IMG/VR virus record: IMGVR_UViG_3300003543_000057
Coordinates: 1 to 20,514 of that record
Reading direction: 5' to 3' (one strand)
From: a virus
DNA: 20,514 nt
The notes under the pieces are model-generated. The model searched no databases and was not told where the DNA came from. It saw nothing but the letters and a program-made list of their open reading frames with translations. The translations under genes and the position numbers were made by a program. This document shows, in pieces, positions 1-20,514 of this stretch (position 1 is its first letter; the number at the start of each line of letters is the position of its first letter).

Positions 1-3000
1 CAGTGGAGGTTGTGAGGCCTACTTCTAGGCAACCATCGGTAACCATCCGCATGCGTAGCGTGTTATTGGGGTAAAAATCTATAGCGGTAGCTGTTGTCTG
101 TACCCGCATAGCACCAGCTACCGTCCCAACGTAGGACAATCTTCCTGTACTGCCGTGGAACTCCGTTAGCACTGTTGGCGTGGGGCTACCTGCCGCCTCT
201 ATCTTAATTCGCGCATCTGCTGCATCAGTCCGTATATGAAGCGGGTAATCAGGACTTGTAGTGCCTATCCCTACATTACCTGCACTATCTATACGCATAC
301 TCTCTGCGCCATCCACGCTAAATTTAATAACCCCCGCCCCAACCTTAAAAATGCTTAACGCAGAAGCCCCTTCTGAGTATATATAATCCGTAGCAAGATC
401 CTGAATAAGCAGGAGTCGCCCTTCAGGATTGTCGGTGTGTTTCACTGCCATAGCAGCCCAACTGCCGCCAGAAGATTCCACATATAATGCCGGAATGTAT
501 GTGCCTTTGTTATATAGAGTTAATACTGAATTTGGCGCTGGAGTAGTCCCGTTTATAATGACACTTCCAGCACTGTCTATACGCATACGCTCAGAGCCTG
601 CGTTATTCTGGAATAGCATAGTCTGCCCACGTAGCGTTAAATCAACAGTGCTTGCAGGCTTAAACACCCCAACCTGAAAGTCATTAACCCCGTTGAGCCA
701 GACACCGCCATCACTTATCCATGTGCCGTTGTTTATTATTGCTTGGCCACTAACGTGTAGCGAGACACTGGGGGTTGTAATACCTATCCCTACATTACCA
801 GCACTGTTTATACGCATACGCTCTGGCGGGAAAGACGTACTTGCTGGCCCTGTGAGGAAGCTCATAACACCATCTTGAAAATGTAGAGCCGTGGCCCCTA
901 GTGTCGGATCTTCAACTGTAATCACGTCTAAAGGATCTCTGTACACGTTATGCGTTATATACATGCGTGCAGTATCGAGTGAGGTTATAGGCGTTATGTG
1001 TAATCTTGGGATAGCATTAGAGCCGAAAGTTGCAAAACTACCTGCTCCATCTCTCTTTACTACCAACTTTCCATCTTCGGGACTTGAAGTACCTATCCCT
1101 ACATTACCCCCCGAGTAATTAATACCTCCAGTAGCGTCATCCCACTTACCGCCTGTAACTTTAACCCCGTTTTCATAGAAACCATTAAGTGCGTTTACAG
1201 TGCCTGCACCTGAAGATATGGTTGTGCCTACCTCTAGGCAACCGTTGGCGGCTAGGCGCATGTACTCGGTAGCACCAGCAGTACCCGTTAAATTACTATC
1301 TGCACCAAACATCCACCTGTAGTATCCGCCGGTGGTCGTCAGCACTGACGAGAGTGAAGATTCGCCTGAAAATACTGCGTTTGCTGAGAGTGCGAGATCG
1401 CTGGCCACAGCAGCTGAGTGGGTGGCTATAAGGACTCCAGCAGAGCCATCTGAGTGCTTGCCAACGTACAGCGAGGCAGAGAGATTATCAACCCCAATAC
1501 CCACTCTGCCACCGCTATAGTTAATGCCCTCAGTAGCGTCGTCCCACTTACTGCTAGCTAACTTTACACCATTCTCGTAGAATCCATTCAGTGCGTTTAC
1601 AGTGCCTGCACCAGTGGAGGTAGTTAGGCCTACTGCGAGACAACTATCACTAGTGTTTCGCATGGTTTCTGCACTGTTGCTAAAAAACTGCATCGCGTCT
1701 AACGAATGGCTGTATTGGACGCGCCCTACAGACTTACTATCTCTGTCTGCAAAATACAGCGAGCCAGAGCCTGCGCTAGACGAAGCAATAATAACCTGAG
1801 AACCACCCGTACTGCCGTTATCCCGCTCAAACAGAGCCACGTCTGCTGGGCCCTGCGTCCATGCGGGGGTATCCGTCCTCTCTAACCTAACGTCCAGCTT
1901 TGCGAATGGATCGGTTGCACCAACCCCAACATCGCCACCCGAATAATTAATACCACCCGTGGCATCGTCCCACTTGCTACCACCCGCACTAAACGCTTTG
2001 TTAATCCAGTCAGCACCGTCATAGGTTAGAACATCGTCCAGTACGGGACCAGCAATGATTACGTCACTGTGGCTCGGGAGTGTATGACTTTCGGCATGGT
2101 GTTGATCTGGGGTTACGTCTACAAGACCATCATGTGAAAGTGTAGAAGTGTAGCGTATAAATAAAGTAACTCTCTGGTTGTTGGATAGTGGTGGCCCAAC
2201 TTCATCAAAGAACACCACAGGAACATGCCAGACGTCAGCTACTAATGTAGGAACACCTGTAACATCGTAACTGCGGTGTGTTGTAGTCGCATCTGGGTCA
2301 TGTATATTTAGCCAATCGCCTTTATCTAGATTCTCAAGGAATAGTGTCTTATCGTCCCCATGGTTATCCTCTTCATTTATGTACACTATAGTAACAAGTG
2401 ACGCATCAGCATCATTACCTGCTAGTCTACCTGGTGCTGGAGTAGCTGTAGGATTAACTATGCGATAGTCAAAGGCTACAATACCTAAAGCCGAAGCTGA
2501 CTGCTTGGGCACCCACTTTAATAATGTAGCGTCCCAGCCTAATCTGTCATTGTTTAATGGCAATTCTGTCGTAGTATCAACATCAGTGTGGCTATCAATA
2601 TTGTGTAACTGAGGGTGGTGGTCATCCGCAGTCTGGCCTGTAGTATCTGCATGAGCATGAGTATGAGCACTTGGCGGAAATGTAGGTGGTATATTTAGAT
2701 GATCAGGGCCGTCCCATTCGTGGGCCTGATTGTGGTGCTGATCTGGGGTTACGCCTAGTAAATCATCGTGCTCAGACGCACCATCTGCTGGCTTATCTAG
2801 TAAATCGTTATAACTAACTTGCCCACTACCGTCTACACCGTCATGAGCGTGTGAATTAGGTGGAAATGTAGGCGGTATATTTAAGTGATCGGGACCATCC
2901 CATTCGTGGGCCTGATTGTGGTGCTGATCTGGGGTTACATCCACAAGAGCTTCATGTTGCGTAGTAGACAGAGGTAAGTAGTCTTCTGCTTTTGTTTGAT

Positions 3001-3517
3001 ACGTACCATTAAGCCCGATTAATACAGGCTTAGGGCCAGACCATAAATACGTCTTACCATCTTGGTTGTCAAAGATAACTATATGATTCTGTAGCACACT
3101 TAACGTAGACCCAATAGCATATGGATGGCCAGACCAATCCATTGCATTAACGTCTTGTTCTATTGTATTACCTGGAGTGTTAGTGGCTGAAGCAGAATAC
3201 TCAACTATGATTTCAACTAACAGCCAACGCCCAGCATCGGTTATTGAGATATTATTAGGCTTAATAACTGAGATGTCGTCTGGTGTAGCTAGGGACAATT
3301 CGTCATACCAGTACTCAGAGGCATCACCTGGCTGGTGCAACTGAATTCTAAGGTACCTAGTGATGTCTAAATCTTTTATCTCATCAACAGTTCTAAATAT
3401 AAAAGCTAATTCTATCTTGTGCTCTTCGCCAACAAATAGCCCTCTTTGTTGTACAACTGTGCCTTTACCTAATGCTAGGTCGCGGTGTACAGCTAATACT
3501 TTATGTATTAATAGCAT
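1..3517 (-). CDS. Giant tail fibre protein, 3' end missing
   Basis: Continuous reading frame of at least 1172 codons that runs off the left edge. The ATG lies 17 nt inside the previous gene, just after a GCAGG ribosome site. Residues 1 to about 115 form an N-terminal domain closely similar to the whole of the neighbouring short protein (shared FIFRTVDEI, LHQ, GRWLLVE), probably for virion attachment. Next come histidine-rich stretches with two copies of HHNQAHEWDGPDHL and a shorter VTPDQHH copy. The distal part has repeated units with KWDDAT, GINYSGG, NVGIGT and MRIDSAGNVGIG, the pattern of beta-structured phage fibres, which often end in a self-cleaving S74-type chaperone; that end is outside the window. 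Inferred role: host receptor binding. The fibre call is strong; the receptor is unknown. Confidence 0.88.
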   Translation of the reverse strand, partial: MLLIHKVLAVHRDLALGKGTVVQQRGLFVGEEHKIELAFIFRTVDEIKDLDITRYLRIQLHQPGDASEYWYDELSLATPDDISVIKPNNISITDAGRWLLVEIIVEYSASATNTPGNTIEQDVNAMDWSGHPYAIGSTLSVLQNHIVIFDNQDGKTYLWSGPKPVLIGLNGTYQTKAEDYLPLSTTQHEALVDVTPDQHHNQAHEWDGPDHLNIPPTFPPNSHAHDGVDGSGQVSYNDLLDKPADGASEHDDLLGVTPDQHHNQAHEWDGPDHLNIPPTFPPSAHTHAHADTTGQTADDHHPQLHNIDSHTDVDTTTELPLNNDRLGWDATLLKWVPKQSASALGIVAFDYRIVNPTATPAPGRLAGNDADASLVTIVYINEEDNHGDDKTLFLENLDKGDWLNIHDPDATTTHRSYDVTGVPTLVADVWHVPVVFFDEVGPPLSNNQRVTLFIRYTSTLSHDGLVDVTPDQHHAESHTLPSHSDVIIAGPVLDDVLTYDGADWINKAFSAGGSKWDDATGGINYSGGDVGVGATDPFAKLDVRLERTDTPAWTQGPADVALFERDNGSTGGSQVIIASSSAGSGSLYFADRDSKSVGRVQYSHSLDAMQFFSNSAETMRNTSDSCLAVGLTTSTGAGTVNALNGFYENGVKLASSKWDDATEGINYSGGRVGIGVDNLSASLYVGKHSDGSAGVLIATHSAAVASDLALSANAVFSGESSLSSVLTTTGGYYRWMFGADSNLTGTAGATEYMRLAANGCLEVGTTISSGAGTVNALNGFYENGVKVTGGKWDDATGGINYSGGNVGIGTSSPEDGKLVVKRDGAGSFATFGSNAIPRLHITPITSLDTARMYITHNVYRDPLDVITVEDPTLGATALHFQDGVMSFLTGPASTSFPPERMRINSAGNVGIGITTPSVSLHVSGQAIINNGTWISDGGVWLNGVNDFQVGVFKPASTVDLTLRGQTMLFQNNAGSERMRIDSAGSVIINGTTPAPNSVLTLYNKGTYIPALYVESSGGSWAAMAVKHTDNPEGRLLLIQDLATDYIYSEGASALSIFKVGAGVIKFSVDGAESMRIDSAGNVGIGTTSPDYPLHIRTDAADARIKIEAAGSPTPTVLTEFHGSTGRLSYVGTVAGAMRVQTTATAIDFYPNNTLRMRMVTDGCLEVGLTTST

Positions 3518-3884
3518 CCTGCAACTCTTTAATTAGTTTACGAGCTTCATGATCTACGTGCTCAACTAGCAACCACCTACCTGCTCTTGTAACTGTATAA
3601 GGTTTTAATACTGTATTATTGTTGGGCACTGCCTCTGACGTCTCATTATACCAGTACTCACGTAATGGGCCTTCTTGGTGTAACCCGACTCTAGCATAAC
3701 GGGCTGTATCTAAGTGCTGAATCTCATCTACAGTCCTAAAGATAAACATTAGCTCGATAGACTGCTCAGTACGTATAGAGTTACCTCTGTACTGCTCTAC
3801 AGTACCACGACCTAACTGTAGATCGTTATGTACGATGCGCGAGCTAGTAACAACACGCGTAACTAATGGACTATCCGATTGCAT
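3501..3884 (-). CDS. Short fibre-like protein, paralogue of the fibre N-terminus
   Basis: 127 residues from the ATG (MQSDSP). I prefer this start because a longer version would add a hydrophobic stretch encoded entirely inside the upstream gene, whereas this one gives a 14-nt overlap like other junctions here. Most of its length aligns with the first ~115 residues of the giant fibre downstream: GRGTVEQ versus GKGTVVQ, FIFRTVDEIQHLDTARY versus FIFRTVDEIKDLDITRY, and GRWLLVE in both. It is therefore a tandem duplicate of the fibre base domain without the shaft. It might be a separate baseplate or adaptor subunit that packs with the fibre, or a remnant of fibre exchange. Translationally coupled to both neighbours. 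Exact function unknown. Confidence 0.8.
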   Translation of the reverse strand: MQSDSPLVTRVVTSSRIVHNDLQLGRGTVEQYRGNSIRTEQSIELMFIFRTVDEIQHLDTARYARVGLHQEGPLREYWYNETSEAVPNNNTVLKPYTVTRAGRWLLVEHVDHEARKLIKELQDAINT

Positions 3885-4686
3885 TGTAGTGAGACTCAAA
3901 GTTAGGGGCAGACACACTGTCAGTAGAAGCAAGTCTGACTATCTCATCTAGGTCACGCTGATACAAGACTAGCTCTTCATTAGCCATGCTTCTGTTTTGG
4001 GCGTCTACGTCATTACGTAAGGCCATAGCCACTACGTAATACTTTAGTGCAGTGTCAAAGCATATATCTAAGGGAGGATCTTGATCTATAGCTGTAGGTA
4101 ATGGTGGGCATTCTGTATAGTAGATAATAATAGCCTGGGCTACAGTCATGCCAGCTAACACACCGTATAGGTTATCTTTGGACTCAGCATTGATATCTGG
4201 GTCAACTATATTACCTATAACACCATACGGTTGATCTATGTCGTAACCGTCAATAGCTACTACAACACCATACGGACTATCCATTAATTCGTACATGGCA
4301 TCGTAGTCGCCAAAAGGTCTAGGGTATACCCTTAGCTCTCTGCGCTTAATCTCGTCAAAAACAACATGCGTTATATCATCTTCACTAACTGTAAACCGCC
4401 AATCGGTCTCGCGGTTATGGTCCATCCACCCTGAGCTACGTAGTGGCAGTGGCTTCCAGTCATACGTGCAATGGCTAAGCCGTAGTATGGTGTCTGGGAG
4501 AGTGTATATCTCCTGGCCATTCTTTAACGCTATAGCTGAGCTATTCTTAAACAGTCCAGATTGAATAGCTATATCGGTTATACCCTGATTCAGGTTTCTC
4601 AATAGCGTAGCGTCAGACCACCGCTGTTTCTCGTGATCATTAAGTGTGTCGCGAGCCCGTAAAAATATCTCAGTAATTCGACTCAT
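3871..4686 (-). CDS. Probable head-tail adaptor or connector protein
   Basis: 271 residues; ATG preceded by AAAGG at 7 nt. The N-terminus (RARDTLNDHEKQRWSDATLLRNLNQG) has the look of phage adaptor proteins whose first helices read 'L.D....RW.d..L...ln.g', similar to the family I know as DUF6682. A mixed central region has several PYGVV or LYGV turns, and the C-terminus is helical (LKYYVVAMALRNDVDAQN, then a Glu-rich helix). Such proteins commonly sit between portal and tail in tailed phages. Position, after the capsid genes and before the fibres, fits this. No membrane segment or catalytic motif is seen. Its end overlaps the next gene by 14 nt. Family assignment is from memory of the N-terminal pattern, so function is moderate confidence only. 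Confidence 0.6.
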   Translation of the reverse strand: MSRITEIFLRARDTLNDHEKQRWSDATLLRNLNQGITDIAIQSGLFKNSSAIALKNGQEIYTLPDTILRLSHCTYDWKPLPLRSSGWMDHNRETDWRFTVSEDDITHVVFDEIKRRELRVYPRPFGDYDAMYELMDSPYGVVVAIDGYDIDQPYGVIGNIVDPDINAESKDNLYGVLAGMTVAQAIIIYYTECPPLPTAIDQDPPLDICFDTALKYYVVAMALRNDVDAQNRSMANEELVLYQRDLDEIVRLASTDSVSAPNFESHYNAIG

Positions 4687-4702
4687 ACAAATACCTTTAC
4701 GG

Positions 4703-4780
4703 CTAACGCCCTCTATGAATATCGCGAGGTGATTTTACTACTGGTGGGGCAACAGGTTTTTCTTCTTTCTTCTTTTTCAT
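4703..4780 (-). CDS. Tiny basic protein, 25 residues
   Basis: A 25-codon frame that starts with four lysines (MKKKKEEKPVAPP) and ends PRDIHRGR. Its support is translational: the leader AGGAGATTGACATG is identical to that of the gene just upstream, an ideal Shine-Dalgarno at 6 nt spacing. It lies 16 nt before the adaptor gene and 9 nt after the stop of the 47-residue gene. No domain is recognisable. Proline-rich and strongly charged, it is probably unstructured; it could be a nucleic-acid-binding or virion-packaged peptide, or a coupling leader for the adaptor. Function unknown. Confidence 0.55.
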   Translation of the reverse strand: MKKKKEEKPVAPPVVKSPRDIHRGR

Positions 4781-4789
4781 GTCAATCTC

Positions 4790-4933
4790 CTACATGTCTG
4801 TTCGACGGCATATCTGACCACCATCTTTAGTTTTGCGACAAATCGTGCCTTCCTGCTTCTTAGCTACTTTCTTCTTGGCTTTCTTCTTGCGTGTTGCTAT
4901 AGCTTCTGCTGTTGCTTTTGCAATTCCTGTCAT
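4790..4933 (-). CDS. Small lysine-rich protein, 47 residues
   Basis: 47 codons. Residues 15-27 are almost all Lys, Arg or Ala (TRKKKAKKKVAKK), followed by a short tail with two cysteines 11 residues apart (ICRKTKDGGQICRR). The ATG follows AGGAG at 6 nt, and that ribosome site directly abuts the U-tract of the terminator upstream, so the gene is probably made at a lower level than the capsid genes. No family recognised. The basic composition suggests DNA or RNA binding, perhaps a packaged internal peptide; this is inference from composition only. The same leader sequence is reused by the next gene. Confidence 0.6.
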   Translation of the reverse strand: MTGIAKATAEAIATRKKKAKKKVAKKQEGTICRKTKDGGQICRRTDM

Positions 4934-4944
4934 GTCAATCTCCT

Positions 4945-4973
4945 AAAAAGCCTACCCTATTGCTAGGGTAGGC
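4945..4973 (-). terminator. Intrinsic terminator after the capsid genes
   Basis: On the minus strand a perfect 10-bp stem GCCTACCCTA / TAGGGTAGGC with loop GCAA is followed at once by TTTTT. It lies 52 nt beyond the stop of the small capsid-associated gene. The U-tract runs straight into AGGAG, the ribosome site of the next gene, so readthrough is needed for the downstream virion genes unless another promoter exists. Confidence 0.85.
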
Positions 4974-5025
4974 ATTCATTCACCAACGTTGCTATGGAGT
5001 AGCGAAGTTAGTCAAAATTTCATCC

Positions 5026-5439
5026 CTAAGGTGCAGGGACGAAATTAGTGAGTTCCCCAGTGCATTGCTCATACTCGATATATTCAATCGTGAACATTGC
5101 TATGCCAACTGTTGATGTACCGAGTTTATCCATTGTAATAACTGGACCTGTCTGCTGGGAAATGTCGCCATTTCCTGCAACAACAGTATCAGCAGCAGAA
5201 TCAATTGCGGTAAGGGCTAGTAGCTCTGTACCACCATTGAAACCAACAGTAATAGTTGGGGTTGCGCCATCGAACGGAACGATCGTAACTAATGAACTAG
5301 CTGTAATCAGTACATTCATTGGCAGGACTGCAAGCTCGTATGCGCCAGCTGCAGCCATGTCACTCGCATTAATCTCGAGTGCCATGACGCTAACGTCACG
5401 CTTCTTGTGCTTACCTAGAGTGCGAGAAATATCAGTCAT
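5026..5439 (-). CDS. Small capsid-associated (decoration-like) protein
   Basis: 137 residues; starts 1 nt after the end of the major capsid gene with GGAGTGTAAT before the ATG. The N-terminus is basic (TLGKHKKRD). The rest is rich in Ala, Thr, Val and Gly with alternating patterns typical of beta-sandwich head proteins (VLITASSLVTIVPFDGATPTI). No enzyme motif is present. Proteins of this size directly after an N4-gp56-type capsid gene are usually head decoration or auxiliary capsid proteins, and the tight coupling with the capsid gene suggests comparable abundance. A terminator follows, which would keep capsid and this protein at a high level relative to the rest of the operon. Role inferred from position and composition. 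Confidence 0.6.
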   Translation of the reverse strand: MTDISRTLGKHKKRDVSVMALEINASDMAAAGAYELAVLPMNVLITASSLVTIVPFDGATPTITVGFNGGTELLALTAIDSAADTVVAGNGDISQQTGPVITMDKLGTSTVGIAMFTIEYIEYEQCTGELTNFVPAP

Positions 5440-5440
5440 A

Positions 5441-6577
5441 TTACACTCCTACCTTGACGTCAACAACAACTACGCCGTAGTCAAGATCACTGATCTTGGC
5501 CTGCTTGTAGCTTTCGTTTTCTGCCAATAGGTTCGTTTTCTTAGTCTCCATCCAAAACTCAACAGCACTTTCGCTGGTAATGGAGAAGTCTTCAGAAGGT
5601 TGCCATTTATAGTCAGGGTGCTTACCAAACGCACATTGGACAGCACCAGAACCCATGATCACACCACGAGAGTGTAATTCAGAAGAGCCATAGTCGAAGC
5701 CTTCCTGGCCAGTCCATACAGCTGTAGTAGGATCATTGCCGGCATACTGGCGGAGCCCACACATCTCAATCTCAGAATCGTTCAGACCCCAACCTAATTG
5801 GGTACCTGCAGTGCTCCCGAAGAAGTGATCTGCTTGAACGATGAGCAAAGAGCCCAGCTTACCAATAACACCTTTTATGTTACGGTTGTTTGCACCACGA
5901 ACATCACCAGACCGGACAATAGTCTGATAGCCTGCAGTATCCTTACGGATCATAGCAGCCATAGTCGCGTCAACTACGAAAAGCCATACAGGCTCACCAT
6001 TTTCCAGGCGGTAAGGGTCCAAAGGACGGCGAATGCCACCTGCGGAGAATCCCTGGCTGGTTTTGATGGTCGTTTCAATGTCGGTCAACACATCAAAGGT
6101 TAGGGTACTACCCAAGTCGATAATGTGTGATGGTGCCTGACCTAAGCCACCTTGGACGGAGTCAAAAATCGACTGGTCCTTGAAGCGGATAAAGAGGTCT
6201 GACAACTTTGACCGTGAATCGGAGTGTTGACTGATCTGTAGATCACCAATGTCGACGGCATCAAACTCGTCTCCATTATCTACTACCAACCGGTAGCGGT
6301 CAACTGTGATTTTGTCTGAGAACTTACGCTTGGACTCACCTTCGCCATAGGCAGTTTCTTTGCCTTTCTTTGCTTTCCCAGAAATATTGCCTGAGAAGTC
6401 AAATACGACTGTGTGGCCCCCTTTCGCACTGGTGTTATTGACCTGATAAACAACTGAGTCTTTGGTCGAACCGGTCATTGGAGACCAGAATGATTTAGAA
6501 GCAGCTTGTACCAAGCCTTCACGCATCCAGCGCTTGCGTTTAAGGTCAGACGATAAGGCTACAACACCTGTAGTCAT
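5441..6577 (-). CDS. Major capsid protein, N4-gp56 family
   Basis: 378 residues from the ATG of MTTGVVALSSDLKRKRW. That start has AAAGG at 8 nt; an in-frame ATG 18 nt upstream has no ribosome site. Features matching the N4-gp56 capsid family (PF13252, DUF4043) are an N-terminal RKRWMREGLVQAASKSFWSP segment, a GNISGKAKKGKETAYGEGE region, DRYRLVVDNGDEFDAVDIG, and ISQHSDSRSKLSDLFIRFKD, with the C-terminal half VWLFVVDATMAAMIRKD. The fold of this family is HK97-like. The preceding scaffold-like gene and following small capsid-associated gene support the call. It lies downstream of its own likely promoter at 6641-6670, as expected for the most abundant late protein. Confidence 0.88.
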   Translation of the reverse strand: MTTGVVALSSDLKRKRWMREGLVQAASKSFWSPMTGSTKDSVVYQVNNTSAKGGHTVVFDFSGNISGKAKKGKETAYGEGESKRKFSDKITVDRYRLVVDNGDEFDAVDIGDLQISQHSDSRSKLSDLFIRFKDQSIFDSVQGGLGQAPSHIIDLGSTLTFDVLTDIETTIKTSQGFSAGGIRRPLDPYRLENGEPVWLFVVDATMAAMIRKDTAGYQTIVRSGDVRGANNRNIKGVIGKLGSLLIVQADHFFGSTAGTQLGWGLNDSEIEMCGLRQYAGNDPTTAVWTGQEGFDYGSSELHSRGVIMGSGAVQCAFGKHPDYKWQPSEDFSITSESAVEFWMETKKTNLLAENESYKQAKISDLDYGVVVVDVKVGV

Positions 6578-6640
6578 GATAATTACCTTTAGCAATGTGT
6601 ATGAAGGGTTAGTTGCTTAGGTAATCGCGGAGTACTTAAC

Positions 6641-6670
6641 AGTATAGCGATTACGTCTGCTACCTGTCCA
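6641..6670 (-). promoter_or_regulatory. Sigma-70-like promoter for the major capsid gene
   Basis: On the minus strand TGGACA, 18 nt, then TATACT, 64 nt upstream of the capsid ATG. An 8-bp inverted repeat GTAATCGC / GCGATTAC (arms at 6621-6628 and 6647-6654) brackets the -10 box and the expected start site near 6634, so an operator or early-transcript structure is possible. It lets capsid be transcribed separately from scaffold, Tad2 and Acb2. Confidence 0.55.
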
Positions 6671-6713
6671 GTATCTCATAGAGGAATACTAACAAGGTAA
6701 TTTTGGCTCATAT

Positions 6714-6756
6714 ATATAGAAATCTCTATATTTTTACCTAAATTACTTCGTAATTT
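6714..6756. repeat. AT-rich dyads between acb2-like gene and capsid promoter
   Basis: Two adjacent small inverted repeats: ATATAGA-AATC-TCTATAT (6714-6731) and AAATTAC-TTC-GTAATTT (6740-6756). Neither has a U-tract on the minus strand. The first is followed by TTTTT on the plus strand, where no gene ends. They may act as weak stops, protein sites or simply AT-rich spacer; no gene fits in 6578-6809. Confidence 0.35.
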
Positions 6757-6809
6757 TAACCTAATTAGACTGAAAAAGATACACATATTTGTCATTGATA
6801 TCAATTATG

Positions 6810-7034
6810 TTAAAACGACTCTGGTTGAGCTACGGCGCGTACTAGCTCCATAATACCAACTTGTAGATTAGTATTACCTATAGCAACCCAACGTTGATCA
6901 ATCGCCGCTTCTAGCTTCAACTTGCGCACAAGCTCTTTCAGTTGCTCGCCTGTGTTCTTAATTTCATTCATAAGGTCTATCTCCTGTTGTGACAGGTCAC
7001 GATAGCCCTTAATCTTCTTATGTTGATTATCCAT
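6810..7034 (-). CDS. acb2: Acb2-like cyclic nucleotide sponge (anti-CBASS)
   Basis: 74 residues from the ATG of MDNQHKKIKGYRDL; a TTG codon two residues upstream could also serve. The pattern QHKKIKGYRDLSQQEIDLMNEIK, a coiled region, then DQRWVAIGNTNLQVGIMELVRAVAQPE is that of the Acb2/Tad1 hairpin family (PF24729; T4 Vs.4 and PaMx33 Acb2). As I recall from the Acb2 literature, Tyr11 and Lys26 contact the cyclic dinucleotide; with the ATG start this protein has Tyr11 and Lys26 at exactly those positions. Such proteins bind CBASS signals in the cytoplasm and prevent effector activation. The ATG overlaps the end of the Tad2-like gene by 8 nt, so the two are translationally coupled. Ligand range is not determinable from sequence. 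Confidence 0.85.
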   Translation of the reverse strand: MDNQHKKIKGYRDLSQQEIDLMNEIKNTGEQLKELVRKLKLEAAIDQRWVAIGNTNLQVGIMELVRAVAQPESF

Positions 7035-7251
7035 AGACAATTACCCAATCCTCTGCTAGTAAGTCAGTCTGGCTACAGAGCCAAGGAACAAATTGATCGT
7101 CCACTGTCTTCATATAAATATATGGTAGTGTCATCTTACTATGCTCATCCGGCACTTGTAACTCCAGATACATGTCTTTGCCATTCCAGCCTAAACGCTG
7201 TACCCGAGTACCTGGTGAGCTCATTACTGCTATTGCTGCTCCAATATCCAT
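7027..7251 (-). CDS. tad2: Tad2-like signal sponge (DUF2829, anti-Thoeris)
   Basis: 74 residues; ATG after AGGGG at 5 nt. Matches DUF2829 along its whole length: residues 1-10 helix (DIGAAIAVM), 19-32 RLGWNGKDMYLELQ, 43-49 PYIYMKT, 56-69 PWLCSQTDLLAEDW. DUF2829 is the family of Tad2, which sequesters the cyclic ADP-ribose-type signal of Thoeris defence, and some members also bind cyclic dinucleotides. This copy is compact: the segment between the two conserved halves is only about 10 residues. It lies 8 nt after the scaffold stop and overlaps the Acb2-like gene, so it belongs to the late operon. DUF2829 membership is clear; anti-Thoeris activity is inferred from the family. Confidence 0.8.
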   Translation of the reverse strand: MDIGAAIAVMSSPGTRVQRLGWNGKDMYLELQVPDEHSKMTLPYIYMKTVDDQFVPWLCSQTDLLAEDWVIVYG

Positions 7252-7259
7252 ACTAACCC

Positions 7260-7961
7260 CTAAAATATAGTCTTTTTGTAGGTCTCTTCAAAGTCACCAG
7301 TCTGAGCCTCTACCGACGGCTCTCTACCACCTGCCACCTTACCTAAGTTGAGAGTATCGTCGTCGGTAGAATCTGTGGAGCCTTGTATAACTTTATCGGC
7401 CTTCAGGAACTCTCCTGCTTCAGCCAGGAACTCTTCAAATGTAATATCTCCGGCCTCAAGCTTACGCTTGAATCTTGGTGGGAGGTCATTTTCAACTACC
7501 TCATCTGTTAGTGTGATACCTGTAGACTCGGACCATACAGCCATCTGTTCATTGCGAATCTCAAGCTCAGACTTGTTAGCCGATTTCGTAGCTATTTCTT
7601 CTAGCTCAGTCTCCAGAGCTGTTGTAGCCTCTTGCTCGTAGTCGTTCAGTTTTTCTCTCCAGGCGTCTGGATTCTCTTTCTTAAGCCTGTGTAATTCAGC
7701 TGCCTGAACCGCAGAGAGTTTACCACCTTGCGTTAGAGCGTGCTCCTGAAGACCCTCAGCTATAGCTTTCTGGCGTTTAGCTTCTTGCTGCGCCTTAGTA
7801 TAGCCAGCTTGTGTATCACGATAGCGCCGCTCTGATGTAACAGCGAATAACGTAGGCTCATCTAGATCTTGAGCTACGTCTTCTGGTAGAGTCCATTTGC
7901 CGTCTTCAGCCTTCGTCATCTGACTTACTAGTGTGTCTACCTTTTCTTTAAACTCGGACAT
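7260..7961 (-). CDS. Capsid scaffolding protein
   Basis: 233 residues, highly charged, mostly predicted helix. The central part (about 55-140) is Gln, Glu, Lys and Ala-rich and likely coiled-coil. A second helical block (RFKRKLEAGDITFEEFLAEAGEFLKADK) is followed by an acidic, Thr/Asp/Gly-rich linker (STDSTDDDTLNLG) and a short conserved-looking tail ending FEETYKKTIF. This layout, with a basic or short C-terminal tail, is typical of phage scaffolds, and position two genes before the major capsid supports it. The ATG follows GGAGGG at 7 nt. It is the first gene of the leftward operon, facing the divergent control region. No protease motif is present, so a protease-scaffold fusion is unlikely. 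Confidence 0.78.
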   Translation of the reverse strand: MSEFKEKVDTLVSQMTKAEDGKWTLPEDVAQDLDEPTLFAVTSERRYRDTQAGYTKAQQEAKRQKAIAEGLQEHALTQGGKLSAVQAAELHRLKKENPDAWREKLNDYEQEATTALETELEEIATKSANKSELEIRNEQMAVWSESTGITLTDEVVENDLPPRFKRKLEAGDITFEEFLAEAGEFLKADKVIQGSTDSTDDDTLNLGKVAGGREPSVEAQTGDFEETYKKTIF

Positions 7962-8004
7962 GCGAATCCCTCCGTAGGGGTGCTGAGAATAATTGATTTT
8001 CTTA

Positions 8005-8033
8005 TTTACAATATAACTATATCATGATATTCT
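8005..8033 (+). promoter_or_regulatory. Rightward promoter for regulator and terminase genes
   Basis: TTTACA, 17 nt, TATTCT, ending 62 nt before the ATG of the ribbon-helix-helix-like gene. The surrounding 8-bp inverted repeat ATTTACAA / TTGTAAAT (8004-8011 and 8033-8040) is made by the two opposed -35 boxes. The inner palindrome ATATCATGATAT is a candidate operator. Confidence 0.5.
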
Positions 8034-8039
8034 TGTAAA
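8010..8039 (-). promoter_or_regulatory. Leftward promoter of the virion operon
   Basis: Minus-strand TTTACA, 18 nt, TATATT. It fully overlaps the rightward promoter: each -35 box covers or abuts the other's -10 box. It lies about 50-75 nt upstream of the scaffold start. The palindrome ATATCATGATAT (8019-8030) is in the shared spacer, suitable for a regulator that could bind both promoters. Confidence 0.5.
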
Positions 8040-8095
8040 TGGAATTAATTATTTTATTTATTTTCTATCTACTTATTAACTAGTGAGGTCATAGC

Positions 8096-8275
8096 ATGGC
8101 AGCAAAGACACACAGCTTCTGTACTAAGAATGATGCTGATACAATGTTCGTGGATGCTTTGCGCATTAGTGAGCGACGTGAAGGACGTGTCAACTTTTCA
8201 TGGGTAGTTATTCAGGCGCTCAAAGAGTACTCAGACAAGAGACTACAGGAGACTAAAAGTGGATCACCAAAGTAG
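8096..8275 (+). CDS. Small ribbon-helix-helix-like regulator
   Basis: 59 residues. A short N-terminal strand (THSFCTK) is followed by a helix (NDADTMFVDALRISERREG), a turn (RVNFS) and a second helix (WVVIQALKEYSDKRL). This is the spacing of Arc/MetJ-type ribbon-helix-helix proteins, which dimerise and bind palindromic operators. ATG preceded by GTGAGGTCATAGC. It is the first gene rightward of the divergent promoter pair, the usual place for an autoregulator of late genes. Its last 17 nt overlap the start of the probable terminase small subunit. The fold is judged by pattern only; an alternative is a small terminase-associated DNA-binding protein. Confidence 0.6.
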   Translation: MAAKTHSFCTKNDADTMFVDALRISERREGRVNFSWVVIQALKEYSDKRLQETKSGSPK

Positions 8276-8780
8276 ATTACTTTGTCTAGCTCATCTGAAG
8301 AATGGAGAAACTCCCGCCAAAGCAGCTGAAAAGGTAGGTCTTAGTTACGCTACAGCGCTTAAGCTTCGGAAACAGCTCCATGAGGCAGAGAGCAGTGATG
8401 CAATTCTAGAGTTGTTCGATTTACCTGAAGCTGCACTCGAGATACTCCTAAACGCGGTAACTAATGAGCTTACTCCAGCCATCGAGGCATTCGGTGTAGG
8501 GGAACTAGTTGAAGAACAGGTGCATGAACTAAGTATGTCCGTAGCCGGTGGCAAGTTACTGGATCAGCAGATGCAAGCTGCTGCTATTGCCCTGACAGAC
8601 AAGATTGCACAGGTAGCAGTTATAGCGAACAACGCTGAGACTGTCCTAATTCTTGCCAAAAGTCTGAGTGAACTGCATGTGAGTTTCTTTGGCGCAGGCG
8701 GTGGTATTAGTAGAGGTGGCAGTAGTAATGAACTGGGGCTACCTGCTCCTGGGTCTTTTGAGAGACACTTACGGTCATAG
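8259..8780 (+). CDS. Probable terminase small subunit
   Basis: 173 residues with a GTG start chosen because CAGGAG lies 6 nt upstream, inside the previous gene. N-terminal residues 1-45 form a helix-turn-helix (LLCLAHLKNGETPAKAAEKVGLSYATALKLRKQLHEA) of the kind used to bind packaging sites. The middle is a long helical region (about 46-145) suited to ring assembly, and the C-terminus is Gly/Ser-rich and flexible (GAGGGISRGGSSNELG), ending basic. The large terminase gene follows 117 nt downstream. Role as small terminase, recognising cos or pac DNA and regulating the motor, rests on HTH plus oligomerisation-like architecture plus position. Confidence 0.68.
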   Translation: MDHQSRLLCLAHLKNGETPAKAAEKVGLSYATALKLRKQLHEAESSDAILELFDLPEAALEILLNAVTNELTPAIEAFGVGELVEEQVHELSMSVAGGKLLDQQMQAAAIALTDKIAQVAVIANNAETVLILAKSLSELHVSFFGAGGGISRGGSSNELGLPAPGSFERHLRS

Positions 8781-8855
8781 TGGAGCTCCTGTATCGCGTT
8801 TTAAGACGTTTTATTTTGGGCCGTACGGATTATCATATATTTAGATAAAACTTGG

Positions 8856-8880
8856 CCACGGATCGTTATGGAGACCGTGG
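8856..8880 (+). other. Hairpin just upstream of the large terminase start
   Basis: CCACGG / CCGTGG with a 13-nt loop, ending 8 nt before the GGAG ribosome site of the large terminase. It could modulate translation or be part of a packaging site. No promoter of good quality was found in 8781-8897. Confidence 0.35.
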
Positions 8881-8897
8881 GCTGAATTGGAGATAGT

Positions 8898-10490
8898 ATG
8901 TTATGTAATATCGCGCGTGACGATTTTGTCGCTTTGTATAGCGAGGAGCTATGGAAGACCCTAACTACTCAACCAGAAGATTTCAATACCCTTGTACAGG
9001 ACTATTTGCCCTCAAAACTGTGGCGCTTAAACAACTTGTACTCTATTATTGACAAAGCTGGTGACCCCATACCGTTTGTCATGAATCGAGCTCAACTAAT
9101 TGTATATGCTGCGAGTCTCGAGCACTCACGGCTTATAATACTTAAGAGTAGGCAACAGGGGATTTCGACTTTCTGGCTTATATCATACTTCGATGACCTG
9201 ATTACCAAGAGTAATACCAACTGCGGGCTTATGGCACAGGGCAAGGACGAAGCAGGGACTTTGTTAGAACGGCTGAAGCATGTGTGGAATACTCTTGATC
9301 CATGGGTAAAAGAACTCTTTGAGCTACGAGTGCTCAAAGACAACTCCGCAGAGTTCAAGCTGTCTAATAATTCAACCATGTTCATACGTACCTCATTCCG
9401 TTCTGCGACCTTACAGAGGTTACATATCAGTGAGTTAGGCAAGATAGCTAACAAATACCCAGAACGAGCTAAGGAAACCAAGACTGGCACATTGCAAGCA
9501 CTGGCTCCAGGTAATACAGGGGTCATTGAGTCTACTGCAGAAGGTGTTAACATGTTTAAGTACATGTGGGATGCTAGCATTAAACAAGATGGGGCAGGGG
9601 TGCTAGCAGGTAAAGATTTCAAGCCTGTATTCCTATCATGGCTAGACGATCCTGATTGTGTCGAATTCGAGACCCAGTATCCTGATCAAGAAGAGCTAGA
9701 TTACTTTGCACGGCTAGAACTAGAGTTAGGGCGTGTTATATCAGTAGAGCAACGTAACTTCTGGATTGCCCAACATCGAGAACTAGAAGGTGACATACAC
9801 CAGGAATATCCAGCTACTCCCGAAGAAGCCTTCACTGCAGCGCAGGACGGCACTTACTGGGCTAAGCGCTATCTTGAGTGTGTAGTTCGCGTAGGGCATA
9901 AGAAGCCGTATTCTGAATTGTATGACACTAACTTAGATGTTTATGTAGTGCTAGATGCCGGTCGTAGTGATTATATGGTGCTAGTGTTTTTTCAAGTGTG
10001 GAGAGGACAGATTCGAATCATCTACGAATACTACAATACTGGAGAATGGTTAGGGCACTATGTAACTAAGGCCGCTGAACTAAAGGATGAGTTTGGGTGG
10101 GATATAGTACATTGGTATCTTCCTCATGATATGGGTGTGATTGATCTAACCCAGGAAGAAAACAAAACTAGGGAGGAGATACTTCACGACCTCGGAGTGT
10201 ACAATACTACCATCTTAGCCAAGAATTCAAGGTCGGCAGGTATAGAAGAAGTCAGACAAGCCTTTTCTAATATCTGGATTAGTTCTGACTGTGTGTATAT
10301 CGAGCAGTGTTGCCTTAACTATACTAAAGACTGGAATCCGCTACTTGAAGTATGGCGCGATGAACCTAAGCGTAACCGCTGGTGCCATGGCGCGGATACT
10401 GTTAGGTACATGATACAGACTGTAGCGTATCATTTGAGTGACGGCGAGAGCGACGATTATAATCCAGTTGTTAGTGGTATGGCACTATAA
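8898..10490 (+). CDS. terL: Terminase large subunit (packaging ATPase and nuclease)
   Basis: 530 residues; ATG after GGAG at 5 nt. ATPase domain: Walker A-like SRQQGIST (84-91), Walker B with catalytic Glu in LHISEL (175-180, Glu179), and coupling motif STAEG (212-216). RNase H-like nuclease domain: YVVLDAGRSDY with Asp353, LPHDMG with Asp411, and HGADTVRY near the end with Asp500. This is the complete order for a two-domain terminase of normal length. It works at the portal vertex, cutting concatemers and driving DNA into the prohead by ATP hydrolysis. The Walker A is of the deviant terminase type (no GK[ST]). Unusually, the gene is transcribed away from the head genes, and no portal gene follows: after its stop the next 740 nt are non-coding. 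Confidence 0.93.
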   Translation: MLCNIARDDFVALYSEELWKTLTTQPEDFNTLVQDYLPSKLWRLNNLYSIIDKAGDPIPFVMNRAQLIVYAASLEHSRLIILKSRQQGISTFWLISYFDDLITKSNTNCGLMAQGKDEAGTLLERLKHVWNTLDPWVKELFELRVLKDNSAEFKLSNNSTMFIRTSFRSATLQRLHISELGKIANKYPERAKETKTGTLQALAPGNTGVIESTAEGVNMFKYMWDASIKQDGAGVLAGKDFKPVFLSWLDDPDCVEFETQYPDQEELDYFARLELELGRVISVEQRNFWIAQHRELEGDIHQEYPATPEEAFTAAQDGTYWAKRYLECVVRVGHKKPYSELYDTNLDVYVVLDAGRSDYMVLVFFQVWRGQIRIIYEYYNTGEWLGHYVTKAAELKDEFGWDIVHWYLPHDMGVIDLTQEENKTREEILHDLGVYNTTILAKNSRSAGIEEVRQAFSNIWISSDCVYIEQCCLNYTKDWNPLLEVWRDEPKRNRWCHGADTVRYMIQTVAYHLSDGESDDYNPVVSGMAL

Positions 10491-10657
10491 CGTCATGTGC
10501 GTCATGTGATTACTATTTGATATTGTGTATGTTAGGGGTATGTATACACATATAATAATATTAATAATTCTATAGATATTATTACATTTAATAGTGTGAA
10601 TAGTCATTACATGTCGTACATAGATACTTCAGATAGCACTCAGTCGATACTCTATAG

Positions 10658-10729
10658 CTACCAACTACTAACTCTACTAGTTATTATTGATATCATTGAC
10701 ATAAAAAGCATATAACTACCAACTACTAA
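10658..10729 (+). repeat. Pair of 14-bp direct repeats
   Basis: CTACCAACTACTAA occurs at 10658-10671 and 10716-10729, 58 bp apart start to start, each preceded by TATAG or TATAA. Exact 14-bp repeats in an otherwise unconstrained AT-rich region suggest a protein-binding site such as an iteron or packaging-site element. Confidence 0.6.
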
Positions 10730-10979
10730 ATGTTGTGAACTTTCACGCCGCCGTAACCTCCCCTGGGGGCACCAGCGAGGAGAATACTGACTAGTATATT
10801 AGTATGTTAGAATATGCTGACATTCCAATGTTATCACATACCTATGTGTTAATATCATGACATGCGTGCATGCCTATACAGTAAAATAGTAATATTCGTC
10901 ACATGAATAGTGGACATAGGTATAAATGATTGTACACCAGGCTCTAGTCTACTTATCTCCCATGAGTCTATCAATACTG

Positions 10980-11017
10980 TAGGTATAACAAACTCGCGAG
11001 CGAGTTTGTTATACCTA
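10980..11017. repeat. 38-nt near-perfect palindrome
   Basis: Arms TAGGTATAACAAACTCG and CGAGTTTGTTATACCTA are perfectly complementary over 17 bp, separated by the 4-nt loop CGAG. No U-tract follows on either strand (AAAG on one side, ACAG on the other), so it is not an ordinary terminator. As DNA it could extrude a cruciform or bind a dimeric protein; as RNA it would form a very stable hairpin. Confidence 0.8.
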
Positions 11018-11093
11018 AAGCAATGAAAGCCTTATGTAAGCTACGTGATAGTCGAGTATTCACCAAATGAATACAGTGTATAAGCACAAAGAA

Positions 11094-11122
11094 TTGTACA
11101 ACAGTAGTGGATGTGATATTAT
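11094..11122 (+). promoter_or_regulatory. Strong sigma-70-like promoter
   Basis: TTGTAC, 17 nt, TATTAT, with the expected start near 11128-11130, about 100 nt before the ATG of the unknown gene at 11229. The spacing is ideal and no other promoter of this quality is seen in the preceding 600 nt. Confidence 0.65.
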
Positions 11123-11126
11123 GTAC

Positions 11127-11153
11127 ACATGAATTGATTAACTCAATTCATGT
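11127..11153 (+). promoter_or_regulatory. Start-site dyad / 5'-terminal hairpin
   Basis: Perfect 11-bp arms ACATGAATTGA and TCAATTCATGT around loop TTAAC, positioned so that transcription from the promoter at 11094 would begin inside the left arm. It can be an operator overlapping +1 or a hairpin at the transcript 5' end that slows RNA decay. Confidence 0.6.
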
Positions 11154-11228
11154 TGTTTAACAATCTAGCCTGTCAGACCACTATTGTCACATGTGTGGCA
11201 ATATTCAACCTAACTAAAGGTATATATT

Positions 11229-11675
11229 ATGTCAGTTCTTAAAGTAAATTTTGAATCAATCTACTCTGTGTTAGAGGCAAACCAAGACAAGAAAGTCAAG
11301 GATATCATGAACTTACTGATACCTTTGATGGTGTCGAAACAGAGAGACTCGAATAGTAGAACTAATGATGATGGTGAACTAGAGATATTCTGTTATTATC
11401 ACAAAGAGTGGGAACTTACTACTCAGGTGGAATACGGAGCAAAATCTGGCTCAAAAACAGGCTTGAATTCAATGTGTAAGGTTGGTGTGAATGCATGGAC
11501 CAAGCAGCAACGTGATTTCAAGACTAACAAGGCTGAATTACTTCAAAAAGTAATTGATGAAGACTTGTCAGTAGAAGACCTAAAAGATGAGATTCTCAAA
11601 CTTGAGGATATCAAGGATTCGGTCATACCACTGATTGACTATCATCATGATCTAGCTCTAGTAGAGAATGTCTAG
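11229..11675 (+). CDS. Unknown phage protein, paralogue of the 13983-14510 gene
   Basis: 148 residues; ATG after AAAGG at 8 nt. Not a family I can name. It shares with the minus-strand gene at 13983-14510 the block GLNSMCKVGVNAWTKQQRDFK (here about residues 79-99) and a following helical pattern ending in LEDIKDSV versus LEAARGVV, as well as an N-terminal helix with KKV..IM. No catalytic motif, signal peptide or membrane segment is visible; the protein is acidic and mostly helical. It has its own strong promoter, a 5' hairpin and a good terminator, so it is a one-gene unit probably expressed at a high level, perhaps early. Function unknown. Confidence 0.8.
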   Translation: MSVLKVNFESIYSVLEANQDKKVKDIMNLLIPLMVSKQRDSNSRTNDDGELEIFCYYHKEWELTTQVEYGAKSGSKTGLNSMCKVGVNAWTKQQRDFKTNKAELLQKVIDEDLSVEDLKDEILKLEDIKDSVIPLIDYHHDLALVENV

Positions 11676-11758
11676 ACTGGTATTCTACGGACTGGTGGTG
11701 TGTTTGTGCATCACCTTTCCACCGTTGATTTTAGTCATACTCTTTTTGAGATTAATCT

Positions 11759-11783
11759 AGGACCCCTCGTGGGTCCTTTTTTT
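11759..11783 (+). terminator. Intrinsic terminator of the 11229 gene
   Basis: AGGACCC / GGGTCCT stem with a 5-nt loop and a run of seven T. It is 83 nt after the stop codon and faces no gene immediately downstream. Confidence 0.85.
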
Positions 11784-11869
11784 ATACTCAAAATCTAAGG
11801 GTAATACTACTGAGCATGAATTATAATTGGCCCTGGTTAACTAAGAGAGGGCGGACATCTGCTACTGTT

Positions 11870-11985
11870 TCCATGTACACCATGTATTTACTATTTAAAT
11901 TTATAATATGTATTCTTTAATATTAAATATATCATAAATATAGCCTATATATACAGACCCAGAATCTCGACATGGTGTACATGGA
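11870..11985. repeat. 16-bp inverted repeats flanking an AT-rich tract (candidate origin)
   Basis: TCCATGTACACCATGT at 11870-11885 and its exact reverse complement at 11970-11985. The 84 nt between are almost entirely A and T (runs such as TATTTAAATTTATAATATG and TTAATATTAAATATATC), as in a DNA unwinding element. Each arm is itself an imperfect dyad (CATG..CATG). Candidate replication origin or large operator; function is inferred. Confidence 0.6.
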
Positions 11986-12058
11986 CCTTTTTTGGCCTAA
12001 CTCCTTGATTTTTAACGCTTTTTTCCTATCTGCCACCCTCACTATGCCTAAAAAAGTC

Positions 12059-12158
12059 CGCTATTTAAGAAGATCAAATTCTAGGCTATCCTAACCAATC
12101 CGGTCTAATTTAGACCTTCTTCTATCGTAGTGTAAAGAAATCATCTACTTAAATAGCG
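12059..12158. repeat. Nested inverted repeats
   Basis: Outer arms CGCTATTTAAG (12059-12069) and CTTAAATAGCG (12148-12158), perfect over 11 bp. Inside them lie AGAAGA / TCTTCT just within and a compact hairpin GGTCTAA-T-TTAGACC (12102-12116). The arrangement can fold into one branched structure about 100 nt long, as RNA or as DNA. No known RNA family recognised. Confidence 0.5.
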
Positions 12159-12244
12159 CCGAACCTCTTTCATCAGCTATATCCAAAAGTTATAACTATC
12201 TCCATAAAAAATACAAAAAGTTATTATACTTTTACTTTTGACTG

Positions 12245-12253
12245 TGCTATAAT
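12245..12253 (+). promoter_or_regulatory. Extended -10 promoter
   Basis: TGCTATAAT, a consensus extended -10, with a poor -35 (TTATAC at 12224, 18-nt spacer). The expected start near 12260 leaves a leader of about 17 nt with AGGAAATCTT before the ATG at 12277. It drives the three overlapping genes up to 13289. Confidence 0.6.
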
Positions 12254-12276
12254 ATGCTTACAAAATAGGAAATCTT

Positions 12277-12633
12277 ATGAAATATCATGTAACAATGCTA
12301 GCACTAAATACCGTCACAGTAGAAGGCGCCACCATCGACAAGGTAACCGACAAACTCAATAATCTCACATTAGTTATTGAGGCTAACACTAGAAAAGGCG
12401 CCATATTAAAGGTACAAACTATGACACCAGCACCACCATATACCTACTTAGTTTACCTGCATGACAATAGGACAAAAGCATTCAGGATAACTATTGCAGT
12501 ACCACAAGAATCGTATAGACGGTATAGGCTAACAGTTCTTGCAGACTCGCAAGCACAGGCCCTGCGTCAATTGGCAGTAATCATCCCTAAGACAACATAT
12601 GAACTAAGACACATAGGAGAAGTAAATGTTTAA
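12277..12633 (+). CDS. Unknown small protein with internal repeat-like domain
   Basis: 118 residues; AGGA at 6 nt before the ATG. Alternating hydrophobic strands and helices, no catalytic motif, no signal. The C-terminal third (YRLTVLADSQAQALRQL, then KTTYELRHI) resembles the whole of the next 53-residue protein (YKITIRASSISSAIKTI, then TTTYQLRSI), which suggests a strand-helix-strand unit of about 45 residues that has duplicated. The frame ends 8 nt inside the next gene. First gene of a three-gene operon with a SprT-like protease. Function unknown. Confidence 0.7.
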   Translation: MKYHVTMLALNTVTVEGATIDKVTDKLNNLTLVIEANTRKGAILKVQTMTPAPPYTYLVYLHDNRTKAFRITIAVPQESYRRYRLTVLADSQAQALRQLAVIIPKTTYELRHIGEVNV

Positions 12634-12787
12634 ATACACTGCACTACTACACTCAACTAGGCCCTATAAAATAACTATAAGGGCCAGCTCTATTAGTTCT
12701 GCAATAAAGACTATAGAAAAGGCGTTAGCCACTACAGCCACAACAACATACCAATTAAGGAGCATCACACGTGACAATACTCAATAA
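12626..12787 (+). CDS. Unknown 53-residue protein, repeat unit of the previous gene
   Basis: 53 residues starting with an ATG that overlaps the upstream stop (ATGTTTAA), with AGGAG at 6 nt. It is a single copy of the strand-helix-strand unit seen at the end of the 118-residue protein; the pattern Y-[KR]-[IL]-T-[IV] then TTYxLR is shared. It ends 17 nt inside the metalloprotease gene, so all three genes are translationally linked. Coding status is supported by the ribosome site, the coupling and the similarity; the role is unknown. Confidence 0.65.
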   Translation: MFKYTALLHSTRPYKITIRASSISSAIKTIEKALATTATTTYQLRSITRDNTQ

Positions 12788-13289
12788 ACAATTGATACAG
12801 GAAATGTACGCCGTAGAGCTGCACTGTGCGCAAAAGGTATTTCCACTACAAACCTGGGGACACACTGCCCCACACTTGAGTTTCTTCACCTCGAAGACAA
12901 CATTCGGGCAGGCACATTCGTCAGGTAAGTTAGAAATCTCGACTGTTTATATTGGCACAACTAACTACACTGATCTGAGAGATACAATACGGCATGAACT
13001 AGCACACCTTATAGCCGGTATTCGTCAAGGCCATAACAGTAACTGGAAGCGGATAATCTCACATTTAGGGGGTAAACCTGAGCGACTAAGTACTCCGACA
13101 GGTAAATTAGCTAGTAACATGAAGCGAAAATGGCGATTGCACGGTACAACAGTAGACGGTGCAACCGTCGCATTCCATACATCTCATACCAAGCAATCTA
13201 AGTACCTATCCTACACCCCGACCGAACATCGTCAGTACAAGCACAATGGTGTAGTGATAGCCAAGTTTACTTACAAGCGATCAGTGTAA
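12771..13289 (+). CDS. SprT-like zinc metalloprotease
   Basis: 172 residues with a GTG start, AAGGAG at 8 nt. Residues 75-79 are HELAH and a third metal ligand follows in GHNSNWKRIISHLGG (His88), the HExxH...H arrangement of the SprT/Spartan family. The N-terminal half carries strands leading to IRHELAHL. SprT-family enzymes in cells cleave DNA-protein crosslinks or act on DNA-bound proteins. The usual C-terminal CxxC zinc ribbon is absent; the tail is instead basic and Tyr/Lys/His-rich (KRKWRLHG, KYLSYT, KFTYKRS), perhaps for nucleic-acid binding. Its 3' end overlaps the opposing dUTPase gene by 9 nt. Catalytic motif is clear; the target is unknown. Confidence 0.8.
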   Translation: MTILNKQLIQEMYAVELHCAQKVFPLQTWGHTAPHLSFFTSKTTFGQAHSSGKLEISTVYIGTTNYTDLRDTIRHELAHLIAGIRQGHNSNWKRIISHLGGKPERLSTPTGKLASNMKRKWRLHGTTVDGATVAFHTSHTKQSKYLSYTPTEHRQYKHNGVVIAKFTYKRSV

Positions 13290-13919
13290 CATCTCACGAT
13301 AAGCAGTATCTAGTAAATTATACAGCTGGGTACTGCTTACGTCACTACCAGCCTCTAGACTAATCTCCATCAACCGGTCGTTATCTTCGACCCCACCCCA
13401 TAACTTTGCATACAACCCTTCGGCATACCCGCGGTCCTGACGGAATCGATTAAGTACATTCTTACAGCAATACAACCGATACAGTTCATCACCACTTAAC
13501 CCACTCAACCCACACAAGCCAATGAAATTGCCGAGTGCAAAGTGCTCGTGAGTCATTAACCCTTGAGCTAGCATAATAAAATCAGGTGTAGGCACGTCGT
13601 CTAATAAACCACACATCTCCACAATCGTCTCATGCATATCACTACTTAGTTCTGCTAGCGACCCATAATAAGTATCGCTTAACGCGCTAGCAAGAGCAAA
13701 GTGCCATATATCCACAAGTTCCATACCTATAGCGGCCCAATTAGGTTCATCGCACTGTTTCCACCACTTCCAACCGTGCCACTCTAGTAACTCAGCGCAT
13801 TCCATGGATACAGCAAGCGCATAGTTATGCTTCTGATCTTGCCACCCCTCACCAGAAATACGAATCTCTAGCGCCTCTTGCTGCTCTAGCATGTCAAGTA
13901 TTTGTTTCTGTGTAAGCAT
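13281..13919 (-). CDS. dut: Dimeric all-alpha dUTPase (MazG-like superfamily)
   Basis: 212 residues from the ATG with GGAGAA at 6 nt. A longer frame would start inside the upstream terminator, so it is rejected. Metal-binding carboxylates appear as MECAE (Glu40, Glu43) and MELVD (Glu67, Asp70), followed by the family's WHFALAS. The C-terminal signature KNVLNRFRQDRGY (153-165) and EDN (178-180) is characteristic of dUTPase_2 (PF08761). It hydrolyses dUTP (and dUDP) to dUMP, which keeps uracil out of phage DNA and feeds dTMP synthesis. The gene is second in a leftward pair behind a terminator, so expression probably depends on readthrough. Confidence 0.88.
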   Translation of the reverse strand: MLTQKQILDMLEQQEALEIRISGEGWQDQKHNYALAVSMECAELLEWHGWKWWKQCDEPNWAAIGMELVDIWHFALASALSDTYYGSLAELSSDMHETIVEMCGLLDDVPTPDFIMLAQGLMTHEHFALGNFIGLCGLSGLSGDELYRLYCCKNVLNRFRQDRGYAEGLYAKLWGGVEDNDRLMEISLEAGSDVSSTQLYNLLDTAYREMLH

Positions 13920-13933
13920 TGTATTCTCCAGAT

Positions 13934-13972
13934 AAAAAAAACCCCACCACGCATGCATCACGCGCAGTAGGG
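13934..13972 (-). terminator. Intrinsic terminator between the 13983 gene and dut
   Basis: Minus-strand stem CCCTACTGCGCG / TGCGTGGTGGGG (12 pairs, several G-U), loop TGATGCA, then eight T. Four nucleotides later comes GGAGAA, the ribosome site of the dUTPase. The stop of the upstream gene is 10 nt before the stem. Confidence 0.85.
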
Positions 13973-13982
13973 CTAGAGTAGG

Positions 13983-14510
13983 CTAAGCAGCTTCGTCTTC
14001 GTCCAAAGCAATATATGCCTCAAGTGCTGCACTCATCACCACAGGGTCAGCAGCTAGCAGCGCCTCGGCACTTTCAAAGGCCAGCTCAGAAACAGGAAAG
14101 GCTTCAACCACTCCACGTGCAGCTTCTAGTTCATCTAGCTTAGCCTGAATATCACCAGGCAGCACGTCCCCATTAGATACTGCATCGAGCAGCGCTTCTT
14201 TACCTTTCTTAAAGTCACGTTGCTGTTTAGTCCACAAAGAGGTGCCAGCTTTGCACATGGTATTCAGTCCAGAAGCTGAATTAGCTTTGCGACCGAATTC
14301 AACGAACTCGACAGGTAACCACTTCTTGAAGTAATAGTCAAGCACACCTACTACATCACCGTTCTCGCCACGTACTACGCTTGTAGCAGAACCACCAGCG
14401 CCCTTAGCAGAGCACAGTTCGGTAACTTGCTCCATAATAGTTGAAACTTTCTTTCCTTCGTTTGCAGCCAGGAAGGCATGCAACTCTAGGAATGCTTTTT
14501 TTACAGTCAT
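13983..14510 (-). CDS. Unknown phage protein, paralogue of the 11229 gene
   Basis: 175 residues from the ATG of MTVKKAFLELHAF, chosen because GGAG sits 6 nt upstream; two in-frame ATGs further up lack a ribosome site. Shares GLNTMCKAGTSLWTKQQRDFK and the following Leu-rich helix with the plus-strand protein at 11229-11675, plus KKV..IM near the N-terminus. The extra C-terminal tail is acidic and Ala-rich (EALLAADPVVMSAALEAYIALDEDEAA). Base composition is richer in GC at third positions than the 11229 copy, so the two diverged long ago or came from different sources. No catalytic motif. Followed directly by a terminator. Function unknown. Confidence 0.8.
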   Translation of the reverse strand: MTVKKAFLELHAFLAANEGKKVSTIMEQVTELCSAKGAGGSATSVVRGENGDVVGVLDYYFKKWLPVEFVEFGRKANSASGLNTMCKAGTSLWTKQQRDFKKGKEALLDAVSNGDVLPGDIQAKLDELEAARGVVEAFPVSELAFESAEALLAADPVVMSAALEAYIALDEDEAA

Positions 14511-14590
14511 ATTGTTCTCCATAGACATCTACTAAAGCAAAATGCTCAAGCAGACAGTTATAGTACCACAACTAAAAACAAAAGTATATA

Positions 14591-14632
14591 ATTATTTTGG
14601 TATAAAAAACTCAACCATTATTCCAAAATAAT
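14591..14632. repeat. 10-bp inverted repeat over a possible leftward promoter
   Basis: ATTATTTTGG (14591-14600) and CCAAAATAAT (14623-14632). A plausible minus-strand promoter (TTGAGT at 14609-14614, 18 nt, TATATA) has its -35 between the arms and one arm in its spacer. Candidate operator for the 13983-14510 gene. The 14511-14807 stretch has no gene; besides this it holds the GC-rich dyad and rightward promoter listed separately. Confidence 0.4.
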
Positions 14633-14657
14633 ATTTTACAAAATTAAAAAAGTGTGC

Positions 14658-14681
14658 TATACGCGCCCACGCGCGCGTATA
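14658..14681. repeat. GC-alternating inverted repeat
   Basis: TATACGCGC / GCGCGTATA with spacer CCACGC, embedded in AT-rich sequence. It contains a CGCGCG alternation that could form Z-DNA or a cruciform. No U-tract, so not a clear terminator; function unknown. Confidence 0.5.
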
Positions 14682-14756
14682 TATAATAGGCGCCCTCCCC
14701 CAACACAACACAACAGTATATTCACCACACGAATAGTGATTATTCATATAAATGAT

Positions 14757-14785
14757 TTTACAATTCGTAAATAGTAGCCTATAAT
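14757..14785 (+). promoter_or_regulatory. Promoter of the replication operon
   Basis: TTTACA, 17 nt, TATAAT, about 22 nt before the ATG at 14808. Just upstream are GAATA / TATTC boxes (14731-14745), and the -35 itself forms TTTAC-AATTC-GTAAA; either could bind a regulator. Confidence 0.65.
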
Positions 14786-14807
14786 AACGCACCAAAGAGG
14801 AAAAACA

Positions 14808-15176
14808 ATGAGACAGAATCCTAGAGTAATACGAACAAGCGCCATCCGTGCCTTACTAAGTGAGCCGCTATTAAACTTAATACTATGGAGAGTAGACCAG
14901 GGCACCAAGCTCAATACAGCAGTAAAGCTGACGGCCCCACACGTCTCCTCAGTTACAGCTATCAAATTAGTTCATGCATACAGGGAGCTACAAGAGGCAC
15001 TAGACCGCGAAGATATATTATTAGCTAGCACTATAAGAGACTCGCTATTCCCTGCCTGGGTGCAACAAGATACACCGCAACCCAAGGCTGCAGTATATTA
15101 TGGCCGCTTCCCCTATGGATACTGGCTTGACGACTACGACTATGACCAGGAGATAACTAATAATGACAATAGCTAA
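14808..15176 (+). CDS. Unknown protein with HTH-like N-terminus, before the primase
   Basis: 122 residues; GAGG at 7 nt before the ATG. The first ~60 residues (IRALLSEPLLNLILWRVDQGTKLNTAVKLTAPHVSSVTAIKLVHAYRELQ) read as helices with a TA-H-SSVTAIK segment that could be a recognition helix. A tyrosine/aspartate-rich tail follows (YGRFPYGYWLDDYDYDQE). It is the first gene of the replication operon and overlaps the primase start by 14 nt, so a replication accessory or regulator is likely, but I cannot name a family. Confidence 0.65.
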   Translation: MRQNPRVIRTSAIRALLSEPLLNLILWRVDQGTKLNTAVKLTAPHVSSVTAIKLVHAYRELQEALDREDILLASTIRDSLFPAWVQQDTPQPKAAVYYGRFPYGYWLDDYDYDQEITNNDNS

Positions 15177-17409
15177 CACCCTACCCTTTATTGAGTTAGG
15201 TTGGCACACTATCCCACTCAGTGGTGAACTCAAGCGCCTTCCTAATGGCAAGAAGACCATACCGATATTTGGGAAGGACTGGCTGCAACGAGCTCTGACC
15301 GTAAAGAATGCTACGCCTACACCATTAGGTGGTGCGATTACAGGAAAAGAGTCTGGTATAATAGCAATAGACTGTGATAACACCATAACGTACAATATGT
15401 TTAAGGCACTAGACCCGACATACACCTTCCACTTTATATCTAAAGGCAAGCAGGACTCCGAAGGCAACATACAGGCTTGCGGCACTATAGTTTATCAGTA
15501 TGTGGACGAGCTGCATGACAGCTTTAAGATAACGTCGAACTCACTAGCTCTTGACTTTCTGTCTAACGGTAGAATGACATACCTGCCCACTCAAGACAAC
15601 ACAACCAAGGAACCGCTACACGACATACCTGAACTAAAGCCACCGCCACCTGAAATTACAGCTCTACTGCGCTCTATAAACGCACCGCCCGCACTCAAGC
15701 AACACACCAGCTCTGTCTCACTTCATAAGTTCAACTTAGCTCCGCAAGTAGAGATGTTCACACACACAGGTAAAGTCACCAAGGCTCTATTTAGGCTACT
15801 AACGCCTAAATCCTTTAGGTCACAGGAAGAGTACAAGACTAAGGGCTACTTGCATCCCAATGATATAGCAGAAGGTGATGGCAGTACATATCTATCTAAA
15901 GTGAGTGCTATACTAGGAGCTGATGTTAGTGTAGATGTCACACTATATTGCGAAGCTATGGTAGAAATCAACAATTGCTTTACATACCCCATGCCACAGT
16001 CTAGACTACACTCTACAGTAATAGAGCCAATGTGTGAAGGCAGGGCTACAGTTAGTTCAGGAGAACCGATCTGGCAAGAAGACCCTGACTGGAATAAGAG
16101 TGTCATGACCTTCCTAACTAAATACAATACAGTAGTTCATGTCTTCTATGACTACAACCGTAGACAATACTATGTAATAGATCTAGCAGAAGAAAGAATA
16201 CAACACTTTGGTGTAGTGCAGCATCTAGTAAACCACATAGATTCTATCTGTATAGAATCCATGCCTACTAAAGAATTGAAGGCAGCTATGCCGACAGTTA
16301 CAGCCTCAGCCTCACCAGAGAAGCTCTTTGGTTTCTATGAAGAAGACTCTCGAGAACACTTCAACACATTTATAAGTTCAACCCCTTACAAGATCTTTAA
16401 GACCCCTAGCGACTACGATGCGTATAAGCCACCTGAAATAACCCTGAAGTTCCTAGAGACCTTAGTGCCTGACCCTCACATGAGACTATACCTATTAGGT
16501 TTCTTACGCCGTAAGCTTGACACATTTGACTATTCACCTGTCGTACTCTTCTTCTTGGGCGTCCCAGGCTCAGGTAAGGACACCTTAGTTAGCCTGATAG
16601 AAACTATAATAGGTGAGTCTAGTATAGAGCGGCCGAGTGCTAAGATGTTCTTGGAAAAGAATAACGCCTGGATGTTAGATAAACTATTCATACAACTAGA
16701 TGAGTACGGGGATCAACTAACGACGTATACAGAAAAAAGAGAGGCACTGGGCCTGTTGAAGCAGTATACTGGTAAGCCCAGGATATCCATAAGAGTTATG
16801 CGAGAGGACGTGTATTCGTATGACCACAAGGTTACCTTTATAATGACGGCTAACCAGAACCCACTGATGCTTGAGGCTGACGACCGCAGGATTGCTCTAT
16901 TCGATTGTCCTAATACATTAACTGATGCAGACTGGATATACGCGGCTGGAGGTATAGAATCTGTTATACGTAGGCTACATGAAGAGGCATGCGACTTTTG
17001 TTACTACTTAGCTACTGAGGTAACTAACCTAGATTCGTCAGCGTACACCTCACCCCCTAAGACAGCCAATAAGGAAGAACTAGTTGCTAGGTCTATGCCT
17101 ATAGCTAAGCGGATAGCCTATCTGATACAGACTAAGAACTGGAAAGCCTTCAAGACTATGTGCGAGTTGTACGGCCCTGATAGCATACTAGATAAAGCCA
17201 AGAGTAACACTATAGCAGAATTAGACCTAGTTGATATGTATGAGGAACTCAAGGGTACTGGTGATCCACGATCGCAACAGACCGTAAGGAATGCCATGAA
17301 AGAAGCCGATATATCCGTTACTCGTACTACTCTATCTGGTAACAGACATGGGTTTAAGTATATAATACCTGACCTATATAAGGTTAATCATGTACAAACG
17401 GAGATATAA
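15163..17409 (+). CDS. Bifunctional Prim-Pol / SF3 helicase (D5-like)
   Basis: 748 residues; AGGAG at 9 nt. N-terminal primase-polymerase-like region (1 to ~170): conserved-looking PFIELGWHTIPLS, GGAITGKESGIIAIDCDN with an acidic DxD-type pair at 70-72, and FISKGK. A linker region of about 280 residues follows. The C-terminal SF3 helicase has Walker A GVPGSGKDT (466-474), Walker B FIQLDEYGD (509-517), sensor FIMTANQNP (559-567) and arginines 575-576 (DDRR). It would prime and unwind DNA at the fork as a hexamer. A C-terminal winged-helix-like tail (DMYEELKGTGDPRSQQTVRNAMKEA) probably binds DNA. The Prim-Pol assignment is weaker than the helicase because the catalytic residues are not fully clear. 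Confidence 0.85.
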   Translation: MTIANTLPFIELGWHTIPLSGELKRLPNGKKTIPIFGKDWLQRALTVKNATPTPLGGAITGKESGIIAIDCDNTITYNMFKALDPTYTFHFISKGKQDSEGNIQACGTIVYQYVDELHDSFKITSNSLALDFLSNGRMTYLPTQDNTTKEPLHDIPELKPPPPEITALLRSINAPPALKQHTSSVSLHKFNLAPQVEMFTHTGKVTKALFRLLTPKSFRSQEEYKTKGYLHPNDIAEGDGSTYLSKVSAILGADVSVDVTLYCEAMVEINNCFTYPMPQSRLHSTVIEPMCEGRATVSSGEPIWQEDPDWNKSVMTFLTKYNTVVHVFYDYNRRQYYVIDLAEERIQHFGVVQHLVNHIDSICIESMPTKELKAAMPTVTASASPEKLFGFYEEDSREHFNTFISSTPYKIFKTPSDYDAYKPPEITLKFLETLVPDPHMRLYLLGFLRRKLDTFDYSPVVLFFLGVPGSGKDTLVSLIETIIGESSIERPSAKMFLEKNNAWMLDKLFIQLDEYGDQLTTYTEKREALGLLKQYTGKPRISIRVMREDVYSYDHKVTFIMTANQNPLMLEADDRRIALFDCPNTLTDADWIYAAGGIESVIRRLHEEACDFCYYLATEVTNLDSSAYTSPPKTANKEELVARSMPIAKRIAYLIQTKNWKAFKTMCELYGPDSILDKAKSNTIAELDLVDMYEELKGTGDPRSQQTVRNAMKEADISVTRTTLSGNRHGFKYIIPDLYKVNHVQTEI

Positions 17410-17564
17410 TGTTAATATGCACTTGTTGTAATAGAGAATGCACCTCACACGAAGTGGACGAGGGTGGCATAGAAGAATTCTGGGGAGCCCCAGTTTGGCA
17501 CGCTCAAATAACTGACGTGTCTGATTGTTGTAATGAAGAGGTAGAAGAAGATGGTACAGAGTAA
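17409..17564 (+). CDS. Small cysteine-rich (zinc-ribbon-like) protein
   Basis: 51 residues; its ATG shares a base with the primase stop (TAATG) and has GGAG at 5 nt. Six cysteines in two clusters, CTCCNREC near the start and DCC near residue 40, suggest a zinc-binding knuckle. The rest is acidic (EEVEEDGTE at the end). Position inside the replication operon suggests an accessory factor. It overlaps the next gene by 14 nt. No specific family named. Confidence 0.6.
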   Translation: MLICTCCNRECTSHEVDEGGIEEFWGAPVWHAQITDVSDCCNEEVEEDGTE

Positions 17565-17730
17565 CAGCCAAGTAATAGCCTTATCAGCTATAGTAGCACA
17601 CTATGCTAACTCTATAGAGTTATCTGAAGGTACTACGTTAGTTAGTCACGATGCTGTGATAGATCCTGTGGCAGATAAAGTCTTATTGACTATCGTTATA
17701 GACGCACCAGAAGAAGTTACTGGTACATAA
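17551..17730 (+). CDS. Unknown 59-residue protein
   Basis: 59 residues with a GAGG site 8 nt before the ATG, inside the end of the cysteine-rich gene. An N-terminal helix (QVIALSAIVAHYANSIEL) is followed by strands (TLVSHDAVIDPVADKVLLTIVIDAPE). No motif recognised. Last gene of the first part of the replication operon; only a weak hairpin (ATAACT-TTT-AGTTAT) follows its stop, with no real U-tract. Supported by coupling and the ribosome site only. Confidence 0.55.
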   Translation: MVQSNSQVIALSAIVAHYANSIELSEGTTLVSHDAVIDPVADKVLLTIVIDAPEEVTGT

Positions 17731-17771
17731 CTTTTAGTTATATTAAATATCACACTTAGGTCAAATGGTTA

Positions 17772-17801
17772 TTGTATTTTTGGATTTAGGTGTGGTATAA
17801 T
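17772..17801 (+). promoter_or_regulatory. Strong promoter of the ssDNA-binding protein gene
   Basis: TTGTAT, 18 nt, TATAAT, with the expected start near 17808, about 47 nt before the ATG. It gives the ssDNA-binding protein expression independent of the primase operon. Confidence 0.7.
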
Positions 17802-17807
17802 ATCTCT

Positions 17808-17827
17808 ACAGTGTGAAAATACACTGT
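17808..17827 (+). promoter_or_regulatory. 5'-terminal hairpin / start-site dyad
   Basis: ACAGTGT-GAAAAT-ACACTGT, a perfect 7-bp stem beginning at the predicted transcription start. Same placement as the dyad at 11127-11153. Either an RNA-stabilising 5' hairpin or an operator. Confidence 0.55.
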
Positions 17828-17854
17828 TCAACTTAACTGATTAGGAACTGAAAA

Positions 17855-18475
17855 ATGACCAACCAAAGAATAGATTCACCAGTAGGAAACCTTGAGTGGG
17901 TCTTCATAGACGGCGAAGGTAAGGCCGACTTGCAAGGAAACATGAAGTACAGTGTCAACCTTGTATTAACCGAAGAAGATGGCGAGCAGTTCAAAGCTGT
18001 TGTAAACCAATTCTGGGAAGACAACAAACCCAAGGGAGCTAAAGCAGCTAAGTCTCTAGGCCTCTACCCGCATAAGACTAAAGATGAAGCCGCTTCGAAA
18101 GAAGCAGGTGAGAACATCTACGCTGAAACGGGTAAGCTGATTGTTACATTCAAGACTGGTACTACCTACCAGAGCGGCGACCAGAAGATCATCAAAATCT
18201 TTAACTCTAAAGGCAATGAAGTTAGCTTGATGGGAAAGAAGATTGGTAATGGCTCTAGGGGTCGTGTGAGTGGCATCATGGCCATATACAACATTAATAA
18301 GGCAACAAGTGGTGTTACCTTTTACTTAGATGCGATTCAGTTGTCTAAGTTTGTTGAGTTCACAGGTGGTACTGACTTTGGTGCTATCGATGATGATGGC
18401 GAAGGCTTTGAAGGTGTGCCAGGTGAAATGCCTGGTGCTATTGAAGACGAGCAACAAGATCGCCCACGCCTTTAA
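17855..18475 (+). CDS. Phage single-stranded DNA-binding protein (DUF2815-like)
   Basis: 206 residues; TTAGGA before the ATG. The N-terminal half reads as an OB-fold (NLEWVFIDGEGKADLQGNMKYSVNLVLTEEDGEQF, later TGKLIVTFKTGTTY, IKIFNSKGNEV, GRVSGIMAIYN, VTFYLDAIQL). The last ~35 residues form an acidic tail (FGAIDDDGEGFEGVPGEMPGAIEDEQ), the hallmark of phage ssDNA-binding proteins such as T7 gp2.5, which use it to contact polymerase and helicase. It lies between the helicase and the polymerase, with its own strong promoter and a terminator, so it is probably produced in excess. The very last residues are Arg-rich rather than aromatic, unlike gp2.5. Confidence 0.8.
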   Translation: MTNQRIDSPVGNLEWVFIDGEGKADLQGNMKYSVNLVLTEEDGEQFKAVVNQFWEDNKPKGAKAAKSLGLYPHKTKDEAASKEAGENIYAETGKLIVTFKTGTTYQSGDQKIIKIFNSKGNEVSLMGKKIGNGSRGRVSGIMAIYNINKATSGVTFYLDAIQLSKFVEFTGGTDFGAIDDDGEGFEGVPGEMPGAIEDEQQDRPRL

Positions 18476-18487
18476 CAGCCAGGAGAC

Positions 18488-18518
18488 GCCTCGCAGCTAA
18501 TAACTGCGGGGCTTTTTT
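18488..18518 (+). terminator. Intrinsic terminator touching the DNA polymerase start
   Basis: Stem GCCTCGCAG / CTGCGGGGC (9 pairs, one G-U), loop CTAATAA, then six T. The next base is the A of the polymerase ATG. The only Shine-Dalgarno-like sequence for the polymerase, GGGG, lies in the 3' arm of the stem. Confidence 0.88.
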
Positions 18519-20168
18519 ATGCAATACAAACTAATAAAATTAGATGAGTTATTTGACCACATCGATCAGACACAGGCACTAGCCTTTGACACTGAGACTG
18601 ATGGTAAGTATGGAAAGATATGCCTAGCTCAGTTCTATCAGAGACACTGGACTGAGGTTCTGATGATCCACAATCCTGAGCCTATTCATTTAATGGCTAC
18701 CCTTATACACGTAGACAGTTCTATTGTTATGCAGAATGCTAGCTACGATATATCTACAATACAGAGACAGACAGGCTCTAGGTTTATACCTAAGAAGTTT
18801 GACGACACACTGCTCTTAGCTAGGGTACACTGGCCTTCACTAGATAATTACTCATTAGATAACCTATTAGCTAAGGCTCTTGGGTTTGATCCATACAGAG
18901 AGTTAGGTATAGATAAGAAAACCATGCAGAAAGCTAAGTGGACTGTACCTGTCATACCTCCTAAACAACTAGAGTATGCGGCTATTGATGTATGGTATCT
19001 ACTAGACCTGTATGAAAGTATTAAGGATGCTACTCTATCCTTTAGTTATCAGTTAGACATGGCTTCTCTGAGAGAGGCTCTAGACTGGCAGAATAATGGA
19101 ATGGTCGTTGATAAAGACGCTTTACAAGAGATGTATAGTAAGAACCTAGCAAGGCTTGCGGTCATGAATATGCCTATTAATGTTAACTCATACCAACAAG
19201 TCAGGCCATACATTGGCTCTGAAATGTCAGATGGTATGGGGTTAGCAACCTTAGAGCTAAAAGGTAATGTGCAAGCTGCTGAAGTAAGAGAGGCCAGGAA
19301 GCTGCTTAAACAGAACTCTTTCTTAAATAAGTTCGACACCCAAGAGGGTAAAATCTACGGCATCTTCGGTCCTTACGCTAGATCAGGCAGGTATACGTGT
19401 TCAACACAGAACCTGCAGCAACTACCTAGAGCAACTAAAGGTTTATTTAGGTGTGAGCATGATCGATATATGTTATACTCTGACTTCTCTCAACTAGAAT
19501 TACGGTCTATCACCGCTATTACTGGTGACCAAAGAATGGTTGATACATACAGAGAAGGTGGTGACATACATAACTTAGTTAGGGATATGCTTGGTATCAG
19601 CAGACAGATTGCTAAGACTATCAACTTCAACGGCTTATACGGTGGCGGAGCTGGTATGATGAGAGGCATCCTGATTAAAGAAGCAGGCCTGCTAATGACT
19701 CATGATGCGGTAGCCAAGGAACTAAGGAAGTGGAAGAACCTCTTTAGAGGTGTAGCAGCTTGGCAAGCAAGAGGCATCAGAGACTTCAATGCTGGCCGAT
19801 TAGGCGTCACTGCTTGTGGTAGGCAGTACCGTGGTCGCATGATGACTGACCAACTCAATATCGAGAACCAGGGTACTGGTGCTGAGGTAGCTAAGTTAGC
19901 TATGCACTATATGTATCCTGACCTGCTGGCTAATGACTGCCGGCTACAGAATTTCGTCCACGACTCTTATATTGTAGACTCACCTAACGATGAAGAGATT
20001 ATCTGTATAGTCTCACAACGTATGGCTGAAGCAATGCAAGAGGCTTGGTTTGAAGTAAGCCAGCAACTGTTAGTTAAAGATCTTCCTATGCCTGTATCTA
20101 TCTATGGTGGTTACAATTGGCATGATATAGAAGCTGGCTCTTATTCATATAAGTACGAGGTTAACTGA
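18519..20168 (+). CDS. Family A DNA polymerase with 3'-5' exonuclease
   Basis: 549 residues. Exonuclease: FDTETDG (Asp24, Glu26), QNASYD (Asp77), YAAID (Tyr153, Asp157). Polymerase: motif A YSDFSQLELR (Asp322), motif B RQIAKTINFNGLYGG (Arg362, Lys366, Tyr374), motif C VHDSYIVD (His481, Asp482). All catalytic residues are present. It is short compared with T7 gp5 (about 704 residues), mainly in the region between the domains. The only possible ATG directly follows the terminator's U-tract; in-frame upstream sequence reaches a stop within 18 nt. It replicates phage DNA with the primase-helicase and ssDNA-binding protein encoded just upstream. Confidence 0.93.
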   Translation: MQYKLIKLDELFDHIDQTQALAFDTETDGKYGKICLAQFYQRHWTEVLMIHNPEPIHLMATLIHVDSSIVMQNASYDISTIQRQTGSRFIPKKFDDTLLLARVHWPSLDNYSLDNLLAKALGFDPYRELGIDKKTMQKAKWTVPVIPPKQLEYAAIDVWYLLDLYESIKDATLSFSYQLDMASLREALDWQNNGMVVDKDALQEMYSKNLARLAVMNMPINVNSYQQVRPYIGSEMSDGMGLATLELKGNVQAAEVREARKLLKQNSFLNKFDTQEGKIYGIFGPYARSGRYTCSTQNLQQLPRATKGLFRCEHDRYMLYSDFSQLELRSITAITGDQRMVDTYREGGDIHNLVRDMLGISRQIAKTINFNGLYGGGAGMMRGILIKEAGLLMTHDAVAKELRKWKNLFRGVAAWQARGIRDFNAGRLGVTACGRQYRGRMMTDQLNIENQGTGAEVAKLAMHYMYPDLLANDCRLQNFVHDSYIVDSPNDEEIICIVSQRMAEAMQEAWFEVSQQLLVKDLPMPVSIYGGYNWHDIEAGSYSYKYEVN

Positions 20169-20440
20169 TGAAGACTATAGGCGTACACTACTTAGGTAGT
20201 TTAATGAGTTACACATTTATGTGTGACGACAATGATGTAGCAGAAGGACAGTTCTACATTGTTAAAACTAACGGGCAATTCAGTGTAGTAAAGGTTGATG
20301 AGGTCCATGAAAAACCACAACTGAAAGGCCCATACACATACACTTGGGTCGTACAAAGAATTGATGATACTAGGTACAAAGAACTGTGCTTAGCCGATCA
20401 TACTGACGAAAATCCACCAATAGCTAATGGGAGGTTATAA
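20168..20440 (+). CDS. Unknown 90-residue protein
   Basis: 90 residues; its ATG overlaps the polymerase stop (TGATG), with GAGG 8 nt upstream. Predominantly beta pattern (FYIVKTNGQFSVVKVDEVHE, TYTWVVQRID), possibly a small barrel. No motif or signal recognised. The stop shares a base with the next ATG. Its place between polymerase and a possible nucleotide-metabolism gene suggests a replication accessory role, which is inference. Confidence 0.6.
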   Translation: MKTIGVHYLGSLMSYTFMCDDNDVAEGQFYIVKTNGQFSVVKVDEVHEKPQLKGPYTYTWVVQRIDDTRYKELCLADHTDENPPIANGRL

Positions 20441-20514
20441 TGCCAACAGCATATGAAGAGTCATACTGCAATCTAGTGCGCGACGTACTAGCCGGAGGTG
20501 ATTCTAGACATACT
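20440..20514 (+). CDS. Partial gene, possibly thymidylate synthase
   Basis: Only 25 codons before the window ends; the ATG overlaps the previous stop (TAATG) with GAGG at 5 nt. The visible part, AYEESYCNLVRDVLAGGDSRHT, has the 'Y..L...vL..G..r.tr' shape seen at the start of ThyA-type thymidylate synthases (usually followed by a TG or NG motif and FG). A dUTPase in the same phage makes this sensible, but so little sequence is visible that the call is tentative. Confidence 0.4.
   Translation, partial: MPTAYEESYCNLVRDVLAGGDSRHT

Follow-up and report, generated by a model that had tools for sequence, protein, structure and literature searches.

The window, by which we mean the whole stretch of 20,514 nucleotides analyzed here, carries two divergent and overlapping promoter sequences between its terminase genes and its virion genes, and the first gene to the right of them belongs to a family of ribbon-helix-helix proteins. 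We propose, with a probability of about 0.6, that the assembly genes of this phage, which is lytic-type and podovirus-like, are served by an autoregulated divergent promoter, at which one repressor would jointly shut off the terminase and virion operons. A regulator gene adjoining overlapping divergent promoters is a feature of Arc-like or TetR-like autoregulated divergent promoters, and the layout of the window corresponds to it. The candidate operator overlapping both promoters is strong in many relatives and weak in the window, which, judged by its sequence, is one of the weaker cases among them.

Divergent promoters between the terminase and virion genes

The intergenic stretch containing the promoters is 134 bp long and lies between the start codon of the leftward gene, ending at position 7961, and the start of the rightward 59-codon gene at position 8096. 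The rightward promoter, TTTACA-17-TATTCT, spans 8005–8033; its −35 box TTTACA occupies 8005–8010, where sister phages have the identical hexamer, and its −10 box TATTCT (TATAAT in the sisters) occupies 8028–8033, preceded at 8025–8026 by the TG of an extended −10 element. The leftward promoter, TTTACA-18-TATATT on the minus strand, spans 8039–8010, with its −35 box TTTACA at 8034–8039 and its −10 box TATATT at 8010–8015. The two promoters share 24 bp and together cover 8005–8039, and both spacers fall within the 16–18 bp of a sigma-70 promoter. The hexamers match the sigma-70 consensus at 9/12 and 10/12 positions; the sisters, which have TATAAT, reach as many as 11/12, and the window −10 boxes are the poorer ones.

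The first-pass annotation had named these same two promoters, and our results bore it out. In a scan of the 20.5-kb window for promoter-like sites scoring at least 9/12 each, they formed the only opposite-strand pair with an overlap of at least 10 bp. When the 134-bp intergenic region was shuffled 3000 times with dinucleotides preserved, an equal pair (overlap at least 20 bp) arose in only 0.6% of the shuffles, so the observed pair is unlikely to be due to chance. The annotation's further statement, that only one polymerase could be accommodated at a time, is reasonable on steric grounds given the 24-bp overlap.

We also considered that in the window phage the promoter pair might be a decayed remnant or a chance product of AT-rich DNA, with the late genes starting elsewhere. 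The region is AT-rich, further weak promoter-like sites lie close by at 7983–8012 (plus strand) and 8079–8051 (minus strand), and both the −10 boxes and the dyad described below are weaker than in relatives. Against this stand the shuffling result (P 0.006), the uniqueness of the pair in the window, its position, which is homologous to that of conserved pairs in relatives, and the ribosome-binding-like sequences GGAGGG and TGAGGT upstream of the two divergent genes; we therefore regard a remnant or chance origin as quite improbable.

Gene context

The rightward genes are, in order, that for the 59-residue protein, the small terminase subunit gene terS (8259–8780, plus strand; phrog_18995, E 6e-10), which starts with GTG inside the end of the gene before it, and the large terminase subunit gene terL (8898–10490, plus strand; phrog_2, E 1e-17). 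The 17 bases shared by the small gene and terS (8259–8275) suggest translational coupling. The leftward virion operon begins with a minus-strand gene at 7260–7961 (phrog_24492), scaffold-like by position only, and includes the major capsid protein gene at 5441–6595 (minus strand; phrog_334, E 1e-61; PF13252). A gene for a Tad2-like anti-Thoeris domain (PF11195, E 3e-23) lies within this operon at 7027–7251, also on the minus strand.

A viral contig of 39.3 kb contains a stretch 99.995% identical to the window; its leftward arm holds virion genes and its rightward arm runs from the terminase toward replication genes, and on the circular map of the contig the leftward arm extends, on the same strand, to the portal and other virion-like proteins. 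The closest named phages are Pseudoalteromonas phage PH1, Vibrio phage VPMS1, and relatives of Edwardsiella phage KF-1, with terminases 47–53% identical. The gene order is Kafunavirus-like, with related terminase and capsid, the terminase being about 47% identical to that of KF-1. A search for phage RNA polymerase (PF00940) gave no match in 14 genomes, with control genomes equally silent. In the near-identical genome, a check of larger proteins gave portal, ligase, helicase, thymidylate synthase, and nuclease, with no RNA polymerase of the phage kind among them. Rfam and tRNA scans of the window found nothing.

Elsewhere in the window, two related genes of one family (phrog_10459) lie on opposite strands at 11229–11675 (plus) and 13983–14528 (minus), and two stretches downstream of terL, 10490–11229 (about 740 bp) and 11675–12277 (about 600 bp), contain few or no gene-like frames and have no Rfam match. 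The strongest promoter-like site in the window, TTTACA-17-TATAAT at 14757–14785 (plus strand), is upstream of primase-region genes. Its −35 box lies within TTTACAATTCGTAAA, which scores 11/12 as a dyad of the kind described below. This dyad is a possible second site for the 59-residue protein; it may also be a chance occurrence, since 11/12 was reached at four places in the 39-kb genome.

A dyad formed by the −35 boxes in relatives

For comparison we collected 66 homologous divergent regions, or 68 when those of Vibrio phage VPMS1 and Edwardsiella phage ZHX are counted. Both promoters scored at least 9.5 with an overlap of at least 10 bp in 27 of the 66 regions, relative to 1.3 expected from shuffles. 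As sequence evidence for the promoter pair, this conservation is stronger than the window shuffles. The divergent region of a typical relative contains TKTACA-N0-3-TGTAMA, and each half of this motif is the −35 box of one promoter. A perfect dyad (12/12) was found in 12 of the 66 regions (0.09 expected) and a dyad of at least 11/12 in 29 (2.1 expected), or in 31 of 68 (1.8 expected) with VPMS1 and ZHX included, with 24 of these 31 regions also having −10 boxes 16–18 bp away on both sides (0.075 expected); these enrichments are optimistic because the motif was chosen after the sequences had been read, and about half of the relatives fall short of 11/12. VPMS1 and ZHX, which are cultured phages, were examined after the motif had been fixed, and both carry the dyad with both −10 boxes. 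Because −10 boxes stand at promoter spacing on both sides in 24 regions, we take the dyad half-sites to be the −35 boxes themselves, which would account for the usual promoter overlap of 12–14 bp in relatives, equal to the length of the dyad. In a second check with the motif already fixed, the perfect dyad occurred once per genome, at the divergent region, in 5/5 genomes having one; in whole-genome scans at 10/12 most matches were due to chance.

A dyad at this position could also serve activation of the late promoters, by the small protein or by a host factor, instead of repression. Some ribbon-helix-helix proteins do activate, and −35 boxes such as TGTACA are imperfect. The dyad, however, extends over both −35 boxes, as is usual for sites of repression, and the promoters of several relatives are near consensus and should need no activator. 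Activation is therefore unlikely, and we continue with repression as the preferred reading.

The sister clade and the decayed or rearranged dyad of the window

In the sister phages L002–L004, TTTACA-17-TATAAT is present in both directions with an overlap of 18 bp, and the 78-bp region that encloses these promoters is symmetric at 26–32 of 39 positions in L002–L004 and L006–L008. The conserved dyad in these sisters is built from the −35 half-sites plus their flanks. Pairing across it was 82% and fell to 40–52% once the partner columns were slid, indicating that the dyad is real. Seven pairs had changed on both sides relative to 4.6 in shuffles, a covariation drawn from six sequences and too weak to establish selection. 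A reading of the sister dyad as an RNA hairpin was set aside, since covariation is weak and the predicted transcription starts would lie at the outer arms, so that one transcript would not hold both arms.

By hand alignment to the sisters, the window has lost some five bases from between the −10 box of the rightward promoter and the −35 box of the leftward one. The window has lost most of the dyad symmetry, its best identity over the 78 bp being 56%, and the homologue of the sisters' leftward TATAAT would be TATAGT at 8016–8021, just 12 bp from the −35 box. What the window retains is an inverted repeat, ATTTACAA / TTGTAAAT, whose 8-bp arms at 8004–8011 and 8033–8040 contain both −35 boxes as the left (rightward promoter) and right (leftward promoter) half-sites and are homologous to the dyads in relatives. 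The limits of this repeat are those of the interval 8004–8040 singled out by the first-pass annotation, which had overlooked that the −35 boxes lie within inverted arms. An 8-bp inverted repeat was reached in 15% of the intergenic shuffles (P 0.15) and is not significant alone; similarly, the best compact dyad in the window scored just 10/12 (P 0.14). We propose that the inverted repeat is a remnant of a ribbon-helix-helix operator. The window operator appears to have decayed or been rearranged, and protein binding at this site is therefore something that we infer.

The annotation had instead placed an operator at a perfect 12-bp palindrome, ATATCATGATAT, in the shared spacer. The palindrome is present at 8019–8030, but a palindrome of this length was reached in 10% of the intergenic shuffles (P about 0.10) and is not significant alone, and in the hand alignment it falls where the sisters, with the sequence ATTATATCATTATATAAT, have two facing −10 boxes. 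We rejected an operator as its best reading because the sisters keep only the facing −10 boxes, ATTATA...TATAAT, and not the palindromy; the palindrome is probably part of two facing −10 regions.

The small gene upstream of terS

The gene at 8096–8275 (plus strand) encodes the 59-residue protein that we propose to be an autorepressor, an assignment drawn from family alignment, a predicted model, a fold search, and family matches. A gene of 49–75 codons from this one family lies directly upstream of terS at all readable loci (about 80 relatives); members are present in VPMS1, ZHX, Amaethon, and PH1, and a diverged copy is present in MW202744. The window protein alone gave no match in Pfam or PHROGs, whereas family members matched RHH_3 (Pfam, 2.5e-6), an Arc-like repressor family (phrog_3180, 2.7e-5; 11 members), and a CopG structure (PDB 9kkd, E 0.0023). 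In the ribbon-helix-helix (MetJ/Arc) superfamily a short strand at the N terminus precedes two helices, and the dimer binds DNA by means of its paired strands. The predicted model of the window protein, a monomer, has helices at residues 13–29 and 34–55 (pLDDT 82) and an unassigned N-terminal strand, as would be the case if that strand forms only in the dimer. The six best structure matches in a fold search with this monomer model were ribbon-helix-helix proteins, with weak E-values. The earlier suggestion that the first rightward gene is ribbon-helix-helix-like thus held for the family and not for the window protein taken alone, and we assign the predicted fold from the family-level evidence. 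Among phage records, a search with the sister-type protein found nothing, and one with the VPMS1 protein found the KF-1 relatives. Existing labels of family genes, those at L117 2237–2407 and L120 936–1097 included, differ, being "head completion protein" in VPMS1 and MW202665 and "transcriptional repressor" in MW202744.

The labels and the position of the gene raise another explanation, in which the protein assists packaging and the dyad is a site near terS recognized by terminase (pac or cos). The small gene always adjoins and overlaps terS, there is one site per genome, and two records carry the head completion label. On both sides, however, the distance between dyad half and −10 box is that of a promoter at a frequency far above chance, an arrangement for which packaging would have no use, and members of the family resemble Arc-like and CopG repressors; a packaging role for the dyad seems improbable to us beside the repressor reading.

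Proposed mechanism

In the model that we favor, a host-type sigma-70 polymerase would start from the interlocked promoters rightward into the small gene, terS, and terL and leftward into the virion operon. The ribbon-helix-helix protein would be the first product of the rightward operon and would bind the inverted half-sites that double as both −35 boxes, closing both directions at once and thereby keeping the amounts of terminase and virion proteins in balance. We further speculate that replication, by adding operator copies, would dilute the repressor and allow late expression to rise.

The first-pass annotation had left two forms of control open, the operons being either mutually exclusive or jointly repressed. 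Joint repression fits the conserved operator-like dyad. In the mutually exclusive form, polymerase would be forced by the overlap into one of two alternative states, with either the terminase or the virion genes transcribed, and an overlap of 24 bp does make simultaneous occupancy of one DNA copy implausible. However, both operons encode assembly functions needed together, a single shared dyad points to joint and not opposed control, many genome copies per cell would blur exclusion on each copy, and a second, opposing regulator was not seen at the leftward side. In addition, the two promoters of the sisters nearly mirror each other and match the consensus equally well, and this symmetry, together with the bases shared by −35 boxes and half-sites, argues against a mutually exclusive switch, which we consider very unlikely, and for balanced joint control.

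More tentatively, a large group of lytic-type phages may share this one-site late-gene regulator, that is, a self-encoded ribbon-helix-helix repressor whose operator half-sites are both late −35 boxes, which would fix the packaging/capsid ratio and be timed by repressor dilution; we would not yet call this generalization likely. The timing and balance of terminase versus capsid are rarely known in phages that have no evident polymerase or late sigma factor themselves, and if the model is correct, one conserved site and one protein of 50–60 residues would do both. A gene family at present labeled hypothetical or head completion protein would thereby gain a function, and the site would be a case of −35 boxes coinciding base for base with operator half-sites. 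The cultured phages (KF-1 relatives and VPMS1) allow a direct test of the proposed control.

Comparison with known systems

A literature search, with most subscription journals outside its scope, found no description of an autorepressor acting on terminase and virion genes in such phages. Autorepressors on overlapping divergent promoters are already known, and what would be new here is their use for terminase and virion genes. The tetR-tetA promoters are divergent and overlapping, and an autorepressor controls both by way of palindromic operators; unlike the present case, that system has the TetR fold, drug induction, and separate gene functions. In the immunity I region of phage P22, Arc is, like the protein here, a ribbon-helix-helix protein of about 50 residues encoded by the first gene of its own operon, and the neighboring mnt gene is transcribed divergently from a nearby promoter. 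The target of Arc is an antirepressor of a temperate phage, whereas the genes here are a terminase operon and a divergent virion operon, and the window protein could not be measurably linked to Arc by sequence. That Arc is autogenously regulated is stated in the title of Youderian (1982), cited in PMC2629481.

In conjugation of plasmid pLS20, the overlapping divergent promoters Pc and Pr are under the regulator Rco, encoded at one side as in the window (PMC4207663). Rco loops the DNA between two operators at unequal promoters, whereas here there is one site with near-symmetric promoters, and Rco is not described in that paper (PMC4207663) as a ribbon-helix-helix protein, unlike the window family. 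Close parallels also include KF-1 and ZHX (Kafunavirus), VPMS1, and PH1, which have the gene order of the window, terminases about 47–53% identical, and a small gene from the family described above. The dyad with both promoters is present in VPMS1 and ZHX; in the Kafunavirus/VPMS1 type the dyad is compact (14 bp) and the promoters overlap by 14 bp, whereas in the window the half-sites are separated and the overlap is 24 bp.
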